A stretch of 64,000 nucleotides of DNA from Burkholderiales bacterium (GCA_025927765.1 JAICKU010000010.1:1-64000); one strand, 5' to 3'; positions 1 to 64,000 are shown, counted from the stretch's first letter. The notes: generated by a model from the letters alone, not told the origin. Program-made: numbers and translations.

Positions 1-1
1 C

Positions 2-259
2 GACATCAACGCCAGCACGGCGTCGATCATCACCAACAACAACGCGAACACCGCGTCGATCATCAGCACCAGCAACGCGAACACTGCGACGATCGTCAAC
101 AACGCGAATTCCAATCGCGAGCAGATCGTTGCCGAATTGCATGCGCTCGGCTGCGAGATCATCCGGCTGCTGAATACGCCCGAGGGCCAGCGAGCTTCGT
201 CGATCCTGGCCTGCTCGGCGCAGCCGGGATTCCCGTATCGATGGAACAAGGGTCCGTAA
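2..259 (+). CDS. C-terminal end of an 11-residue-repeat protein (partial)
   Basis: Only the last 85 codons are inside the window; the gene begins upstream. The first part is a run of three clear 11-residue repeats of the form N-A-N-T-A-x-I-I-x-x-x (33-base periods starting at 8, 41 and 74) and a fourth that has decayed (107-139). After the repeats comes a short non-repeated tail ending in TAA. Eleven-residue periodicity with spaced Ile/Val and Asn is typical of right-handed coiled-coil or fibre stalks, so a surface or exported fibre-like protein is possible, but I do not recognise the family. The function is unknown. Confidence 0.7.
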   Translation, partial: DINASTASIITNNNANTASIISTSNANTATIVNNANSNREQIVAELHALGCEIIRLLNTPEGQRASSILACSAQPGFPYRWNKGP

Positions 260-275
260 CGCATCACCACGCACG

Positions 276-304
276 CGACGGCCCGCCAGAGGGCAGGGCC
301 GTCG
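276..304. terminator. Hairpin between convergent genes, likely bidirectional terminator
   Basis: A 9-base inverted repeat (CGACGGCCC at 276-284 and GGGCCGTCG at 296-304) with an 11-base loop lies between the stop of the repeat protein and the stop of the LacI gene on the other strand. There is no long T tract. The convergent setting supports a terminator role; the call rests on structure only. Confidence 0.5.
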
Positions 305-308
305 TGAT

Positions 309-1403
309 CTAGCGGCGCCGCCGGCGCGAGGCCGGCGGCGCCGTGCTCGCCCGTCGAACGAGCTCGAACGGCAGCTCCTGCAACAGGTTCACCGGCCGCC
401 CCTCGAGCCGCGCGGCGAGCTGCAGCGCGGCGGCCCGGCCGATCTCGACGATGGGCGTGCGGATGCTCGTGAGCCCCGGCGTCTGCGTCGCGCCAAGGTC
501 GGTGTCGTCGACGCCGGTGATCGAGACGTCGTCGGGCACGCGCACGCCCGCGTCGCGGCACGCGAGCATCGCGCCCACCGCGAACACGTCGTTCGTCGCC
601 AGCACCGCCGTCGGACGGTCGCGCTTCGCGAGCAGCTCGCGCATCGCCCGCGTGCCGGATTCGAGCGCGATCGGCCCGTAACGCACGTCGTCGTCGACGA
701 GTGAAAGACCTGCGGCGGCAAGCGCGGCGCGCACGCCGGCGCCGCGCTCGCGCGAGCGGTCGTTGCCGGTGGTCGGCGCGCTGATCAGTCCGAAGTGGCG
801 ATGGCCGAGATCGAGCAGGTGACGCGTCATCGCGTACGTCGCCGCGCGATTGTCGAAGCCGATGCTCGGGTGGATGCCCGACGCATCGACGCCCCACGTC
901 AGCACGTACGGCCGGCCGTAGCTGTCGAGAAGCGAGAACAGCGCCGGATCGTGATCGAGGCCCACGAACACGAACGCGTCGACGCCGTGCTGGACCATCT
1001 GCTGCGTGACGCGCAGCTCGATCGCGAGGTCGTAGTGGTGCGCGGCGAGCACCAACGCGTAGCCGCGCGCGTCGGCCTCGCGCTGCAGCGCGCTCGTCGT
1101 GCGCGCGTAGAGCGCGTAGTCGAACGACGGCACCACGGCGCCGAACATGTCGCTCTTGCGGCTGCGCAGCGCCCGCGCCGCCCCGTGCGGCACGTAGCGA
1201 AGCTTCTCGATCGCCGCCTTGACGCGCGACAGCGTGTCGGGGTCGACGCTGGCGGGCAGGTTCAACGCGCGCGAGACGGTCGCTGTCGATACGCCGGCGA
1301 GGCGTGCGACGTCGCGCGCACTGGAGCGCTCGGCGATCGTCGGCTCGATCGCGCTGCCCGCGGGTTTCGCCACGGTCCTCCTCGGTCGTTTTGCCGCAAG
1401 CAT
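309..1403 (-). CDS. LacI/GalR-family transcriptional repressor
   Basis: 364-residue DNA-binding repressor with a 25-residue basic extension before the helix-turn-helix. The HTH (about residues 29-50, ARLAGVSTATVSRALN) and hinge (YVPHGAARALRSRKS) are typical of LacI/GalR proteins. The remainder is a periplasmic-binding-protein-like sensor core with characteristic blocks such as GVRVPDDVSITGVDD and PGLTSIRTP. It is divergent from the sulfatase/ABC-importer operon, and an almost perfect 16-base palindrome with a central CG sits between the two genes. The likely role is local repressor of that operon, released by a sugar or sugar-like ligand. The ligand is not deducible from sequence. The start is the ATG at 1403; no competing start is closer to the HTH. 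Confidence 0.9.
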   Translation of the reverse strand: MLAAKRPRRTVAKPAGSAIEPTIAERSSARDVARLAGVSTATVSRALNLPASVDPDTLSRVKAAIEKLRYVPHGAARALRSRKSDMFGAVVPSFDYALYARTTSALQREADARGYALVLAAHHYDLAIELRVTQQMVQHGVDAFVFVGLDHDPALFSLLDSYGRPYVLTWGVDASGIHPSIGFDNRAATYAMTRHLLDLGHRHFGLISAPTTGNDRSRERGAGVRAALAAAGLSLVDDDVRYGPIALESGTRAMRELLAKRDRPTAVLATNDVFAVGAMLACRDAGVRVPDDVSITGVDDTDLGATQTPGLTSIRTPIVEIGRAAALQLAARLEGRPVNLLQELPFELVRRASTAPPASRRRRR

Positions 1404-1407
1404 AGCG

Positions 1408-1421
1408 CGGTATCGATTTCA
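1408..1421. promoter_or_regulatory. Possible second LacI-type operator
   Basis: CGGTATCGATTTCA has the central ATCGAT of LacI/GalR operators and matches TGTAATCGATTACA at 10 of 14 positions in reverse complement. It lies 5 bases from the repressor start codon, a position suited to autorepression. Weak call. Confidence 0.3.
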
Positions 1422-1456
1422 TCGCACGGGCGGGATCGTGCTGCGCAGCAAAGAAG

Positions 1457-1486
1457 TTGACAGGAAGTGCAGGCATTGCGGATCAT
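1457..1486 (+). promoter_or_regulatory. Candidate sigma-70 promoter of the sulfatase operon
   Basis: A perfect -35 hexamer TTGACA (1457-1462) is followed 18 bases later by GATCAT (1481-1486), a moderate -10. The LacI-type palindrome begins at 1487, so a bound repressor would cover the transcription start. An inference from motif spacing. Confidence 0.45.
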
Positions 1487-1502
1487 ATGTAATCGAATAC
1501 AT
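1487..1502. promoter_or_regulatory. LacI-type operator palindrome
   Basis: ATGTAATCGAATACAT is a 16-base palindrome with one mismatched pair and a central CG, the usual form of LacI/GalR-family operators. It lies just downstream of the candidate promoter, 22 bases before the sulfatase start codon, and between the repressor and its presumed target operon. Confidence 0.55.
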
Positions 1503-1524
1503 CGCCGGCAGGGAGAAGCGCAGC

Positions 1525-3042
1525 ATGAGCGGAAGCGGTAGCGGTGACATCCGTCACGTCGTCCTCGTCGTTTTCGATACGTTGCGCCGCGACGCGGTTG
1601 GCAGCTACGGCTCGGCGGCACCGTGGATGGGCGGCGATGCGTCGGATCCCAACGCGCTGCAGCAGCACATCGCGACGCCGCACCTCGATGCGTTCGCGCG
1701 CGAGTCGGTGCGCTTCAATCGCGCGTATCCGGAGGCGCTGCCCACGCTGTGCGCTCGCCGCACGATCTACACGGGCCTGCGCACATACCCGTTCCACAAC
1801 GGCGACTTCCGCCATATCAAGGGCGATTTCGTCGGCATCGCGCCGGGGTGGGGTCCCATTCCCGAATCGCAGACCACGCTCGCCGAAATGTACGAGCAGT
1901 CCGGCTTTCGCACCGGACTCGTATCCGACCTCTACCACCAGTTCAAGCCGTCGAAGAACTTCTGGCGCGGCTTCCATCAGTGGACGTTCATTCGTGGCCA
2001 GGAAGCCGATGCTGCGCGCAGCGGCCCGTACCCGTCGCAGGAGGAGATCGACTACTGGGTGCCGCGCGAATTGCAGGAGTTGCGCGGCAAGGCGACCGGC
2101 CTCGAGCAGCCGGGTTACGGCGCGCACTGGTTCTCGAGCCGTATCCTGCTCAACATGCGCGACCGGGTGCGCGAGGAGCAGTGGTTCAACGCGCAGGTGA
2201 TGCAGGAGGCGGCGCGCTGGGTCGAGCAGAACCTCGACGCCAAGCGGCTCTTCCTCACCGTCGAATCGTTCGATCCGCACGAGCCGTGGTTCGTCCCCGA
2301 GCACTATCGGCTGCGCTACGACGACGGACACGGACGCGAGCAGGTCATCTCGCCCTACGCGGAAATGCCGTGGCTGCCGCCCGAACTCGTCAAGCGCACG
2401 CGCGCGAACTACGCGGGCCTCGTCGAAATGTGCGATCGCTGGTTCGGGCACCTGATGGAAACGTTGCGCGTCACCGGCGTGCTCGACCAGGCGCTCGTGA
2501 TCGTCACGTCCGACCACGGGCACAGCCTGTGGGAGCGCCGCGGCTACATCGGCAAGCGCGGCTATCCGTCGGATCCCGAGAGCTTCGAGGTGCCGCTCTT
2601 CGTGCGCCATCCGAAGATGCTTGGCGCCGGCACCACCTGCGATGCGTTCGTCCAGCACCACGACATCGCGGCCACCGCGCTCGACGCTACCGGAGTCACG
2701 CCGCCGGCGCCGATCGACGGCAAGTCGTTCATGGACACGGCGTTCGGCAGCGGCAGGCCGATCCGCGATCACGTGACGATCGGCTGGGGCGGCGCCATGA
2801 CGGTGATCGACGACAAATGGTGGATGAACTGCAAGGTCAACGGCCGCGGCCCGTTCCTCTACGATTCGCCGCGTCCGGCACCCGAAGCCGAAAATCTCGC
2901 CGACAACCATCCAGGTGAAGTCGAGCGCCTGTTCGATCTCGGCAAGGCCGACGCGGCCGGCGGCTTTCCCGAGTACCTGTTGAAGCAGGCCGAGAGCGCG
3001 GAAGATGCGCCGGGCTGCAGTCCGTTCGCCGCGATTCGCTGA
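1525..3042 (+). CDS. Sulfatase / alkaline-phosphatase-superfamily hydrolase with Thr at the nucleophile position
   Basis: 505-residue hydrolase of the sulfatase fold. The start ATG at 1525 is chosen because GGGAGA lies 9 bases upstream and the protein opens directly with the first metal-binding strand (VVFDTLRRD, D18). Other superfamily blocks are DPHEPW (about 250-255), SDHGHS (D330, H331) and GKRGYP (K344). The usual sulfatase active-site C-x-P-x-R is absent. Counting back from the conserved YTG, Thr74 stands at the formylglycine position (P-T74-L-C-A-R78). Phosphoesterases of this superfamily use Thr or Ser, so a phosphate or phosphonate ester may be the substrate. There is no signal peptide, so it is cytoplasmic. 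It is the first gene of an operon with a Ugp/Mal-type importer, which suggests it acts on the imported compound. Confidence 0.85.
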   Translation: MSGSGSGDIRHVVLVVFDTLRRDAVGSYGSAAPWMGGDASDPNALQQHIATPHLDAFARESVRFNRAYPEALPTLCARRTIYTGLRTYPFHNGDFRHIKGDFVGIAPGWGPIPESQTTLAEMYEQSGFRTGLVSDLYHQFKPSKNFWRGFHQWTFIRGQEADAARSGPYPSQEEIDYWVPRELQELRGKATGLEQPGYGAHWFSSRILLNMRDRVREEQWFNAQVMQEAARWVEQNLDAKRLFLTVESFDPHEPWFVPEHYRLRYDDGHGREQVISPYAEMPWLPPELVKRTRANYAGLVEMCDRWFGHLMETLRVTGVLDQALVIVTSDHGHSLWERRGYIGKRGYPSDPESFEVPLFVRHPKMLGAGTTCDAFVQHHDIAATALDATGVTPPAPIDGKSFMDTAFGSGRPIRDHVTIGWGGAMTVIDDKWWMNCKVNGRGPFLYDSPRPAPEAENLADNHPGEVERLFDLGKADAAGGFPEYLLKQAESAEDAPGCSPFAAIR

Positions 3043-3045
3043 TTC

Positions 3046-3125
3046 GAAATGCGGGTCAGAGATGCATTTCCGACCTGATCCGCCGAACCGGTCACCGCGG
3101 GAAATGCATCTCTGACCCGCATTTC
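3046..3125. repeat. Intergenic hairpin element, copy 1
   Basis: Perfect 26-base arms (3046-3071 and 3100-3125) around a 28-base loop. The arm carries the family core GGGTCAGA, the inner segment GATGCA and the tip TTTCC. It begins 4 bases after the sulfatase stop codon, and the ribosome-binding site of the next gene (AAGGAGG) follows at once. Confidence 0.9.
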
Positions 3126-3141
3126 CATAAGGAGGAGAGCG

Positions 3142-4554
3142 ATGAAGGAACGCACCACGAAGGCCATGGCGCAGGGCCGGCGCCGGATGCTGAAGCAGAC
3201 GGCAGCGCTCGGCGCCGCGGCGGTGGCCGCGCCGTACGTGCTGCGTAGCGCGCATGCGCAGTCGAACGCCGACGTCGCGCCGTACACGCAGGCGAAGATC
3301 GACTGGAAGCAGGCACAGGGCGCGGAGATCGCCGTCGCCGTCATTCCGGCGAGCTACTTCGACAATCTCATCGCGATCGCGCCCACGTTCGAGGCGCTGA
3401 CCGGCGTCAAGGTGCGCTTCGAGAAGGTGCCGCCCGGGCAGATCCGCCAGAAGGCGATGCTCGATCTGTCGTCGAAGACCGCGACGTACGCGACGTCGGC
3501 GACCGATCCGATGTACTACCCGCTGTACGTGTCGAACAAGTGGATCGACCCGATCGACCATTACCTGAACGACAATGCGCTCACCGACAAGGCGTGGTTC
3601 GACAACGACGACATCTTCAAGGCGTGGCGCGATGCCAACTCGTACGAAGGCAAGCCGTACGCGGTGCCGTACGACGGTGAAGTCACGATCCAGGTCTATC
3701 GCAAGGACCTCTACGACGCGAAGGGACTGAAGGCCGCCGACACGCTCGACGAGTTCCTGAAGAACGCCGCCGCGATCAACGATCCCGCGAATCGCGTGTA
3801 CGGCATGGCGCTGCGCGGCTTCGCCGGCGCGGGCCAGAACATGTACATCTACCCGTCGCTGTTCCGCGAATTCGGCGGCCAGTGGTTCAAGGGCAGGAAG
3901 GTCGTGGTCGATTCGCCCGAAGCGGTGAAGGCGCTCGACTGGTACGTGAACGCGGAATCGAAGTACGCGCCGCCGGCGGTGCGTAACTGGAACTGGCCCG
4001 ACATCGCCGACGCCTTCTCGCAGGGCACGCTCGGCTGCTACATCGACGCGCACTCGTCGGCGTCGGTGCTGATGAATCCCGAGAAGTCGAAGGTCATCGG
4101 CAAGATCGCGTATGCGCGCTGGCCCAAGGGCCCGACGGGCAAGCGCTGCACGTCGATCTGGAACTGGGGCTTCCCGATCAACGCGGCATTGAACGACAAG
4201 CAGAAGAAGGCGACGTGGCTGTTCATCACGTGGGCCGCATCGGCAGAAACGCAGGCGCGCACGTCGTGGAAGTTCAACGGTCCCGCGAAACGCACCGGCC
4301 TGAATCGCGCGTCGCTGTGGAAGTCGCCGGACTTCGTCGCCATGACCAAGGACTACGGCCCCAATTTCGTCGACGCGGCATTGACGTCACTCGAGCAGGA
4401 CACCGACGTCGACTGGCGTCCGCGCGTGCCGCAGTGGCCCGCGATCGGCGACACGATGGCCACGGCGATCCAGGCGGCGCTCGTCGGGCAGAAGAACGCG
4501 AAGCAGGCGCTCGACGGCGCGCAGGCGCGCATCGACCAGGTGCTGAAGAGCTGA
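3142..4554 (+). CDS. ABC importer substrate-binding protein, family 1 (sugar / glycerol-phosphate type), Tat-exported
   Basis: 470-residue periplasmic binding protein. The N-terminus has a twin-arginine motif (GRRRMLKQTAAL) followed by an Ala-rich segment ending HAQS, which indicates Tat export. The body has family-1 solute-binding features such as TFEALTGVKVRFEKV, YAVPYDGEVTIQVYRKDLYDA and the late GFPINAALND block. AAGGAGGAG lies 5 bases before the ATG, fixing the start. It is the second gene of the sulfatase operon and precedes two permeases and an ATPase, which completes a Carbohydrate-Uptake-1-type importer. The substrate is not known; the linked sulfatase-fold hydrolase hints at an esterified sugar or polyol. 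Confidence 0.9.
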   Translation: MKERTTKAMAQGRRRMLKQTAALGAAAVAAPYVLRSAHAQSNADVAPYTQAKIDWKQAQGAEIAVAVIPASYFDNLIAIAPTFEALTGVKVRFEKVPPGQIRQKAMLDLSSKTATYATSATDPMYYPLYVSNKWIDPIDHYLNDNALTDKAWFDNDDIFKAWRDANSYEGKPYAVPYDGEVTIQVYRKDLYDAKGLKAADTLDEFLKNAAAINDPANRVYGMALRGFAGAGQNMYIYPSLFREFGGQWFKGRKVVVDSPEAVKALDWYVNAESKYAPPAVRNWNWPDIADAFSQGTLGCYIDAHSSASVLMNPEKSKVIGKIAYARWPKGPTGKRCTSIWNWGFPINAALNDKQKKATWLFITWAASAETQARTSWKFNGPAKRTGLNRASLWKSPDFVAMTKDYGPNFVDAALTSLEQDTDVDWRPRVPQWPAIGDTMATAIQAALVGQKNAKQALDGAQARIDQVLKS

Positions 4555-4563
4555 AATCCGCCC

Positions 4564-4615
4564 GGGTCGGATACGCGTTTCCGCGGGGGTCATTGCGGAA
4601 ACGCGTATCCGACCC
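4564..4615. repeat. Intergenic hairpin element, copy 2
   Basis: Perfect 21-base arms (4564-4584 and 4595-4615) with a 10-base loop; core GGGTCGGA, inner segment TACGCG, tip TTTCC. It starts 10 bases after the binding-protein stop codon, at the junction between binding protein and permease. A hairpin here could protect the upstream mRNA and help keep the binding protein in excess, as the malE-malF REP does in E. coli. Confidence 0.85.
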
Positions 4616-4641
4616 TTTGGCGGCAATGACGCATCGATCGA

Positions 4642-5601
4642 GTGCCAGGCACCATTCTCGCGCGAGCACGATACAAATCGGGGTCGGACACCGAGTTCCC
4701 CGCGGCGACCGGAAAGTCTCCGCGCAGTCGTTGGGGGAAAACGGTACCCGACCCCTTCGCGTTGGCGCTCTTCCTCCCCGCGCTCGTCGTCCTGATCGTG
4801 ACGACGAGCGCGCCGCTCGTCTATCTCGCGTGGACGAGCCTCGAGCGTATCGACCTGTCGATGCCGTGGCTGTCCGGCTTCGCGGGCGCCGGCAACTACC
4901 TGCAGATGGGCGCCGATCCGCGCTTCTGGCATTCGCTGTGGCTCACGCTGATCTACACGGTGAGCACGGTCGTGCTGCAGGTGCTGCTGGGTCTCGGGCT
5001 CGCGCTGCTCGTGCTGCGCATTCCCAAGGGGCAGGGCATCCTGCGCGTCGCCGCGATCCTGCCGATCGTGCTCGCGCCCGTCGTCGTGGGTTTGTTCTGG
5101 CGCACGCTCGTGCTGGCCCCCGACGTCGGTCTCGTCGACGTCGTCACGCGCGCGCTCGGCCTGCCGAGCTACAACTGGCTCGGCGACCCGAAGCTCGCAC
5201 TGTTGTCGGTCATCGCGATCCACACGTGGCAGTGGACGCCGTTCGCGTTCCTCGTGATGCTCGCGAGCCTCTCCTCGCTGCCACCCGACGTGTTCGAGGC
5301 GGCGCGCATCGATCGCGCGAGCGCGTGGCAGCGCTTTCGCTACATCACGCTGCCGCTCATTCGTCCCGCGATCGTGATCGTCGTCATCATGCGCACGATG
5401 ATCGCGCTCTCCGCCTTCGCGGCGATTTTCGCGGCCACGGGCGGCGGTCCGGGCACCGCGACGGAAATCCTCAACCTCTACGCGTACCGCACGTCGTTTT
5501 CCGAACTGAACCTGGGCTACGGCGCGGCGCTTGCGATGGTGCTGCTCGCGATCACGCTCGCCGTGTCGTTCGTGATGTTCCGCGCGCGGCGCGCACGATG
5601 A
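4642..5601 (+). CDS. ABC importer permease 1 (MalF/UgpA type)
   Basis: Inner-membrane permease of about 319 residues if the GTG at 4642 is used. The six-helix core starts near residue 40 (FLPALVVLIVTTSAPLVYLAW), and the cytoplasmic EAA loop reads EAARIDRASAWQRFRYITLPLIRP. The start is uncertain because residues 13-38 are encoded by hairpin copy 3. A TTG at 4762 would give a shorter protein that begins just before the first helix. It pairs with the next permease, and their coding regions overlap by ATGA. With the ATPase at 6458 it forms the membrane part of the importer fed by the preceding binding protein. Confidence 0.85.
   Translation: MPGTILARARYKSGSDTEFPAATGKSPRSRWGKTVPDPFALALFLPALVVLIVTTSAPLVYLAWTSLERIDLSMPWLSGFAGAGNYLQMGADPRFWHSLWLTLIYTVSTVVLQVLLGLGLALLVLRIPKGQGILRVAAILPIVLAPVVVGLFWRTLVLAPDVGLVDVVTRALGLPSYNWLGDPKLALLSVIAIHTWQWTPFAFLVMLASLSSLPPDVFEAARIDRASAWQRFRYITLPLIRPAIVIVVIMRTMIALSAFAAIFAATGGGPGTATEILNLYAYRTSFSELNLGYGAALAMVLLAITLAVSFVMFRARRAR
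4680..4755. repeat. Hairpin element, copy 3, inside the 5' end of the permease gene
   Basis: Arms 4680-4701 and 4734-4755 match at 18 of 22 positions; core GGGTCGGA, inner segment CACCGA, tip TTCCCC. It is the most diverged long copy, and it overlaps the presumed 5' coding region of permease 1 instead of lying in a gap. Confidence 0.75.
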
Positions 5602-6440
5602 CGGGGAAGCGTCTTCGCACGGTCGTGCTCGTCGCGATCGCCGCGGTGCTGCTCGCGATCTGGGCGTTCCCGGTGCTTTGGGCGCTGCTGACGTCGTTCA
5701 AGACCGAGCGCGACGTGCTCGCGTATCCGCCCACGGTGATCTTCACGCCGACGCTTCGCAACTACGCCGACGTGCTTTTCGGCTCGGCGAGCCTGCTGCC
5801 GAACCTGCTGTCGAGCGTGATCGTTGCGGGCGTGTCGACGTTCGTCACGCTGCTCCTCGCGATCCCGGCCGCATACGCGCTCGCGCGGCTCGAACTGCCC
5901 GCGAAGCGCGCGTCGGGCTTCTACGTGCTCGCGACACAGATGCTGCCGCCGGTGGGCCTCATCATCCCGTACTACCTCGTGCTGCAGAAGGTCGGGATGC
6001 TCGACACGTACACGGGCCTCATCGTCATCTACCTCACGTTCTCGCTGCCGTTCGCGATCTGGCTCCTGGTGTCGTACTTCGAGGACATTCCGCGCGAGAT
6101 GGAGGAAGCCGCGCTCCTCGATCGCGCCGGCCGCTTTCGCGCGCTCTGGTACGTGATCCTGCCGCAGGTGCGCGGCGGCATCGCCGTCACGACGATCTTC
6201 GTGTTCCTCAACGCATGGAACGAGTTCCTGTTCGCCGTCGTGCTCGGCGGCAATCGCGTGCGGCCGGTGACGGTGGCGATGTTCAACTACATTTCGGTCG
6301 AGCAGACGCTGTGGGCGAAGCTCGCCGCGGGCGCGATGCTCGCGATGGCGCCGGTGATCCTGCTGGGCCTGATCGCGCAGCGGCACATAGTGAAGGGCCT
6401 GACCGTCGGCGCCGTCAAAGGGGGAGGACGCAGGGCGTGA
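5598..6440 (+). CDS. ABC importer permease 2 (MalG/UgpE type)
   Basis: 280-residue inner-membrane permease. The ATG at 5598 overlaps the stop of permease 1 (ATGA), so translation is probably coupled. It has an N-terminal helix (VVLVAIAAVLLAIWAFPVLWALLTSFK), the typical periplasmic segment naming Y-x-x-V, further helices, and an EAA loop EEAALLDRAGRFRALWYVILPQVRGG that contacts the ATPase. The FLNAWNEFLFAVVL block is characteristic of MalG-like permeases. It acts with permease 1 and the ATPase to import the ligand of the Tat-exported binding protein. Confidence 0.93.
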   Translation: MTGKRLRTVVLVAIAAVLLAIWAFPVLWALLTSFKTERDVLAYPPTVIFTPTLRNYADVLFGSASLLPNLLSSVIVAGVSTFVTLLLAIPAAYALARLELPAKRASGFYVLATQMLPPVGLIIPYYLVLQKVGMLDTYTGLIVIYLTFSLPFAIWLLVSYFEDIPREMEEAALLDRAGRFRALWYVILPQVRGGIAVTTIFVFLNAWNEFLFAVVLGGNRVRPVTVAMFNYISVEQTLWAKLAAGAMLAMAPVILLGLIAQRHIVKGLTVGAVKGGGRRA

Positions 6441-6457
6441 GCGAAGGAGGATCCGCG

Positions 6458-7516
6458 GTGGCGAACGCCGGCCGCGTCAGCATGCGCGGCATCGTCAAGC
6501 GCCACGGCAGTTTCACCGCGTTGCACGGCATCGACCTCGACATCGCGCCGGGCGAGTTCTTCGCGCTGCTCGGGCCGTCGGGCTCGGGCAAGACGACGAC
6601 GCTGCGCATCCTCGCCGGCCTCGAGCCGCTCGACGCCGGCCAGGTGATGCTCGACGGCGTCGACGTCACCGCGCGCGAGCCGGGCGAGCGCGACGTCGCG
6701 ATGGTGTTCCAGAGCTATGCGCTCTACCCGCACATGACGGTGTACGAGAACATCGCGTTCCCGTTGCGGATGGTCGGTACCGCGAAGGGCGAGACCGATC
6801 GCGCTGTCAAGGATGCCGCTGCGAAGGTGCACATCGACCATCTGCTCGCGCGGCGTCCCGGCGAACTCTCCGGCGGCCAGCAGCAGCGCTGCGCACTCGC
6901 GCGGGCCATCGTGCGCAAGCCCCGCCTGTTCCTGCTCGACGAGCCGCTGTCGAACCTCGACGCGAAGCTGCGGCTCGAAACACGCGTCGAACTGCGCAAG
7001 CTGCAGCGCGCGCTCGGCGTCACCGCCGTGTACGTGACGCACGACCAGGAAGAGGCGATGACGATCGCCGACCGTGTCGCCGTGTTCATGGACGGGCGCA
7101 TCGTGCAGGTCGGCCGGCCGCAGGACATCTTCGCGCGGCCGGCGACATCGGTCGTCGCTGCGTTCATCGGCAGCCCGCCGATGAACCTGCTGCCAGCCGA
7201 CCTCCGAGACGGTGAACTGCGCGTCGCCGGCGTGCCGCTGCCCGCGCCGCGCATGGCCGGCCGCGACGGCCCGATCACGCTCGGCGTGCGGCCGGCGGCG
7301 CTGCGCATCGCCGAGCGCGGGCTGCCGGCGCGCGTGTACCTCGTCGAGAATCTCGGCGACACGACGATCGTCGACCTCGACGTCGCCGGGCAGGTGATCA
7401 AGTTGCGCACCGAGCAGGCGCCGAACGTGCGCGAAGGCGACCACGTGCACGTCGCGTTCGCGCCCGAAGCGATGCACGTGTTCGACCCCGCCACGGGGCA
7501 GCGTCGCGAGGGCTAG
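6458..7516 (+). CDS. ABC importer ATPase (MalK/UgpC type)
   Basis: 352-residue ATPase. GAAGGAGG (6443-6450) lies 7 bases before the GTG at 6458, so this start is preferred to the GTG at 6437 that overlaps the permease stop. Motifs in order are Walker A GPSGSGKTT (about 39-47), Q-loop FQSYALYPH, signature LSGGQQQRCALAR, Walker B LFLLDEPLSNLD, and H-switch VTHDQEEAM. The C-terminal 110 residues form a TOBE/OB regulatory domain typical of MalK-like subunits. It probably energises the two permeases upstream. As in other MalK/UgpC proteins the C-terminal domain could bind regulators, but nothing in the sequence shows this directly. Confidence 0.93.
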   Translation: MANAGRVSMRGIVKRHGSFTALHGIDLDIAPGEFFALLGPSGSGKTTTLRILAGLEPLDAGQVMLDGVDVTAREPGERDVAMVFQSYALYPHMTVYENIAFPLRMVGTAKGETDRAVKDAAAKVHIDHLLARRPGELSGGQQQRCALARAIVRKPRLFLLDEPLSNLDAKLRLETRVELRKLQRALGVTAVYVTHDQEEAMTIADRVAVFMDGRIVQVGRPQDIFARPATSVVAAFIGSPPMNLLPADLRDGELRVAGVPLPAPRMAGRDGPITLGVRPAALRIAERGLPARVYLVENLGDTTIVDLDVAGQVIKLRTEQAPNVREGDHVHVAFAPEAMHVFDPATGQRREG

Positions 7517-7542
7517 CGGGCAAACCCATTACAATCTGCGGC

Positions 7543-8127
7543 ATGGACCCCCTCGTCCTGACCGTCGACATGGCCGGCCTGCCGCAGGCCTGGGTGGCGC
7601 TGGAGGAGGCCATTACCTACCACGCGAAGCAGATGGTCGCGTGGTCGCTCGGCGCGGTCGTGCGCGAATTCCGCGGCGGCTACCAGAGCGACGGCACCCG
7701 CTCGCGCCTGTCGACGAAGTCGATCCTCGCGATCAAGGGCAGCGCCGGCCATCCGCATTCGCACACACCGAGCCTGACCAACCCGATGCTCTTCGCGCGC
7801 GACCGCCAGGTGTGCGCGTACTGCGGCGGCCGCTTCCTGTATCGCGAGCTCTCGCGCGATCACATCGTGCCGGCGTCGCGCGGCGGGCGCGACACGTGGA
7901 TGAATTCGGTCACCGCTTGCCGCAGCTGCAACACGCGCAAGGGCAACCGCGCGCCCGAGCAGGCGAACATGCCGCTCCTCTACGTGCCCTACGTGCCGAA
8001 CCGGCACGAGCACTTCATCCTGCGCAATCGCCGCATCCTCTCGGACCAGATGGAATACCTGCTGGCGGGCGTGCCGCGCACGAGCCGGCTGCACCTCGCG
8101 AACGCCCCACGAACTCTCGCGGCGTAA
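7543..8127 (+). CDS. HNH endonuclease family protein
   Basis: 194-residue protein with a C-terminal HNH nuclease module. The zinc pairs C91-x-x-C94 and C126-x-x-C129 bracket the catalytic segment SRDHIVPASRGG (D106, H107), with N121 and N130 completing the HNH pattern. The first 80 residues form a less familiar helical domain (TYHAKQMVAWSLGAVVREFRGG). Stand-alone proteins of this layout are common on betaproteobacterial chromosomes and are not usually linked to restriction or phage genes. No such partner is seen here. The cellular role is unknown. It starts 26 bases after the ATPase stop and may be read from that operon. Confidence 0.85.
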   Translation: MDPLVLTVDMAGLPQAWVALEEAITYHAKQMVAWSLGAVVREFRGGYQSDGTRSRLSTKSILAIKGSAGHPHSHTPSLTNPMLFARDRQVCAYCGGRFLYRELSRDHIVPASRGGRDTWMNSVTACRSCNTRKGNRAPEQANMPLLYVPYVPNRHEHFILRNRRILSDQMEYLLAGVPRTSRLHLANAPRTLAA

Positions 8128-8213
8128 CGCTTTCCAACCGACGGGATTCGCGACCGTCGATCCGACTCGCTCGTTCTCTCCCACTGTCGATCGCGGTTGT
8201 TGTCACCGGAGTC

Positions 8214-8230
8214 GTCCGGCATCGCCGGAC
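8214..8230. other. Short perfect hairpin in the leader of the heat-shock gene
   Basis: GTCCGGC-ATC-GCCGGAC is a perfect 7-base-arm hairpin ending 36 bases before the heat-shock start codon. It could be a leader structure or protein site. No sigma-32 promoter or ROSE-type anti-Shine-Dalgarno was recognised nearby. Confidence 0.35.
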
Positions 8231-8266
8231 CGTTCCTTTCGCAGTCGATCTTTGCAGGAGAATCGC

Positions 8267-9628
8267 ATGGCCAACGAGAATCAGTCGCGCGACAACATGT
8301 CGCGGCAGCAAAGCGCAGAGCGTTCGCAAACCGGTGCGGCGCAGCAGGGCACCGGCGGCCAGCAGGCGAGCTACGGGCAGGGCAATTACGGCCAGGGTTC
8401 GCAGCAGGGGCAAGGCTACCAGGGTACGTCGGGCCAGAACCACGGCCAGTCGGGCCAGGGCAACTATTCGCAGGGATCGTCGGGTCGCTACGGCGGGCAG
8501 GGCGCGATGAGTCGCACGGGTGCCGGCACCGGCACGTCGACGTGGGCGGGCGGCCGCCAGGCCGGTGCGATGCAGCCGCGCGGCGCGTCGTCGCCGTCGC
8601 CGTATTACGGCGGATCGGGCTACGGCAGCGAGCCGTTTTCGATCATGCGTCGGATCAGCGACGAGATGGATCGGCTCTTCGAGAACTTCGGCATGGGCCG
8701 CAGCCTGTTCCCGAGCCAGTCGGGGCAGGGCCAAGGACAGGGCGCGTGGGATCTCGGCAACGAAGGCATGTCGTCGATGTGGTCGCCGCACGTCGAGGTG
8801 TGCGAGCGCAACGGCAAGCTCCTGATCCAGGCGGATCTGCCCGGCATCAAGCGCGACGACATCCACGTGCGCGTCGAGGACGACGAAGTGATCATCCAGG
8901 GCGAGCGGCGCAACGAGTCGTCGGGCAGCCAACAGGGCTACTACCGCAGCGAGCGCAGCTACGGCAGCTTCTATCGCACGATCCCGCTGCCGGAAGGTAC
9001 GAACGCCGATTCGGCGAACGCCACGTTCAAGGACGGCGTGCTCGAGATCGAATTCGACGCGCCACGGCAGCCGCAACGCGGCCGCACGCTTTCGATCGGC
9101 GACGGTGGATCGTCGCAACAGTCGCGCAGTGGCACGGGCAGCGGACAGACGTACGGCAGCGGCCATACCGGATCGATGGAAGGCGCGTCGAGCGGCGGCA
9201 CCGGCACCTCCGGCAGCGGCGGCACGATGCACACCGGCGCGAATCCGAGCAGCGGTCCGATGCACGGCGGCAGCACGAGCGGCACGGGTTCGGCGGCCAC
9301 GGGAGGCCAGCACGTGCAATCGGGCACCAGCGGCTCGTATGGCGCGGAAATGAGCGGCAGCACCGGCTCGCAGCATTCGGCGTCCGGCGGGGCGAGCGGC
9401 AGGCAGCAGCCTTCGCAGTCGGGTACCGGCGGCTCGGCAGGCGGCGGCATCCCGTCATCGTCGGGCAGCGGCACGATGTACAGCGGCTCGGGCAATCCGT
9501 CGGTCGGCGCGGCGGGCATGGGCGCGAGCCACAGCGGCGGTTCGAGCGACAAGTCGAGCAAGTCGGGCGGTTCGAGCGACAAGTCGAGCAAGTCAGGCGG
9601 TTCGAGCGACAAGTCGAGCAAGTCGTAG
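8267..9628 (+). CDS. Hsp20/alpha-crystallin-domain protein with long low-complexity arms
   Basis: 453 residues, about three times the usual small heat-shock protein. The ATG at 8267 is preceded by AGGAG. Residues 1-120 are Gln/Gly/Ser-rich with repeated YGQG/QGNY units. A short hydrophobic patch (FSIMRRISDEMDRLFENFGMG) precedes the alpha-crystallin domain (about 168-275: WSPHVEVCERNGKLLIQADLPG ... FYRTIPLPEG ... FKDGVLEIEF). The last 170 residues are Gly/Ser/Thr-rich and end in three exact copies of GGSSDKSSKS. The family holds unfolded proteins in refoldable form. The tails look disordered and resemble sequences that form condensates or a glassy matrix, which is inference. It ends at an intrinsic-terminator-like hairpin, so it is probably transcribed alone. 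Confidence 0.88.
   Translation: MANENQSRDNMSRQQSAERSQTGAAQQGTGGQQASYGQGNYGQGSQQGQGYQGTSGQNHGQSGQGNYSQGSSGRYGGQGAMSRTGAGTGTSTWAGGRQAGAMQPRGASSPSPYYGGSGYGSEPFSIMRRISDEMDRLFENFGMGRSLFPSQSGQGQGQGAWDLGNEGMSSMWSPHVEVCERNGKLLIQADLPGIKRDDIHVRVEDDEVIIQGERRNESSGSQQGYYRSERSYGSFYRTIPLPEGTNADSANATFKDGVLEIEFDAPRQPQRGRTLSIGDGGSSQQSRSGTGSGQTYGSGHTGSMEGASSGGTGTSGSGGTMHTGANPSSGPMHGGSTSGTGSAATGGQHVQSGTSGSYGAEMSGSTGSQHSASGGASGRQQPSQSGTGGSAGGGIPSSSGSGTMYSGSGNPSVGAAGMGASHSGGSSDKSSKSGGSSDKSSKSGGSSDKSSKS
9541..9628 (+). repeat. Three tandem 30-base repeats in the 3' end of the heat-shock gene
   Basis: Units at 9541-9570, 9571-9600 and 9601-9628 are nearly identical and encode the decapeptide GGSSDKSSKS. One base differs between units, so they arose by recent duplication, and the copy number may vary between strains. 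Confidence 0.9.
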
Positions 9629-9659
9629 CGCGCGAATCCGTGCTTCGCCACGGAACGAG

Positions 9660-9693
9660 GCGGGCGGGCCGGACGGCTCGCCCGCTTTGCTTT
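9660..9693 (+). terminator. Intrinsic terminator after the heat-shock gene
   Basis: Arms GCGGGCG (9660-9666) and CGCCCGC (9679-9685), loop 12 bases, followed by TTTGCTTT. It lies 31 bases after the stop codon. Confidence 0.65.
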
Positions 9694-9772
9694 GCCGCGA
9701 TGCCGATGTACGCGTACGCGTGCCGCGCGTGCTTCTTTATACTGCGCGATCCGTTGCAACCGTTGATCGATC

Positions 9773-10414
9773 TTGATCGCCAGTACAACGTTCGTTCGTG
9801 CCCATGCGTGGCCGTTGCTCACGCGCACGTCCACGCAGCCTGCGCTGCGCCGCGTGGTCGAGGTCTCGTTGCTCGCGTGCCTGACCGCTTGCATGCTCGT
9901 GATCGGGGCGTGGTCTACGCCCGCGCCGCTCGGCGATGGCGGTGCGTCGCCGAGCGCCACGAGCGTGAAGGCGGCGTTCGTCTATCGCTTCCTTGCCTTC
10001 GTCGAATGGCCCGAGCAGGCGTTCGCGAGCGCCGATGCGCCGATGGTCATCGGCGTGCTCGGTGCGGATGCGCTCGCGCACGAACTCGAGGAGGTCGTGG
10101 CGAACCGGCGCATCGACGAGCGTGCGATCGAGGTGCGGCGCGTGGACGTGGCGCACGCGCTCGACGGCGTGAACGTGCTCTACGTCGGCGAGCAAGCGTC
10201 TTCGGCGCTGACCGGCCTCGCCGCACGCGCGGCGCGCGCATCGGTGCTCGTCGTCTCCGACTTCGCTGACGCGCTCGACGAGGGCAGCGTGATCAACCTT
10301 CTCGTCGTCGACAATCGCGTGCGCTTCGAAGTCTCGCTCGAAGCGGCGACGCGCAGCGCGTTGCGGCTCTCGTCGCGCCTGCTCGGCGTAGCCTATCGCG
10401 TTCGCGCGCCCTGA
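9773..10414 (+). CDS. YfiR-family periplasmic protein (DUF4154)
   Basis: About 213 residues from the TTG at 9773; a GTG at 9854 just before the hydrophobic segment is an alternative start. A signal-anchor stretch (VSLLACLTACMLVIGAW) is followed by the family hallmarks VKAAFVYRFLAFVEWPEQAF and, near the C-terminus, GSVINLLVVDNRVRFEVS and LRLSSRLLGVAYRV. YfiR of Pseudomonas is a periplasmic repressor of the membrane diguanylate cyclase YfiN. Here the next gene, 20 bases downstream, encodes a CHASE8/HAMP protein with a histidine-kinase output instead of GGDEF. This protein is therefore probably the periplasmic input partner of that kinase. Confidence 0.8.
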   Translation: MIASTTFVRAHAWPLLTRTSTQPALRRVVEVSLLACLTACMLVIGAWSTPAPLGDGGASPSATSVKAAFVYRFLAFVEWPEQAFASADAPMVIGVLGADALAHELEEVVANRRIDERAIEVRRVDVAHALDGVNVLYVGEQASSALTGLAARAARASVLVVSDFADALDEGSVINLLVVDNRVRFEVSLEAATRSALRLSSRLLGVAYRVRAP

Positions 10415-10434
10415 CCACGCGCTTCCCGGTCACG

Positions 10435-11946
10435 ATGCGCGGTCCGACGCAGTCGATTCGCAGCAAGCTGATGCTCGTCGTCCTCGTGACGACGGTGGCG
10501 GCGCTCGGCATCGTGGCCGTCGCGCTCGTGATCTACGAATCGCGCGCGTACGAGCAGGCGGTCGCGCGCTCGATCCTGACGCAGGCCCAGATCGTCGGCC
10601 GCGCGAGCGCGCCGGCGCTCGTGTTCGACGACCCCAAGGCGGCACGCGAGAACCTGGCGCTGCTGCGCGTGCAGCCGCGCTTTCAGGCCGCCGCCATCTA
10701 TCGTCCCAATGGCCAGCTCTTCGCCAGCTACGGGCAGCGCGACGCGGCGGGCCCCGGCATGTCGCGCAGCGATCCCGGCGACGGGTACGCGATCGAAGGC
10801 AACGAGATCGTCGTGCACGGGCGCATCGTCGAAGGGAACGACGTACTCGGCACCGTGTTCCTGCGCTCGGCATACGCGCTCGACGCGCGGTTGCGCGACT
10901 ACCTCTCGATCCTGGGCCTCGTGCTGGTGGCGAGCCTCGTGCTGGCCTTGCTGCTGTCGGCGGCGCTGCAGCGTGCGATCACGCAGCCGATCCTCGCGGT
11001 GGCGAACGTCGCGCGGCAGGTGATGCAACGCCGCGATTTTTCGTTGCGCGTCGCGAAGACGACCGACGACGAAGTCGGCGTGCTGGTCGACGCGTTCAAC
11101 GCGATGCTCGCCGAGGTCGGGCGCCGCGCGGAGGCGCTCGAGTCGTCGAACGCGTCGCTGATGCGCGAGAGCGGCGAGCGGCGCGAAGCGGAGGAGGCGC
11201 TGCGCGAAGCCGACCGGCGCAAGGACGAGTTCCTCGCCATCCTCGCGCACGAATTGCGCAACCCGCTCGCGCCGCTTCGCAACGCCCTCGAGATCCTGAA
11301 GCGCCGCGGCTCGGACACGGCGGTGGCGAACGAAGCGCGGCAGATGATGGAGCGCCAGCTGCGTCAGATGGTGCGACTCGTCGACGACCTGCTCGACGTC
11401 TCGCGTATCACGACCGGCAAGCTCGCACTGAAGCGCGAGGTGGTGCCGCTCGCCGAAGTCGTACGGAGCGCGATCGACACGGCGCGCCCGCTGATCGACG
11501 CGCGCGCGCATACGCTCGGCATCACGCTGCCGCTCGAGCGCGTCGACGTCGACGTCGATGCGACGCGGCTCGCGCAGGTGTTCTCGAACCTGCTCAACAA
11601 CGCAGCGAACTACACGGAGCCCGGCGGACGGATCGACGTGATCGGTTCCGCCGACGAACACCAAGTCACCGTGACGATCCGCGACAACGGCATTGGCATC
11701 GCGCCGGAGATGATCGCCACGGTGTTCCGGATGTTCGCGCAGGCGGATGCGTCGCTCGAGCGCGTGCAGGGTGGCCTCGGCGTGGGCCTGACCCTCGCAC
11801 GCCATCTCGTCGAACTGCACGGCGGCACGATCGAAGCGAAGAGTGAAGGCTCGGGGCGCGGCAGCGAGTTCGTCGTGCGGTTGCCGCGGGTGGCAAGCGG
11901 CGCCGCATCGGCGCCGAAGCCGGTTGCGTCAGGTTCCGCGCTATAG
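10435..11946 (+). CDS. Membrane histidine kinase with CHASE8-like sensor and HAMP
   Basis: 503 residues. Order: TM1 (about 12-35), CHASE8-like periplasmic domain (SAPALVFDDPKAARENLALL), TM2 (about 160-182), HAMP (about 182-235), HisKA with phospho-acceptor H272 in AHELRNPL, and HATPase with NLLNNA, DNGIGI and GGLGVGL boxes. It has no receiver domain, and no response regulator gene lies in the window. The sensor half resembles YfiN, whose output is diguanylate cyclase; this protein has a kinase instead. It probably forms one operon with the YfiR-like gene. The signal (redox or envelope state, by analogy with YfiR) is inference. Confidence 0.9.
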   Translation: MRGPTQSIRSKLMLVVLVTTVAALGIVAVALVIYESRAYEQAVARSILTQAQIVGRASAPALVFDDPKAARENLALLRVQPRFQAAAIYRPNGQLFASYGQRDAAGPGMSRSDPGDGYAIEGNEIVVHGRIVEGNDVLGTVFLRSAYALDARLRDYLSILGLVLVASLVLALLLSAALQRAITQPILAVANVARQVMQRRDFSLRVAKTTDDEVGVLVDAFNAMLAEVGRRAEALESSNASLMRESGERREAEEALREADRRKDEFLAILAHELRNPLAPLRNALEILKRRGSDTAVANEARQMMERQLRQMVRLVDDLLDVSRITTGKLALKREVVPLAEVVRSAIDTARPLIDARAHTLGITLPLERVDVDVDATRLAQVFSNLLNNAANYTEPGGRIDVIGSADEHQVTVTIRDNGIGIAPEMIATVFRMFAQADASLERVQGGLGVGLTLARHLVELHGGTIEAKSEGSGRGSEFVVRLPRVASGAASAPKPVASGSAL

Positions 11947-12034
11947 CAAAAGCAGGGTCGGACTCCACTTTTCGAGCGCGTCGCATGGCGTTGCCGGCAC
12001 ACGTGCGAAAAGTGGAGTCTGACCCTGCTTTTGC
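11946..12034. repeat. Intergenic hairpin element, copy 4
   Basis: 29-base arms (11946-11974 and 12006-12034) with one mismatch that still allows a G-U pair; loop 31 bases. Core GGGTCGGA, inner segment CTCCAC, tip TTTTCG. Its first base is the last base of the kinase stop codon. Confidence 0.9.
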
Positions 12035-12102
12035 CGCTCGTCCCGCTGGCACAGCGCTTGCGACCGATGGCGTATAGTCGAAGCGTCACCGTACGCGCAC
12101 CC

Positions 12103-13355
<1,253 letters not shown>

Positions 13356-13356
<1 letters not shown>

Positions 13357-14570
13357 TGCTCGCCGTCGCCCCGCTTGCCGCGGCCGAATTGCTGACGAGC
13401 GGCGCCGTGCGCGAACGCTGCGCGAACATCACGCGCGCCGTCGAAGCCGGTCGCTCGAAGCACTTTCGCGTCGATCGCAGCCGGCTGCCGATCGCCGCGC
13501 GCGTCGTCGCGGAGCTGACGCGCGGGCGCTATCGCACGCTCGCGATTCCGTACCACAGCCGCTGGCGGCATTTCGATGTCGGCGGGCGCAGCCGCGTGAG
13601 CGAGCTCAATCGCCACCTCGCCTGTTACGCCGAGGACGATCGGCTGCGCGCGCAGATCGACCTCGCCGTGATCAGCGTGCTGCTCGACGCAGGTGCCGGC
13701 CCTGCATGGCGCTATCGCGAGCCCGGCATGATCGACGACTATGCGCGCTCCGAAGGTCTCGCGGTGGCCACGCTGCGCGCTTTCATGAGCGGCGCGTGGT
13801 CGGCGTCACCCGGCGAGCCGCTGCGTGTCGACGCCGCGGCGCTCGCGCACATCGATGCGGCGACGCTCGCCCAATGGTTCCAGGTCACGCCGGGAAATCC
13901 GCTGCCGGGGGTCGAAGGCCGGGCCGCGCTGCTGCGCCGCCTCGCGCACGTACTCGAAACGCGACCCGATCGCTTCGGTCTCGTCGCGCGTCCCTGCGCG
14001 CTGTTCGATCGCATGCATCACGCGCCGTCGATCTCCGCGTCGACGATCCTGCGTGCGCTGCTGGAAGGCTTCGGCGACATCTGGCGCGCGCGCGGCGAGC
14101 ACGACCTCGACGTGCCCGGCGACGTGTGGCGGCATCCGCACGCCGGCGGCAGCGGCGCGACCGAAGGCCTCGTGCCGTTCCACAAGCTGTCGCAGTGGCT
14201 CGCGTATTCGCTGTTCGAGCCGTTCGAGTGGGCGGGCATCGCGGTTACCGATCGCGACGCGCTGACCGGCCTCGCCGAATATCGCAACGGTGGCCTGCTG
14301 ATCGATGCGGGCGTGCTGCGGCTTCTGAACGACGCCGACCGCGGCGTCGAGTGGGACGTGGGGAGCGAGATCGTCGTCGAATGGCGCGCGCTCACCGTGG
14401 CACTGCTAGACGATCTCGCCGGCCTCGTGCGCGCCGAGCTCAACCTTCCGGACCTTCCGCTGGCCGCGATCCTCGAAGGCGGCACGTGGTTCGCCGGACG
14501 CGAATTCGCGAAGCGGTTGCGCAATGGGGAGCCACCGCTCAAGGTGAAGTCAGACGGCACCGTGTTCTGA
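13356..14570 (+). CDS. URC4/DUF1688 protein of uracil catabolism
   Basis: 404 residues. The ATG overlaps the previous stop (TGATG) and its own stop overlaps the Upp start in the same way, so the three genes are translationally coupled. Recognisable family blocks are [40 protein letters not shown] and [26 protein letters not shown]1688/URC4 is required for uracil use in yeast and co-occurs with URC1-like genes in bacteria. Its biochemical step is not known to me from sequence; it has been thought to open or cleave a ribosylated pyrimidine-derived intermediate. There are no signal peptide or membrane segments, so it is cytosolic. Confidence 0.88.
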
Positions 14571-15202
14571 TGCCGGCGAGCGTCCACCTCCTCGACCATC
14601 CGCTGATCCAGCACAAGCTCACGCTGCTTCGCCGGAAGGAAACGAGCACCACCAGTTTCCGGCGGCTCCTGAAGGAAATCGGCGCGCTGATGGCCTACGA
14701 GGTCACGCGGGACATGCCGATGCTCGACGTCGAGATCGAGACCCCGCTCGAGACGATGCGCTCGAAGCTGATCGACGGGAAGAAGCTCGTGTTCGTGCCG
14801 ATCCTGCGCGCCGGCACGGGTCTCCTCGACGGCTTTCTCGACGTCGTGCCCGGCGCGCGCGTGGGGCACATCGGCCTCTATCGCGACCCGAAGACGCTCG
14901 TCGCCATCGAGTACTACCTGAAGCTGCCCGGCGGCATGTCCGAGCGCGACGCCGTCGTGCTCGACCCGATGCTCGCCACCGGCCACTCGGCGGTGGCCGC
15001 AGTCGAGCGGCTGAAGGAAACGCGGCCGCGCTCGATTCGCATGGTGTGCCTGCTCGCCGCTCCGGAAGGCATCGCGACGTTCCGGAGCGCGCATCCCGAC
15101 GTCGCCATCTACACCGCGGCGATCGATCGCCAGCTCGATTCGCACGGCTACATCCTCCCCGGCCTCGGGGACGCCGGCGATCGCATCTTCGGCACCAAGT
15201 AA
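14570..15202 (+). CDS. upp: Uracil phosphoribosyltransferase
   Basis: 210 residues, the normal length for Upp. It makes UMP from uracil and PRPP. The PRPP-binding loop reads [12 protein letters not shown] (about 133-144), the uracil-binding C-terminus contains [18 protein letters not shown], and the early block [13 protein letters not shown] is typical. Its placement as third gene of a URC1-URC4-upp overlap group indicates that here it feeds uracil into catabolism as well as salvage, since URC degradation is thought to require a ribosylated uracil. It is followed by a perfect 20-base palindrome that may end the transcript. Confidence 0.96.
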
Positions 15203-15241
15203 GCGCTTCCTTCACCCGCGTGCTGGCGAAGACCGCGGACT

Positions 15242-15261
15242 GGCGCGCCCGCGGGCGCGCC
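15242..15261. other. Perfect 20-base GC palindrome after upp
   Basis: GGCGCGCCCGCGGGCGCGCC is exactly self-complementary, 39 bases after the upp stop. As RNA it would fold into a strong stem with a minimal loop. It could be a terminator, but it lacks a T run. Confidence 0.45.
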
Positions 15262-15337
15262 GCCGGTTCTGAACTTGCGGCGCGCTGCAACGTCGTAAGA
15301 TCTTTCCGACGGCGACGGTTCGCCGGGGAGAATGTGC

Positions 15338-15970
15338 ATGCGCACCCTGTTGCTCGCGCTGGCGCTCGCATCGTTCGGGGCAGAGGCGGCGATTCCCGAT
15401 TACACAGGCCCCGTTCCGGCGTCCGTCCCGAGCGGCGACGCCACTGCCGTTTTTGCCGGAGGCTGCTTCTGGGGCGTCGACGCGGTGTTCAAGCATGTGA
15501 AGGGCGTCAAGAACGTCGTGTCCGGCTATTCGGGTGGCAGTGCGGCCACGGCGAAGTACATGATCGTAGGCACGGGGACGACCGGCCACGCGGAATCGGT
15601 GCAGGTCACCTACGATCCGAAGGAAATCCGCTATGCGGATCTCCTCAAGGTCTTCTTCTCCGTCGCGCACGATCCGACCGAACTGAATCGGCAGGGGCCG
15701 GACGTCGGCACGCAATACCGTTCGGCGATCTTCTATGGGAATCCTACGCAGAAGACGGTCGCCGAGCGCTACATCGCACAACTCGATGCGGCGAAGGCGT
15801 TCGGCAAGCCGATCGTCACGCAGGTGGTGGCGCTCGACAAGTTCTACCCCGCCGAGGCGTATCACCAGAACTACCTCGCGCTGCATCCCGATCAGCCGTA
15901 CATCGTCTACAACGACTTGCCGAAGCTCGCCGCGCTGAAGAAGGAATACCCGGCGTGGTACCGTCCGTAA
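15338..15970 (+). CDS. msrA: Peptide methionine (S)-sulfoxide reductase, exported
   Basis: 210 residues. The ATG at 15338 is chosen over the one at 15332 because GGGGAG (15325-15330) is then 7 bases away. Residues 1-18 form a short signal peptide (RTLLLALALASFGAEA), so the enzyme should work in the periplasm repairing oxidised Met-S-oxide. The catalytic motif is GGCFWGVDAVF with C43; GYSGG, YDPKEIRYADLLKVFF, DVGTQYRSAIFY and FYPAEAYHQNY are all present. C43 is the only cysteine in the whole protein, so there is no internal resolving cysteine and recycling must use an external thiol. Confidence 0.94.
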   Translation: MRTLLLALALASFGAEAAIPDYTGPVPASVPSGDATAVFAGGCFWGVDAVFKHVKGVKNVVSGYSGGSAATAKYMIVGTGTTGHAESVQVTYDPKEIRYADLLKVFFSVAHDPTELNRQGPDVGTQYRSAIFYGNPTQKTVAERYIAQLDAAKAFGKPIVTQVVALDKFYPAEAYHQNYLALHPDQPYIVYNDLPKLAALKKEYPAWYRP

Positions 15971-15990
15971 CGGCACCGCAAGGAGGCTTC

Positions 15991-16530
15991 ATGGATCTCG
16001 GAGGATTGCTTTCGAAGTACCTGAATCCGGCAGGCAACGTGCCCGCGGCCGATGCCGAGAATCATTTCGACCAGGTTGCGCAGAACGCGCCCAGCCAAAC
16101 GGTGAGCCAGGGCATTTCCGACGCGCTGCGTTCCGACCAGACGCCGGCGCTCGGCGAGATGGTCAAGCAGGCGTTCTCGCGCGCCGACCCGCAACAGCGC
16201 GCGGGCATGCTGAACGAAATCCTGTCGTCGCTCCCGCCGGGCACGCTGTCGTCTCTGGGCGGCGCGCTGGGCGGCGGTGCCCTCGGTGGCATCCTCGGGC
16301 ATCTTGGCGGCACCGACGCCGGCGGCACGCCGCAGGTCACGCCGCAGCAGGCATCGCAGATCTCGCCGCAACAGGTGCAGGACCTCGCGAATCACGCCGA
16401 AACGCATGACTCGTCGATCTTCGACAAGCTCGGCGACTTCTACTCGCGCAACCCGGACCTCGTGAAGGCGCTCGGCATCTCGGTGCTCGGCGTCGCGCTG
16501 TCGAAGATCGCCGGACGCGCGCGGGGTTGA
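15991..16530 (+). CDS. Small hypothetical protein with Gly-rich hydrophobic core
   Basis: 179 residues; AAGGAGG lies 4 bases before the ATG. The N-terminal part is soluble-looking (FDQVAQNAPSQTVSQGISDAL) and is followed by a Gly/Leu segment (GGALGGGALGGILGHLGG, about 90-107) that could bury in a membrane or self-associate. Then come a Gln/Thr/Pro-rich linker with TPQQ/SPQQ units and a C-terminal helix (VKALGISVLGVALSKIAGRARG). I do not recognise a named family. The start of the downstream methyltransferase overlaps its stop, so the two are co-transcribed. The function is unknown. Confidence 0.75.
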   Translation: MDLGGLLSKYLNPAGNVPAADAENHFDQVAQNAPSQTVSQGISDALRSDQTPALGEMVKQAFSRADPQQRAGMLNEILSSLPPGTLSSLGGALGGGALGGILGHLGGTDAGGTPQVTPQQASQISPQQVQDLANHAETHDSSIFDKLGDFYSRNPDLVKALGISVLGVALSKIAGRARG

Positions 16531-17189
16531 CCGCGAAGCGCACGCTCGACCTCGACGACACGCTGTACGACTACGTGCTCGCGCACTCGCTGCGCGAGCA
16601 CGCGGCGCAGCGCGCGCTCCGCGAAGCGACGGACGCGCTGCCGCATGCCGGGATGCAGATCGGTCCCGACCAGGCGCAGTTCATGGCGCTGCTCGTGCGC
16701 CTGATCGGCGCGCGGCGCACGATCGAAATCGGCGTGTTCCGCGGCTACAGCGCGCTCGCCATTGCACTCGCGCTGCCCGACGACGGTTACATGCTCGCGT
16801 GCGACGTGAGCGACGCGTACACGCGCGGCGCGCGCGCATTCTGGGAAGCAGCCGGCGTCGCGCACAAAATCGATCTCGTGCTCGCCCCCGCGCGGAAGAC
16901 GCTCGATGCGCGCATCGCGGCCGGCGATGCGGGCACGTTCGACTTCGCGTTCATCGACGCCGACAAGACGTCGTACGACGACTACTACGAGCGCTGCCTC
17001 GTGCTGCTGCGCGAAGGCGGCGTGATCGCCGTCGACAACGTGCTGTGGAGCGGCGACGTCGCGCGACCGGCGAAGAGTGCGGATACCGCGGCGCTGCAGG
17101 CGTTCAACGACAAGCTGCACGACGACGCGCGCATCGACCTGTCGCTGCTGCCGATCGGCGACGGCCTGACGCTCGCGCGCAAGCGATAA
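16527..17189 (+). CDS. Class I SAM-dependent O-methyltransferase (CCoAOMT-like)
   Basis: 220 residues beginning at a TTG that overlaps the previous stop (TTGA). The SAM-binding glycine motif is TIEIGVFRGYSALAIAL, followed by the acidic strand YMLACDVSD and the metal-site region FDFAFIDADKTSYDDYY, then GGVIAVDNVLWSGDVA. This layout is that of small cation-dependent O-methyltransferases that act on catechols and similar small molecules. The substrate is unknown; the neighbours (hypothetical upstream, exonuclease III downstream) do not suggest a pathway. It is probably cytosolic. Identification of the family is secure, the function generic. Confidence 0.9.
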   Translation: MTAKRTLDLDDTLYDYVLAHSLREHAAQRALREATDALPHAGMQIGPDQAQFMALLVRLIGARRTIEIGVFRGYSALAIALALPDDGYMLACDVSDAYTRGARAFWEAAGVAHKIDLVLAPARKTLDARIAAGDAGTFDFAFIDADKTSYDDYYERCLVLLREGGVIAVDNVLWSGDVARPAKSADTAALQAFNDKLHDDARIDLSLLPIGDGLTLARKR

Positions 17190-17196
17190 TGCGTGC

Positions 17197-17940
17197 ATGA
17201 AGATCGCCACCTGGAACGTGAACGGCATCCGCGCGCGCGAGGCGCAGTTCTGCGAATGGGTCGCGCGTGACCGTCCCGATGTCGTGTGCCTGCAGGAACT
17301 CAAGGCGCAGCCCGAGCAGATTCCCGACTCGTGCAAGCACGCCGATTACCACGTGTACTGGCACGGCATGCGCGCGTACTCGGGCGTGTCGCTGCACGTC
17401 GACAAGACGCTCCGCGCGGAGCCGCCACCGTTCGCGCATCCGGCGTTCGACATGGAAACGCGCATCGTCACCGCCGAGCTCGGCGACCTCGTCGTGGCAT
17501 CCGTGTACGTGCCGAACGGCGGCAAGGATTACCCGGCGAAGCTCGCGTTCCTGACCGCGCTCGCCGATTGGGCGGCGCAGTTGCACGCCGAAGGCCGGCA
17601 GGCAGTCGTGTGCGGCGATTTGAACGTTGCACACGCCGACATCGACGTGCATCCGCGCGAGCGCAAGGCCGGCGTGATCGGCCAGCGCGTGGAGGAGCGC
17701 GAGCTCTTCGACCGTCTGCTCGGCGCACATTTCGTCGACGTCGGCCGCGCGATGAATCCCGACGACGACACGATGTTCTCGTGGTGGCCGCCGTGGCGGA
17801 ACATGCGCCAGCGCAACATCGGCTGGCGCATCGACTACATCCTCGCGTCGAAGGCGATCGCCGACCGCGTCGAGTCGTGCGAAGTGCTCGCCGACATCGG
17901 CACGAGCGACCATGCACCGGTGATGATGACGCTGCGCTGA
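17197..17940 (+). CDS. xth: Exodeoxyribonuclease III (AP endonuclease)
   Basis: 247 residues, normal for the ExoIII/XthA family, which cuts at abasic sites and degrades DNA 3' to 5'. Characteristic segments are the opening KIATWNVNGIRAR, the catalytic glutamate in CLQELKAQ, the DLNVAH block, WRIDYILAS, and the terminal SDHAPV with the catalytic Asp-His pair. It follows the methyltransferase stop after 7 bases. The role is base-excision repair in the cytoplasm. Confidence 0.95.
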   Translation: MKIATWNVNGIRAREAQFCEWVARDRPDVVCLQELKAQPEQIPDSCKHADYHVYWHGMRAYSGVSLHVDKTLRAEPPPFAHPAFDMETRIVTAELGDLVVASVYVPNGGKDYPAKLAFLTALADWAAQLHAEGRQAVVCGDLNVAHADIDVHPRERKAGVIGQRVEERELFDRLLGAHFVDVGRAMNPDDDTMFSWWPPWRNMRQRNIGWRIDYILASKAIADRVESCEVLADIGTSDHAPVMMTLR

Positions 17941-18005
17941 TCCTGGATGCGGGGCGTACGGCAACGCGTTCGCGCGAGCGCCGAACCGACGCGCGCCGCG
18001 GCACT

Positions 18006-18030
18006 CTGACACACACGCGCATCGTGTCAG
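18006..18030. promoter_or_regulatory. Inverted repeat abutting the ribosome-binding site of the SRPBCC gene
   Basis: CTGACAC (18006-18012) and GTGTCAG (18024-18030) are perfect arms with an 11-base loop. The last two bases of the right arm are part of the Shine-Dalgarno AGGAGG (18029-18034). Folding would therefore partly occlude initiation; it could equally be a protein operator. Confidence 0.4.
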
Positions 18031-18039
18031 GAGGCCGCC

Positions 18040-19101
18040 ATGCAGGGAAGCTACGACGGCGCGGCGTTCGACGAGGGCGGGGCGATGCCGGAGGTGATGC
18101 GGCGCCCGCGCTTTCCGACGACCGCCGGTCATGAGGAATCGCGCACGCTCGGTGCAACCAGCCCCGAACGCCTTGCGCACCGGCTCGGCTGGTTCAGCAT
18201 ATCGCTCGGCCTCGCCGAAGTGTTGGCGCCGCGGCTCCTCTCGCGGCTCCTGGTCGGCAGCGACCGCTACGCGAATTTGATCCGCCTCTACGGGGCACGC
18301 GAGCTCGCGAGCGCGCTGATGATCTTCGCGCAGGGCGCGCGTCCGACGGCCGCGATGTGGTCGCGGGTGGCAGGCGATGCAGTCGACATCGCGACGCTCG
18401 TCGCTGCCGGCGCCTCGCCGCGCACCAACCGCGGCGGCGTTGCGATCGCTGCCGCCAGCGTGCTCGGCGTCACGGCGCTCGATGTTTACTGCGCGCGACA
18501 ACTGAGCCGCGAACCACGCGCGGAACCGGGCATTCGCATGACGCGAAGCGTCGTCGTCAATCGACCACCGCACGACCTGTATGCGTTCTGGCGCGAGTTC
18601 GAGAACTTTCCGCGCTTCATGTTTCACGTCCAGTCGGTGCGCCGGACGGGCCCGGGCATCACGCATTGGGTCGTGAACGGGCCGGCGGGAGCCACGGTCG
18701 AGTGGGATGCGCGCATCACGTCGGACATACCGAACGAGGTGATCGCGTGGCAGTCGCTCGACGGCTCGCAGGTCGACAACCGCGGCGTCGTGCGCTTCGA
18801 GCCGCGGCCGGGTGGTCGCGGCACGATCGTGCGCGTCGATCTTCTCTATCAGCCCCCCGCCGGTCGCGCAGGCAAGCTCGTCGCGATGCTCTTCAACGAA
18901 TCGCCCGAGCAGCAGATCTACGACGACCTGCACCGCTTCAAGCAGGTGGTCGAAACGGGCGAGGTGATGCGCTCGGACGGCAGCCCCGACGGCATGGGCG
19001 ACGTGCTGCAGCAGCCGGCGCAGCCGCTGCCGCGCCGACGTACGATCGCGAGCGATACGCCGAAGTCGTCGCACGAGGAATCCTCGGGAGGCACGCGATG
19101 A
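18040..19101 (+). CDS. Membrane-anchored SRPBCC (START-like) domain protein
   Basis: 353 residues with AGGAGG upstream. The N-terminal half is hydrophobic with probable helices ([23 protein letters not shown], then [12 protein letters not shown] and [19 protein letters not shown]). From about residue 165 it becomes an SRPBCC/polyketide-cyclase-like domain ([25 protein letters not shown] ... [15 protein letters not shown]). Such domains bind hydrophobic ligands. The ATG of the Zn-dependent alcohol dehydrogenase overlaps its stop, and this two-gene pairing recurs in proteobacteria. It may therefore hold or deliver the dehydrogenase substrate, though this is inference. Confidence 0.8.
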
Positions 19102-20270
19102 GAGCAAGCTGCTGGCACGGCAAGCACGACATGCGCATCGACGACGTGCCCGAGCCGTCGATCATGAACCGGCGCGACGCGATCGTGCGCGTCACCGCGA
19201 CGGCGATCTGCGGCTCGGACCTGCACCTGTACGACGGCTTCATCCCGACGATGAAGAAGGGCGACATCCTCGGCCACGAGTTCATGGGCGAGGTCGTCGA
19301 GGTGGGGCCCGACGTGCCGAACCTGCGCGCCGGCGATCGGGTCGTGGTGCCGTTCCCGATCGCCTGCGGCAACTGCCGGGCGTGCGAAGTGCAGGAGTTC
19401 TCGCTGTGCGAGAACTCGAACCCGAACGCGTGGATGGCCGCGAAGCTCCTCGGCCACTCGCCGGCCGGCATCTTCGGTTATTCGCACATGATGGGCGGCT
19501 TCGCCGGCGGCCAGGCGGAGTACGTGCGCGTGCCGTTCGCCGATATTGGTCCCTTGAAGGTGCCGCCGGGCATGCCCGACGAGCAGGCGCTGTTCCTCTC
19601 CGACGTGTTTCCGACGGGCTACATGGCGGCCGAGATGTGCGACATCACGCCCGGCGACACGGTCGCCGTCTGGGGGTGCGGACCGGTCGGTCAGTTCGCC
19701 ATCGCCAGTGCGGCGATGCTCGGTGCCGCTCGCATCATCGCGATCGACCGCGTGCCCGAACGGCTGGCCATGGCGGCGAATCGCGCCGGCGCCACCGACA
19801 CGATCAACTACGAAACGCAGGACGTGATGGACACGCTGAAGGAGCTGACCGGCGGCATCGGGCCCGATGCGTGCATCGACGCGGTGGGCATGGAAGCGCA
19901 TACGCCCGGCATCATGTACGCGTACGACCGGTTCAAGCAGGCGCTGATGCTCGAAACCGACCGGCCGATCGCGCTGCGGCAGGCGATCATGGCGTGCCGC
20001 AACGGCGGCACCGTGTCGGTGATCGGCGTCTACGGCGGCTTCATCGACAAGTTCCCGATCGGCTCGTTCATGAATCGCTCGCTCACGATGCGCACCGGCC
20101 AGTGCCACGTGCAGCGCTACATGAAGCCGCTGCTGCAGCGGATCGAGAACGGCGACATCGACCCAAGCTTCATCATCACGCATCGGATGAGCCTCGACGA
20201 GGCGCCGCAGGCGTACGACCTGTTCAAGAACAAGCAGGACGACTGCGTGAAGGTCGTCCTGACACCGTAA
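19098..20270 (+). CDS. Zinc-dependent alcohol dehydrogenase (formaldehyde-dehydrogenase-like MDR)
   Basis: 390 residues, medium-chain dehydrogenase/reductase. The catalytic zinc region is [13 protein letters not shown] and [13 protein letters not shown]. The structural zinc loop is [16 protein letters not shown]. The Rossmann dinucleotide motif is [15 protein letters not shown], followed by the acidic [10 protein letters not shown] strand typical of NAD-preferring enzymes. The insert around 270-290 ([14 protein letters not shown]) is like that of glutathione-independent formaldehyde dehydrogenases. Translation is coupled to the SRPBCC gene by ATGA overlap. The physiological alcohol or aldehyde is unknown. 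Confidence 0.9.
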
Positions 20271-20273
20271 CAA

Positions 20274-20358
20274 AAAATCGGGGTCAGAGATGTATTTCGT
20301 TGCGACTTCGCGCCGGCTTCCCGTGTGGCAGGCGAAATACATCTCTGACCCCGATTTT
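20274..20358. repeat. Intergenic hairpin element, copy 5
   Basis: Perfect 26-base arms (20274-20299 and 20333-20358) around a 33-base loop; core GGGTCAGA, inner segment GATGTA. The left end starts with A residues and the right end finishes in TTTT. It starts 3 bases after a stop and ends 2 bases before the next ATG, so it fills the whole gap. Confidence 0.92.
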
Positions 20359-20360
20359 CC

Positions 20361-21365
20361 ATGAAGCTCTCGGTCCTCGACCAGTCGACCTCGGCGCAGG
20401 GTGCGAGCCCGCACGTCGCGATCCAGGAGACGCTCGCGCTCGCGCGCCATTGCGAGGCGCTCGGCTATCACCGTTACTGGGTGTCCGAGCATCACGCGAG
20501 CGACAGCATCGTCGGCACCGCGCCGGAAGTGCTGTGCGCGGCGATCGCAGCGACGACGACGCGCATCCGCGTCGGCAGCGCGGGCGTGATGCTGCCGCAT
20601 TACTCGTCGCTCAAGGTGGCCGAGCAGTTTCGCGTACTCGAAGCGATCGCGCCGGGGCGCATCGATCTCGGCGTCGGGCGCGCGCCGGGCTCGGATCGCC
20701 TGACGGCATTCGCGCTCAATCCGTACGAGAACGCGGCGGAGGACTTTCCTCGCCAGGTGATGGACCTCCGCGCATGGGTCTGCGGCGAGCCGCTCGACCA
20801 AGGTCACCCGTTCGCCGCGATCAAGGCGCACCCGCAGGGTCCGACGTGCCCCGAAATCTGGATCCTCGGCAGCTCCGACTACGGCGCGCAGCTCGCGGCC
20901 CATCTCGGCCTGCCGTATTCGTTCGCGTACTTCTTCACCGAAGGCCGCGGCGCGGACGAGGCGTTGTCGCTCTATCGCCGCCTCTACCGCCCGAGCGCGC
21001 GCTATCCGTCGCCGCAGGCCACCGTCTGCGTGTGGGCGCTCGCCGCCGACACCGAAGAGGAAGCGCGCTCGCTGCTCCGCACACGCGAGCACTGGCGCGT
21101 GGGCTTCGAGCGCGGCGAGCGCAACCAGCTGGTCACGCCCGAGTTCTCGGCGGGCTATCCATACGATGCGGCCGCGCGCGCGACGATCGAGGCGTTGCGG
21201 CGCAAGGCGATCGCCGGCACGTCCGAGCAGGTCGCCACGCAGCTTCGTGCGATCGCCAAGCGCCTCGATCTCGACGAACTCGTCGTCGTCACGTGGACGT
21301 ACGATCCGGCGCCCCGCCATCGCTCGTACGAACTGCTCGCGCAGGCGTTCCACCTCGAAAAGTAG
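20361..21365 (+). CDS. LLM-class flavin-dependent oxidoreductase (MsnO8-like)
   Basis: 334-residue luciferase-like monooxygenase of the bacterial single-component group. Typical blocks are LARHCEALGYHRYWVSEHH, IRVGSAGVMLPHYSSLKVAEQFRVLEAIAPGRIDLGVGRAPG and the late ILGSSDYGAQLAA. They place it with the MsnO8-type proteins, which use reduced flavin to oxygenate small molecules of mostly unknown identity. No Shine-Dalgarno can be seen, because hairpin copy 5 ends 2 bases before the ATG. The last codons, including the TAG stop, lie in the left arm of copy 6. Confidence 0.9.
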   Translation: MKLSVLDQSTSAQGASPHVAIQETLALARHCEALGYHRYWVSEHHASDSIVGTAPEVLCAAIAATTTRIRVGSAGVMLPHYSSLKVAEQFRVLEAIAPGRIDLGVGRAPGSDRLTAFALNPYENAAEDFPRQVMDLRAWVCGEPLDQGHPFAAIKAHPQGPTCPEIWILGSSDYGAQLAAHLGLPYSFAYFFTEGRGADEALSLYRRLYRPSARYPSPQATVCVWALAADTEEEARSLLRTREHWRVGFERGERNQLVTPEFSAGYPYDAAARATIEALRRKAIAGTSEQVATQLRAIAKRLDLDELVVVTWTYDPAPRHRSYELLAQAFHLEK

Positions 21366-21428
21366 GGTCGGACTCCACTTTCCCCTCGCTCCCCGCGGGA
21401 CGGAAAGTGGGGTCCGACCCTACTTTTC
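21357..21428. repeat. Hairpin element, copy 6, supplying a stop codon
   Basis: 27-base arms (21357-21383 and 21402-21428) with one G-U-compatible mismatch; loop 18 bases. Core GGGTCGGA, inner segment CTCCAC, tip TTTCC. The TAG stop of the flavin oxidoreductase (21363-21365) is inside the left arm. Confidence 0.92.
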
Positions 21429-21496
21429 TGAGCTACACTCCGCGACCGGCGCGGGGGTTTTCTCCGCTATTTCGAAGAGGGATCGGGAGCTCAATC

Positions 21497-22528
21497 ATGC
21501 GGATGTTGAAGCTGTTGCGCGGCATGCTGCCCGCGCTGCTGTTCGCGGTGCCGTTCGCGGCGGCCGCTCAAGGCGAACTCGTCGTCTATTGCACGGTGCA
21601 GGAAGAGTGGTGCCGGCCCATGGTGGCGGCCTTCGAGAAGAAGACCGGAATCAAGGTGCTGATGACGCGCAAGAGCGCCGGCGAGTTCTACGCGCAGATC
21701 AAGGCCGAGTCGGCCAATCCGCGCGGCGACATCTGGTGGGGCGGCACGGGCGATCCGCACCTGCAGGCGGCCGAGGAAGGGCTGACGGAGCCGTACAAGT
21801 CGCCGATGCTCGCGCAGCTCAACGACTGGGCCGTGCGCCAGGCCGAGCAGTCGCATTACCGCACGGTGGGCATCTACATGGGTGCGCTCGGCTACAGCTA
21901 CAACACCGAGCAACTCAAGAAGCGCGGCCTGCCGGAGCCGAAGTGCTGGTCGGATCTTCTGAACCCCGCGTTCAAGGACGAGATCCAGGTGGCGAATCCG
22001 AACTCGTCGGGCACCTCGTACACAATGCTCGCGACGCTGGTGCAGATCATGGGCGAGGACAAGGCGTTCGACTACCTGAAGAAGCTGCACAGGAACGTCA
22101 ACCAGTACACGAAGTCGGGCGCGGCGCCCGCGCGCGCGGTGGCGACCGGCGAAAGCCTGATCGGCATCACGTTCCAGCACGACGCTGTGGTGCAGGCGGT
22201 GAACGGCGCGCCGATCAAGATCGTGTCCCCGTGCGAAGGCACCGGCTACGAAATCGGCAGCATGAGCATCATCAAGGGCGCCAAGAACATGGAGAACGCC
22301 AAGAAGTGGTACGACTGGGCGCTGACGCCGGAAGCGCAGGAGATCGGTGCGAAGGCGAAGGTGTCGTATCAGGCGCCGTCGAACAAGAACGCGCCGATGC
22401 CCGAGCACGCACCGAAGTTCGCGGAGATCAAGCTTATCAATTACGACACCGCGAAGTACGGGTCGTCGGCCGAGCGCACGCGCCTCCTGTCGAAGTGGGA
22501 CAAGGAAGTGTCGACGCTGCCGAAGTAA
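21497..22528 (+). CDS. ABC importer substrate-binding protein (FbpA/AfuA type)
   Basis: 343-residue periplasmic protein with a Sec signal peptide (LLRGMLPALLFAVPFAAAAQG). GGGAG lies 8 bases before the ATG. The mature part begins ELVVYCTVQEEWCRPMVAAFEKKTGIKV, typical of the family that binds ferric iron, phosphonates or thiamine-like ligands. The two Cys near the start and the absence of the paired Tyr that chelate iron in FbpA leave an iron role unproven. It is followed by a fused permease and an ATPase, giving a complete three-gene importer. Hairpin copy 7 separates it from the permease, which could keep the binding protein at higher levels. Confidence 0.88.
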   Translation: MRMLKLLRGMLPALLFAVPFAAAAQGELVVYCTVQEEWCRPMVAAFEKKTGIKVLMTRKSAGEFYAQIKAESANPRGDIWWGGTGDPHLQAAEEGLTEPYKSPMLAQLNDWAVRQAEQSHYRTVGIYMGALGYSYNTEQLKKRGLPEPKCWSDLLNPAFKDEIQVANPNSSGTSYTMLATLVQIMGEDKAFDYLKKLHRNVNQYTKSGAAPARAVATGESLIGITFQHDAVVQAVNGAPIKIVSPCEGTGYEIGSMSIIKGAKNMENAKKWYDWALTPEAQEIGAKAKVSYQAPSNKNAPMPEHAPKFAEIKLINYDTAKYGSSAERTRLLSKWDKEVSTLPK

Positions 22529-22534
22529 CGAAGG

Positions 22535-22652
22535 AAAATCGGGGTCGGAAAATCGGGGTCAGAGATGCATTTCCGAGCGCAACGTTCGCACTGATGAGCA
22601 GCCGGCCCGGAAATGCGTCTCTGACCCCGATTTTCTGACCGGCCCCGATTTT
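22535..22652. repeat. Nested hairpin element, copy 7
   Basis: The inner hairpin has 27-base arms (22549-22575 and 22608-22634, one G-U-compatible mismatch; core GGGTCAGA, inner segment GATGCA). It sits inside 14-base remnants of another copy's ends: AAAATCGGGGTCGG at 22535-22548, and its complement with one change at 22639-22652. This looks like one element inserted in, or copied into, another. Confidence 0.88.
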
Positions 22653-22656
22653 TCGC

Positions 22657-24813
22657 ATGGCAACACCCCTCACCGCGGCGCGCCTGCCGGCACCCCGGAC
22701 AGGTGCAGCACCGCGCGATCTGACCACGCCGCTCTTCGCCGCGCTCGCGTTGGCGGCGTTCGCGCTTGTGCCGTGGGCGATGAGCGGCGGACCGAGCGCG
22801 ATCGCGCTCCTCGCCGGTCACGCCGCGAAGTGGCCGAAGTACGCCGCCGTCGTCTCGCTTGCACCGGTCGTCGTCGCATCGGTGCTCGCACTCGTGTCGT
22901 CGTGGGTCGGCGCCGCACGCCTGACCGCGATGTTCGCCGGCGTTGCGCTCGCGTGGGCGTTCGCGCAGGGGTTCTACGCCGGCGCGAACGGTCCCGCGTT
23001 CGGCCTCGGCGCGACGATCGCGCTGTCGGCGCTCACCGTGTGCCTCGCGCGTGCGCTCGGCCGCCTCGGCCTGTTCGCCGGCAACGCGACGATCGCGACG
23101 ATCGTCGTGGTGATCGGCGTGCTGCTGCTGCTCTTCATCTTCTATCCGATCGGCAGCGCGCTCGTCGCGGCGTTCCAGGATGCGAAGGGCAACTTCGCGC
23201 CGCACCTCGTCGGCGAGCGTTTGTTCACCGAAGACATCTGGGGCCTCGGTTGCTTCGGCGGCGGCACACGCTGCGGCGTCGCGATCAATTCGGCGCTGCT
23301 CGCGACGATCGTCGGCCTGCTGTCGATGCTGCTGGGTCTCGCCCTCGCGCTCGTCGTGCAGCGAGGCGGCCAGCGCTACGCCGGCCTGATGAAGGTGATG
23401 TCGGTGCTGCCCGTGATCACGCCGCCGTTCGTCGTCGCGCTCGCCCTCGTCGTGCTGTTCGGGCGCACCGGCCTCATCACGAGCTGGCTCGAATACGTCG
23501 GCATTCCGCGCTCGCGCTGGATCTACGGATTGCCGGGTGTGGCGATCGCGCAGCTCATCACGTTCACGCCGATCTCGTTCATGCTGCTGCACGGCGCACT
23601 GCACGCGATCAGTCCCGCGCTCGAGGAAGCCGCGCAGACGCTGCGCGCCTCGCGCGGGCGCGTATTCCGCACGGTGACGTGGCCGCTGTTGCGACCCGCA
23701 CTCGCCAACGCGTTCCTGCTCGCCGCCGTGGAAAGCCTCGCCGACTTCGGCAACCCGATCGTGCTCGCCGGCAACTTCGAAGTGCTGTCGACGAAGATCT
23801 TCTTCGCCGTCGCCGGCGCCCAATACGACGCGGGGCGCGCCGCGGTGCTCGCGATCGTGCTCCTCGGGCTGACGCTGCTGGCGTTCTTCCTGCAGCAGCG
23901 CTGGGTCGGACGCGCGTCGTACGTGACGGTGAGCGGCAAGGGCGACGGCGGCGCGCCCGCGCAGTTGCCGGGCAAGTTGTGGCGCGGCTGCCTGGGCATC
24001 GCGGGGGCGTTCATCGTGTTCACGCTGATGTGCTACGCAGTGATCCTCACCGGCGGCTTCGTCAAGGACATCGGCCGCGGCGACATGACGCCGTCGTTTC
24101 GCCACTTCCTCGACGGCTTTCGCGTCGAGTGGGCGTCGCACGGGCTCTTCTTCAGCGGCTCGGCGTGGGACAGCCTGTTCACGACGATCCAGGTGGCCGC
24201 GGTCTCGGCGCCGCTCACCGCGGTCGTCGGCCTGCTGTCCGCATACGTGATCACGCGCCACCGGTTCGCGGGGCGCCGCGCGTTCGAGTTCCTGACGCTC
24301 GTGAGCTTCGCGGTGCCCGGCACCGTGATCGGCGTGTCGTACATCGTCGCGTTCAACATCGCGCCGCTCGAGCTGACCGGCGGCATGGCGATCCTCGTGC
24401 TGTGCTTCGTGTTCCGCAACATGCCGGTGGGCGTGCGCTCGGGTGTGGCCGCGCTGGCGCAGATCGACAAGACACTCGACGAAGCGTCGGCGACGCTGCG
24501 CGCCTCGACGTGGCGCACGCTGCTTCGGGTCGTGACGCCGCTGTTGCGTTCGGCGATCCTCGTCACGCTCGTGTTCAGCTTCACGCGCGCGATGACGGCG
24601 GTGAGCGCGGTGATCTTCCTCGCCACCGCCAAGTACAACCTGTCGACCGTCTACATCATCAACCGCGTCGAGGCGGGCGAATACCCGCTCGCGATCGTCT
24701 ACTCGACCGTGCTGATGCTCTTCATGCTCGCCGTGCTGCTCCTGATGCAGAAATTCATCGGCGAGGCGAAGCTCGGCCGACGCGGTCCCGGCGTCGTGGT
24801 GGCTGCGCAATGA
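22657..24813 (+). CDS. Fused two-domain ABC importer permease (FbpB type) with extra N-terminal helices
   Basis: 718 residues. Two permease domains are joined in one chain, each with an EAA-type loop (ALEEAAQTLRASRGRVFRTVTWPLLRP near 330, and TLDEASATLRASTWRTLLRVVTPLLRS near 610). Fused permeases of iron/phosphonate importers are usually about 500-580 residues. The surplus here is an N-terminal set of four or five helices (residues 20-160) before the first conserved core. A periplasmic loop with a Cys pair (LGCFGGGTRCG) precedes the first core. It works with the binding protein upstream and the overlapping ATPase downstream. Confidence 0.9.
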   Translation: MATPLTAARLPAPRTGAAPRDLTTPLFAALALAAFALVPWAMSGGPSAIALLAGHAAKWPKYAAVVSLAPVVVASVLALVSSWVGAARLTAMFAGVALAWAFAQGFYAGANGPAFGLGATIALSALTVCLARALGRLGLFAGNATIATIVVVIGVLLLLFIFYPIGSALVAAFQDAKGNFAPHLVGERLFTEDIWGLGCFGGGTRCGVAINSALLATIVGLLSMLLGLALALVVQRGGQRYAGLMKVMSVLPVITPPFVVALALVVLFGRTGLITSWLEYVGIPRSRWIYGLPGVAIAQLITFTPISFMLLHGALHAISPALEEAAQTLRASRGRVFRTVTWPLLRPALANAFLLAAVESLADFGNPIVLAGNFEVLSTKIFFAVAGAQYDAGRAAVLAIVLLGLTLLAFFLQQRWVGRASYVTVSGKGDGGAPAQLPGKLWRGCLGIAGAFIVFTLMCYAVILTGGFVKDIGRGDMTPSFRHFLDGFRVEWASHGLFFSGSAWDSLFTTIQVAAVSAPLTAVVGLLSAYVITRHRFAGRRAFEFLTLVSFAVPGTVIGVSYIVAFNIAPLELTGGMAILVLCFVFRNMPVGVRSGVAALAQIDKTLDEASATLRASTWRTLLRVVTPLLRSAILVTLVFSFTRAMTAVSAVIFLATAKYNLSTVYIINRVEAGEYPLAIVYSTVLMLFMLAVLLLMQKFIGEAKLGRRGPGVVVAAQ

Positions 24814-25889
24814 ATGCGAAAGTGCATATGAACAACACTGCCGGTGGCGTCGTGTTCGAGCGCGTCACCAAGCGCTACAACGACGTCGTCGCCGTCGACG
24901 ACGTGTCCTTCGAGGTGCGTCCGGCACAGCTCGTGACGCTCCTCGGTCCGTCCGGCTGCGGCAAGACGACCACGCTGCGGATGGTTGCGGGGCTCGAGCC
25001 GGTGACGAGCGGGCGCATCATGATCGGCGGCGTCGACGTCACGCATCGCGCGGCGAACGAGCGCGACGTCAGTATGGTGTTCCAGTCGTACGCACTGTTC
25101 CCGCACATGAACGTGCTCGACAACGTGTGCTACGGACCGCTGTCGTCGGGCATAAGCAAGGCGAAGGCGCGCGAGCTCGCGCACGCGAAGCTCGCGATGC
25201 TCGGCCTCGCGGGGCTCGAGGCACGGTTGCCATCCGAGCTGTCGGGCGGCCAGCAGCAGCGCGTCGCGGTCGCGCGTTCGCTCGTGCTGGAGCCCGCGGT
25301 GCTGCTGTTCGACGAGCCGCTGTCGAACCTCGACGCGAAGCTCCGCCGGCGCGTGCGCCAGGAGATTCGCGAGCTGCAGCAGTCGCTCGATCTCACGGTG
25401 ATCTACGTCACGCACGACCAGGAAGAGGCGCTCGCCGTGTCCGACCAGGTGATCGTGATGGACCGTGGCGTGATCGCGCAGCAGGGCAGTCCGGCCGAGC
25501 TCTACGATGCGCCGCGCAGCCGCTTCCTCGCGGACTTCATCGGCGACGCCAACCTCGTCACCGGCGAACTCATTCACGACACGAGCGGGCAGGTGTTTCG
25601 CGCCAACGACGTGAGCGTGCCGGTGCGTGCCGACGGCGTGCCGCCGGGCCCGGCGACGCTCGCCGTACGCCCGCATCGCCTGATCCTGACACCGGCCGGC
25701 GCGGGCCTTTTGCCCGCCGAATGCCGCCGCGCGGCGTATCTCGGCAGCCGCGTCGAGTACGTGCTCGGCACGCCGTGGGGCGACCTGCTGGTGTTCGACG
25801 CCGGCGTGCAGTCCCCGCTCGCACGCGGCGACGCCGCCGGCGTGCAGTTCCGCCCGGAAGACGCGATCGTCCTCGCCGGCCACAGCTAA
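24810..25889 (+). CDS. ABC importer ATPase (FbpC/PotA type)
   Basis: 359 residues starting at the ATG that overlaps the permease stop (ATGA); an in-frame ATG six codons later is possible. Motifs: Walker A GPSGCGKTT, Q-loop FQSYALFPHMN, signature LSGGQQQRVAVAR, Walker B LLFDEPLSNLD, switch His THDQEEAL. A C-terminal TOBE-like regulatory domain occupies the last 110 residues. It powers the fused permease and completes the three-gene importer. The substrate is the same unknown ligand as for the FbpA-like protein. Confidence 0.92.
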   Translation: MNAKVHMNNTAGGVVFERVTKRYNDVVAVDDVSFEVRPAQLVTLLGPSGCGKTTTLRMVAGLEPVTSGRIMIGGVDVTHRAANERDVSMVFQSYALFPHMNVLDNVCYGPLSSGISKAKARELAHAKLAMLGLAGLEARLPSELSGGQQQRVAVARSLVLEPAVLLFDEPLSNLDAKLRRRVRQEIRELQQSLDLTVIYVTHDQEEALAVSDQVIVMDRGVIAQQGSPAELYDAPRSRFLADFIGDANLVTGELIHDTSGQVFRANDVSVPVRADGVPPGPATLAVRPHRLILTPAGAGLLPAECRRAAYLGSRVEYVLGTPWGDLLVFDAGVQSPLARGDAAGVQFRPEDAIVLAGHS

Positions 25890-25891
25890 CG

Positions 25892-25928
25892 GAAAAGCAG
25901 GGTCCGACCCCGTCAGAGCCTACTTTTC
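25892..25928. repeat. Decayed hairpin element, copy 8
   Basis: GAAAAGCAGG (25892-25901) and CCTACTTTTC (25919-25928) pair at 9 of 10 positions around a 17-base loop that still holds GTCCGACCCC. It looks like a full element that has lost its middle. It lies 2 bases after the ATPase stop and before the ribosome-binding site of the next gene. Confidence 0.7.
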
Positions 25929-25942
25929 GCGGAGGAGATGCA

Positions 25943-26833
<891 letters not shown>

Positions 26834-26840
26834 CCCGCGT

Positions 26841-27554
26841 TCATCCGCACGCGCCGATCGCGGTCACAAGCGCCTGCGCCATCGCCTGCTCCAGTGCCTT
26901 TGGAAACGATCCGCTCGCCGTGACATGTCTCTGGTTCACCTCGAGCTCGACACCGACGTAGACGTCGCCCGCGAAGCGCTTGCGCAGCCACGCAGTGAGT
27001 CCATCGCTTCGGCCGAGGTACGGATAGTTGCGGCGAACGACGAGCGCGGGAAGGGCGATGCGCAAGGCGCGTTGCCAGCGAATGCATAGCTCGCGCTCGC
27101 GACGTCGCGACGGATCGTAGAGCAGTCCCACGTCGCCGCGCCGCTCGACGGTATCGAGCACGGGCGTGAACGAGTGCGACGAGACGTGCAGCACGCGCTG
27201 TCCGTTTGCGCACGCGTCGCGCACGAACGTCTCGACCTCGCGCCGATACGGAACGTAGCACTCGTCCGTCACCTGCGCGCGCACGCTCGCCGGTGCACGG
27301 CGCATCACCGGCGACTGGCGGAACTGCCGCCCCGGCGAACGATTGAGCTCGACGAGCAGCCGGCTCGTCGTCGACGCGACGAGCGTCGCGTCGAGGGCGC
27401 GCGTCAGCGCGTTCGCCATGCCGAGCGCGCCCGGGTCATAGCCGCGGTGCGACGCGAGCAGCGCATCGCAGTCGCGAAAGAGGTGCCGATAGCGCGCGGG
27501 AATCGCGTTGCCGCCGTGCTCGCACGTCACGAGGCGCGCGGGCGGCGGCTCCAT
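26841..27554 (-). CDS. N-formylglutamate amidohydrolase-family (FGase) protein
   Basis: 237 residues. The zinc-hydrolase blocks of the FGase family are visible: TCEHGGNAIPARY at the start, LLVELNRSP, HVSSHSFTPVLD and VGVELEVNQRHV. Classical members deformylate N-formyl-L-glutamate in histidine breakdown, but no hut gene is nearby. Its place as last gene of a minus-strand set with two amide-bond ligases and a C39-like peptidase suggests a different amidase role, such as trimming or recycling a gamma-glutamyl or similar peptide. It starts 10 bases after the ligase stop. The gene is only 8 bases from the convergent hydrolase gene. Confidence 0.88.
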   Translation of the reverse strand: MEPPPARLVTCEHGGNAIPARYRHLFRDCDALLASHRGYDPGALGMANALTRALDATLVASTTSRLLVELNRSPGRQFRQSPVMRRAPASVRAQVTDECYVPYRREVETFVRDACANGQRVLHVSSHSFTPVLDTVERRGDVGLLYDPSRRRERELCIRWQRALRIALPALVVRRNYPYLGRSDGLTAWLRKRFAGDVYVGVELEVNQRHVTASGSFPKALEQAMAQALVTAIGACG

Positions 27555-27563
27555 CGGCGCGTG

Positions 27564-28781
27564 CTATTCCCGCCCGTGGAACATGTGCCCGTCGCGCAGG
27601 CACTCGCACAGCCGCCCGTACACGTCGCGCAGCCGTCCGCGATCGGGTGACGGTCCGGTCGCACGCAGGATGCGTCGTGCGAGCGGTCCTTCGCGCAGGA
27701 TCGCGTCGAGCGTCGGTTGCCACCACGCGTGGTTCGCGGAGGCGTCGTCGAGCAGCGACGCCCACACGTCGCGCGCGGTTGCACGGCCCGACGCGATGCC
27801 GAGCGCGTGCAGGTATTCGGCATCGTCGATCACCGCTTCATCGGCATCGCGCATCGTGGCGAGCAGCACCTGCTCGAGCACCTCGGTGCCGATGCCCTGC
27901 TGCTCGTCGAGCGGCGCGTAGCGCTCCTCGAACAGCGACCGCGTCACTGCGCGCGCAGCGGCGGCGATCGCGAGGTCGATGTGCGGGCATTCCTGCACGT
28001 CGATCACGCGAATCTCGATCGCGGCGCGGTCGAATCGCGCGATGGCGCCCCGCGAGTTCAGCCACTCGTGCTGCAGCACGCTCGCCGTGTCGTGGCGCGC
28101 GATCTCGTCGTACATCGGCCGCAGGATCTTCGCGTCGTATTCGGCCTGCGTCTCCACCGTCTCCGGCACGACGCGCCCGCCGACGCTCGGCGTGACGGTG
28201 CAGTTGTTGCGATACGCGTCGAGCCGATAGTCGAGGAGGCCGCGCCATGCGCCGTCGGCGATGGGCGAGCTCGCGGCGAGCGCGGGCAGCAGCGGCACCA
28301 GCAGGCGGATGGCCGCGTGCAGCCGGGCGAACTCGCTGTCGCCCGCGAACGGCAGGTTGACGTGCATGCTCTGCAGGTTCGCCCAGCCGTGCGTACGGCA
28401 ATCGTAGATGCGGTCGTAGGTGGCATAGATCTCGCCGTCCCACAGCTCGGTCTCGTGCACCGGATCCATCCACGGATGCATCGCACCCGGCATGAGCCGC
28501 GCGCCGAATTCCGCGAGCAGCGCGTCGGCCGCGCGTACTTCGTCGTGAAAGCGCGGGATCAGCGGCGCGAGCCTCGCCGCGGGCTGCGCGTTCTTGACTT
28601 CCACCACGTGACGCACGAGCTCGTTCGACCAGCCCATCGGCCCGCGCTCGACGTCCGACGCTTCGCGCCCGGCGAAGCTCGCGAGCAGGCGCTCGGCGAT
28701 CGGCCGCACGTCGAGCGTCTCGCAATCGACGATCATGTATTCGAGCTCGATGCCGATGGCCGTGAACGCGGGCAGCGGCAG
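27564..28781 (-). CDS. GCS2-family carboxylate-amine ligase (YbdK-like), start uncertain
   Basis: About 405 residues. The family opens with GIELEYMIVD, which holds catalytic metal-binding glutamates; later blocks are MPGAMHPWMDP, HGWANLQSMHVNLPF, YRNNCTVTPSVGG and AIEIRVIDVQECPHIDLAIAA. GCS2 proteins join an amine such as cysteine to the gamma-carboxyl of glutamate or a related acid using ATP. No ATG, GTG or TTG occurs in this frame between the preceding gene's stop and the catalytic block. The ATG at 28736 would remove the motif. The CTG at 28781 is used here as a working start. It is the third gene of the four-gene amidoligase cassette. Confidence 0.85.
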   Translation of the reverse strand: MPLPAFTAIGIELEYMIVDCETLDVRPIAERLLASFAGREASDVERGPMGWSNELVRHVVEVKNAQPAARLAPLIPRFHDEVRAADALLAEFGARLMPGAMHPWMDPVHETELWDGEIYATYDRIYDCRTHGWANLQSMHVNLPFAGDSEFARLHAAIRLLVPLLPALAASSPIADGAWRGLLDYRLDAYRNNCTVTPSVGGRVVPETVETQAEYDAKILRPMYDEIARHDTASVLQHEWLNSRGAIARFDRAAIEIRVIDVQECPHIDLAIAAAARAVTRSLFEERYAPLDEQQGIGTEVLEQVLLATMRDADEAVIDDAEYLHALGIASGRATARDVWASLLDDASANHAWWQPTLDAILREGPLARRILRATGPSPDRGRLRDVYGRLCECLRDGHMFHGRE

Positions 28782-28852
28782 CGCGTGCTCGTCCTGCGCC
28801 GCTTCGTCGACGGCGCGATACGCCTCGACGTGCGCGGTGCCGGTGCGCTCGG

Positions 28853-30322
28853 CTACGCCGCGATGCGCCGGCGCTCCTGGATCCGCCGCAGGAACACGCC
28901 CATCACCTCCCGGTACAGCGCGTCCTTCAGCACCCCATCCTCCGTGTCCGTGTCGAGGTTCGGGTTGTCGTTCACTTCCATGACGTAGCATTGCTGGCCA
29001 TCCTGCTTGAGATCGACGCCGTAGAGTCCGTCGCCGATGAGGTTGGCCGCGCGCACCGCCGTGCGCACGACGATCTCGGGAGCTTCCCCGACCGACAGGG
29101 CCTGCGTCGAACCTTCGACGGTCCGGCCCCGTTCGCGTTTCACGATCTGCCAGTGTCCCGGCGCCATGAAGTACTTGCACACGTAAAGCGGCCGCCGGTC
29201 GTACACGCCCACGCGCCAGTCGAACGTCGTCGGCAGCCATTCCTGCGCGACGACGAGATCGGATTTCGCCAGCAGGTCCTCGCATACGTCGCGCACCGCT
29301 TCCGGCGTTTCGACTTTGGCGACACCCAGTGAGAACGCGCTGTCCGGCTGCTTCAGGATGCAGGGGAGCCCGAGAAGCGGAACGATCTGGTCGACGTTGT
29401 CCCGATGCACCATCAGCGTCTTCGGCACGGGCACGCGGTGACGGGACAGAAGCTCGTTCAGGTACACCTTGTTGGTGCATTTGAGGATCGAATCGGGATC
29501 GTCGACGACGACGAGCCCCTCCTGCGCCGCGCGCCGCGCGAATTGGTACGTGTGGTGGTTGACGTTCGTCGTTTCGCGAATGAAGAGCGCGTCGAAGGCG
29601 GCGAGCTTCTCGATGTCGGCACGGCCGATCACGGTGGCGCGCATGCCGAGTGTCCTGGCCGCATCGCAGAGCTTCGCGATCGCCGCCGGATTCGACGGCG
29701 GATGCGCCGCGCTCTCGTCGTAGAGGATCGCGATCTGCGGTGCGCCGGTCGGCGCTTCCTTCATGCGCGGACGCGGACTGCGCGTCATGAACTCGCGCGC
29801 GGCCTCCGCCACGTGCGGGCGCAGCGTGGCGTCGACATCGGCGACGCCGACGAGCGCGAGGTCGCGCAACTGCCAGCGCCCGCGCGGACGATCGAAGAAC
29901 GCGCGAAGCAGCGGGATGCGCAGCGTCGCGAACAGCTGCTGCGCGAGGCTCTCGTGGCGCCTCGTCGGATCGTGGCCGAAGAACGCGTCGAGCACGAACG
30001 TCGCCTCGCCGCTTTGCGCGAGCGCGCGCTGCAGCTGCTCGTTGAAGCTCGCCGGCAACAGGCGGTCGAGCGGCTCGGGCGTCTGCAGGTCGCCGAGCGT
30101 CTTCACTTCGGGCATCGGCCGGTGGCCGCGCGCTTCGGCCAGCAGCGACACGTAGTAGCCGCGTCCCTGGTAGCGCTCCGTTCGGCAGAGGTTCAGCACG
30201 CGCGCCGAGTTGTTCTCGCTGTAGGCAGGATCGGTGAGGTAATCGCGCGCGGTGACGATTCGCATCCCTTCGACTTCGAAGGGCCAGTCGCGCGGGTGGT
30301 TGACGACGACGAGCATGCCCAT
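28853..30322 (-). CDS. RimK-like ATP-grasp ligase with RLAN N-terminal domain
   Basis: 489 residues from the ATG at 30322 (MGMLVVVNHPRDWPFEV), 11 bases after the peptidase stop. The N-terminal 200 residues match the RimK-like ATP-grasp N-terminal (RLAN) type (ENNSARVLNLCRTERYQGRGYYVSLLAEARGHRPMP). The C-terminal half is ATP-grasp: IRETTNVNHHTYQFARRAAQEG, ATP-binding lysine in CILKQPDSAFSLGVAKVE, and the Mg-binding end VMEVNDNPNLD (E449, N451, N453). Such ligases add amino acids to the carboxyl end of an acid, peptide or protein using ATP. With the GCS2 ligase, peptidase and FGase neighbours it probably makes a peptide-like metabolite or tag. Confidence 0.9.
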   Translation of the reverse strand: MGMLVVVNHPRDWPFEVEGMRIVTARDYLTDPAYSENNSARVLNLCRTERYQGRGYYVSLLAEARGHRPMPEVKTLGDLQTPEPLDRLLPASFNEQLQRALAQSGEATFVLDAFFGHDPTRRHESLAQQLFATLRIPLLRAFFDRPRGRWQLRDLALVGVADVDATLRPHVAEAAREFMTRSPRPRMKEAPTGAPQIAILYDESAAHPPSNPAAIAKLCDAARTLGMRATVIGRADIEKLAAFDALFIRETTNVNHHTYQFARRAAQEGLVVVDDPDSILKCTNKVYLNELLSRHRVPVPKTLMVHRDNVDQIVPLLGLPCILKQPDSAFSLGVAKVETPEAVRDVCEDLLAKSDLVVAQEWLPTTFDWRVGVYDRRPLYVCKYFMAPGHWQIVKRERGRTVEGSTQALSVGEAPEIVVRTAVRAANLIGDGLYGVDLKQDGQQCYVMEVNDNPNLDTDTEDGVLKDALYREVMGVFLRRIQERRRIAA

Positions 30323-30332
30323 GCGCAAGGAG

Positions 30333-31145
30333 TCAGTGAGATCTTCGTTTCCGGTCGAGCGCGGCACGCGCCTTCGGGTACACGACGAGCAGGTTCGCAT
30401 CGTGCGTGACGATGCCGAGCAGGATCGCGGCGACCACGCGATCGACGTCGATCCAGTATTCGTGCGACGGTCCCCAGGGATTGGGCTCGTACGGATCGAC
30501 GACCATCACGCGGCGCGAGCGCGCGTCCCACCCGGCGATCACGACGAAGTGCCCCACGGGGTGGCCGCGCACGTCGTCGAGCGTGCCGTCCGGCAGTTCG
30601 CGCTCGGAGCGATACAGGTACGTCGCCGAGAGGCCGGCGAGAATCGGCAGCTGCCGACCGAGGATGCGGTGGATCAGGAGCTCGGACAGGTTCGCGAAGC
30701 GGAGCCGCCCGCCGAGCGCGAGGAACTCGAGATAGCCGTCGATCGCGTGCTGCCCGCGCCGCTCGTCCTTGAGGTCGCGCTGGCGCTTGAGCTTGTCGAC
30801 GAGGTCGACGCCGGGCGTCGTGAACCACGTCGGATCGAACACGGTGAGGTTGTACGTGTAGATGCGCGCGCGATAACCGTTTCGCAGCGCATCGCACGCG
30901 AGGTACACCGCATACGTGCCCCCGTGCTCGAGCTTCCACATGCGCTCGATCACGCCCGGTAGCGGCTCGTCGTTGTCGAAGAAGTTGTAGATCGCGTGCA
31001 GGCAGGTCGGTCCGCACGTCGTCTCGTCCGGCTGGGGGAGCGTCGTGACGGAAAGGCGAAACGACTGCGCATGCGCATCCGGGGCTTCGGGGCTCCGGGC
31101 GGGCGATTCACGCGTCAGCGATGCGACATTGCGGCCTGGTTGCAA
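30333..31145 (-). CDS. C39-like cysteine peptidase
   Basis: 270 residues from a TTG at 31145; no ATG or GTG precedes the catalytic segment in this frame. The catalytic residues of a papain-fold C39-like peptidase are visible: oxyanion Q38 and C44 in QPDETTCGPT, H199 in GHFVVIAGWD, and D217 in VVDPYEPN. C39 peptidases cleave leader peptides after double glycine in bacteriocin export, but there is no transporter domain or precursor gene here. As first gene of the amidoligase cassette it more likely cleaves the ligase product, a carrier peptide or a protein substrate. It is cytosolic by sequence. Confidence 0.85.
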   Translation of the reverse strand: MQPGRNVASLTRESPARSPEAPDAHAQSFRLSVTTLPQPDETTCGPTCLHAIYNFFDNDEPLPGVIERMWKLEHGGTYAVYLACDALRNGYRARIYTYNLTVFDPTWFTTPGVDLVDKLKRQRDLKDERRGQHAIDGYLEFLALGGRLRFANLSELLIHRILGRQLPILAGLSATYLYRSERELPDGTLDDVRGHPVGHFVVIAGWDARSRRVMVVDPYEPNPWGPSHEYWIDVDRVVAAILLGIVTHDANLLVVYPKARAALDRKRRSH

Positions 31146-31308
31146 GATCTGGCGAAACCCGGCGCGGCGCGCGCGGGTCCTGTCACGTCATGCGAGACGC
31201 CACTATTGCCGCATCGAAGCCGCGGCGAATCCGGCCGCGCGCTGAAAACAATGTACGCGTCGGTCCGACGTCCGTGGCCGGCGACGTTCGCCGCGACAGG
31301 ACGCGTCC

Positions 31309-32445
31309 GTGGCGCCGATAGAATGGCGCTTCCGTCGTCCTTCCGCCTTCGTGTCCTCGCCGCTCCAACTTGCCGACCTGCGCCGCTACGCGATCGCGCG
31401 CTCGCTCTTCACGGCCGGGGATCTCGCCGCATCGATCGAACGACTCGGCTTCGTGCAGGCCGATCCGATCCGCGCGCCGGCGCGGGCGCAGGACCTCGTG
31501 CTGCGCCACCGCGTCGCCGATTATCGTGTCGGCGATCTCGATCGCGCATATCCGGCACTCGACGTCGAGGAGGACGTGCTCGTCAATTACGGGTTCGTCG
31601 CGCGACGGCATTACGCATCGATGCATCCGCGACGCGTGCGTCCCGCGTGGGCGCCCGCGCGAAGACGGCGCGCGCTCGCGATGCTCGACTTCATCGCCGA
31701 GCGCGGCGAAGCGCATCCGCGCGACATCGAAGCGCGCTTCGGGCACGGCGCGGTCACGAACGCATGGGGCGGTTCGTCGAACGCGACGACGCACCTGCTC
31801 GACGCCATGCACTACCGCAGCCTGCTGCGCGTCGCGCGGCGCGACGCCGGCATTCGGATCTATGCGCTCCCCGGCCCGCTTCCGGAAGCGTCTTCGACAC
31901 CGGCGGCGCGCCTCGATGCGCTCGTCGACGCCGTCGTCGCGAAGTACGCGCCGCTGACCGCTTCGGGGCTGTCGCTCGTCATTCGCCGGCTTCGCTACGG
32001 CGCGCCGCAGCTCGCCTCCGGCCTCGACGCGGCCCTCGCGCGGGCGAAGCGGCGACTCGCGCATGCGCACGTCGACGGCGCGGAGTGGTATTGGCCGGCC
32101 GACGAATCGCCGTACGCGATCGCCGAGACGCTGGACGCGGGCGTGCGGCTCCTTGCACCGTTCGATCCCGTCGCCTGGGATCGCGCGCGCTTCGAGCGGT
32201 TCTTCGGCTGGGCATATCGCTTCGAGGCGTACACGCCGGCCGCGAAGCGCAAGCTCGGCTACTATGCGCTGCCGCTGCTGCACGACGATGCGATCATCGG
32301 CTGGGCGAACGTCGGCGTGAACGAGGGCACGTTCGCCGCCGACCTCGGCTACGTGAGCGGCGCGGGACCGCGCGGCCGCGCGTTTCGGAGCGCGCTCGAC
32401 GACGATCTGTCGCGCATGCGGCGTTTCCTCGAACCGCGTTCATGA
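31309..32445 (+). CDS. YcaQ/AlkZ-like DNA glycosylase (HTH_42 winged-helix family)
   Basis: 378 residues from a GTG; a second GTG at 31351 would begin at SSPLQLADLRR. The family consists of three winged-helix-like units and repairs interstrand cross-links and bulky alkyl adducts. The catalytic Q-x-D motif is in LGFVQADPIRAPARAQDLVLRHR (Q48-A-D50 by the longer start), matching the YcaQ rather than the AlkZ form. Other family blocks are VLVNYGFVARRHYASM and LLAPFDPVAWDRARFERFFGW. Its start is divergent from the amidoligase cassette across a 163-base gap in which I see no clear promoter motif. The methyltransferase start overlaps its stop. Confidence 0.85.
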   Translation: MAPIEWRFRRPSAFVSSPLQLADLRRYAIARSLFTAGDLAASIERLGFVQADPIRAPARAQDLVLRHRVADYRVGDLDRAYPALDVEEDVLVNYGFVARRHYASMHPRRVRPAWAPARRRRALAMLDFIAERGEAHPRDIEARFGHGAVTNAWGGSSNATTHLLDAMHYRSLLRVARRDAGIRIYALPGPLPEASSTPAARLDALVDAVVAKYAPLTASGLSLVIRRLRYGAPQLASGLDAALARAKRRLAHAHVDGAEWYWPADESPYAIAETLDAGVRLLAPFDPVAWDRARFERFFGWAYRFEAYTPAAKRKLGYYALPLLHDDAIIGWANVGVNEGTFAADLGYVSGAGPRGRAFRSALDDDLSRMRRFLEPRS

Positions 32446-33305
32446 ACGACCTTGCGCTCTTTCGCCGCGTCTGGAAAGCGAGCGGCTTCGCCGCGGCGCT
32501 CATCAAGTCGCTCGCGCGCGCATGCGGACGCCGCGTGCTGATCGAGGGCCTCGACGACGATTACCCGAAGGCGCCGCCGCCGCCCGACCTGTCGATGCCG
32601 ACCGCCGACGACGCCACACGCTGGCACACGGGCTATGGCGGCCGCTGGAGGCACGTGCTGCCGCTGCCGAACGCGCGGATGATGCTGCACGTGGGTGCGG
32701 CGAGTGTGGACAATTTCTTCTTCGTCGGTGACGCGTGGGCGCAATTGCTGTCGCGCTACCTGCGTCCCGGCAGCCACGTGCTCGACATCGGCTGCGGTTG
32801 CGGGCGCACCGCGCGCTTCCTCGTCAACAATCCGCACGTCGTGCGCTACACCGGCTTCGACGTGTTTGCGCCGTATGTCGACTGGTGCAACCGCTTCTTC
32901 GGCGAGCTTCATCCGGGCCGCTTCACGTTTCACCACCTCGACGTACGTACCGGACGCTACAACCCGGACGGCCGATTGACCTGCGCCGAAGCGCGCTTTC
33001 CCGCCGCCGACGGTGACGTCGATCTCGTGTACGCGGCGTCGCTCTTCACGCATCTCTACCCCGACGACGCGCGGGCGTATGTCGAGGAAGCCCGGCGCGT
33101 GCTTCGCGACGACGGCCTCGCCGTGGTGTCGTTCCACGATCGGCCCGAGGCGGGACAGCGGTTCTCGGGCAGCGAGCATCGCGCCGACTACGACGTCGCG
33201 TACTTTGGCGAGATCGCGCGCGACGCCGGTTTCGACGTCGTCGAGGACGTCGGCGACGTCTGCGGACAACGCACGTGGGTGCTCGGCAGGCGGGGCATCG
33301 CATGA
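32442..33305 (+). CDS. Class I SAM-dependent methyltransferase
   Basis: 287 residues, coupled to the YcaQ-like gene by ATGA overlap. The SAM-binding motif I is VLDIGCGCGRTARFL (about 121-135), followed by the acidic strand YTGFDVFAPY and the late DLVYAASLFTHLYPDDARAYVEEARRVLRDDG block of methyltransferase_11/25 types. An N-terminal stretch of 95 residues with ARMMLHVGAASVDNFFFVGD is less conserved. The substrate is unknown. Sugar or lipid methyltransferases have this form, but no glycan genes are adjacent. Confidence 0.87.
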   Translation: MNDLALFRRVWKASGFAAALIKSLARACGRRVLIEGLDDDYPKAPPPPDLSMPTADDATRWHTGYGGRWRHVLPLPNARMMLHVGAASVDNFFFVGDAWAQLLSRYLRPGSHVLDIGCGCGRTARFLVNNPHVVRYTGFDVFAPYVDWCNRFFGELHPGRFTFHHLDVRTGRYNPDGRLTCAEARFPAADGDVDLVYAASLFTHLYPDDARAYVEEARRVLRDDGLAVVSFHDRPEAGQRFSGSEHRADYDVAYFGEIARDAGFDVVEDVGDVCGQRTWVLGRRGIA

Positions 33306-33366
33306 GCCCGAAGGGCCGCCCCGAGGGCGAATTTGTCCCGACGCGCGTAGCGCGGAGGGTCGTCCC

Positions 33367-34140
33367 GTGACGTCGATCGCGGCGATTCACGGCGTCACCC
33401 GCACGCTGTTCATCGCGTTCGTCGCGCTGTTCGTGCTGATGCTGTGCGGACCGCTCTTGACGCTCGCGTTCGGCAACGTGTCGCTGCACGGCGATTGGCG
33501 CAACGCGACGCATCGCGCGGTGGGTCTCGCGCCCGACCCGGGCGAGCATCCGGAAGCGATCGTGCAGGTGTACGCGAGCCGCACGTTCGGATGGCGCGGC
33601 GCGTTCGCCGTGCACACCTGGGTCGCGGCCAAGCCTGCGCACGCCGATCGCTACACCCGCTACGAGGTGATCGGCTGGCGCGCGCGCCGTGGCGGCTCGC
33701 CGCTGTCGATTTCCGACGACGTGGCACCCGACGCGGAGTGGTATGGCGCGGCGCCGTTCGTCGTTCGCGACGTGCGAGGGACGGAAGCCGAGGCGATCGC
33801 GACGAAGCTCGACGCAGTCGCGAAGCGATATCCGTACACGACCTATCGTGCGTGGCCCGGGCCGAACAGCAACACGTTCGTCGCGTGGCTGGGCCGCGAG
33901 ATTCCCGAGCTCGGGCTCGCGATGCCGTCGCTCGCGATCGGCAAGGACTGGCTGCCGCTCGGCGATTTCGTCGCGCCCGCGCCGAGCGGTACCGGCTATC
34001 AGTTCTCGATCGGCGGCCTGCTCGGCGCGACGCTTGCGCGCGACGAGGGCTTCGAGCTCGACCTGTTCGGACTCGTTGCGGGCATCGACGTGCGCGACGC
34101 GACGCTGGAGCTGCCGGGCATCGGCCGCATCGGAAAGTAG
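33367..34140 (+). CDS. DUF3750 domain protein
   Basis: 257 residues from a GTG. One N-terminal membrane helix (LFIAFVALFVLMLCGPLLTLAFG) is followed by the DUF3750 signature: VQVYASRTFGWRGAFAVHTWVAAKPA, YEVIGWRARRGGSPLS, YPYTTYRAWPGPNSNTFVAWLGREIPELGLAMP. The conserved His, Asn and Pro look like an active or binding site on the periplasmic side, but no function is established to my knowledge. The final Gly-Lys-stop is encoded by the left arm of hairpin copy 9. Confidence 0.88.
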   Translation: MTSIAAIHGVTRTLFIAFVALFVLMLCGPLLTLAFGNVSLHGDWRNATHRAVGLAPDPGEHPEAIVQVYASRTFGWRGAFAVHTWVAAKPAHADRYTRYEVIGWRARRGGSPLSISDDVAPDAEWYGAAPFVVRDVRGTEAEAIATKLDAVAKRYPYTTYRAWPGPNSNTFVAWLGREIPELGLAMPSLAIGKDWLPLGDFVAPAPSGTGYQFSIGGLLGATLARDEGFELDLFGLVAGIDVRDATLELPGIGRIGK

Positions 34141-34158
34141 TGTCCGACGCTACTTTCC
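34132..34158. repeat. Short hairpin element, copy 9, between convergent genes
   Basis: GGAAAGTAG (34132-34140) and CTACTTTCC (34150-34158) with a 9-base loop containing GTCCGAC. It lies exactly between convergent genes. Each arm holds the TAG stop of one gene. It probably also acts as a bidirectional terminator. Confidence 0.85.
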
Positions 34159-35682
34159 CGGCTGTAGTCGCCGCGTCGCAGGACGCGTCGCACGCCATGC
34201 GCTTCGCAACTGGCGATACATGGGATAGGCGAGTGCCAGGATCGTGAACGCCATGAACGTGCCCGCGATCGGACGCGTGAAGAACACCGTCCAGTCGTTC
34301 TGGTACGCGATCATGCTCGTCATGAACGACGTTTCCGCGATCGGTCCGAGGATGATGCCGAGCACCATCGGTGCGATCGGGAAGCGGAAGCGCTCGAACA
34401 GATACCCGACGACGCCGAAGATCACGATCATCCACAGATCCGTGAGGCTGTTGCGCGCGCTGTACGCGCCCACGAAGCAGAACAGCGCCACGAACGCGGA
34501 CGTCACCGCTTCCGGCAGTTGCAGCACGCGGATCAGCGGCTTGATCGCGAAGTAGCCGAGCAGGCACATGCCGAACACCGCGGCGAACATCGACGCGAAG
34601 ATCGTGTAGACCATCGCTGCTTCCGTCTGGAAGATCTGCGGTCCCGGCTGCACGCCGTGCAGCAGGAATGCGCCGAGGATCACCGCCGTGGCGCCGCTCC
34701 CGGGGATGCCGAGCGCGAGCAGCGGCACCATGTGGCCGCCCACCGTCGCGGTCGACGCCACCTGCGGCGCGACGATGCCTTCGGGAATGCCGCTGCCGAG
34801 TTGCGCGCGCCGCTTGCCGTACTGGTTCTCGATCCCGTACGCCACGAACGAGCCCACGGTGGCGCCGGCGCCGGGCACGATGCCGCAGATGATGCCGATC
34901 AGCGAGCTGCGGCCGATCGTGGGTCGCAGCTCCCACACGTCGCGCCAGCGGGGCAGTCGCGTCTCGACGCGCCCGCCGCTGTCCATCGTCGGCGACACGA
35001 AGCCCTGCTCCATGCGCGTCAGCACTTCGCCGAGTCCGTACGCGCCCACCATCACCGTCAGGTATTCGATGCCGTCCTTCAGGATCGGCACGCCGAACGT
35101 GAAGCGATCGACGCCGTACGTGTCGTCGACGCCGACCGTGGCGAGCATCAGTCCGATGCACAGGCTGATCAGCGCTTTCGCAAGCGACCCGCCGCCCAGC
35201 GCGACGACGCCCGACAGGCCGAGCAGCACCACCGCGAAGTATTCGGGCGAATCGAAGCGCAGCGCGAACTTCGCGAACGGCACCGCGAGCACCACGGCCG
35301 ACACGCACGTGATGAGGCCGCCCCAGAACACAGCGAGCAGCACCCATCCGAGCGCCTGCGCGGGCTGCCCCTTCCGCGCCATCGGGTAGCCGTCCCACAG
35401 CAGCGGCACGTCGAGGGGCTCGCCGGGAATGCGAAAGAGGATCGACGTGAATGCACCGCCGTACGTGCCCGACAGGTACATCGCCGTCAGCAGGATGATC
35501 GACGACGTGACGTCCATGCCGTACGTGAACGGCAGCGCGAGCACGACGCCCATCACGAGCGTCAGTCCCGGCAGCACGGCGACCAGCATGCCGACGACGA
35601 GGCCCACGACGAGCGACGCCGCGTGCGACAGCGTCAAAAGGTGCGTGAAGCCGAGCGCGAGCTGGTGGATCGTCTCTTGCAT
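34150..35682 (-). CDS. tctA: Tripartite tricarboxylate transporter, large membrane subunit
   Basis: 510 residues from the ATG at 35682 (MQETIHQLALGF). The TctA hallmarks are present: GMLVAVLPGLTLVMGVVLALPFTYGMD, YLSGTYGGAFTSILFRIPGEP, GIICGIVPGAGATVGSFVAYGIE and LALGIPGSGATAVILGAFLLHGVQPGP. About 11-12 membrane helices are expected. It forms the ion-driven channel for a carboxylate delivered by the TctC binding protein, with TctB as small partner. It is the last gene of tctC-tctB-tctA on the minus strand. Its TAG stop is inside hairpin copy 9. Confidence 0.95.
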   Translation of the reverse strand: MQETIHQLALGFTHLLTLSHAASLVVGLVVGMLVAVLPGLTLVMGVVLALPFTYGMDVTSSIILLTAMYLSGTYGGAFTSILFRIPGEPLDVPLLWDGYPMARKGQPAQALGWVLLAVFWGGLITCVSAVVLAVPFAKFALRFDSPEYFAVVLLGLSGVVALGGGSLAKALISLCIGLMLATVGVDDTYGVDRFTFGVPILKDGIEYLTVMVGAYGLGEVLTRMEQGFVSPTMDSGGRVETRLPRWRDVWELRPTIGRSSLIGIICGIVPGAGATVGSFVAYGIENQYGKRRAQLGSGIPEGIVAPQVASTATVGGHMVPLLALGIPGSGATAVILGAFLLHGVQPGPQIFQTEAAMVYTIFASMFAAVFGMCLLGYFAIKPLIRVLQLPEAVTSAFVALFCFVGAYSARNSLTDLWMIVIFGVVGYLFERFRFPIAPMVLGIILGPIAETSFMTSMIAYQNDWTVFFTRPIAGTFMAFTILALAYPMYRQLRSAWRATRPATRRLQPGK

Positions 35683-35695
35683 GATGAGAGGGCCG

Positions 35696-36244
35696 TCAGC
35701 GAATGCCGAGAAGCGCCAGCAGCCACACCGACAGCACCTTGAACGGCCCCACGCCAAGCGGCAGCGACACGTACACGACCTTCATGAACACGAACACGAA
35801 CGCGAGGCTGCCGAGCACGCTCGACAGCAGCACGACGCGCGAGCGGTAGTAGCGTCCGGTCACCATGAAGAGCGCGAGATAGAGCGCGGTGGCGACGAAG
35901 AAGCCGAGCACGTCGAGCGTCAGCACGTACGCGATCGAAAGCGCGATGCCCACGCCAAGGCGCAGCGGAAAGCGCGGCTCCGGTGCCGAGGCTTCTTCGT
36001 CGTGCGGAGTCGCGTGCGGCGCGTCGGCCACGACGGCATCTACGCCGCGATCGAACAGCAGCTTGCGCAGGATCTCGCAGCCGCACACGATCATCAGCAG
36101 CACGAGCACGGCGCGCGGCCAGAAGTCGGGGCCGAGCTGGCCGGGACGCGCGGCGGCGGCGAACGTCGCGGCGTCGTAAAAGAGATACGCGGCGCCGACG
36201 AACAGCGCCGCGTACGGCAGCACGCCTTTCAGGCGGGAAGGCAC
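35696..36244 (-). CDS. tctB: Tripartite tricarboxylate transporter, small membrane subunit
   Basis: 182 residues from a GTG at 36244, 13 bases before the TctA start. It has four predicted helices, typical of TctB: VLPYAALFVGAAYLFYDAA, FWPRAVLVLLMIVCGCEIL, IALSIAYVLTLDVLGFFVATALYLALFM and the C-terminal pair ending VWLLALLGIR. The GPDFWPR motif in the first periplasmic loop is characteristic. A 30-residue acidic linker (DAPHATPHDEEASAPEP) separates helices 2 and 3. It supports TctA in the inner membrane. Confidence 0.88.
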   Translation of the reverse strand: MPSRLKGVLPYAALFVGAAYLFYDAATFAAAARPGQLGPDFWPRAVLVLLMIVCGCEILRKLLFDRGVDAVVADAPHATPHDEEASAPEPRFPLRLGVGIALSIAYVLTLDVLGFFVATALYLALFMVTGRYYRSRVVLLSSVLGSLAFVFVFMKVVYVSLPLGVGPFKVLSVWLLALLGIR

Positions 36245-36257
36245 GAGTGCGAAGCAG

Positions 36258-37214
36258 CTACTGCTTCTTCACCATCGCTTCCTTCATGTCGTCGACCTGG
36301 GCCGCGAGATACGTCTCGGCCTTGTCGGCCGGCAGGAAGCTGTCCTTGGCCGAGTAGTTTTCCTCGAGGAACTTCTGGAACTCGGGATTCGCCGAGACTT
36401 TCTGCAGCGTGTCGCTCAGGAGCTTCACGCGATCCTTCGGCGTGCCGGCCTTCACCACGTACGAGCGGAACTGCGGCAGCGCGATCTTGTAGCCGAGCTC
36501 GTACGAGCACGGCACGTCCTTGAACGCCGGCAGCCGCTCCTTGCCGAAGATGATGATCGGCCGGATCTGCTTGTTGTTGATGAACTGGCGCACGTCGCCC
36601 GCCTGCTCGTACAGCGCGTCGACGTGGCCGCCGATCACCGACACGTAGCGCTCGGACGGCTTCGCGTACGGCACCTCGACGATCTGGATGCCCTTCGACG
36701 CGAGGTACTGCATCGTCATGTCGTCGACGCTGCCGTAACCGAGTGTGGCGACCTTCAGCGTCTTCGGCTTCGCCTTCGCTTCCTTCTCGAACTGCGCCCA
36801 GTCCTTGATCGGGCTGTTCTGCGCGACGAACAGGAACGACGGCACCTGCATCATCACGGCCACGGGCTGGATGTCGGAAAGCTTCCAGCGCGGCTTCGGA
36901 CCGGCAAGGAGCGCGTTCGTGTCGGCGATGTAGATCGCCATCGAATAGCCGTCGGCCTGGTCGGTGAGCAACTTCTCCATGCCGGTCGCGCCGGTCGCGC
37001 CGGGCGTGTTCACCACGGGAAACGACGTGCCGAGCATCGGCTCCGCGAGCTTCGCGGTGAGCCGCGCCAACTGGTCGGCGCCGCCGCCCGGGCCCCACGG
37101 CACGATGATCTGCACCGGCCGCGACGGATACTTTTCCTGCGCGGGGGCGATCGACGCGCAAAACGCCGCGGCGAGCGCGCCCGCGAGCGCCACTGCTCCT
37201 TTGATCGATGTCAT
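36258..37214 (-). CDS. tctC: Tripartite tricarboxylate transporter substrate-binding protein (Bug family)
   Basis: 318 residues from the ATG at 37214, with GGAGGA upstream on the minus strand. The signal peptide ends APAQEKYPSRP; the mature start YPSRPVQIIVPWGPGGGADQLAR, with the characteristic PGG loop, is the Bug/TctC signature, and KPKTLKVATLGYGSVDDMT follows. Bug proteins bind carboxylates such as citrate, glutamate or nicotinate. The ligand here is unknown. It heads the tctCBA operon, transcribed away from the adjacent LysR regulator, whose operator-like palindrome lies in the 205-base gap. Confidence 0.93.
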   Translation of the reverse strand: MTSIKGAVALAGALAAAFCASIAPAQEKYPSRPVQIIVPWGPGGGADQLARLTAKLAEPMLGTSFPVVNTPGATGATGMEKLLTDQADGYSMAIYIADTNALLAGPKPRWKLSDIQPVAVMMQVPSFLFVAQNSPIKDWAQFEKEAKAKPKTLKVATLGYGSVDDMTMQYLASKGIQIVEVPYAKPSERYVSVIGGHVDALYEQAGDVRQFINNKQIRPIIIFGKERLPAFKDVPCSYELGYKIALPQFRSYVVKAGTPKDRVKLLSDTLQKVSANPEFQKFLEENYSAKDSFLPADKAETYLAAQVDDMKEAMVKKQ

Positions 37215-37359
37215 CTGACGTCCTCCAGGTTGCGAAGCGTCGCGGGCGTTGTCGTAGGTATGGTGCTCGCGGCGCTGTCCAGTTTCCCACAGCGATGCGG
37301 GCGTGGCAACGCGCGGGATCGATCCGGTAACATGACCACGACGATCGCGATCGATAGCG

Positions 37360-37376
37360 TCTATCCTTTCGATAGA
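37360..37376. promoter_or_regulatory. LysR-type operator palindrome
   Basis: TCTATCCTTTCGATAGA is a perfect interrupted palindrome containing the LysR-type T-N11-A pattern (CTATC-N5-GATAG). It sits 43 bases before the LysR start and 146 bases from tctC, between the divergent genes. A further GATAGC half-site lies directly upstream at 37353. Confidence 0.6.
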
Positions 37377-37419
37377 CGTCGGCCGCCTGCTGAACGTCGG
37401 ACGCGCACCACGCCTCGCC

Positions 37420-38355
37420 ATGGAAATCCGGCTTCTCCGTTACTTCGCCGCGGTCGCGGAAGCGCGCAGCTTCACACGTGCGGCCGAGACGCTCGGCATC
37501 TCGCAGCCGACGCTGTCGCACCAGATCCGCAAGCTCGAGTCGGACCTCGGCACGATGCTGTTCGAGCGGGCCGCGCGCAACGTCACGCTCACTTCCGCGG
37601 GCGCCACGTTCAAGCCGTTCTGCGACCGCACGCTGAAGGAGCTCGACTCGGGCGTGCTGGCGATCTCCGACCTGCAGGGATTGATGCGCGGCACGCTGCG
37701 CATGGCGGTCTTTCATTCGTTCGCGAACTCGGGACTCGGACCGGTGTTCGCGCAGTTCGCGCTGTTGCATCCCGGCGTCAAGGTCGAGGCGCGCATGCTG
37801 TCGCGCGTCGACATGGAGCGCGAGCTCATCGGGGGCAGGCTCGATCTCGCGATCGCGTACATCTCGGAAGACACCGAGCACATCGTCGCGGAAAAGCTCT
37901 TCGACGAGGAGCTCGTGCTCGTCGTCGGGTCGCGCAACCGGCTCGCCACCGGCAATCGGCTGCCGATGCGGCGCATCGTCGACTTCCCGCTCGTGCTGTT
38001 GACGCCCGAATTCGCCGCGCGCCAGTTCCTCGAGCGCTTCTTCACGAGCCGCCACCTGCAGCCGAGGGTCACGATCGAGATGAACGCGGTCGACCCGATC
38101 CTCGCCGTCGTGCGCCACTCGGATCTCGCGACCGTCGTCTCCGAAGGGGCCGTCGGCGCCACAGACGGCATTCGCGTCGTCCGCCTGTTCGATCCGGCGC
38201 CGCGGCGAGGCCTCGCGGTGTTGTGGCCGCGCGGCGGTTATCGTTCCGCCGCCGCATTGCGCCTTTCCGAGATGATCCGCGCGACGTACGGCCGCGGCCA
38301 GCGCAAGCCACGCGCGGGCAGGCGGACTGCCGAAGCGGAACGAGTCGGTGTATAG
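37420..38355 (+). CDS. LysR-family transcriptional regulator
   Basis: 311 residues. The N-terminal winged HTH reads LRYFAAVAEARSFTRAAETLGISQPTLSHQIRKLESDLGTMLFER. The C-terminal ligand-binding domain is of the CynR/CbbR-like type (LRMAVFHSFANSGLGPVFAQF ... PLVLLTPEFAARQFLERFF). It is divergent from tctCBA and the gap carries a T-N11-A palindrome, so it probably controls that transporter and itself in response to the transported carboxylate. It ends in a basic tail (GRGQRKPRAGRR). Confidence 0.92.
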   Translation: MEIRLLRYFAAVAEARSFTRAAETLGISQPTLSHQIRKLESDLGTMLFERAARNVTLTSAGATFKPFCDRTLKELDSGVLAISDLQGLMRGTLRMAVFHSFANSGLGPVFAQFALLHPGVKVEARMLSRVDMERELIGGRLDLAIAYISEDTEHIVAEKLFDEELVLVVGSRNRLATGNRLPMRRIVDFPLVLLTPEFAARQFLERFFTSRHLQPRVTIEMNAVDPILAVVRHSDLATVVSEGAVGATDGIRVVRLFDPAPRRGLAVLWPRGGYRSAAALRLSEMIRATYGRGQRKPRAGRRTAEAERVGV

Positions 38356-38397
38356 ATCTCATCGATGCGAAGGATGCGCAGCGTCGATTTGATCTAT
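38352..38397. other. Inverted repeat after the LysR gene
   Basis: ATAGATC (38352-38358) and GATCTAT (38391-38397) are perfect arms spaced by 32 bases that contain a further partial ATCGA/TCGAT pairing. It overlaps the LysR stop codon and lies 26 bases before the next gene. It could be a terminator or a second site for the LysR protein, since the arms share CTAT/ATAG with the operator above. Confidence 0.4.
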
Positions 38398-38423
38398 CGG
38401 GGAGCGCGGGTTAGGCTTCGCCG

Positions 38424-39581
38424 ATGAGCGAAGCTTCGGACCAGCGCATTCCCGTCGTGCTCGTCACCGGCTTTCTCGGCAGCGGCAAGACGACGCTCGT
38501 CAATCGCATGCTGAAGGGCGCCGCGTACGCGCGCGCGGCCGTCGTCGTGAACGAGTTCGGCGAGGTGAGCGTCGATCACGCGCTGCTCGACGCGCCGCCG
38601 TCGCGCATGCGCATCGTCGATGCAGGTTGCATCTGCGGGCACGTGCACGAGGAGATCGCGACGAGCCTGCTCGATCTCCTCGAGCGCCGGGAATCCTGCG
38701 CCGACAGCGGCTTCGATCGCGTGCTTATCGAAACGTCGGGACTCGCCGATCCCGTGCCGATCATCCAGATCCTGCTTGCCGATGCCGACGTCTCGCGCGC
38801 ATTCGAGCTGCGAAGCGTCGTCACCGTCTGCGACGGCGTGCATGGCGTCGCACATCTCGACGCGCACGCCGAATCGGTGAAGCAGGCGGCGGTGGCCGAC
38901 GTGCTGGTGGTGAGCAAGGGCGATGTCGCCGACCGCGACGCGTTGTCGACGCTCGCGCAACGCCTTCGTGGGCTGAACCCCGGCGCCGCGCAACGCGAGG
39001 CCGTCCGCGGCGATCTCGACCTCGCGCTGCTCGACCGGCGTGGCTATTCGGCGACGGCGCGCACGAGCGACGCGCAGGCGTGGCTCGCTGACGCCGACTA
39101 CGCGAGGCGGACGCCCGCCGCGGCCAGCGACGCGGACATCCGCTCGTTCACGCTGACGCACGACGAGACGATCACCGTTCCCGGCCTCGTGCTCTGGATG
39201 AACCTGCTCGCCGGCTTTCGCGGCGCGGGCCTCTTGCGCGTCAAGGGCATCGTCAACGTCGAAGGCCGTCCGTATGCGGTGCACGCCGTGCAGACGGTGC
39301 TGTCCGAACCCGTCGCGCTCGACCGCTGGCCCGACGGGCACGATCGTCGCTCGCGTCTCGTCTTCATCACGCGCGGGATTCCCGAGGAACAGGTGCGACG
39401 CACGTTTGCCGCGCTCGCGTTCGAGGGCGGTCGCGAGCGTCGCAATATGACGATCCGGCCCGAGACGTACGCGCGGTTCAAGCACACGATGGAAATGTTC
39501 CGCGAAGGCGCGCACGCGTCGAGCAAGGCGGCTTCGATCGACGGTACCTCGGCAGCGGCGACGGCCGCGGCCCATCGCTGA
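38424..39581 (+). CDS. COG0523 (CobW/ZNG1-like) GTPase metallochaperone with altered CxCC motif
   Basis: 385 residues. G1/Walker A is TGFLGSGKTTLVNR (about 15-28), then NEFGEVSVD, the ETSGLADP switch, and SKGD in place of the usual NKxD. The C-terminal CobW_C domain contains LLRVKGIVNVEGRPYAVHAVQ. The metal motif normally CxCC is C69-I-C71-G72-H73, with the third Cys replaced by Gly and followed by His. COG0523 proteins use GTP to load zinc, cobalt or iron into client enzymes. The next gene, 13 bases on, is a metal-dependent amidohydrolase, a natural client candidate. Confidence 0.9.
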   Translation: MSEASDQRIPVVLVTGFLGSGKTTLVNRMLKGAAYARAAVVVNEFGEVSVDHALLDAPPSRMRIVDAGCICGHVHEEIATSLLDLLERRESCADSGFDRVLIETSGLADPVPIIQILLADADVSRAFELRSVVTVCDGVHGVAHLDAHAESVKQAAVADVLVVSKGDVADRDALSTLAQRLRGLNPGAAQREAVRGDLDLALLDRRGYSATARTSDAQAWLADADYARRTPAAASDADIRSFTLTHDETITVPGLVLWMNLLAGFRGAGLLRVKGIVNVEGRPYAVHAVQTVLSEPVALDRWPDGHDRRSRLVFITRGIPEEQVRRTFAALAFEGGRERRNMTIRPETYARFKHTMEMFREGAHASSKAASIDGTSAAATAAAHR

Positions 39582-39594
39582 CACAGGACGACCC

Positions 39595-40938
39595 ATGGAG
39601 CAGATGGCAGAAACGAAAGCACCGGTGCGCTACATCCTCGGCGGCCGCATGATCGACTGCACGGGCGCACCCCCCGTACCCGATCCGGTGATCGTCGTCG
39701 AGGGCAACCGGATTGGTGCGCTCGGAACGCGCAGCACGGTGAAGGTGCCGGATGGCGCGGACATCCTCGACTGCGGCAAGGCGACGCTGATGCCGGGCAT
39801 GCTCGACGTGCACCTCCACACGATGATGTTCAACTGCCTGACGTTCCACAACTTCCGCGTCGCGCAGTGGGAGATCACACCCGAATTGCAGCAGATGTAC
39901 GGCCTGTTCCACGCGCAGCTCTGCTTCGACATGGGCTTCACGACGCTGCGCGACATGGGCCTGCAGACCTACCGCGGCCTGCTCGTGCGCGAAGCCTGCG
40001 CCATTCGCGATGCGATCGACATGGGCATCGTCGAAGGGCCGCGCATGCTCGTCGCCGCCTTCACCACGATCACCGGCTCGCACCTCGACCTGATCCAGCC
40101 GCGCGCCGCCGAGCGCATGGGCTTCCAGAACGCCGACGGTCCGTGGGAACTGCGCAAGCTCGCGCGCACCAACCTGCTGCACGGCGCCGACGTGATCAAG
40201 ACCTGCGCATCGGGCGGCGGCGGCACCGACAAGGAAGAGCCCGACATCCGCAACATGACGCAGGTCGAGCTCGACGCGCTCGTCGACGAAGCGCATGCGT
40301 TCCACAAGATCGCTGCCGTGCACTGCTTCACGCCGGCATCGCAGCGGATGGCGCTTCAGGCCGGCGCCGACACGATCGAGCACATGGTGTTCTCCGACGA
40401 CGAGACGATCGGCATGATCAGGGAGAAGGGCACGCCGGTGACGCCGACGCTGTCGCACCGCACCGATCACGCGATCGAGGTGCGCCGCCAGCAGGGCACG
40501 TCGCAGTTCGTACTGAAGAAGATGAAGAGCATCCAGGAGAACTGCTTCGACACCTTCCAGCGCATGCACAAGGCCGGCGTGAACATCGCGATGGGCACCG
40601 ACATGGGCTTCGATCCCGAAATGGGCACGAACGCCGCCGAGCTCGAGATCTACGTGAAACTCGGCATGTCACCGATGGATGCGCTGCTGACGTGCACGCG
40701 CAACGCCGCGCGCGCGATCAAGCTCGACAAGCAAATCGGTACGCTGGAAGCCGGCAAGCTCGCCGACGTCGTGGCCGTCGACGGCGATCCGCTCGCGGAC
40801 ATCCGCTGCCTGCAGGAGAAGAAGAACATCCAGATCGTGATGAAGGAGGGCAGGGTGTATGCGGACCGGCGTCCCGGCCATTCGAAGAGCGTCGTGAACG
40901 CGGAACCGGGCAGCTGGAAGATTCCCGACTATTTATGA
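39595..40938 (+). CDS. Metal-dependent amidohydrolase (imidazolonepropionase/prolidase-like)
   Basis: 447 residues. An amidohydrolase TIM barrel with the metal-binding DVHLHT (H73, H75), the probable carbamylated Lys in ADVIKTCASGGGG, later metal His in AAVHCFTPASQ and IEHMVF, and catalytic Asp in MGTDMGFDPEMG. Family members cut cyclic amides, amidines or dipeptides. There is no signal peptide, so it is cytosolic. An upstream GTPase chaperone and downstream SDR (ATGA overlap), sugar-type oxidoreductase and ABC importer place it at the head of a catabolic operon. Confidence 0.9.
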   Translation: MEQMAETKAPVRYILGGRMIDCTGAPPVPDPVIVVEGNRIGALGTRSTVKVPDGADILDCGKATLMPGMLDVHLHTMMFNCLTFHNFRVAQWEITPELQQMYGLFHAQLCFDMGFTTLRDMGLQTYRGLLVREACAIRDAIDMGIVEGPRMLVAAFTTITGSHLDLIQPRAAERMGFQNADGPWELRKLARTNLLHGADVIKTCASGGGGTDKEEPDIRNMTQVELDALVDEAHAFHKIAAVHCFTPASQRMALQAGADTIEHMVFSDDETIGMIREKGTPVTPTLSHRTDHAIEVRRQQGTSQFVLKKMKSIQENCFDTFQRMHKAGVNIAMGTDMGFDPEMGTNAAELEIYVKLGMSPMDALLTCTRNAARAIKLDKQIGTLEAGKLADVVAVDGDPLADIRCLQEKKNIQIVMKEGRVYADRRPGHSKSVVNAEPGSWKIPDYL

Positions 40939-41663
40939 GCGAAGGCGTCGCGGTCGTCACCGGGGCGAGCGCCGGCATCGGCGAGGCGATCGCGCGCCGG
41001 CTGCTCGACGCCGGGCGTACCGTCGTCACGATGCAGCGCACGGCGCCGCCGATCGAGCATCCGAACGTGCGGTTCGAGGCGGTCGATCTTTCCGATATGG
41101 AGGCGACGCGTTTCGCCGCCTCGCGCGTCGCGAAGGCGCACGACGTCCGCTACCTCGTCAACAACGCCGGCGCGAACTGTCCCGCATTGCTCGACGATGC
41201 GACGATCGACGAGCTGCGCTACGTGACCGACATCACGCTCGGCGCGGCGATGCTGCTGATCCAGGCGTTCGTGCCCGGCATGCGCGAGGCGTGCTTCGGA
41301 CGCATCGTCAACATCTCGTCGCGCGCGGCGCTCGGCAAGATGGGGCGCACGGTGTACGCTACGGCGAAGGCGGGCTTGATCGGCATGACACGCACCGTCG
41401 CGATCGAAACGGGCGCGCACGGCATCACGGTGAACGCCGTCGTGCCCGGGCCGGTCGAGACGAAGCACTGGGCGCGCGGCCATCCGCCCGGCAGCGAGCA
41501 GCGCAAGACGGTCGTCGACATGATCCTCGTCAAGCGGCTCGGCACGCCCGAGGACATCGCGCGCGCCGTCGATTTCCTGCTTGCCGACGACGCGGGCTTC
41601 ATCACCGGGCAGGCGCTCTTCGTGTGCGGTGGCACGAGCGTCACGGGGACGGGCGGGCAATGA
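40935..41663 (+). CDS. Short-chain dehydrogenase/reductase
   Basis: 242 residues, ATGA overlap with the amidohydrolase. Dinucleotide motif VVTGASAGIGEAIARRL, NNAG at about 78-81, catalytic Ser in IVNISSRAALGK, and Y-x-x-x-K in VYATAKAGLIG. The end FVCGGTSVTGTGGQ is typical of FabG-like classical SDRs. It probably oxidises or reduces a hydroxyl or keto group of the compound processed by this operon. Confidence 0.92.
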   Translation: MSEGVAVVTGASAGIGEAIARRLLDAGRTVVTMQRTAPPIEHPNVRFEAVDLSDMEATRFAASRVAKAHDVRYLVNNAGANCPALLDDATIDELRYVTDITLGAAMLLIQAFVPGMREACFGRIVNISSRAALGKMGRTVYATAKAGLIGMTRTVAIETGAHGITVNAVVPGPVETKHWARGHPPGSEQRKTVVDMILVKRLGTPEDIARAVDFLLADDAGFITGQALFVCGGTSVTGTGGQ

Positions 41664-42733
41664 CCGCACCGGTGCGCGCCGCGATGATCGGCACGGGCGC
41701 CTGGGCGAAAGTGCTCGCGATGTCGGCACGCGGCTCGCGCCTGCAGATCGTCAACTGCTTCAGCCCGAACGCGGAGCGCCGCGCGGCGTTCGCGCAGTCC
41801 TTGGCGATTCCGGCGGTCGACACGCTCGACCGCCTGTGGAACGATGCGTCGATCGAGGCGGTGGTGATCGCGGCGCCGAATCAGCTGCATCGCGAGCTCG
41901 CCGAAGCGGCGGCGGCGCACGGCAAGCACGTGTTCGTGGAGAAGCCGATCGCGCACACGCTCGAGGACGGCGTCGCGATGGCCGAGCTGGAGCGCACGCA
42001 CGGCATCACGCTCGTCGTCGGCCATTGCGCGCGCATGCTCGCCGGCAACCGCGCGATCGCGCAGGCGATCGCTGACGGCGGCCTCGGGCGCGTCGCGCAC
42101 ATCGAGGCAAACTTCTCCAACGCTCGAGGACTGAAGCTCACGCCCGACGACTGGCGCTGGTACGACGCGAAGGCGCCGGGCGGACCGCTGTCGCAGATCG
42201 CCATCCACCAGTTCGACACGCTGCGCGCGCTGGGCGGCGACATCGCGGCCGTATCCGCGCAAAGCGCGCGGTTGTCGCCCGTCGGCGCCGAAGTGGCGGA
42301 CCAATGGGTCGTCACCGTGCGCTTCGCCGACGGCAAGCTCGGCAGCGTCGTCGCGAGCTGGACGAGCCCGGGCCACTACAGCGTGCGCGCCACCGGTGAT
42401 CGTGCGAGCTGGTTCTACGAGATCGATCAGTCGCTGTGGTCACAGCCGTCGCGACTGCACGAGCAGGCGGTGCTCGAGCGGCAGGCGCGCGGCGACGGCC
42501 CCGGGAAGCGCCAACGCATCGACGTGGCGCCGGGCGACATGTTCCGCGACGAGCTCGAGCTCTTCGCCGACGCGGTGCGAAAGCGAACGCGCGTCCCGCT
42601 CGACGCGGAAAATGGCGTGCAGGCGCTCGCCGCGGTGGAGGCGGCTCTCGCTTCCGCCCGTCGCGGCGGCGCGGAAGTCGCGCTCGACGACGTGCTCGCC
42701 ATCGCGCGCACACGCGAGCCGTCGCTCGCATGA
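41660..42733 (+). CDS. Gfo/Idh/MocA-family oxidoreductase
   Basis: 357 residues, again ATGA-overlapped with the gene before. N-terminal Rossmann domain: AAMIGTGAWAKVLAMSA and EAVVIAAPNQLHRELAEAAAAHGKHVFVEKPIA, where the EKP motif carries the catalytic Lys. The substrate-side region contains GGPLSQIAIHQFDTLRALGG. The family oxidises sugars, inositols and sugar acids with NAD(P). Together with the SDR and the aldolase at the end of the operon, this points to breakdown of a polyhydroxylated or amido-sugar-like compound. Confidence 0.92.
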   Translation: MTAPVRAAMIGTGAWAKVLAMSARGSRLQIVNCFSPNAERRAAFAQSLAIPAVDTLDRLWNDASIEAVVIAAPNQLHRELAEAAAAHGKHVFVEKPIAHTLEDGVAMAELERTHGITLVVGHCARMLAGNRAIAQAIADGGLGRVAHIEANFSNARGLKLTPDDWRWYDAKAPGGPLSQIAIHQFDTLRALGGDIAAVSAQSARLSPVGAEVADQWVVTVRFADGKLGSVVASWTSPGHYSVRATGDRASWFYEIDQSLWSQPSRLHEQAVLERQARGDGPGKRQRIDVAPGDMFRDELELFADAVRKRTRVPLDAENGVQALAAVEAALASARRGGAEVALDDVLAIARTREPSLA

Positions 42734-42769
42734 CCTAGCTTCGAATTCCATCCCCCGCACGCGGACGCC

Positions 42770-43525
42770 ATGGCCAAGCGCATCGACCTTCGACACGTGA
42801 CGCTGCGATATGTCACCGACACGCGCGAGGTGCTCGCCGTCGACGACGTGAGCTTCACCGTCGCCGAATCCGAGTTCCTGTGCCTGCTCGGCCCGAGCGG
42901 CTGTGGCAAGACGACGATCATGAACATGATCGCCGGCTTTCTTTCGCCCACCCACGGCGACGTGCTGATCGGCGGCGCGCGCCTCGATGGCACGAAGCAC
43001 GATCGCGGCGTCGTGTTCCAGGATTTCGCGCAGCTCTTCCCGTGGCGCACCGCGCGCCGCAACGTCGAATTCGGCCTCGAGATGCGCAATGTGCCGAAAG
43101 CGCAGCGCAAGGACACCGCGCTCGAGTTCCTGCGCCTCGTGGGCCTCGCCGATTTCGCCGACGTCTATCCGCACCAGCTCTCGGGCGGGATGCAGCAGCG
43201 CGTGGCCATCGCGCGGGCCATCGCCTACAGTCCGGGCGTGCTCTTGATGGACGAGCCGTTCGCCGCGTTGGACGCGATGACGCGCGACGAGATGCAGCGC
43301 CTCGTCAACGACGTATGGCAGGAAACGAAGAAGACCGTGGTGTACGTCACGCACAACGTCGCGGAGGCGGTGTACCTCGGCGATCGCGTCGTCGTGCTCG
43401 ATGCGCACCCCGGGCGCGTGAAGGCCGAGATTCCGCTCGATCTGCCACGGCCGCGCGATCCGCTGTCGGCGACGTTCGTCGAGGCGCAGCGCACGATCCT
43501 CGGGCACCTCGGAATGCAGCACTAG
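42770..43525 (+). CDS. ABC importer ATPase (NitT/TauT/SsuB type)
   Basis: 251 residues. Walker A GPSGCGKTTIMNMIAG, Q-loop FQDFAQLFPWRT, signature LSGGMQQRVAIARAI, Walker B LLMDEPFAALDAMTR, switch His VTHNVAEAV. This is the short ATPase form of aliphatic sulfonate/nitrate/taurine importers, without a C-terminal regulatory domain. It precedes the binding protein and two permeases of the same system by one short gap, 36 bases after the Gfo/Idh/MocA gene. Confidence 0.93.
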   Translation: MAKRIDLRHVTLRYVTDTREVLAVDDVSFTVAESEFLCLLGPSGCGKTTIMNMIAGFLSPTHGDVLIGGARLDGTKHDRGVVFQDFAQLFPWRTARRNVEFGLEMRNVPKAQRKDTALEFLRLVGLADFADVYPHQLSGGMQQRVAIARAIAYSPGVLLMDEPFAALDAMTRDEMQRLVNDVWQETKKTVVYVTHNVAEAVYLGDRVVVLDAHPGRVKAEIPLDLPRPRDPLSATFVEAQRTILGHLGMQH

Positions 43526-43578
43526 GAGCCGCTTCGAAGCGGACGGAGGATGGACGCAATGACCAACGGAGGAGAACC

Positions 43579-44568
43579 ATGTCGAAGGAACGCATCGAGC
43601 GCCGTGATTTCCTGAAGACCGCAGCCGCGGCGGCGATCGCGAGTGCATGGCCGCTGCGCACGTTCGCGCAGGCGGGCGAGCCGCTCAATCTCGGCTTCCA
43701 GAACACGTCGTGGGGCACCGTGGCGATGGTGGCCGAGGCCGAGAAGACGTTCGAGAAGGCCGGGGCGAACGTCAAGTTCCACCGCTTCGGATCGGGCAAG
43801 GAGACGCGCGACGCGATGATCTCCGGGCGTATCGACGTCGGCGTGCTCGGCGGCACGCCGTTCATCGTGGGCGCCGCCAAGGGCGACATGGGCGCGATCG
43901 GCATCGCGATGTACGCGGGCAAGACCAACGCGATCGTCGCGGCGAAGGACAGCGGCATCAAGACCGTCAAGGACCTGAAGGGCAAGCGCGTCGCGTCGCA
44001 GCTCGGGTCGGCGACGAACTACGTGTTCCTGAACAAGATCCTGCCGAAGTTCGGGCTCTCCAAGGACGACGTGCACGTCGTCAACGTTACGTTCCAGAAC
44101 CAGGTCGCGGCCATCGTCGGCAAGTCGGCCGACGCGTTCGCGGGCGTCGAACCGTTTCCGTCCGTCGCCGAAGTCGAGGGCCTCGGGCACGCGGTCATCG
44201 ACTATTCGCAGTTCGACATGCAGCCGGTGTTCCTCGCGGTCAACACGCCGGTCCTCGAGAAGCGCAAGCAGGACCTCGTCGCGTTCATGCGCGGCTGGCT
44301 CGCCGCCGCCGCGATCGTGAACAAAGAGCCCGACCGCGCCGTGAAGATCGTGTGGAATCAGTTCAAGGCGCAGGGCTACGACACGAAGGAAGCGGTGTTC
44401 AAGCTGATGCTGACCAAGCTCGAGGTGAAGCCCGAGTACGTGCCCGACCTCAAACAGTACCTCCACGAGCAGTCCGAAGTGCTCGTGAAGGAGAAGCAGA
44501 TCCGCGACATGCCGGATTGGAGCAAGATCCTCGACACGAGCGTGCTCGCGCAGGCGACGAAGTCGTAG
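43579..44568 (+). CDS. ABC importer substrate-binding protein (NitT/TauT type), Tat-exported
   Basis: 329 residues; GGAGGAG lies upstream of the ATG. A strong Tat signal (IERRDFLKTAAAAAIASAWPL, cleavage near FAQAGE) precedes an NMT1/SsuA-like binding fold: LNLGFQNTSWGTVAMVAEAEKTFEKAGANV, then GRIDVGVLGGTPFIVGAAKGD and DLKGKRVASQLGSATNYVFL. It supplies the ABC importer encoded around it. The ligand is probably the compound cleaved by the upstream amidohydrolase; this is inference from operon context. Confidence 0.92.
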   Translation: MSKERIERRDFLKTAAAAAIASAWPLRTFAQAGEPLNLGFQNTSWGTVAMVAEAEKTFEKAGANVKFHRFGSGKETRDAMISGRIDVGVLGGTPFIVGAAKGDMGAIGIAMYAGKTNAIVAAKDSGIKTVKDLKGKRVASQLGSATNYVFLNKILPKFGLSKDDVHVVNVTFQNQVAAIVGKSADAFAGVEPFPSVAEVEGLGHAVIDYSQFDMQPVFLAVNTPVLEKRKQDLVAFMRGWLAAAAIVNKEPDRAVKIVWNQFKAQGYDTKEAVFKLMLTKLEVKPEYVPDLKQYLHEQSEVLVKEKQIRDMPDWSKILDTSVLAQATKS

Positions 44569-45359
44569 TGGCCGCACGACCGCGCGCGATGTCGCGCCTC
44601 TCGGGCATCCTGCTCGGGTGCGTCGCGTTCGTCGTGCTCGCGCTCGCGTGGCAGGCCGCGTACTGGGCGGGCGTGTTCCCGCCCAGGCTGTTCCCGAGTC
44701 TCGCCACGGTCGCCGACACGCTGGGCCGGCTGACAATCAACGGCACGATGCTCGTCTCGGCCGCGGCGACGCTCTTCCGGCTGCTGTTCGGGTTCCTGCT
44801 CGCCGGCGTCGTCGGCGTCGTCGTCGGGCTGCTCATGGGGCGCGTGCAGTGGATCGAGGACGCGCTGCTGCCCATCGTGAGCTTCATGTACCCGATCCCG
44901 GGCATCGCGTACGCGCCGCTCTTCGTGCTGTGGTTCGGGCTCGGCGACCTGCCCGCGATCCTGCTCGTCGCGGTCGCCACGTCGTTCACCGTGATCATCA
45001 ACACGTGGAAGGGCGTGAAGGCGGTGAACCCGATCTGGATCCGCTCGGCGCATGCGATGGGCGCGAGCGAGCGCTCGATCTTCGCGAAGGTGATCCTGCC
45101 CGGCGCGCTGCCGTACGTGCTGACCGGATTGCGCCTCGGGCTCGCGTCGGCGTGGCGCATCCTCGTCGCCGTCGAGATGCTGATGTCGGTGACGCAGGGC
45201 CTGGGGTGGCTGATCTTCGGCTCGCAGCAGTTCCTGAATACCGACGTCATGCTCGCGACGATTGCCGTGATCGGCATCGTCGGCATGCTGCTCGAGCGGC
45301 AGGTGTTCCTGCGCCTCGAGCAGGCGACGATCGTGCGCTGGGGGATGATGAGCGCATGA
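44568..45359 (+). CDS. ABC importer permease A (NitT/TauT type)
   Basis: 263 residues from the GTG overlapping the previous stop (TAGTG); an ATG at 44589 would shorten it by seven residues. It has six helices typical of SsuC-like permeases, and the cytoplasmic EAA-like loop reads SAHAMGASERSIFAKVILPGALPYVLTGLR. LFPSLATVADTLGRL and FMYPIPGIAYAPLFVLWFGLG are family blocks. A second, different permease overlaps its end, so the membrane channel is probably a heterodimer instead of the usual homodimer. Confidence 0.9.
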   Translation: MAARPRAMSRLSGILLGCVAFVVLALAWQAAYWAGVFPPRLFPSLATVADTLGRLTINGTMLVSAAATLFRLLFGFLLAGVVGVVVGLLMGRVQWIEDALLPIVSFMYPIPGIAYAPLFVLWFGLGDLPAILLVAVATSFTVIINTWKGVKAVNPIWIRSAHAMGASERSIFAKVILPGALPYVLTGLRLGLASAWRILVAVEMLMSVTQGLGWLIFGSQQFLNTDVMLATIAVIGIVGMLLERQVFLRLEQATIVRWGMMSA

Positions 45360-46201
45360 ATGTCGCTTCACCGCGTCTTGCTCCGATGGCGGCGACCCCT
45401 GCCGCTTCGCCGCGCCGGCGCTCGCGCCGCATCGTCCCGATGCTTCGCGGCGCCATCACGATCGCGCTCCTGCTCGCCGCCTGGGAATACTTTGCGCGGA
45501 GCGGCATCTTCTCGCGTGCGATCACGCCGCCGCTCGAAACGATCGCAGTCGCGCTCGTCTCGATGATCGCCGACGGATCGATCTTCAGGCACACGCTCGC
45601 CACGATGCTTCGCGTTGCGATCGGCCTCGCGATCGCGCTCGCCATCGCGATTCCGCTCGGCATGCTGATGGGTCGCTACGCGCTGTGGGAACGCATCCTG
45701 CGGCCAGCGGTGGCCGTGCTGATGCCGATTCCATCGCTCGCGTGGGTACCGCTCGTCGTGCTGTGGTTCGGCATCGGAAACGTCGCGACCGTGCTGATCG
45801 TCGTCTACGCGTCCACGTTCTCGCTGCTCTACAACGTGTGGATGGGCGTGAAGACGATCAATCCGATCTGGGTGCGCGCCGCGCAAGTGATGAACGCGCA
45901 TGGATGGCGGCTCTTTCGCCACGTCATCTGGCCCGCGGCGCTGCCGTCGATCATCACCGGCATCCGGCTCGCGTTCGGACGCGCGTGGATCGCGGTGATC
46001 GGCGGCGAGCTGCTCGCGAGTCCGCAGTGGGGATTGGGCAAGCTGATCTTCGATGCGAAGGAGTTCCTCAACGCCGACACCATGCTCGCCGCGCTGTTCG
46101 TGATCGGCGTGCTCGGACTCTTCTTCGAGCGCGTCGTGTTCCAGCTTCTCGAGCGGGCGACGGTGAATCGATGGGGCATGGCGAGCGGGGCGCGGCGATG
46201 A
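45356..46201 (+). CDS. ABC importer permease B (NitT/TauT type)
   Basis: 281 residues; ATGA overlap with permease A. A basic N-terminus (ASPRRRSRRIVP) precedes the first helix. The conserved loop is RAAQVMNAHGWRLFRHVIWPAALPSIITGIRLAFG, and the FDAKEFLNADTMLAALFVIG block matches permease A in position but not in residues, so the two are old paralogues. It ends at an ATGA overlap with the FAD oxidase gene, showing that importer and enzymes are one operon. Confidence 0.92.
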   Translation: MNVASPRLAPMAATPAASPRRRSRRIVPMLRGAITIALLLAAWEYFARSGIFSRAITPPLETIAVALVSMIADGSIFRHTLATMLRVAIGLAIALAIAIPLGMLMGRYALWERILRPAVAVLMPIPSLAWVPLVVLWFGIGNVATVLIVVYASTFSLLYNVWMGVKTINPIWVRAAQVMNAHGWRLFRHVIWPAALPSIITGIRLAFGRAWIAVIGGELLASPQWGLGKLIFDAKEFLNADTMLAALFVIGVLGLFFERVVFQLLERATVNRWGMASGARR

Positions 46202-47604
46202 GCGAAGGTGTGCTGCTTGCGGCGCTCGGGCGCTGCGTGGGACAGGCGAATCTCCTCGTCGCGCCCGATGACGTCGAACCCTACATCCAGGACTGGCGCG
46301 GCGCATTCCGCGGCGCGGCGCTCGCGGTGGCGTGTCCGGGCACGACCGACGAAGTTGCGCTAGTCGTGCGCGCTTGCCGCGAAGCCGGCACGCCGGTCGT
46401 GCCGCAAGGCGGCAACACCGGCATGTGCGGCGGCGCGATCCCCGATGCGAGCGGGCGCGCGGTCGTGGTGGCGATGCGCAGGATGCATCGCGTGCTCGAC
46501 GTCGATGCGGTCAACGACGCCATGACGGTCGAAGCGGGCTGCGTGCTGCACCACGTGCAGGAAGCCGCTTCGGCCGCCGACCGCTACTTTCCGCTGAGCC
46601 TCGCTGCCGAAGGCAGCTGCCAGATCGGCGGCAACCTCGCGACGAATGCGGGCGGCATCAACGTGCTGCGCTACGGCAACGCGCGCGACCTCGTGCTCGG
46701 GCTCGAGGTCGTGCTGCCCGACGCAACGGTCTGGAACGGCCTGCGCGCGCTGCGCAAGGACAACCGCGGCTACGACATGAAGCAGATCTTCGTCGGCGCG
46801 GAGGGGACGCTCGGCATCATCACGCGGGCGGTGCTGAAGCTCTTCCCGAAGCCTGCTTCGCGCGTGTCGGCGTGGCTTGCGCTCGCCGATCCCGCGGCCG
46901 CCGTGGCCGTCCTCGAACGCCTTCGCGCGCGCTGCGCCGACGAGCTCGTCGCCTACGAGCTGATCGGCCGCGCGTGCGTCGATCTCGTGCTCGCGCACGT
47001 TCCTTCCGCGCGCGACCCGTTCCGCCAGCAGCATGCGTGGTACGTGCTGCTCGACTTCGCCGGCGCGGTGAGCGAGCACGCGCTGCGCGAGAAGCTCGAG
47101 ACGCTGCTCGCGGAGGAAGCGGATCGAGGCGACCTGGCCGACGCGGTGATCGCGCAGTCGCTCGCGCAGCGCGAGGATCTGTGGCGGCTGCGCGAGTCGA
47201 TTCCGGAGGCGACGCGGGCGACGGGTCCCGCGCTCCGCTCCGACATCGCGGTGGCGGTGAGCGACATTCCCGAGTTCGTGGCGCGCGCGACCGCGGCCGT
47301 GCATGCGACGATGCCAGGCGTGCGGGTCGTATGCTTCGGCCATGTCGGCGACGGCAACCTGCACTTCAACGTGCTGCCGCCTGCGCTGTCGGGCGCGCGT
47401 GCCGACTGGGCGAAGCCGCTCTATCCGATGCTCTACGACGTCGTCGACGCGCTTCGCGGCAGCTTCAGCGCCGAGCATGGCGTCGGCCAGGCGAAGCGCG
47501 GCGAACTGCGGCGTTACAAGAGCGAAGCCGAGATCGCGATGATGCAGACGCTGAAGCAGGCGTTCGATCCGATGAACCTGATGAATCCCGGGAAGATCCT
47601 GTGA
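46198..47604 (+). CDS. FAD-binding oxidase (GlcD / D-lactate dehydrogenase type)
   Basis: 468 residues. FAD-binding PP-loop region [39 protein letters not shown], second FAD segment [40 protein letters not shown], and the C-terminal [13 protein letters not shown] plus [13 protein letters not shown] of the GlcD/D2HGDH group. Such flavoproteins oxidise 2-hydroxy acids (glycolate, D-lactate, D-2-hydroxyglutarate and others). It is coupled to a small HbpS/GlcG-like gene, which also accompanies glcD in glycolate operons. Confidence 0.92.
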
Positions 47605-48029
47605 TGCTCACCCTCGACCTCGCCTCCCGCATCGTCGACGCCGCGCTCGCCGCCGCGCGCGCGCAATCGGCGAAGCCCATGGCCGTGGTCGCGCTCGATG
47701 CCGGCGGCCACGACGTGGTGCTGAAGCGCGAGGACGGCTGCGGCATCCTGCGCGTCGACATCGCGCGCGGGAAGGCCTGGGGCGCGCTCGGCATGGGCCT
47801 CGGCTCGCGCGAGCTGTCGCGCAAGGCCGAGCAGAACCCGCGTTTCTTCGCCGCACTCGCCGCCGCGAGCGGCGGCCGGGTCGTTCCCAACCCCGGCGGC
47901 GTGCTGATCCGCGACGCCGACCGAAAAATCGTCGGCGCGGTAGGCATCAGCGGCGACCAGGCCGATCGCGACGAAGCCTGCGCGATCGCGGGCATCGAAG
48001 CCGCCGGCTTCGCCGCCGACCCCGGCTGA
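47604..48029 (+). CDS. HbpS/GlcG-family small protein
   Basis: 141 residues starting in TGATG overlap with the FAD oxidase. The heme-binding-protein/GlcG fold is shown by [34 protein letters not shown], the alternation of small residues, and [38 protein letters not shown]. GlcG-type proteins accompany glycolate-oxidase-like flavoenzymes, but their role is unclear; some bind heme or corrinoids. There is no signal peptide. It closes the coupled block; hairpin copy 10 follows 14 bases after the stop. Confidence 0.85.
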
Positions 48030-48043
48030 CGGCCTCGGTCAGA

Positions 48044-48100
48044 GCAAAAGTAGGGTCGGACTCCACGTTTGCGAAAAGTGGAGTCCGACCCTACTTTTGC
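48044..48100. repeat. Intergenic hairpin element, copy 10
   Basis: Perfect 23-base arms (48044-48066 and 48078-48100) with an 11-base loop; core GGGTCGGA, inner segment CTCCAC. It starts 14 bases after the HbpS-like stop and ends 43 bases before the aldolase start. Confidence 0.92.
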
Positions 48101-48143
48101 GGGCGAAGTAAGCTGCCGGGTTTCCATCGTTCGAAAGCGGCCC

Positions 48144-48914
48144 ATGGACCTTCCGGTCAATTCGTTCAAGCGCGCGCTGTACGCCGGCCAGTCGCAGATC
48201 GGTCTCTGGTGCAGCCTGTCGTCGCATTACAGCGCCGAGGTGGTCGCCGGCGCCGGCTTCGACTGGCTGCTGCTCGACTGCGAGCATTCGCCGAACGACC
48301 TCGAGTCGCTGCTCACGCAACTGCAGGCCGTGGCGCCGTATCCGACCACGCCGGTCGTGCGCGTGCCGTGGAACGACACGGTCACGATCAAGCGCGTGCT
48401 CGACATCGGCGCGCAGAGCCTGCTCGTTCCCTACGTGCAAACGCCCGACGAAGCGCGCGCCGCGGTGGCGGCCGTGCGCTATCCGCCGGGCGGCGTGCGC
48501 GGCGTCGCCGGCACCACGCGCGCGACGCGCTTCGGGCGCGTCAAGGATTACGCGAAGCGCGCGCACGAAGAGATCTGCCTGCTCGTGCAGCTCGAGACCG
48601 AATCGTCGCTGCGCCACGTCGAGGAGATTGCGGCGATCGACGGCATCGACGGCATCTTCATCGGCCCGGCCGATCTGCACGCGTCGATGGGCTACACCGG
48701 CGAAGTCGCGCATCCACAGGTGTTTCCGCTGATCGAGGACACGCTGCGGCGCATCCGCGCGGCCGGCAAGGCGCCCGGCATCCTCGTCGCCGACGAAGCG
48801 CGCGCGCAGCGCTGCATCGAGGCCGGGTCGCTGTTCACCGCGGTCGGCGTCGACACCTCGCTGCTCACGCGCGCCGCCGACGCGCTCGCCCGGAAGTTCG
48901 GCCGCGGCGGCTGA
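48144..48914 (+). CDS. HpcH/HpaI-family class II aldolase
   Basis: 256 residues from the ATG at 48144 ([12 protein letters not shown]). Upstream in-frame codons come from hairpin copy 10 and are unlikely to be translated. Family blocks: [35 protein letters not shown] with the catalytic His, [51 protein letters not shown] and [13 protein letters not shown] with metal ligands. It splits 2-keto-3-deoxy acids or 4-hydroxy-2-keto acids to pyruvate and an aldehyde. It probably performs the last carbon-chain cleavage for the operon. Confidence 0.93.
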
Positions 48915-49846
48915 TGTCGCCGATCATCTCGATCCGGCATCTCTCCAAGACGTACGCGTCGGGCTTCACCGCGCTCGACGACGTCGATCTCGACATCCGC
49001 CGCGGGGAGATCTTCGCGCTGCTCGGGCCGAACGGCGCGGGCAAGACGACGCTCATCAGCATCGTCTGCGGCATCGTCAACGCAACGTCGGGCAGCGTCG
49101 AGGTCGACGGCCGCGACATCCGCCGCGATTACCGCTTCACGCGCTCGCAGATCGGCCTCGTGCCGCAGGAGCTCACCACCGACGCGTTCGAAACGCCGCG
49201 CGGCGCGCTCGCCTTCAGCCGCGGCCTGTTCGGCAAGCCGCCCAATCCCACGTACGTCGAGAAGGTGCTGCGCGACCTGTCGCTGTGGAATCGGCGAGAC
49301 AGCAGGATCATGACGCTCTCCGGCGGCATGAAGCGGCGCCTTCTGATCGCGAAGGCACTGGCGCACGAGCCGCGCATCCTGTTCCTCGACGAGCCCACCG
49401 CCGGCGTCGACGTCGAGCTGCGGCGCGACATGTGGCAGCTCGTGCGCGAGCTCCGCGAAGGCGGCGTGACGATCATCCTCACCACGCACTACATCGAGGA
49501 AGCGGAGGAGATGGCCGACCGCGTCGGCGTGATCAACAAGGGACGCATCATCCTCGTCGAGGACAAGGCCACGCTGATGCGCAAGCTCGGGCGCAAGGAG
49601 CTCGTGCTGCACCTGCAGGCGCCGCTCGCCGAGATCCCGGCCGCGCTCGCCGCCTATCACCTGCAGCTCGCGAGCGACGGCAACGACCTCATCTACACGT
49701 ACGAAAGCGACGGCGACGCGACGGGCATCGCGTCGCTGCTCGATGCGCTCGATGCCGCGGGCATCGGGTTCAAGGACCTGAAGACGAGCGAGAGCTCGCT
49801 CGAGGACATCTTCGTGCGCCTCGTGCACGAGGGCGCCCCCGCATGA
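48914..49846 (+). CDS. ABC-2-type exporter ATPase
   Basis: 310 residues, TGATG overlap with the aldolase. Walker [18 protein letters not shown]-loop LVPQELTTD, signature [15 protein letters not shown], Walker [12 protein letters not shown], switch His [18 protein letters not shown]. The C-terminal 90 residues are the accessory region found in NodI/DrrA/YadG-type ATPases. Together with the overlapping permease it makes a two-gene exporter of the ABC-2 class. Cargo is unknown; relatives export drugs, lipids or polysaccharide-linked molecules. Confidence 0.92.
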
Positions 49847-50604
49847 ACCTCCACGCGGTCCGCGCGATCTACCGCTTCGAGATGGCGCGCACGCGCCGCA
49901 CGCTGCTGCAGAGCATCGTGTCGCCGGTCATCTCGACGTCGCTGTACTTCGTCGTGTTCGGCGCGGCCATCGGCTCGCGCATCCAGCAGGTGGGCGGCGT
50001 CAGCTACGGCTCGTTCATCGTGCCGGGACTCATCATGCTGACGCTGCTGACGCAAAGCGTCTCGAACGCGTCGTTCGGCATCTACTTCCCGCGCTTCACC
50101 GGCACGATCTACGAATTGCTCTCCGCGCCGGTCTCGTACTTGGAGATCGTGCTGAGCTACGTCGGCGCCGCGGCCACCAAGGCGATCATGCTCGGGCTGA
50201 TCATCCTCGGCACCGCCCGGCTCTTCGTGCCGCTGCACATTCTCCATCCGCTGTGGATGATCCTGTTCCTCGTGCTGACCGCGGTCACGTTCAGCCTGCT
50301 CGGCTTCATCATCGGCATCTGGGCCGACGGCTTCGAGAAGCTCACGCTCGTGCCGCTGCTCGTCGTCACGCCGCTCACGTTCCTCGGCGGCAGCTTCTAT
50401 TCGATCGACATGCTGCCGCCGGTGTGGCAGAAGGTGACGCTCGTCAATCCGGTTGTCTACCTCGTCAGCGGCTTCCGCTGGAGCTTCTACGGCATCGCCG
50501 ACGTGAGCGTGTGGGTGAGCCTCGTGATGACGCTCGCGTTCCTCGCGATCTTCCTCGCGATGGTCGCGTGGATCTTCCGGACCGGGTACCGGCTGAAGTC
50601 GTGA
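49843..50604 (+). CDS. ABC-2-type exporter permease
   Basis: 253 residues, ATGA overlap with the ATPase. Six helices of the YadH/NodJ type; blocks [79 protein letters not shown] and [43 protein letters not shown]. Forms the membrane half of the exporter. Confidence 0.92.
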
Positions 50605-50710
50605 CCGCTCGTCGCGCCGTGCAGGGCGGACTACCCGGCACTTCCCCTTGGTTCTAGAATCAAAGAAAGTCTCGGGCGCAGATTTCGAGACGAAGCCGGG
50701 TCATCGTCCC

Positions 50711-51297
50711 ATGCAAGCGCATCCATTCACGCACAACGCCCTGATCGCCTGCGCCGCCGCCCTCGCTGCCGCGCTCGCCGCACCCGTTGCGCACGCGGAC
50801 ATCTTCACCTGGACCGATGCGACGGGACGCCTCAACATCAGCAACGTCGCCCCGCCGAAGGACACGCACGCACGTCGCATCGTGCAGGAGGATCCGCCGA
50901 AGCCCGCGGTCCCCGCGCCATCTGCCGAGGTCGCGGCGTTGAAGGAACGCGTGGCCGAGCTCGAGTCCGAGGTCGATCGCGCGAAGCAGGCAAGCGCGCC
51001 GCCGCCGCCCACACCCATCGTCGTCGCGCCGCAGGTCGTCGTTGCACCGCAGCCGGCGTCGCCGGTCGCGTACGCGCCGCCCGCCGCCTACGCGCCCCTC
51101 GACGTCGCGCCCTGCGACCCGCTGATGTTCGGCTGCCCGGCGTTTGGGCTTCCGGTGAACGTGGTCGTGGTGCGCACGCCGCGCTTCCACCGTTTCCATC
51201 GCGGACACGACCTTGTGCGCCGCGCAAGCGTGGTGCCGGCACGCCCGAACTTCGGCATGGTTCCGGCACGCCCGAATTTCGGCCCGCATCACCGCTG

Positions 51298-51298
<1 letters not shown>
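50711..51298 (+). CDS. Exported DUF4124 protein
   Basis: 195 residues from the ATG at 50711, which begins a good Sec signal peptide (NALIACAAALAAALAAPVAHADIF). The DUF4124 segment is IFTWTDATGRLNISNVAPPKD at the mature N-terminus, followed by a short coiled coil (AEVAALKERVAELESEVDRAKQ), a Pro/Val/Ala-rich linker and a C-terminal tail with two copies of VPARPNFG. DUF4124 domains occur in periplasmic or envelope proteins of proteobacteria with no settled function. Its stop overlaps the start of the hybrid kinase (TGATG), so the two are co-expressed. Confidence 0.83.
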
Positions 51299-53601
<2,303 letters not shown>

Positions 53602-53646
53602 GTCATCTCGCGTGCATCCGCGCAGAGCGAGTTCAACGAGAGCGAC

Positions 53647-54309
53647 ATGAAGCGACTTCTCGACATTCCCGCACGGCCCGACCCGCAGCTCGTCGCGCAA
53701 TTCGCCGACGTGGCGACGGCGCAGCTTTCGGACAGCATGGATCGGCTGTATGCGGCGAGTCCGGAGCTTCGGCCGATGCATCGCGGCGGCGTGCTTGCGG
53801 GACCGGCGTTCACCGTCAAGACCGCGCCCGGCGACAACCTGCTCGTGCACAAGGCCATCGACATGGCGAAGGCTGGCGACGTGATCGTCGTCGACGGTGG
53901 AGGCTTCTCCGACCAGGCGCTGATCGGCGGCATCATGGCGCGCTGGGCGGCGCGACGCGGCGTCGCGGGCATCGTGGTGTGGGGCGCGATCCGCGATTCC
54001 GAGGAGATTCGCGACGAAGCGTTTCCGGTCTATGCACGTGCCATCACGCATCGTGGCCCGTACAAGGACGGCCCGGGCGAAATCAACGTGCCCATCGCCG
54101 TCGCCGGCATGCCGGTGCATCCCGGCGACATCGTCGTCGGCGACGCCGACGGTGTCGTCGCGGTGCCGCTCGCAATGGCCGGGGCGGTGCTCGCGTCGGC
54201 AAAGCGCATCCGCGACCGCGAGGCGGTCGTCATGCAGGACATCGAGCGCGGCACGCTCGACCGCGCGTGGGTCGACGAGACGCTGCGGCGGCTCGGCTAC
54301 CAGAAGTAG
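53647..54309 (+). CDS. RraA-family protein (HMG/oxaloacetate aldolase-like)
   Basis: 220 residues. The RraA/dimethylmenaquinone-methyltransferase-like fold is recognisable by TAQLSDSMDRLY, PGDNLLVHKAIDMAKAGDVIVVDGGGFSDQALIGGIMARWAARRGVAGIVVWGAIRDSEEI and PVHPGDIVVGDADGVVAVPL. Family members include the RNase E regulator RraA and 4-hydroxy-4-methyl-2-oxoglutarate/oxaloacetate aldolases; the Asp/Arg pair around GAIRD suits the aldolase type. It precedes the HyuAB operon, which has its own promoter candidate, so it may belong to the same degradative block. Confidence 0.87.
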   Translation: MKRLLDIPARPDPQLVAQFADVATAQLSDSMDRLYAASPELRPMHRGGVLAGPAFTVKTAPGDNLLVHKAIDMAKAGDVIVVDGGGFSDQALIGGIMARWAARRGVAGIVVWGAIRDSEEIRDEAFPVYARAITHRGPYKDGPGEINVPIAVAGMPVHPGDIVVGDADGVVAVPLAMAGAVLASAKRIRDREAVVMQDIERGTLDRAWVDETLRRLGYQK

Positions 54310-54331
54310 GGGAAGATCCCGCCGGCGCCGC

Positions 54332-54360
54332 TTGACGCTTTCGCCGTTTTTCATTAAAAA
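54332..54360 (+). promoter_or_regulatory. Candidate sigma-70 promoter for the hyuAB operon
   Basis: TTGACG (54332-54337) and TAAAAA (54355-54360) are separated by 17 bases in an unusually AT-rich patch for this genome, 22 bases before the HyuA start codon. Confidence 0.5.
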
Positions 54361-54381
54361 TACTGAAAAACTGCGGGAGCG

Positions 54382-56463
54382 ATGCCGTTCATGTACACGG
54401 TCGCGATCGACATCGGGGGCACCTTCACCGACGTGGTGGTGATGGAAGAGGGGTCGGGCAGGACCTTCGCGGGCAAGTCGCTCACCACGCCCGACGACCT
54501 GCAGCGCGGCGTGTTCGACGGCCTGGCGGACGCCGCGGGCCACGTCGGCGTCGAAGTTGCGCAGCTCCTCGAACGCACGGCGCGCATGGTGCACGCGACG
54601 ACGCAATCGAGCAACGCCGTCTTCTCGTTCACCGGCGCGCGCACCGCCGTTCTCGCCACGCGCGGCTTCGGCGACACGCTGCTCATCATGCGTGCGACCG
54701 GTCGCGTCGCCGGCCTCTCGGTCTTCGAGCGTCATCACTCTCGCCTTACGCAGAAGCCGCGCCTGCTCGTCGACGAGCGCGACATCTTCGAAATCCCCGA
54801 GCGCATCGACTACCTCGGGCGTGTCGTCGAGCCGCTCGACGAGGGCGCTGTCCGCGACATCGCGAACAGGATCGCCGAGCGCGGCTACCAGGCCGTCGCC
54901 GTCGCATTGCTCTTTTCGCACAAGAACGCCGCGCACGAGCAGCGCGTGCGCGAGATCCTCGCGCGCGAACTGCCCGGCGTGTACCTGTCGCTGTCATCCG
55001 ACGTCGCGCCCGTGATGGGCGAATACGAGCGGAGCGCCACGGCACTCTTCAACGCGTACGTCGGCCCGGTGATCGACAGCTATGTGCGCCGCCTCGAAGG
55101 CACGCTCCGCGACACGGGGCTCAAGCAGCGCCTGTTGATGATGCAGGCGAACGGCGGCGTCACGACTACCGCGCAAACGGTGCCGATCTTCACGATCGAA
55201 TCGGGCCCGGCCGCCGGTGTCGTCGGCACCGCGCAGATCGCGAAGTCGATGGGGCTCGCGAACGTGATCGCGACCGACGTCGGCGGCACCACGTTCAAGG
55301 TCGCGATCGTCGACAACGGCCGCTGGGGCGAAAGCCGCGAAACCGTTCTCAACCAATACCAACTGCGCCTGCCGATGGTCGACGTCGCGTCGATCGGCGC
55401 CGGCGGCGGCTCGATCGCCTGGGTGGACGGGCGCCGGCTTCGCATCGGTCCGCAGAGCGCGGCCGCGATGCCCGGACCGGCATGCTACGGCCAGGGCGGC
55501 GAAGAGCCCACGGTCACCGACGCCGACCTCGTGCTCGGCTACCTGTCACCCGACCGCTTTCTCGGCGGCCGGATGAAGCTTCATCGCGACCGCGCGGTGG
55601 CCGCGATCGCATCGCGCGTCGCGGGGCCGCTCTTCGACGGCGACACGCTGGCGGCCGCCGCCGGCATTCGCACGGTCATCGACAGCGAGATGGGCGACCT
55701 GATCCGCAAATCCACGCTCGAGCGCGGGCACGATCCGCGCGACTTCGTCGTGTTCGCCTACGGCGGCGCGGGCCCCGTGCACGCCGCCTCGTACGCCGCC
55801 AACGTGGGCGTGCGCAAGATCGTCGTGCCGTTCTTCGCCACCGTGCACTCGGCCTACGGCGCGGCGCGCTCCGACGTCCGTTTCTCGCTCCGCCATTCGC
55901 ATCCGCTCGTGCTGCCCGTCGATCCGGCGATCGTCGAGGAGATCTACGTGGCGATGGAGCGCGATGGGTCGGCGCGTCTTCGCGAAGCGGACGTCCCGCG
56001 CGCGCAGCAACGTCACGAGCGCTGGGTGGAGGCGCGCTATCGCCGCCAGGTGCATCACCTGCGCGTGCCGGCCCCTGCGCGCATCGACGAGGCGGGGCTG
56101 CAGTCGATGATGGCGAACTTCGAGCACGAATACGAGCGCCTGTTCGGCCGTGGGGCGGCGCTGAAGGACGCAGGCGTCGAATTCGTCAACTACGGCGTCG
56201 ACTCGATCGGCCTCGTGCCTTCGCTTCCCACGATCCGCTGGCCCGCCGGCGCCGATGCGTCGCCGCGCACCGAACGCGACACGTGGTGCCCCCGTGCGCG
56301 CGCGCTCGTGGCGACGCCGGTTTACGAAGGCCCGGCGCTTCCCGCGCATGCCCAGGTAGACGGTCCCGCGATCATCGAGCATCCGGGGACCACGATCGTC
56401 GTGCTCGCGGGCCAGCGCGCCACGATCGACGAGCACCGTCACACGCACATCGATCTCGAGTGA
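54382..56463 (+). CDS. Hydantoinase/oxoprolinase subunit A (HyuA)
   Basis: 693 residues (ATG at 54382; a second ATG at 54391 is equally possible). The ASKHA-type ATP-binding start is TVAIDIGGTFTDVVVME; later blocks are HATTQSSNAVFSFTGARTAVLATRGFGDTL, ATDVGGTTFKVAIVDNG and FAYGGAGPVHAASYAANVG. With HyuB, ten bases downstream, it forms an ATP-dependent hydrolase of cyclic amides such as hydantoins, 5-oxoproline or N-methylhydantoin. A few acetone-carboxylase-like relatives exist, so the exact substrate is open. A promoter-like element lies just upstream. Confidence 0.93.
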   Translation: MPFMYTVAIDIGGTFTDVVVMEEGSGRTFAGKSLTTPDDLQRGVFDGLADAAGHVGVEVAQLLERTARMVHATTQSSNAVFSFTGARTAVLATRGFGDTLLIMRATGRVAGLSVFERHHSRLTQKPRLLVDERDIFEIPERIDYLGRVVEPLDEGAVRDIANRIAERGYQAVAVALLFSHKNAAHEQRVREILARELPGVYLSLSSDVAPVMGEYERSATALFNAYVGPVIDSYVRRLEGTLRDTGLKQRLLMMQANGGVTTTAQTVPIFTIESGPAAGVVGTAQIAKSMGLANVIATDVGGTTFKVAIVDNGRWGESRETVLNQYQLRLPMVDVASIGAGGGSIAWVDGRRLRIGPQSAAAMPGPACYGQGGEEPTVTDADLVLGYLSPDRFLGGRMKLHRDRAVAAIASRVAGPLFDGDTLAAAAGIRTVIDSEMGDLIRKSTLERGHDPRDFVVFAYGGAGPVHAASYAANVGVRKIVVPFFATVHSAYGAARSDVRFSLRHSHPLVLPVDPAIVEEIYVAMERDGSARLREADVPRAQQRHERWVEARYRRQVHHLRVPAPARIDEAGLQSMMANFEHEYERLFGRGAALKDAGVEFVNYGVDSIGLVPSLPTIRWPAGADASPRTERDTWCPRARALVATPVYEGPALPAHAQVDGPAIIEHPGTTIVVLAGQRATIDEHRHTHIDLE

Positions 56464-56473
56464 GCCAACCGAC

Positions 56474-58657
56474 ATGAACCAGCGTCTCCCCCTCGAAGTC
56501 GATCCGGTCACGTTCGAGGTGCTGAACCACCGGCTCCTGTCGATCACCGAGGAGATGGGCATTCAGTACATGCGCTGCTCGGGCTCGAACGTGCTGATCA
56601 CGGGCAACGACGCTGCCACCGCCATCATGATGCCCGACGGCGCGCTCGTATCGGTCGGTCCCTACATCGTCACGCAGGGCAACGTGCTGCCGCTGATCGT
56701 CGAGAGTACGCAGCGGTTGACGCACGCGTCCACAGGCATACGCGAAGGCGACATCTTCATCTGCAACGACCCGTACCTCGGCGCCATCCACCATCCCGAT
56801 TTCGCGACGGTGGCACCGGTGTTCCACGAAGGCGAGCTCGTCGCGTGGGTCGGCGCGTCGGGCCATCAACTCGATACCGGCGGCATGGATCCCGGCGGGT
56901 TCGCCATCAAGGCGGTCGACACGCATCAGGAAGGCCTGCGCATGCCGCCGGTCAAGCTCGTCGACGCCGGCAACGTGCGCGAGGACGTGCTTGCCTGGAT
57001 CATGAACCAGGTGCGCGATCCGCTCGTGGGCCTCGACGTGCGCGGCCAGATCGCGGCTTTGAACGGCGGGCGCGCCGCCCTCGCGCAGTTGATCGCGCAT
57101 TCCGGCATCGACGCGGTGAAGGCGGTGATGAACGGCGTGATCGCGCACGCGCGCGAGAAGCTCTCGCAGCGCCTCGCCGAACTGCCTGACGGGCAATGGC
57201 GGGAGACGCAGTACATCGACCACGACGGCCATCGATCGAACATTCATCAGGTCGTCTGCACGCTCACCAAGCGCAAGGATCGGCTCACGTTCGACTTCAC
57301 CGGCACGAGCCCGAACGCGCGCGGCCTGATCAACTCGACCTACTCGGGATTGCAGGCCGCGGTGCTTTCGTCGATGTACATCAACCTGTGCTGGGACATT
57401 CCGTGGAATCGCGGTGTGCGCGACTGCCTCGACATCGTCACCGAGCCCGGCACCGTGAACAACTGCGCGTACCCGGCGCCCTGCGCGATGGCGACGATCT
57501 CCGCGGTGATCGTCACGATCGACGTCACGTGGCGCTGCCTGTCGCACATGCTGCTCGCAAGCGAGAAGTACCGCGAGCAGACGATGGCCGTGTGGTCGGG
57601 AACGTCGATGGCGCCGATCTTCGCAGGGACGAGCCAGCACGGTTTCCCGTTCGCGGCCACCGAGATGAGCCACTTCGGTGGCGGCGGCGGGGCGCGCACG
57701 TATGCCGACGGCGTCGACACCGCGGGGATCGTGTTCAACACGACGCCCAACATGCCGAACATCGAAGACCAGGAAGCCGAGTATCCGGTGCTCTACCTGT
57801 TCAGGCGGCATCTGCAGGATTCCGGCGGACCGGGACGCTTTCGCGGCGGGCGCTCGGGCGAACTCGCATACACGATGTACGACGCGCCGAACGATCACCT
57901 CGAGGGCCTGTTTGCCGGCACGGGTGCAGAAATGCCGAATGCCATCGGCCTCGCCGGCGGCATGCCCGGCGCAGCGATTCGCGTCGCACGCGTCGTCGAT
58001 ACCGACCTCCCGAAGCGGATGGCCGAAGGCGCGTCGCTGCCGGACAGCCTCGACGCGATCGCGGGCCGTCGCGAGATCCTGTGCTGCAAGCACGTGCGCA
58101 CGCCGCTCGCGCGCGGCGACGTCTGGTATCACAGCTGGCAGGCGGGCGGCGGCTTCGGCGACCCGCTGCTCCGCGAGCCGGAGCGCGTCGCGGAAGACGT
58201 GGCGCGCCGTGCGGTTTCGCTCGACGCCGCGCGCGGCATCTATGGCGTCGCGTTGACCGCAAAGGGCGAGGTCGACCGCAAGGCGACGCACACGCTCCGC
58301 GAGCGTCTTCGCCGGGAACGCGTCGATCGGCTGGCGGCGCCGCATGCGAGTGGAAGCTTCGTGATGCGCGGCCGCGGCGAGCATCGCTACGGCGCGATCC
58401 GCGCGGATTTCGCGCGCGGCGAAATTGCCTGCGAGCATTGCGGCACCGCGCTCGGGGCAGCGGGCAGCGACCTCCTGCCGTCGCTCGGCGAATTCACGAC
58501 GCCGCTGCGCGCAGCGGGTGCGGTGCGCGGCGAAGACTACGACGAACATCGCTTCGCATTGCGTCACCTGTGCTGCCCGCACTGCGGTAATCTCTTCGAC
58601 GTGCAGGTGGCGCTCGACGGCGTGTCGCGGCCGCACGTCGCATTCGACTTCAGCTAG
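56474..58657 (+). CDS. Hydantoinase/oxoprolinase subunit B (HyuB) with C-terminal zinc-ribbon-like tail
   Basis: 727 residues, longer than common HyuB (about 500-600). The core contains RCSGSNVLITGNDAATAIMMPDG, ICNDPYLGAIHHPDFATVAPVFHEGELVAWVGASGHQLDTGGMDPGGF and the Gly-rich GGPGRFRGGRSGE. After about residue 600 comes a C-terminal domain with C653-x-x-C656 and C700-C701-x-x-C704 (ACEHCG and CCPHCG), which would bind zinc like the small gamma subunit of acetone carboxylase. Catalysis is with HyuA on a cyclic amide or related compound. It ends 24 bases before the FAH gene. Confidence 0.9.
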   Translation: MNQRLPLEVDPVTFEVLNHRLLSITEEMGIQYMRCSGSNVLITGNDAATAIMMPDGALVSVGPYIVTQGNVLPLIVESTQRLTHASTGIREGDIFICNDPYLGAIHHPDFATVAPVFHEGELVAWVGASGHQLDTGGMDPGGFAIKAVDTHQEGLRMPPVKLVDAGNVREDVLAWIMNQVRDPLVGLDVRGQIAALNGGRAALAQLIAHSGIDAVKAVMNGVIAHAREKLSQRLAELPDGQWRETQYIDHDGHRSNIHQVVCTLTKRKDRLTFDFTGTSPNARGLINSTYSGLQAAVLSSMYINLCWDIPWNRGVRDCLDIVTEPGTVNNCAYPAPCAMATISAVIVTIDVTWRCLSHMLLASEKYREQTMAVWSGTSMAPIFAGTSQHGFPFAATEMSHFGGGGGARTYADGVDTAGIVFNTTPNMPNIEDQEAEYPVLYLFRRHLQDSGGPGRFRGGRSGELAYTMYDAPNDHLEGLFAGTGAEMPNAIGLAGGMPGAAIRVARVVDTDLPKRMAEGASLPDSLDAIAGRREILCCKHVRTPLARGDVWYHSWQAGGGFGDPLLREPERVAEDVARRAVSLDAARGIYGVALTAKGEVDRKATHTLRERLRRERVDRLAAPHASGSFVMRGRGEHRYGAIRADFARGEIACEHCGTALGAAGSDLLPSLGEFTTPLRAAGAVRGEDYDEHRFALRHLCCPHCGNLFDVQVALDGVSRPHVAFDFS

Positions 58658-58681
58658 AACGCGCAGCGTCAGGGGGACGCC

Positions 58682-59533
58682 ATGCAGCTCGTCAGATTTG
58701 CGCTCGCCGCCGGGAATGCGCCCCGCATCGGCATTCATGTCGACGGCTTCGTGCACGACGTCACCGATCGTTATCCGACGATCACGTCGTTCGTCGCCGC
58801 GCATCCCGACGGCTGGACGGCCGCCGACGTGCAGCGCGGCAACTCGCATCGACTCGAGGACGTCGAACTGCTGCCTCCGATCGACGATGCATCCACGCTT
58901 TGGCTGGTGGGTGCGAACTACCGCAAGCACGCCGACGAAGCGGGGCTGTCGGTTCCCAGGACGCCGGTGTTCTTCGACAAGCCCGCGTCCGCACTCGTCG
59001 CGCACGGCAAGCCGATCGAGCTGCCGCCGATCTCGCAGGAGATGGACTACGAGGGCGAGCTCGCCGTCGTGCTCGGCCGCCGCGCCAGGCGCGTCACGCG
59101 CGAAGAGGCGCGGCACTGCGTGTGCGGCTACACGATCGTCAACGACGTCACCGCGCGCGACCTGCAGTGGGTGGAGCTCGGCAAGAACCGCATCGTCGAC
59201 TGGTTCAGCTCGAAGTCGCTCGACGCGAGCACGCCCGTCGGGCCCTGGATCGCGCCGGCCAGCGCCGCGGGAGACCCGCACGCGCTGCACCTCCAGACGA
59301 CGCTGAACGGCGAAGTGATGCAGGACAGCGACACGTCGCTGATGGTGTTCAAGGTGTGGGACCTGATCGAATACGCGAGCGCGCGCGTCACGCTCCAGCC
59401 GGGCGACGTCATTTCCACCGGAACGCCGTACGGGGTGGGCGGATTCCGCAAGATCTTCCTGAAGCCCGGCGACAGGCTGCGCATCGAGATCGAAGGCGTG
59501 GGCGTGCTCGAAAACGACGTGCGGAACGGCTGA
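58682..59533 (+). CDS. Fumarylacetoacetate hydrolase (FAH) family protein
   Basis: 283 residues. N-terminal FAH-specific segment, then catalytic core: LVGANYRKHADEAG, PVFFDKPASALVAHGKPIELPPISQEMDYEGELAVVLGRRARRVT, GYTIVNDVTARDLQ, and GDVISTGTPYGVGGFRKIFLKPGD. The Glu/Glu/Asp metal triad is in MDYEGE and the downstream VNDVTARD. Members hydrolyse C-C bonds of acylpyruvates or decarboxylate oxaloacetate-like acids. Following HyuAB it probably processes the opened ring product. Confidence 0.92.
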   Translation: MQLVRFALAAGNAPRIGIHVDGFVHDVTDRYPTITSFVAAHPDGWTAADVQRGNSHRLEDVELLPPIDDASTLWLVGANYRKHADEAGLSVPRTPVFFDKPASALVAHGKPIELPPISQEMDYEGELAVVLGRRARRVTREEARHCVCGYTIVNDVTARDLQWVELGKNRIVDWFSSKSLDASTPVGPWIAPASAAGDPHALHLQTTLNGEVMQDSDTSLMVFKVWDLIEYASARVTLQPGDVISTGTPYGVGGFRKIFLKPGDRLRIEIEGVGVLENDVRNG

Positions 59534-59535
59534 CG

Positions 59536-60192
59536 ATGCGCGAAGCGAACGGCGTGGGCGAGACGAAGCCGGTGAAGCGCAAGAAGCGCGCGGCCGCGGC
59601 GCCGCCCGGCGACGAGGCCGGGCACGATCGCAGCGACGTGGGCCGCTCGCTCGGCCCGATGATCCGCCGCACGCGCAAGCGCCACCAATTCACGCTGCAG
59701 CAGCTCGCCGATCGCACCGACCTTTCCGTCAGCTACATCAGCCAGATCGAGCGCAACCTGCTCACGCCAACGGTCGCGACGCTGAAGCGCATCGCGAGCG
59801 CGCTCGACATCCCCGCAGGCAAGCTGATGTTCGCCGAAGCGGGCTCGGCCAAAAGCCGTGTCGCGGTGCTGCGCCGCGGGCATCGCAAGCACGTGCGCTT
59901 TCCGCAATCGAGCATCAGCTACGAGTTGCTGACCCCCGACCTGATGCGTCGCGTCTCCGCGCTGTGGCTCGTCGCGAACCCCGGCGCGGAAGGCGGCCCG
60001 GCGCTCACGCACGAGGGCGAGGACATCGTGATCGTGCTCTCGGGCGAATTGAGCGTCGACGTCGCCGGCACCTGGCACGACCTGAAAGCCGGCGACAGCA
60101 TCTATTTCAGCAGCGAGCTCTCGCACCGCTGGCGCAATCGCCGCAAGCAGGCGGCGCAGGCAATCTGGATCAGCTCTCCCCCGTATTTCTGA
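59536..60192 (+). CDS. XRE-family regulator with cupin sensor domain
   Basis: 218 residues beginning 2 bases after the FAH stop. A basic linker (PVKRKKRAAAAPP) leads to an XRE helix-turn-helix (LGPMIRRTRKRHQFTLQQLADRTDLSVSYISQIERNLLTPTVATLKRIASALDIPAGKLMF). A C-terminal cupin_2 fold follows (ALTHEGEDIVIVLSGELSVDVAGTWHDLKAGDSIYFSSELSHRWRN). Such regulators bind a small metabolite in the cupin and repress the operon they lie in. Its internal position between hydrolases and importer suggests control of the whole block. Confidence 0.92.
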   Translation: MREANGVGETKPVKRKKRAAAAPPGDEAGHDRSDVGRSLGPMIRRTRKRHQFTLQQLADRTDLSVSYISQIERNLLTPTVATLKRIASALDIPAGKLMFAEAGSAKSRVAVLRRGHRKHVRFPQSSISYELLTPDLMRRVSALWLVANPGAEGGPALTHEGEDIVIVLSGELSVDVAGTWHDLKAGDSIYFSSELSHRWRNRRKQAAQAIWISSPPYF

Positions 60193-60196
60193 CCTC

Positions 60197-60994
60197 ATGA
60201 GGGCAAGCGCGGACATCGGACTCAAGCGCTTGCGCGGCGCGTCGTGGCTCGGCCGCGTGCAGCCCGCGGTCGGACCGCTGCTGTTGCTCGCGATCTGGTG
60301 GCTCGCCGCGCTGACCGGACTGCTGAATACACGGCTGATTCCCGGGCCGGGCCCGACGTTCGCCACCACATGGCAGGCGCTCGTGCACGGCACGATGTCG
60401 CACGACCTCGCACGCACGCTGATGCGCGTGCTGTACGCGTTCGCGATCGCCGCGGGCTTCGGCGTGCCGCTCGGCATCCTGATCGGCGCGAACGAGCGCG
60501 TCTATCGCAGCGTCGAGTTCCTGATCGATTTCTTCCGCTCGACGCCGTCGACGGCGCTGTTCCCGCTGTTCATGCTGATGTTCGGCCTGGGCGAGGAAAG
60601 CAAGGTGGGGCTTGCCGCCTTCGCCGCGTTCCTGATCATCGTCTTCAACGTGGCCTACGGCGTGCTGAATGCGCGCAAGACGCGCATCCTCGCCGCTCGT
60701 TCGATGGGCGCGTCGAGGCTGCGCATCTTCGGCGACGTGATCTTCCTCGAAACGCTGCCGCAGACGTTCGTGGGCTTGCGTGCGGGCGTGTCGATCGCGC
60801 TCGTGGTCGTGGTCGTCGCCGAAATGTTCATCGGCGGCACCGACGGCATGGGCCATCGGATCATCGAGGACCAGTACTCGTACAACCTGAAGGACATGTA
60901 TGGATCGTTGCTCGTGTCGGGCGCCGTGGGCTACGGGCTCAACTACATGTTCCTGCTGATCGAGCGCTATTTCGTCCATTGGGCAGGACGCTGA
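60197..60994 (+). CDS. ABC importer permease (NitT/TauT type)
   Basis: 265 residues, 4 bases after the regulator stop. Six helices with the conserved region RSMGASRLRIFGDVIFLETLPQTFVGLRAGVSIALVVVVVAEMF and the preceding DFFRSTPSTALFPLFMLMFGLG. Unlike the importer at 44-46 kb, this system has a single permease gene and so probably a homodimer. It works with the ATPase and binding protein immediately downstream. Confidence 0.92.
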   Translation: MRASADIGLKRLRGASWLGRVQPAVGPLLLLAIWWLAALTGLLNTRLIPGPGPTFATTWQALVHGTMSHDLARTLMRVLYAFAIAAGFGVPLGILIGANERVYRSVEFLIDFFRSTPSTALFPLFMLMFGLGEESKVGLAAFAAFLIIVFNVAYGVLNARKTRILAARSMGASRLRIFGDVIFLETLPQTFVGLRAGVSIALVVVVVAEMFIGGTDGMGHRIIEDQYSYNLKDMYGSLLVSGAVGYGLNYMFLLIERYFVHWAGR

Positions 60995-60996
60995 CC

Positions 60997-61830
60997 ATGA
61001 ACCAGGAGGCGCTCCAGCGCGTACCGACGACCATGCGCGTGGTCGATGCGCCGCGCGCGAGCGACGCCGTGCCGCGGGGCGTCGAAATCCGCGGACTGAC
61101 CAAGGAGTTCGCCGGCGGCTACATCTACCGCAACTTCGACCTCGACCTTCGCGACGGCGAGTTCGTCTCGATCTTCGGCCCGAACGGCTGCGGCAAGAGC
61201 ACGCTCATCAACGTGATCTCCGGCCTGATGCCGATGGACGGCGGCGCCGTGATGTTCAAGGGCAAGCCGATCGCCGAGACGAAGCTGTCCTACGTGTTCC
61301 AGAATTATCGCGACGCGCTGTTTCCGTGGATGCGGGCGCTCGGCAACATCCAGTACCCGCTGAAGCTGCTCGGACTCGACAAGAAGACGCGCGACCGCCG
61401 CGTCGAGGCGCTGCTCGCCGAATTCGACATCCGGATCGACCTTCACCGCTATCCGTACGAGCTCTCCGGCGGACAGCAGCAGACGATCTCGATCCTGCGC
61501 GCGCTCATCACCGACCCCGAGATCCTGTTCCTCGACGAGCCGTTCTCCGCGCTCGACTACGAGATGACACTCTTCATGCGCGAGCGCCTGCAGCACGTGT
61601 TCATGAAGCGCCGCAACACGATGATTTTCGTTTCGCACGATCTCGAGGAGGCCGTGCAGCTCGCCGACCGCGTGCTGTTGCTCACGCGGCCCCCGACGCG
61701 CGTGGCAGAAATGGTGCCGGTCGACCTGCCTTGGCCGCGCGACGCGAAGAGTCTTTCCAATGCCGAGTTCGTGGCCATCAAGAGCCACTGCCTCGACGTG
61801 TTCAGCCGCGAGGTAGGTCGCGGCCCGTGA
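60997..61830 (+). CDS. ABC importer ATPase (NitT/TauT type)
   Basis: 277 residues, 2 bases after the permease. Walker A GPNGCGKSTLINVISG, Q-loop FQNYRDALFPWM, signature LSGGQQQTISILRAL, Walker B LFLDEPFSALDYE, switch His VSHDLEEAV. About 30 residues precede the ATPase core, a little longer than usual. It energises the NitT-type permease. Confidence 0.93.
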   Translation: MNQEALQRVPTTMRVVDAPRASDAVPRGVEIRGLTKEFAGGYIYRNFDLDLRDGEFVSIFGPNGCGKSTLINVISGLMPMDGGAVMFKGKPIAETKLSYVFQNYRDALFPWMRALGNIQYPLKLLGLDKKTRDRRVEALLAEFDIRIDLHRYPYELSGGQQQTISILRALITDPEILFLDEPFSALDYEMTLFMRERLQHVFMKRRNTMIFVSHDLEEAVQLADRVLLLTRPPTRVAEMVPVDLPWPRDAKSLSNAEFVAIKSHCLDVFSREVGRGP

Positions 61831-61861
61831 ACGACCCCGTTGCTTCCCCAAGGAGGAGTCC

Positions 61862-62866
61862 ATGCATTCGATAGTCGCACCAGCATCTGCGATGGTTCGC
61901 CGCGCGCTCATGACGGCAGCGGTCGGCGTTGCCACGCTCGCCTTTGCCTCCGTTGCGCAGGCGGAAAAGGTGGTCATGGCGTGGGTGCCCGCCATCGACG
62001 CGTTGCCGTACATGGTGGCGCTCGAGGAGAAGGCGTTCGAGAAGCAGGGCATCGAGGTCGTCGACCAGCGGTTGTCGTCGGCCACGGGACTCGTCGACGC
62101 GCTGATCGCGGATCGCGCGCAGGTGGGCCCGTACGGGACCGCGCCGGGCATCGCGATGGTCGCCGAATCGCAGCATCCCGGGACGCTCAAGATCTTCGGG
62201 CTGTCGGGCGGCGAAGCCGATACGCCGTACGTCAACAGCACGCTGCTCGTGAAGAAGGGCAGCTCGATCAAGTCGCTCGCCGATCTCAAGGGCAAGAAGC
62301 TCGGCCGCAACCCCGGCATCCAGTGGAAGACGAACGTCCTCTACATCCTGAACGCGATGCACATGAAGGAGAGCGACGTCCAGCAGGTCGAGCTGCCGTT
62401 CCCGCTGCAGGTGCCGGCGCTGCTCGCGGGCACCGTCGATGCGACGATCACCATCGACCCGTTCGCCGCGACGGCGCTCGCGACCGGCGACGCGGAGGCC
62501 GCGGTCGTGAATGTCGGCGCGAAGTACGTCGCGAACCCGTGGTTCGGCGGCTGCGCGGTGATGACCACCAAGTTCGTCAACGAGCATCCCGACACCGCTC
62601 GCAAGATCATGCTCGTGCTGCGCGACATCACCAAGCGCATCGAAGGCGACTTCGACAAGTACAAGCCGTTGCTCGTGAAGTATGCCGGCATTCCCGAGAA
62701 CGCGCTGCCGTACGTGCGACCGATGCTGTTCCGCAACGACGAGCAGATCGACGCGCGCGACATCGGTGCGATGCAGAAGGTGTTCGACATGTACTACAAG
62801 GAAGGCGCGCTCGGCACGCACATCGATTTCAAGACGAAGGTGATCCGCCTCTCCGACCTGAAGTGA
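61862..62866 (+). CDS. ABC importer substrate-binding protein (NitT/TauT type)
   Basis: 334 residues; AAGGAGG lies just upstream of the ATG. A Sec-type signal peptide (RRALMTAAVGVATLAFASVAQAEK) is followed by an NMT1/SsuA-like fold: VVMAWVPAIDALPYMVALEEKAFEKQGIEVV, DALIADRAQVGPYGTAPGIAM, DLKGKKLGRNPGIQWKTNVLYILNA. It binds the ligand for the transporter encoded upstream. By context this is the compound opened by HyuAB. Confidence 0.92.
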   Translation: MHSIVAPASAMVRRALMTAAVGVATLAFASVAQAEKVVMAWVPAIDALPYMVALEEKAFEKQGIEVVDQRLSSATGLVDALIADRAQVGPYGTAPGIAMVAESQHPGTLKIFGLSGGEADTPYVNSTLLVKKGSSIKSLADLKGKKLGRNPGIQWKTNVLYILNAMHMKESDVQQVELPFPLQVPALLAGTVDATITIDPFAATALATGDAEAAVVNVGAKYVANPWFGGCAVMTTKFVNEHPDTARKIMLVLRDITKRIEGDFDKYKPLLVKYAGIPENALPYVRPMLFRNDEQIDARDIGAMQKVFDMYYKEGALGTHIDFKTKVIRLSDLK

Positions 62867-63786
62867 GGCTGATCGTCTTCCCGGGCGGGTTCAACTGGCC
62901 CGTCTGGGTGGCGCAGGAGCAGGACTTGTTCGTGCGGCGCGGCGTCGACGTCGACGTCGTGCCCACGCCGGGCTCGGTCCATCAGTGGAGGTCGCTCGCG
63001 CACGGCGAGGCCGACGCCGCGATCACGCTGATGGACAACGTGATCGCGTATCGCGAGGGGCAGGGCGAGGCGCCACTCGACGTCCCCGACGCCGTCGCGG
63101 TGATGGGATTCGACACGCGCGTGATGCCGTCGCTCGTGACGTCGCCGTCGATCACGACGTACGACGATCTGCGCGGGGAGACGCTCGCGGTGGACGCGGT
63201 GAAGACGGGAAACGCGCTCGTGCTGATGGGCATGCTCGATCGCGCGGGCCTCGCACCCGGCGACTATGCGTTCGCGCGTGCCGGCGGCGTCGCGCAGCGC
63301 TTCGACGCGATGCTGCGCGGCGAGTACGCGGGCGGGCTCTTCAATTCGCCGTTCGACGGCATGCTTCGCGATCGTGGCTTCAACGTGCTCGATTCGGCCG
63401 GCAGCCTGCTCGATCGATTCCAGGCGCACGTCGTCGCCGTGCGGCGCGAATGGGCCGCGGCCCGTCGCGCGCAACTGGGGGGCTTCATCCGGGCGCTGCT
63501 CGACGCCCTGGCATGGCTGTACGAACCGGGGAATCGCAGCGCCGCATATGCGGTCTATGCGCGACGCATGCCGGGCACGTCGGAAGGCGAGGCGGAAGCC
63601 GCCTATGCACTGCTGTTCGATCCGCACACCGGCTTTCCGCGCAACGGCGAGCTCGATCTCGACGGCGTGCGCGAGGTGATTGCGCTGCGCGCGCGGTACG
63701 GCGAGCCGGCCAAGGTGCTGGGCGGCGTCGACGTGTACTGCGATCGCCGCATCCTGACGGAAGCCCTCGCCCGGCGTCAGCGATGA
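62863..63786 (+). CDS. NMT1/THI5-like binding-protein-fold protein without signal peptide
   Basis: 307 residues from a GTG overlapping the previous stop. The fold is that of a NitT/THI5-type binding protein (FPGGFNWPVWVAQEQDLFVRRGVDVDVVPTPGSVHQWRSLAHGEADAAITLMDNVIAY, later YDDLRGETLAVDAVKTGNALVLMGML). The chain begins directly with the first strand (MRLIVFPGG), with no signal peptide. It is therefore probably cytosolic and may sense or hold the imported compound, or act as an enzyme like THI5. It is translationally coupled to the exported binding protein. Confidence 0.85.
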   Translation: MRLIVFPGGFNWPVWVAQEQDLFVRRGVDVDVVPTPGSVHQWRSLAHGEADAAITLMDNVIAYREGQGEAPLDVPDAVAVMGFDTRVMPSLVTSPSITTYDDLRGETLAVDAVKTGNALVLMGMLDRAGLAPGDYAFARAGGVAQRFDAMLRGEYAGGLFNSPFDGMLRDRGFNVLDSAGSLLDRFQAHVVAVRREWAAARRAQLGGFIRALLDALAWLYEPGNRSAAYAVYARRMPGTSEGEAEAAYALLFDPHTGFPRNGELDLDGVREVIALRARYGEPAKVLGGVDVYCDRRILTEALARRQR

Positions 63787-64000
63787 ACGACACGCCCCGG
63801 CGTTTCGACGACGCCATCACGCATCCGGTCCTGCGCGATCCCGACATCCAGGCGATCCTCGCCCAGCCATACGGCCGGTTCTCGGAGCGCGAATTCGCGC
63901 GTCGGCGGCAGGCGCTGGGCGACGTCCAGCAGCGGCACGACTGCGATCTGATCCTCGTGTGCGGCGAGGATCGCGCCGGCACCGGCGTGCACTGGCTCAC
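63783..64000 (+). CDS. N-terminal part of M24/creatinase-type peptidase (partial, cut by window end)
   Basis: 72 codons are visible, starting in ATGA overlap with the previous gene. The opening YGRFSEREFARRRQALGDVQQRHDCDLILVCGEDRAGTGVHWLT matches the creatinase N-domain that precedes a pita-bread M24 metallopeptidase/creatinase core. The catalytic domain lies beyond the window. Given HyuAB in the same operon, a creatinase- or aminopeptidase-like hydrolysis of the ring-opened product is plausible but unproven. Confidence 0.65.
   Translation, partial: MNDTPRRFDDAITHPVLRDPDIQAILAQPYGRFSEREFARRRQALGDVQQRHDCDLILVCGEDRAGTGVHWL

Follow-up and report, generated by a model that had tools for sequence, protein, structure and literature searches.

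Four genes on the minus strand of a Burkholderiales bacterium (running from position 31145 to 26841 of the window, the stretch of 64,000 nucleotides analysed here) encode, in this order, a C39-like cysteine enzyme, an RLAN-ATP-grasp ligase, a GCS2-family ligase and an FGase-family amidohydrolase, and this cassette is spread over at least eight bacterial phyla. In our estimation there is about an even chance that it constitutes a self-contained cytosolic pathway to a small non-ribosomal amide-linked compound, probably a di- or tripeptide of the gamma-glutamyl type. The evidence comes from the conservation of the gene order, from the folds and the invariant residues of the enzymes, and from the neighbours which the RLAN family keeps in other genomes.

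The four genes and their enzymes

A sequence-only reading of the window had described a tight minus-strand unit of four genes at 26841-31145, and the coordinates, strand, order and Pfam families were all confirmed. The first gene (30333..31145; TTG at 31145, stop at 30333) encodes a papain-fold cysteine enzyme of the C39-like type with 270 aa; the second (28853..30322; ATG at 30322) a carboxylate-amine ligase of 489 aa, which combines an RLAN domain with an ATP-grasp part of the RimK/LysX type; the third (27564..28781) a carboxylate-amine ligase of the GCS2 family, that is with the glutamate-cysteine ligase fold; and the fourth (26841..27554; ATG at 27554) an amidohydrolase of the FGase family with 237 aa, a zinc enzyme by family. 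Ten bases separate the C39 and RLAN genes and nine the GCS2 and FGase genes. Both flanking genes, coding for an AlkZ-like protein (31309-32445) and a dienelactone hydrolase (25991-26833), are located on the plus strand, opposite to the cassette. At some distance from it, the motif AAATCGGGGTCAGAGACGC occurs in three inverted pairs (3047-3124, 20275-20357 and 22550-22633), whose copies lie about 60-65 bases apart and which resemble REP-like intergenic elements; six matches are present in the window, where 0.01 would be expected.

The same reading had held canonical start codons to be missing. This is true for the GCS2 gene and half true for the C39 gene, for which there is only a TTG, but not for the RLAN and FGase genes, both of which start with ATG. 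The conserved core of the GCS2 protein begins at about 28781; from an in-frame ATG at 28991, well within the RLAN gene, down to this core there is no further in-frame ATG, GTG or TTG, and the only other candidates are two CTG codons (28781 and 28775). An ATG was chosen near the start of the GCS2 gene in 70 of 85 relatives, and the stretch read in a congeneric genome (L045) contains no ATG, GTG or TTG. Translation from a CTG, or through coupling to the stop of the RLAN gene, is possible. Signal peptides are not evident in the cassette enzymes (the C39 protein having been judged by eye), and all four appear to be soluble, with complete active sites; the catalytic roles of the invariant residues given below are those which, from general knowledge of the families, we take them to have.

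The first enzyme belongs to the C39-like peptidases (Peptidase_C39_2, PF13529) both by its family score (E 3.3e-6, 28.2 bits, cut-off 24) and by a Gln/Cys/His/Asp set (Q38, C44, H199 and D217), which is invariant in 57 sequences; PF13529 is matched by 57 of 57 relatives, and a match in the PDB is the C39 domain of ComA (E 0.0012). Unlike the C39 peptidases of bacteriocin exporters, which come with a fused or linked ABC transporter, it is a stand-alone protein of 270 aa and has no constant transporter neighbour.

In the second protein, the RLAN domain (PF14401) scores 138 bits (1.9e-40, cut-off 25) and RimK (PF08443) 33 bits (6e-8, cut-off 21), so that RLAN, well above its cut-off, is fused to a RimK-like ATP-grasp, as is expected of the RLAN family. 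The AlphaFold model (pLDDT 91.1) places its ATP-grasp part nearest to LysX, ArgX and RimK, all of them amino-acid amide ligases (structure comparison with LysX 3vpd: Z 28.4, rmsd 2.2, 265 aligned; with RimK 7qys: Z 27.4, rmsd 2.8, 272 aligned). K284, K323, D367-W-R369, D436 and E448-x-N450 are invariant in 62 sequences (numbered along the aligned 488-residue sequence, which begins one residue after the ATG). Membership in two narrower families was rejected: the protein scores 59.4 bits against a cut-off of 143.4 for the RimK alpha-L-glutamate ligase subfamily (TIGR00768) and 24.8 against 408 bits for the glutathione synthetase model, the agreement with GshB being one of folds only.

The third protein matches GCS2 (PF04107) with 79 bits (4.8e-22), and its model (pLDDT 95.4) is closest to Salmonella YbdK-like 1tt4 (Z 40.3, rmsd 2.5, 346 aligned), followed by E. 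coli YbdK 1r8g (Z 39.7) and the plant glutamate-cysteine ligase 2gwc (Z 35.9). With this fold, the catalytic acidic residues and the ExR motif, it belongs to the GCS2/YbdK-type ligases; E27, E29, E69, E76, N157, R201 and E271-x-R273 are invariant in 74 sequences (numbered in the translation from 28826). It is only 15-16% identical to its nearest solved relatives, and although YbdK is the closest solved fold (Z 39.7-40.3), it is not a member of the YbdK subfamily TIGR02050, where it reaches 59.4 bits against a cut-off of 176.4. A literature check on the glutamate-binding arginine of glutamate-cysteine ligases gave nothing.

The two ligases also bear on the main rival to a small-molecule pathway, which is reversible protein tagging of the RimK type: a protein would receive amino acids or a short tag from the RLAN-ATP-grasp and GCS2 enzymes and lose them again through the C39 or FGase enzyme, as RimB trims the products of RimK. 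The solved relative nearest by sequence to the ATP-grasp part is indeed RimK (7qyr, E 3.2e-12), Dop and PafA, which share the GCS2 superfold, are matched by the GCS2 model with a Z of about 21, and the pairing of ligase and peptidase resembles that of RimK/RimB (PMC12239564) and of the Anbu operon (PMC6376114). However, the ligase stays below the RimK subfamily cut-off, and the GCS2 model fits small-molecule ligases (Z 40 and 36) far better than Dop/PafA or the glutamine synthetases (Z about 15). Considering also that the 80 loci analysed below contain no conserved linked protein substrate, we regard protein tagging as rather unlikely.

The fourth protein matches FGase (PF05013) with 74.5 bits (1.8e-20); its closest solved protein in the PDB is 2odf (E 1.5e-30), and E12-H13, H36, D40, H123, H127, E203 and E205 are invariant in 49 sequences. 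It was N-formylglutamate hydrolysis that gave the FGase family its name, and one could therefore imagine a catabolic operon, with the FGase and C39 enzymes breaking down an amide, for instance N-formylglutamate, by hydrolysis and the ligases recovering the fragments, or, as a variant, with the FGase acting as the deformylase HutG in histidine degradation. The latter role had been named at the outset as one that would speak against the cassette. It is disfavoured, because neither a second FGase nor hutH was found in the host genome (95.6% complete), and the cassette FGases form a subfamily of their own, on whose profile other FGases reach only 26-28 bits. Two ATP-consuming ligases, moreover, fit catabolism poorly, and we consider the catabolic reading, including its histidine variant, very unlikely.

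Conservation and co-inheritance of the cassette

One genome per species was scanned with nothing but an alignment of the GCS2 protein and five relatives, which confirmed 515 encoding loci; the best 80 were analysed with profiles of the four families. Among these best 80 of the 515 loci, 60 have exactly the order and strand C39-RLAN-GCS2-FGase, 12 further loci miss nothing but an adjacent FGase, and several of the remaining 8 are cut by contig ends. Between neighbouring genes there is mostly an overlap of 4 bases or a distance of up to about 10 (median gaps -4, -4 and +2 bases), and since the order recurs with such gaps in 60 of 80 loci and in many phyla, the arrangement is not due to chance. 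RLAN of the cassette type was found in Pseudomonadota (mostly Betaproteobacteria, but also Gammaproteobacteria), Planctomycetota, Thermodesulfobacteriota, Hydrogenedentota, Myxococcota, Bacteroidota, Balneolota, Rhodothermota and Gemmatimonadota. Many of the hosts are metagenome-assembled genomes; one of these, labelled Klebsiella pneumoniae (L184), is probably a mislabelled bin.

The best 80 loci had been picked by similarity, so the search was extended to 349 genomes sampled evenly from the host's order. GCS2 of the cassette type is present in 12 and RLAN in 14 of them; all 12 GCS2 genomes possess RLAN, and in 11 it lies 948-1026 bases upstream on the same strand, while in the twelfth the two genes are found on different contigs, one of them small, near the contig ends. 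A comparison of the four-gene order across genomes had been suggested from the sequence alone, and genes that are rarely neighbours elsewhere would have told against a cassette; the exact order in 60 of 80 loci and the linkage to RLAN in 11 of 12 genomes of the order sample show them to be constant neighbours. The distance matrices of the four protein families also correlate (r 0.48-0.69, permutation maximum 0.31), to which the shared species history contributes in part.

Deviations from the complete operon concern above all the FGase. Eleven genomes without an adjacent FGase were checked: four of them (Blastopirellula and three Nitrosomonas) have an unlinked FGase, which scores 316-349 bits on the cassette profile, the FGases of two others score 26-28 bits, and from four of the 11 FGase is wholly absent. 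The Nitrosospira operon (Nitrosospira multiformis L188/L194; also L122) has no RLAN between C39 and GCS2; a cassette-type RLAN (714 bits) is kept elsewhere in the genome. Because such separate FGase and RLAN genes are retained, the cassette genes tend to stay together in a genome even when unlinked. Given the four genomes without any FGase, the core consists of C39, RLAN and GCS2, to which FGase is commonly added as a fourth.

Apart from the four families, nothing is constant: no fifth gene, transporter or regulator accompanies the cassette throughout the 80 loci, no fusions among the four families occur in the loci examined, and no short open reading frame within 1 kb on either side is conserved across phyla, the clusters reaching at most 4-5 loci, all from Pseudomonadota. 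No protein or RiPP substrate is thus genetically linked to the cassette, which weighs on a further possibility, namely a graspetide-like RiPP, whose ribosomal precursor would be cyclised by the ATP-grasp enzyme and relieved of its leader by the C39 enzyme. Even though an ATP-grasp enzyme and a C39 peptidase are typical RiPP parts, and the graspetide ligase PsnB appears at rank 48 among the fold matches, the gaps between the genes are too small for a precursor inside the operon, and neither a conserved precursor gene nearby nor a constant transporter was found in these loci, so that a RiPP seems to us extremely improbable. None of the four proteins matches the PADLOC models of anti-phage defence.

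In thiobacilli and relatives (L120, L126, L150 and L152), the flanks look, by eye, like stress-islet genes, comprising a ribosome-hibernation factor with a cold-shock domain, a ribose-phosphate pyrophosphokinase and a PolX-like protein; these flanks may hint at a role in stress.

Relation to predicted and known amidoligase systems

The cassette has the composition of a linked-amidoligase neighbourhood, with at least two ligases of the ATP-grasp, GCS/GS or GNAT fold together with peptidases in one conserved operon. Iyer et al. are said to have predicted in 2009 that the products of amidoligases and peptidases with linked genes are peptide metabolites or tags, and reportedly sketched in the same work a class of RLAN with a GNAT-C39 fusion; the Pfam text for RLAN reportedly mentions GCS2 neighbours. 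The prediction was restated in a later paper (PMC4431377), and a review (PMC10318531), the only relevant match of our literature search on RLAN, PF14401, PF11814 and DUF3335, names only DUF3335 and credits the GNAT-DUF3335 idea to Iyer et al. 2009. Since its kind was predicted in 2009, the cassette is a well-conserved variant rather than a new category, and apparently one untouched by experiment. Our analysis adds that the four genes keep their exact order over many phyla, that parts are retained even when unlinked, that the active sites are intact, and that there is a clean split between GNAT on the one hand and GCS2/FGase on the other.

This split emerges from the other RLAN loci. In an even sample of the phylum, 72 of 398 genomes contain RLAN, and in the loci fetched from it no GCS2 or FGase of the cassette type is found near RLAN. 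Instead, 36 other RLAN loci carry a papain-like gene of the DUF3335 type, which in most cases adjoins the RLAN frame or overlaps it; its domain is fused to GNAT in 7 of 7 cases checked by Pfam and is homologous to the cassette C39 enzyme (hhalign probability 97.5%, E 7.8e-12), the alignment matching up their CGP and His-Asp motifs. The DUF3335 type is absent from all cassette loci, and a tree of 136 RLAN rows displays only two changes between the cassette and the remaining contexts; a single paralogue, located next to an M17 aminopeptidase, is the exception. The GNAT-C39 class (PF14401 with PF11814/DUF3335) has the RLAN-ATP-grasp family and a homologous papain-like partner in common with the cassette, whose C39 enzyme lacks GNAT and stands instead with a GCS2 ligase and, in most cases, an FGase. 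Because the other sampled RLANs mostly stand with GNAT-C39 and none with GCS2/FGase, there are two alternative partner sets around one core of ligase and papain-like enzyme. The constant part would then be these two proteins, and the other amide- or acyl-forming activity would be supplied either by GNAT or by GCS2 together with FGase.

The host genome itself contains a second RLAN gene (L042:9788-12088, plus strand, contig C120), which forms an in-frame fusion with an M17 leucyl aminopeptidase and has lost most of its ATP-grasp part. In a congener (L047), RLAN and M17 are separate and adjacent, so that the fusion in the host looks like an internal deletion.

Among characterised systems, glutathione biosynthesis shows the same pairing of ligase folds (GCS in GshA, ATP-grasp in GshB), and phytochelatin synthase, which acts on glutathione, is papain-like too. 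The cassette differs in that its ATP-grasp enzyme is RimK/LysX-like with RLAN and not GshB, in its additional FGase and in the remoteness of its GCS2 protein. With the glutamylation of S6 by RimK/RimB (PMC12239564) it shares a RimK-like ATP-grasp and a peptidase partner, but the linked peptidase is C39-like and not a retropepsin such as RimB, which has no counterpart among the constant neighbours in the 80 loci, and a GCS2 ligase is present in addition. The Anbu operon, consisting of an ATP-grasp protein, alpha-E, a transglutaminase-like protein and Anbu (PMC6376114), is likewise a conserved four-gene operon of amidoligase and peptidase type, but the cassette enzymes fall outside the Anbu, alpha-E and transglutaminase families in Pfam.

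A putative pathway and its significance

A soluble pathway to a small amide is suggested by the glutathione-type ligase folds, the two amide-acting hydrolase folds, the lack of a linked precursor or protein substrate and of a constant transporter, regulator or fifth gene in the loci analysed, and the absence of evident signal peptides. In such a pathway, the GCS2 enzyme would activate a carboxylate with ATP, most likely the side chain of glutamate or of a similar acidic amino acid, and couple it to an amine, whereupon the RLAN-ATP-grasp ligase would form a second ATP-driven amide bond and add a second unit, in the manner in which GshB follows GshA in glutathione synthesis. The C39 enzyme might cut or transfer part of the product, as a hydrolase or transpeptidase comparable to phytochelatin synthase acting on glutathione, and the FGase-type zinc enzyme might strip an N-acyl or amide group, which would either free a blocked intermediate or serve the turnover of the product. 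As FGase is absent from some genomes, the step assigned to it is not essential everywhere. The substrates, the order of the steps and the small-molecule product are what we infer from the enzymes, and the gamma-glutamyl bond is a guess based on the fold and the conserved motifs.

The original idea that two ligases, a peptidase and an amidohydrolase jointly make a peptide metabolite or tag has thus gained in part: the neighbours are constant and both ligases keep their catalytic signatures, but the FGase lies outside the invariant core. Of the two products we favour, by inference, the metabolite over the peptide tag; the target might still be a protein whose gene lies elsewhere, because RimK, the nearest solved relative of the ATP-grasp part by sequence, modifies a protein.

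More broadly, and with somewhat less than even confidence, we propose that an ancient core of RLAN and papain-like enzyme, partnered by GNAT or by GCS2/FGase, gives rise to two families of cytosolic peptide compounds, serving as cofactor, redox buffer or stress solute in many phyla, including ammonia oxidisers and Planctomycetota. The presence of an operon of the same order in at least eight phyla, with hosts such as ammonia and nitrite oxidisers, thiobacilli, degraders of aromatics and planctomycetes, speaks for a useful compound yet to be described. Hosts are available in culture (Aromatoleum, Noviherbaspirillum, Nitrosospira and Blastopirellula), and the product should therefore be directly findable; its discovery would assign a chemistry to the RLAN family.
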